Origin: Nitrospinae bacterium RIFCSPLOWO2_12_FULL_45_22
GTDB lineage: Bacteria; 2-12-FULL-45-22
Direction of reading: 5' to 3'
Length of the DNA: 5,000 bases
Assembly: GCA_001803565.1 (NCBI GenBank)
Contig: MHDQ01000254.1
Coordinates: 940-5,939, forward strand
Below are positions 1 through 5,000 of the stretch, in pieces. The notes below the pieces were generated by a model, which was not told where the DNA came from, made no database searches, and saw only the letters and a list, made by a program, of their open reading frames with translations. The translations under genes and the position numbers were made by a program. Each line of letters opens with the position of its first letter. Within the stretch, counting starts at the first letter, position 1.

Positions 1-20
1 TACTGGAATGTGTAATAAAT

Positions 21-93
21 GCCCGCGTAGCTCAATTGGCGGAGCACGTCATTCGTAATGATGAGGTTGTCGGTTCGACTCCGATCGCGGGCT
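21..93 (+). tRNA. tRNA-Thr (anticodon CGT)
   Basis: Reads ACG codons. A full cloverleaf can be folded by eye. The acceptor stem GCCCGCG (21-27) pairs perfectly with CGCGGGC (86-92). The D stem GCTC (30-33) pairs with GAGC (42-45), with the GG pair at 38-39 in the D loop. The anticodon stem CGTCA (47-51) pairs with TGATG (59-63) with one G-T pair. The anticodon loop is TTCGTAA, with T53 before anticodon CGT (54-56). The variable loop has 5 bases. The T arm (69-85) carries the TTCGACT loop. Base 93 (T) is the discriminator, and the 3' CCA is not encoded. Only 20 bases precede it, so its promoter lies outside the window. No second copy of its 3' end is visible further right, so it does not look like a used integration site here. 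Confidence 0.95.
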
Positions 94-135
94 TTTACTA
101 GTAAGGCATAGTCAAAGGTAGACCCCTCCTGATTC

Positions 136-163
136 TTTAGAACATATCAAAACAGCATATATT
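136..163 (+). promoter_or_regulatory. Weak candidate promoter for the phosphohydrolase gene
   Basis: TTTAGA (136-141) and TATATT (158-163) are separated by 16 bases and match the sigma-70 boxes at 4/6 and 5/6 positions. They lie in the AT-rich gap between the tRNA and the gene starting at 220. The match is modest in such AT-rich DNA. Read-through from the tRNA promoter is an equally good explanation for transcription of the gene. Confidence 0.25.
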
Positions 164-219
164 TTCAGGAAAATTATTCTCTTCAATTCGGATTTGTAGC
201 CCTCATTTGTAAAATAATT

Positions 220-1608
220 ATGGTCATTAACAAAAAAAAGGTATTCGTATTGGGACTGGACTCGATACCACCAGAACTCCTATTTGATAGATGGTTAGAC
301 CAGCTACCCAATATAAAACGCCTTATTTCCAATAGTATCTATGGTGAAATGAAGAGTACCATCCCGGCTATCACCTGTCCGGCATGGGTGTCTATGATGA
401 CTAGCGCCAATCCAGGCAGGTTGGGATTGTACGGGTTTAGAAATCGATCGGACTATGATTATGAGGGATTATCATTTGCAAATTCAAACACCATTCATCA
501 GGATACCGTTTGGGATATTTTATCAAAAATAGGGAAGAAGGTTGTGGTTATTGGCGTACCCATGACGTACCCGCCAAAACCTGTCAATGGGTGCATGGTA
601 ACATGCTTTATGACGCCCGATACGAGTTGTGATTATACGTATCCACACGAGTTGAAAACTGAGGTAGAAGCCGTTTCAAATGGCTATATCCTCGATGTCG
701 GGGAGTTCCGGAGTGATAATAAAGAGCCTATTTTAAAAACCATCTATGATATGACGGAGAAACGATTCCGGCTAACCAGACATTTTATTCGTTCCAAAGA
801 CTGGGATTTCTTTATGGTTGTAGAAATGGGTACCGACAGGATTCATCACGCATTCTGGAAATATTTTGACGAGGAACATCCTAAGTATATCTCGGGTTCT
901 CAATATCGGGATGCCATTCTGAATTATTACAAATACCTTGATGATGAAATTGGTGAGACATTGAAACTATTATCTGATGACACCTTGATTTTTATTGTAT
1001 CCGATCATGGCGCTAAAAAGATGGTAGGCGGTATCTGCATCAATGAATGGCTAATCCAGAATGGCTACCTGAAGCTGGTACAATATCCGTCAGAGACAAC
1101 GCAATTCAATAAACTCATTGTCGACTGGGAAAATACGATGGTCTGGGGTGAGGGCGGATATTACGGCCGAATTTTTATGAATGTGAAAGGCCGTGAACCC
1201 AGTGGAGTCATTGCACCGCAGCACTATGGGCATTTTCGGAATGAATTGATAAGGAAGTTGGAAGATTTACGGGATGAGCATGGCAGGAATATTAATACAA
1301 AAGTCTTCAAACCCGAAGATATTTACACGGAATGCAATGGCATACCTCCTGATTTGATTGTGTACTACGGCGATCTCTCTTGGCGGTCTATTGGCAGTGT
1401 GGGGAACAGGACTATATGGGCAAGTGAGAACGACACCGGTACTGATGATGCAAACCATTCCCAGTACGGTATCTTTATTATGCGAAATGGCAGGAGTCAA
1501 TATGGAGTAAGACGTGAAGGTGTGACTCTATACGATATTGCACCGACGATACTGAACTATATGGGTGTTAAAGTACCAGAAGATATGGAAGGGAAGGCGC
1601 TTTTGTAG
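220..1608 (+). CDS. Alkaline-phosphatase-superfamily phosphohydrolase / type I phosphodiesterase-like protein
   Basis: A 462-residue predicted cytoplasmic metal-dependent hydrolase of phosphate mono- or diesters, resembling the predicted phosphohydrolase/phosphomutase group (COG3379-like) and the type I phosphodiesterase/nucleotide pyrophosphatase fold. The substrate cannot be told from sequence. The two-metal site is visible in family order: D14 in VLGLDS; T52 in the PAITCPAW segment as likely nucleophile; D206 and H210 in DRIHH; D262-H263 in IVSDHG; H413 in DANHSQYG. The C-terminal YDIAPTILNYMGV is also typical of the superfamily. There is no signal peptide or membrane segment, so it is not a periplasmic PhoA-type enzyme. 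Start ATG 220 is the first in frame and has no clear Shine-Dalgarno sequence. The length looks complete. It is AT-leaning, unlike the cassette genes of mixed composition after 1840, and is taken as part of the resident chromosome. The fold is near certain; the specific activity is unknown. Confidence 0.9.
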   Translation: MVINKKKVFVLGLDSIPPELLFDRWLDQLPNIKRLISNSIYGEMKSTIPAITCPAWVSMMTSANPGRLGLYGFRNRSDYDYEGLSFANSNTIHQDTVWDILSKIGKKVVVIGVPMTYPPKPVNGCMVTCFMTPDTSCDYTYPHELKTEVEAVSNGYILDVGEFRSDNKEPILKTIYDMTEKRFRLTRHFIRSKDWDFFMVVEMGTDRIHHAFWKYFDEEHPKYISGSQYRDAILNYYKYLDDEIGETLKLLSDDTLIFIVSDHGAKKMVGGICINEWLIQNGYLKLVQYPSETTQFNKLIVDWENTMVWGEGGYYGRIFMNVKGREPSGVIAPQHYGHFRNELIRKLEDLRDEHGRNINTKVFKPEDIYTECNGIPPDLIVYYGDLSWRSIGSVGNRTIWASENDTGTDDANHSQYGIFIMRNGRSQYGVRREGVTLYDIAPTILNYMGVKVPEDMEGKALL

Positions 1609-1690
1609 TTATTTTACAAAAAATGTTCTTGCCTTTTTAGCAAAAATATTTTTAACAACGTCAGATGAATTTTCGCTCATTAAAATTATA

Positions 1691-1719
1691 TTGACATTGT
1701 TTTGCCAACTACTTAATAT
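1691..1719 (+). promoter_or_regulatory. Sigma-70-like promoter upstream of the cassette array
   Basis: A perfect -35 box TTGACA (1691-1696) is followed after exactly 17 bases by TAATAT (1714-1719, 4/6 match to TATAAT). Transcription would start near 1726 and run toward the cassettes. It sits about 120 bases before the first cassette boundary, roughly where an integron cassette promoter (Pc) would be expected relative to attI, although Pc is usually inside or next to an integrase gene that is absent here. A terminator-like hairpin lies between it and the first cassette. Confidence 0.55.
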
Positions 1720-1742
1720 ACCGGCAAGTTGTATACAAAGTT

Positions 1743-1794
1743 TATTATATGCCCAGATGGACATATAATATTCCACTGTAAGAGTATTATATGT
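1743..1794 (+). repeat. Three-copy palindromic motif able to form two alternative hairpins
   Basis: TATTATATG occurs at 1743-1751 and again at 1785-1793, and its exact reverse complement CATATAATA lies between them at 1762-1770. The middle copy can pair with the left copy (9 bp, 10-base loop) or with the right copy (10 bp as ACATATAATA with TATTATATGT, 1761-1770 with 1785-1794, 14-base loop), but not with both. The matches are perfect. Low sequence complexity makes some of this expected in AT-rich DNA, but three exact 9-base copies within 52 bases is notable. Confidence 0.7.
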
Positions 1795-1800
1795 ACTAAT

Positions 1801-1827
1801 AGCCGTAAAGCAAGACGGCTTTTATTA
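1801..1827 (+). terminator. Rho-independent terminator-like hairpin
   Basis: AGCCGT (1801-1806) and ACGGCT (1815-1820) form a perfect 6-bp stem around an 8-base loop, followed directly by a T-rich run ending near 1827. It points in the + direction. It could end the phosphohydrolase transcript, about 195 bases after its stop, or a short transcript from the 1691 promoter. It lies just before the first cassette and would reduce read-through into the array. The stem is short, so efficiency may be partial. Confidence 0.6.
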
Positions 1828-1846
1828 CGCCTAATTCATGTTAGGC
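1828..1846 (+). other. attI-like integron recombination site (left end of the cassette array)
   Basis: The core site GTTAGGC (1840-1846) matches GTTRRRY. It is preceded by GCCTAA (1829-1834), an inverted copy of TTAGGC, after a 6-base spacer. This resembles the simple-site layout of class 1 attI, where CCCTAAAAC stands a few bases before GTTAGGC. The long imperfect palindrome of an attC is missing upstream, so it is not the attC of an earlier cassette. Cleavage is expected between G1840 and T1841. An integrase gene usually adjoins attI, but here only the terminator, promoter and a chromosomal gene are seen. It could instead be a secondary genomic site at which cassettes were inserted. Confidence 0.5.
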
Positions 1847-1863
1847 CACTAAGACAATCTATT

Positions 1864-1867
1864 GGAG
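1864..1867 (+). promoter_or_regulatory. Shine-Dalgarno GGAG deciding the start of the cassette A gene
   Basis: GGAG at 1864-1867 stands 6 bases before ATG 1874. An in-frame TTG at 1862 overlaps this site and has no site of its own, so ATG 1874 is preferred. Confidence 0.65.
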
Positions 1868-1873
1868 CCACGC

Positions 1874-2446
1874 ATGGTTTCAGACTTGAAATGGCGCACT
1901 GGATTTGGATGGTCATCTCTACTGCTTTTCCTAGCCTCCTTGGCTGGCGCCATCCTGCTTCAGGGCTTTGTTCGTGGAGCGTTCGCAGTCTTGGTGGCTC
2001 TTTTCGGAACTTGGCTCGCGTATCGATTTCACACGTGGAATGGGTTACCTTGGCGAAAGGTCCATTTCAGGGCGATGCTTCTCTATTCAGTGTCTGCTGG
2101 GAAAGAAACGCAGGCAGCTCAAGACCAGAAAAGGCCCTTTAGTGTACCGAACGCCTGCAAAGAAATGGCGATGCTCATGTGCGGGTCCCATAAGGGCATT
2201 TTCGTCGATGCTATGATGTCCGAGCTATTGACCGAGAAAGGCGCGTATTTTCGGGATCTTTTGCGCTCCCATGGCCCTGCTCTGCGGCCGAACTTGTCGG
2301 CACGAACACTGTCAGACATATCATCTACAGCCGAGGCGATGGACTTCTGCCCTCAACTCGTAATCGGAAATATCATTGAAAACACCTACGGACCTGAAGA
2401 AGCCGCCCGCTATGTTCTGGCTGTACTTGCTCGTCAAGCATATTGA
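1874..2446 (+). CDS. Cassette A: two-helix membrane protein of unknown function
   Basis: A 190-residue protein that I do not recognise. The N-terminus carries two hydrophobic helices, about residues 13-29 (WSSLLLFLASLAGAILL) and 35-52 (GAFAVLVALFGTWLAYRF), separated by a short QGFVR turn. This suggests a helical hairpin in the inner membrane. A soluble C-terminal region of about 135 residues follows, with positive residues right after helix 2 (R51, R61, K62, R66), consistent with a cytoplasmic tail. There is no catalytic motif that I can defend, and the tail is predicted mostly helical. It is the first gene of the array, 27 bases after the core site, and its stop lies 12 bases before attC. 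It is clearly richer in G and C than the flanking chromosome, as expected of an acquired cassette. Start ATG 1874 is chosen over the in-frame TTG at 1862 because GGAG stands 6 bases before it. Confidence 0.8.
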   Translation: MVSDLKWRTGFGWSSLLLFLASLAGAILLQGFVRGAFAVLVALFGTWLAYRFHTWNGLPWRKVHFRAMLLYSVSAGKETQAAQDQKRPFSVPNACKEMAMLMCGSHKGIFVDAMMSELLTEKGAYFRDLLRSHGPALRPNLSARTLSDISSTAEAMDFCPQLVIGNIIENTYGPEEAARYVLAVLARQAY

Positions 2447-2458
2447 AGTTCACGATGG

Positions 2459-2582
2459 GCATAACAAGGGCGTCAACACCGACCGATGCCACATTGGTTT
2501 TACAAGGTCTGGTTCCCAGATTCAACCGTTTCCCTCTCGTCGGCGTCCTCTCGGCGCCGGCGGGTTACGCCCGGCGTTAGGT
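2459..2582 (+). repeat. attC site of cassette A (124 bases)
   Basis: R'' GCATAAC (2459-2465) and R' GTTAGGT (2576-2582) flank an imperfect palindrome. The L'' arm GGGCGTCAAC (2468-2477) pairs with the inverse of L' (GGGCGTAAC when read on the other strand), leaving one unpaired C in the L'' arm, the typical extrahelical base of attC. The central region is long and GC-rich. R'' differs by one base from GCCTAAC, the complement of cassette A's own start. Confidence 0.9.
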
Positions 2583-2611
2583 GTTTAACATCACATTACA
2601 CTGCAACATAT

Positions 2612-3449
2612 ATGAACCTGTCAAACGAAGAAAGAAATCGTATTCTGAAAAAAAAGCATCAACAATTGTATGGTGACTGGAAACGAAAGAATGGTCCCTG
2701 CATTATCTGTGGTGAAGGAGAGGGAAACGAAAAAGACCATTTACCGCCGAAGGTTCTGTTCCCCAGAAGCTTAAGGAGTGACATAACAGAATTCTTCACT
2801 TTTCCAGTTTGCTCGAACTGCAACCGAGGTTCATCAGACGAGGACTTCTTGTTTAGTGTCTTATTGTCATTTGGTCTCAATCAAATATCCATTTTGAATA
2901 ATCAAAAGCCTACTGACCCTGATTTGCTTGCATTGTATGACCAGGCACAGGGTCACTTCCAAAATCCAACAGAAGCTAAACATCGTCAGGGCTTGCTGCA
3001 AAACTACATTGGGAAAGATCCCTATAGTGGCAGAGATGCGATCAACATCAAGAAGTTGCCCATAAACCAAACCACAACCAAGATAGTAAAATCCATTTAG
3101 CTGGTTACATACTGGTGGTGACATTCTTCAGAGGTACAACCCTGGCTGGTGGATCCTTCCCTCTATTGATACATCGAAAACACACTTCATTGAAAAGCAC
3201 CTGAAGATGACTCATGCTGAAATTCAATGGGGGGATAGGTTTATTTCGCATTTTTCAATCGGCCATCCGGAAAATGGTGTTGGTGGGCTCATTTCATGTT
3301 CCCTTCACTTCTATACTAAGAAGACAGTAGGTAAAGGGATGAGTTGGTATTTGAGAGCTTCGCCAGTCAAGACTACAATCAATGACGTAAGTCTGTATGA
3401 ACTGTGCACCTCAGTATGGGGAGCAGCAACAATAAAACCGCGAAGATGA
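2612..3449 (+). pseudogene. Cassette B: HNH-type endonuclease gene broken by a single-base frameshift
   Basis: The first frame (2612-3100) encodes 162 residues with a zinc-ribbon HNH core: C30-x2-C33, D42-H43 followed by LPPKVLFP, then C67-x2-C70-N71. This is the CxxC, D/E-H, CxxCN layout of HNH nucleases, which nick or cut DNA with one metal ion. It then hits TAG at 3098-3100. The next frame is open from 3090 to 3449 and continues in character (SWLHTGGDILQRYNPGWW). Removing one T from TTT 3096-3098 joins the halves as KSISWLHTG into a 278-residue protein, filling the cassette up to 9 bases before attC. It may be a real inactivating mutation, a sequencing error in a short homopolymer, or less likely programmed frameshifting. 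ATG 2612 is preferred because earlier in-frame codons lie inside the preceding attC. No clear Shine-Dalgarno sequence is seen. The 162-residue product alone retains the nuclease core. Confidence 0.75.
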
Positions 3450-3458
3450 AGATTGCTC

Positions 3459-3582
3459 ACCTAACCAGGCGTTGTAGCTGACCTGTCACGTTTGCATTTC
3501 GCCCTAGCGTGACCGAGCGTAGGCCAAGGCGAAGGAGAAGACGGGCGGCAAGCGCGCCAGGCAGCTAAACGCAACGTTGGCC
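3459..3582 (+). repeat. attC site of cassette B (124 bases)
   Basis: R'' is ACCTAAC (3459-3465), the exact complement of GTTAGGT, where cassette B itself begins (2576-2582). The right core is GTTGGCC (3576-3582), which departs from GTTRRRY at one base. The arms pair well: on the left GCGTT at 3469-3473 and TAGCTGACCTG further in; on the right the inverse reads GCGTT and TAGCTGCCTG, leaving one unpaired A. Smaller palindromes, such as TTCGCC with GGCGAA, fill the centre. Same length as the cassette A site, but a different sequence. Confidence 0.9.
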
Positions 3583-3593
3583 AGAGATAAATG

Positions 3594-4217
3594 ATGATAA
3601 CTGAACTACTAGAGAATCTAAATCATAGCGGCATTGCGTACGCCATAGTCTGTGCCCTTTCGGCATGGCTTGGCAAGGTTTGGGCGGCGCGCATTGGTCG
3701 CTCTGAAAACTCGAAACTTCAAGAACAAATCACGAAGCTCAAGGATGATCTTGGGCGTGCGCAAAAGATACTGTCCGGCGAAGTGCAGAAATCCGTACAT
3801 GTGCACAAAGTGCAGTTCGAAAAGGAGTTCCTTGTATATCAAGACCTGATGAAGCAAGCGAATCGTCTGCGTCGAGCCTTCTTCACTCTTCACCGCAACC
3901 TTCAACCCATTTTCGATAACAAGAAAGAGGCTGATACACACTTTAAGCCTCTGAGAAAGGATTTTGCCGCCGCCTTCGAAGTCGCCAGAGACACGGTAGA
4001 GGAGAACAGACCTTTCTATGCAGAAGAGGTGTTCGCACAATGTGACCGTCTTATAGAAATGGCCGTGACGGAACTCGGCAGTTTGAGCGTAGCAGACGGC
4101 CTTGGCATCCTCACCTTCAATGAAATCGACAAAATGAAGAAGGAGTTGACCCAAGTTCACAAGGATCTCACCGATAGTATTCGTCATCGTCTAGATACAC
4201 TCGTAATCATCGAGTAA
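3594..4217 (+). CDS. Cassette C: membrane-anchored coiled-coil protein of unknown function
   Basis: About 207 residues with one N-terminal hydrophobic helix (IAYAIVCALSAWLGKVWAARI, about residues 14-34 by the upstream ATG), followed by charged, heptad-like helical sequence (KLQEQITKLKDDLGRAQKILSGEVQK). Next comes HKVQFEKEFLVYQDL (about 72-86), then a long helical region to the end. From memory, a segment of the type HKxxFExEFxxY after a WLGKVWA-like anchor recurs in a widespread, uncharacterised bacterial protein group, but I cannot verify it here. Likely topology is a short outside N-terminus, one inner-membrane helix and a cytoplasmic helical body. No enzyme motif is seen. Two adjacent ATGs exist (3591, 3594); AGAG at 3583-3586 is better spaced for 3594, but the choice is weak. 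The stop lies 5 bases before attC. Confidence 0.8.
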   Translation: MITELLENLNHSGIAYAIVCALSAWLGKVWAARIGRSENSKLQEQITKLKDDLGRAQKILSGEVQKSVHVHKVQFEKEFLVYQDLMKQANRLRRAFFTLHRNLQPIFDNKKEADTHFKPLRKDFAAAFEVARDTVEENRPFYAEEVFAQCDRLIEMAVTELGSLSVADGLGILTFNEIDKMKKELTQVHKDLTDSIRHRLDTLVIIE

Positions 4218-4222
4218 GATTT

Positions 4223-4292
4223 GGCCAACAAAGAGGTTGAGCTTATTCTGAACCCGTTGCGGGTTCAGAAACGCTCACCTCCAACGTTAAGT
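4223..4292 (+). repeat. attC site of cassette C (70 bases)
   Basis: R'' is GGCCAAC (4223-4229), the exact complement of GTTGGCC at the start of cassette C (3576-3582), even though that core is non-consensus. The right core is GTTAAGT (4286-4292). The L arm GAGGTTGAGC pairs with the inverse of GCTCACCTC with one extra T. The tip is a clean hairpin, TTCTGAACCCG (4245-4255) with CGGGTTCAGAA (4260-4270). This is the shortest and most regular attC of the array. Confidence 0.93.
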
Positions 4293-4296
4293 CAAC

Positions 4297-4302
4297 AAAG
4301 GA
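4297..4302 (+). promoter_or_regulatory. Ribosome binding site of the cassette D gene
   Basis: AAAGGA at 4297-4302, 9 bases before ATG 4312 and just inside the cassette boundary. It therefore travels with the gene when the cassette moves. Confidence 0.55.
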
Positions 4303-4311
4303 TACCACTTC

Positions 4312-4857
4312 ATGTTTGGATTTCTGAAGAGCAAGCACGGCGACGAAGAACTCTCGCGAGAGTGTGTACGTCACGTCTTCGCGGTTGGACGTGAGACATG
4401 CCCATCGATCGTTGAGGCCGTCCAGATGTTTACGCAAGGCGATGTTTCCTTTCCCGTCAACGATGCTGCGAGTCTTGATATCTCGCTGGCGATACTCGGC
4501 ACATCGCTTGCCGTCCTGAAGGGGCATTCTCAAGTCATGACCGCAGACCGGGGAACTCACATTGAGACATTCTGCAAACATTCAATCCAAAGGGACTATG
4601 ACCTGCCTTCCGACTCCGCTGACAAGTTAAATGACACACTCGACGAGTATCAGGCCGCATTTGAGAAGTCGATGGCAGGCAAAAACAACCCCTTTGGAGA
4701 GACATCAGGAATGATGTTAGTTCGATGCCTTGGGCCTCGCGCAAAAGCTCTGTGCCTTCCGGGGACATCAGCCCTGAGATTTTTTGTGCACCAAGTCGTC
4801 GGCGATCTAATGACGATGACAGTAACGCAGGTATTGACGTTCTGGAAAGGAAAATGA
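4312..4857 (+). CDS. Cassette D: soluble hypothetical protein
   Basis: A 181-residue protein that I do not recognise. It has no signal peptide or clear membrane helix. The most hydrophobic stretch, LDISLAILGTSLAVLKG (55-71), contains Asp and Lys and looks like a buried helix. It is followed by a charged helical part with KLNDTLDEYQAAFEKSM, then a moderately hydrophobic C-terminus rich in L, V, F and T that ends in FWKGK. Four cysteines (18, 30, and two in the later half) are scattered and form no zinc motif. The sequence begins MFGFLKSKHG, as some small cytosolic proteins do, which is not diagnostic. Start ATG 4312 has AAAGGA 9 bases before it and lies 20 bases after the attC core. The stop lies 8 bases before the next R'' box. 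Placement and frame length support a real gene; function is unknown. Confidence 0.8.
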   Translation: MFGFLKSKHGDEELSRECVRHVFAVGRETCPSIVEAVQMFTQGDVSFPVNDAASLDISLAILGTSLAVLKGHSQVMTADRGTHIETFCKHSIQRDYDLPSDSADKLNDTLDEYQAAFEKSMAGKNNPFGETSGMMLVRCLGPRAKALCLPGTSALRFFVHQVVGDLMTMTVTQVLTFWKGK

Positions 4858-4865
4858 AAGAGATG

Positions 4866-4945
4866 GCCGAACAATCGCATAGAGAGCGACGAGGAATAGC
4901 GAGCCGAAGCGCGCCATTCCTTGCGTCTCATGCGTGACGTTAGGC
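4866..4945 (+). repeat. attC site of cassette D (80 bases)
   Basis: R'' GCCGAAC (4866-4872) and R' GTTAGGC (4939-4945) flank arms CGCATAGAGA (4876-4885) and, inverted from the right, CGCATGAGA, leaving one unpaired A. The central part around 4890-4915 is partly palindromic (GGAATAGCG with CGCGCCATTCC). Unlike cassettes B and C, R'' does not complement this cassette's own start (TTAAGT). It fits the following GTTAGGC better. Confidence 0.88.
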
Positions 4946-5000
4946 ATAGCGCGGAGGTCATTAATAAGAGGAAGTTAATATGGGTTGAAGTAATCAGGAG
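4940..5000 (+). mobile_element. Start of cassette E (truncated by the window edge)
   Basis: The cassette opens with TTAGGC. A strong Shine-Dalgarno-like AGAGGAAG (4967-4974) stands 5 bases before ATG 4980, but that ATG reads Met-Gly-stop (TGA 4986-4988). The frame that reads ATA TGG GTT GAA is open to the edge but has no standard start codon in view. The real gene may start beyond the window, use an unusual start, or carry a frameshift right after its start. Confidence 0.6.

Follow-up and report, generated by a model that had tools for sequence, protein, structure and literature searches.

The 5,000-base window (the whole stretch analysed, positions 940–5939 of contig C254) contains a real array of at least four gene cassettes. 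By definition the locus counts, as far as the contig runs, as a CALIN (cluster of attC sites lacking an integron-integrase), and its right end falls beyond the contig. We consider it about an even chance (probability roughly 0.5) that an IntI coded elsewhere in the genome inserted the cassettes in trans, and we favour insertion over the less probable loss of intI. The features of the window are as follows.

21–93, plus strand: tRNA-Thr (CGT), also the sole Rfam match in the window
220–1608, plus strand: chromosomal gene of the type I phosphodiesterase/nucleotide pyrophosphatase family (PF01663)
1691–1719, plus strand: sigma-70-like promoter TTGACA-17-TAATAT directed at the array (consensus match only)
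1801–1825, plus strand: intrinsic terminator-like hairpin (1801–1820) and T tract, directly ahead of the array
1829–1846, plus strand: left boundary GCCTAA-N5-GTTAGGC, an attI-like core with its inverted partner
1841–2576, plus strand: cassette 1, with an ORF at 1874–2446 (190 aa, membrane-type protein)
2458–2582, plus strand: attC1, ~124 nt, 18.3 bits by covariance model
2577–3576, plus strand: cassette 2, with an HNH-like protein split over two frames (2612–3100 and 3102–3449)
3459–3582, plus strand: attC2, 124 nt, 31.9 bits by covariance model
3577–4286, plus strand: cassette 3, with an ORF at 3591–4217 (208 aa)
4223–4292, plus strand: attC3, 70 nt, 17.9 bits by covariance model
4287–4939, plus strand: cassette 4, with an ORF at 4312–4857 (181 aa)
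4866–4945, plus strand: attC4, 80 nt, 36.2 bits by covariance model
4940–5000, plus strand: beginning of either another cassette or the right flank, where the contig stops

Used alone, a hand-made attC pattern scorer was too unspecific against shuffles, so we trained a covariance model that excluded the window, using 12 attC sites taken from six other contigs of the genome. Searching both strands of the contig returned exactly four full-length sites, all on the same strand, in agreement with the four attC proposed by the initial annotation. These were the best four matches (E = 4.9e-7, 4.6e-6, 0.0048 and 0.006), with the next at E 1.4, and 90 kb of control loci gave no match up to E 2 with the same model. 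At E 0.01, 33 of the 41 compared genomes were without a model match. Folds and model alignments of the sites revealed the R''-L''-L'-R' hairpin with extrahelical bases, and nine pairs of the model's 11-pair inner helix carried changes on both sides. All five of the core sites claimed, of the GTTRRRY type, were located, at 1840, 2576, 3576 (reading GTTGGCC), 4286 and 4939.

Every attC marks the end of an ORF of ~160–210 aa. None of the cassette ORFs matched a Pfam or NCBIfam family above cut-off. The cassette 1 protein has a relative encoded on a Carboxydocella plasmid, and the frameshifted cassette 2 matched HNH/PtuB-like proteins weakly. In a plasmid collection the array DNA had no match, and the cassette proteins matched a single plasmid protein at 52%.

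The host genome is metagenome-assembled, with 3.67 Mb spread over 321 contigs and 85% completeness. The contig that carries the array has 5,939 bases and stops at window base 5000; comparing its end with the other contigs of the genome revealed no overlap. The upstream phosphohydrolase and tRNA expected from the first reading are the PF01663 phosphodiesterase and the tRNA-Thr listed above. The best relatives of the phosphodiesterase in other bacteria share 51–58% protein identity, and the gene was not found in the one same-order genome compared. An empty-site search with window DNA 1–1900 against 40 relatives gave only tRNA or 64–66% coding matches and one short match at 76%. Left of the window lies a 32-N scaffold gap, then another copy of tRNA-Thr (97% identity across 96 bases), and beyond these a gene that, by inspection of its sequence, is presumably kdsA. 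The doubled tRNA-Thr across the gap (L001:812–1039, window 1–100 and leftward) is either a true tandem or a scaffold artefact.

No match to the PF00589 and TIGR02249 profiles (the latter at E<=10) was obtained anywhere on the 5.9 kb contig, and tblastn of the genome's own IntI proteins against the contig gave nothing credible. The contig thus has no intI within 5.9 kb, of which ~55 bases lie to the right of the last attC, compared with ~4 kb in the CALIN criterion. In a complete integron intI adjoins attI; here the phosphodiesterase sits in that place, and the canonical intI position is empty because phosphodiesterase, tRNA-Thr, scaffold gap and kdsA fill the left side. The genome as a whole is different: the earlier statement that no integrase is in view holds for the contig and fails for the genome, which codes for two complete IntI (contigs C243 and C304, 468 and 454 bits, cut-off 265) and contains many relics. 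C304 carries a canonical integron, with intI on one strand and six attC on the opposite strand, left of intI. IntI fragments occur on ~14 more contigs; those at contig ends may merely be cut, and intI is decayed inside C115, C136, C317, C287 and C95. The C115 intI lacks its middle, and C95 retains just ~50 C-terminal IntI residues beside an array.

The left boundary of the array, GCCTAATTCATGTTAGGC, combines a GTTRRRY core with an inverted L box ahead of the first cassette and was found once genome-wide. A core with an inverted partner is expected of an attI simple site. G+C is ~0.35–0.45 to the left of the boundary and climbs to ~0.5 within cassette 1. The promoter and terminator said to precede the array are both present; promoter counts in the region were no higher than in shuffles, and terminator counts were above them. 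The structured stretch between the two has a fold z of -3.1, and no shuffle was as stable. At 1728–1791 we noticed a palindrome, TTGTATACAA, together with three hairpin arms (TATTATATG/CATATAATA/TATTATATG) that exclude one another; this stretch is a candidate leader or small RNA.

We aligned positions 1609–1839 locally to the genome's own attI platforms, leaving the core out and deriving p values from shuffles in eight comparisons. The platforms on C115 and C95 gave p = 0.012 and 0.07, neither significant after correction for the eight comparisons. Homology of this region to attI platforms had at first seemed strong, with 2 of 1996 genomic windows ranking that high, the platform itself being one of the two. 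Because that high rank came partly from the common core, which inflated the score, homology is not established. The left end may be attI-like, as its core and inverted partner suggest; its similarity to attI platforms is no better than chance after correction.

Insertion in trans is favoured because other attC sites without intI exist in the genome, and because the promoter–terminator unit stops just ahead of the boundary. The held-out attC matches, the absence of intI from the contig, the two complete genomic intI and the G+C step at the boundary also count in its favour. In the mechanism we propose, a genomic IntI would act in trans and recombine G|TT at a target that is either a secondary (attG-like) site or an orphan attI-like one. 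A short transcription unit would end in a terminator ~15 bases ahead of this target, with promoter, structured stretch and terminator probably forming one small host unit that is finished before the array. The cassettes would stay IntI substrates, excisable or reorderable via their folded attC hairpins, and recombination may continue. Against insertion counts the boundary itself, whose full 7-base core and inverted partner are not required by attG and are usual in attI. The unassembled right end also counts against it, as it leaves room for an unusually placed intI at the far end.

The same boundary is what makes it conceivable, though we lean against it, that the locus is an integron platform without its former integrase. 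Positions 1691–1846 would then be the old Pc promoter and attI, with intI deleted between 1609 and 1690. Such decay has ample precedent in this genome, where intI relics at all stages are seen (C95 and C115 among them), and TTGACA-like -35 boxes lie 125–149 bases ahead of the core in C115 and C95, likewise in the window. However, not one intI residue remains at the locus, a terminator stands between the promoter and the array, and the alignments to these two platforms, given above, are not significant after correction.

That the contig stops at base 5000 also raises the question of an ordinary integron cut at the contig end, with the integrase past that base in inverted or rearranged order. 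CALIN counts are inflated by draft assemblies (PMC9024848), and the intI relics of C136 and C287 share the strand of nearby attC. We nevertheless judge this unlikely, since the attI (left) side is in view and occupied by a chromosomal gene, and all four attC point away from it. An assembly artefact, in which a chromosomal contig was joined to an array from another place, is very improbable. Arrays do fragment assemblies, and the scaffold gap with duplicated tRNA ends lies on this contig, just left of the window; but the gap is ~1.8 kb from the boundary, there is no N within 1609–1840, and the boundary coincides exactly with the integrase core.

Taken singly, the locus is an ordinary CALIN, an already described class. 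The initial annotation had offered a lost integrase, an attC cluster lacking integrase and a secondary insertion site; these were right in kind, the second being a descriptive name and the other two published routes. Like members of the IntegronFinder class, the window has at least two same-strand attC and no intI nearby on the contig; such clusters are frequent where the genome also has a complete integron and can be mobilized in trans. No feature distinguishes the window from the class, bearing in mind that its right end falls beyond the contig. The attC architecture is common to the window and the C304 integron, but in C304 a complete intI stands divergent from the six attC, whereas the window has no intI. 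The window's attC are also lower-scoring than those of C304, whose sites trained the model, and more varied in length. Cassette insertions at attG secondary sites were reportedly described by Loot et al. in 2024. As in attG insertions, the cassettes of the window adjoin an ordinary gene away from intI; unlike them, the boundary pairs a complete 7-base core with an inverted partner, and insertion here is putative. Passages in PMC11023631 and PMC12901181 cite attG secondary sites. According to PMC8618304, CALINs can arise when an IntI located elsewhere inserts cassettes off target, when intI is lost, or through rearrangement. IntegronFinder 2.0 counted 2,961 CALINs and 2,760 complete integrons, with a warning on draft-assembly inflation (PMC9024848), and in Xanthomonas about half of the genomes have CALINs apart from the integron locus, with widespread intI decay (PMC12444791).

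The genome-wide load (~65 attC, two complete intI and many relics) is more interesting than this locus. The attC lie on 30 of the 321 contigs (loci L060–L079, L201–L220), and 21 of these 30 have no intI match; because the contigs are short, some of the 21 will be cut integrons. Several intI-free attC clusters or lone attC sit well inside contigs (C132, C156, C215, C313). The next richest of 40 compared genomes had 14 attC matches. The host genome could serve as a natural test case for how integrase-free arrays originate, by trans insertion or by integrase loss. We are rather doubtful of a broader picture in which cassettes are scattered across the genome by one or two active integrases as platforms repeatedly duplicate and decay, so that the whole chromosome would be a cassette store and the window one among ~20 integrase-free sites.

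For the lone attC on C132, C74, C114, C279 and C195, the right-hand cores after GTT deviate from RRRY (for example GTTGCTA, GTTCAAA and GTTGTCA), which fits expectation if the right half derives from a secondary target. The intI relics of C136 (L064:8143–8657) and C317 (L065:8631–9142) have the same internal deletion (~residues 125–268) and the same frameshift. Over 569 bases their identity is 85%, and their outer flanks are unrelated. The common deletion in unrelated flanks suggests that a deleted intI was copied within the genome. On the 3' side of the relics in C136 (L064:8600–8800) and C287 (L067:6190–6430) is a conserved promoter-like TTGACA stretch ~100 bases long, followed by attC on the intI strand; these two are possibly integrons with a reverse-oriented integrase. 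Finally, a ~300-base repeat, 90–94% identical, is common to C304, C140 and C28 (L061:6480–6900, L077:6469–6775, L073:344–2532), where it lies beside short intI-like fragments.
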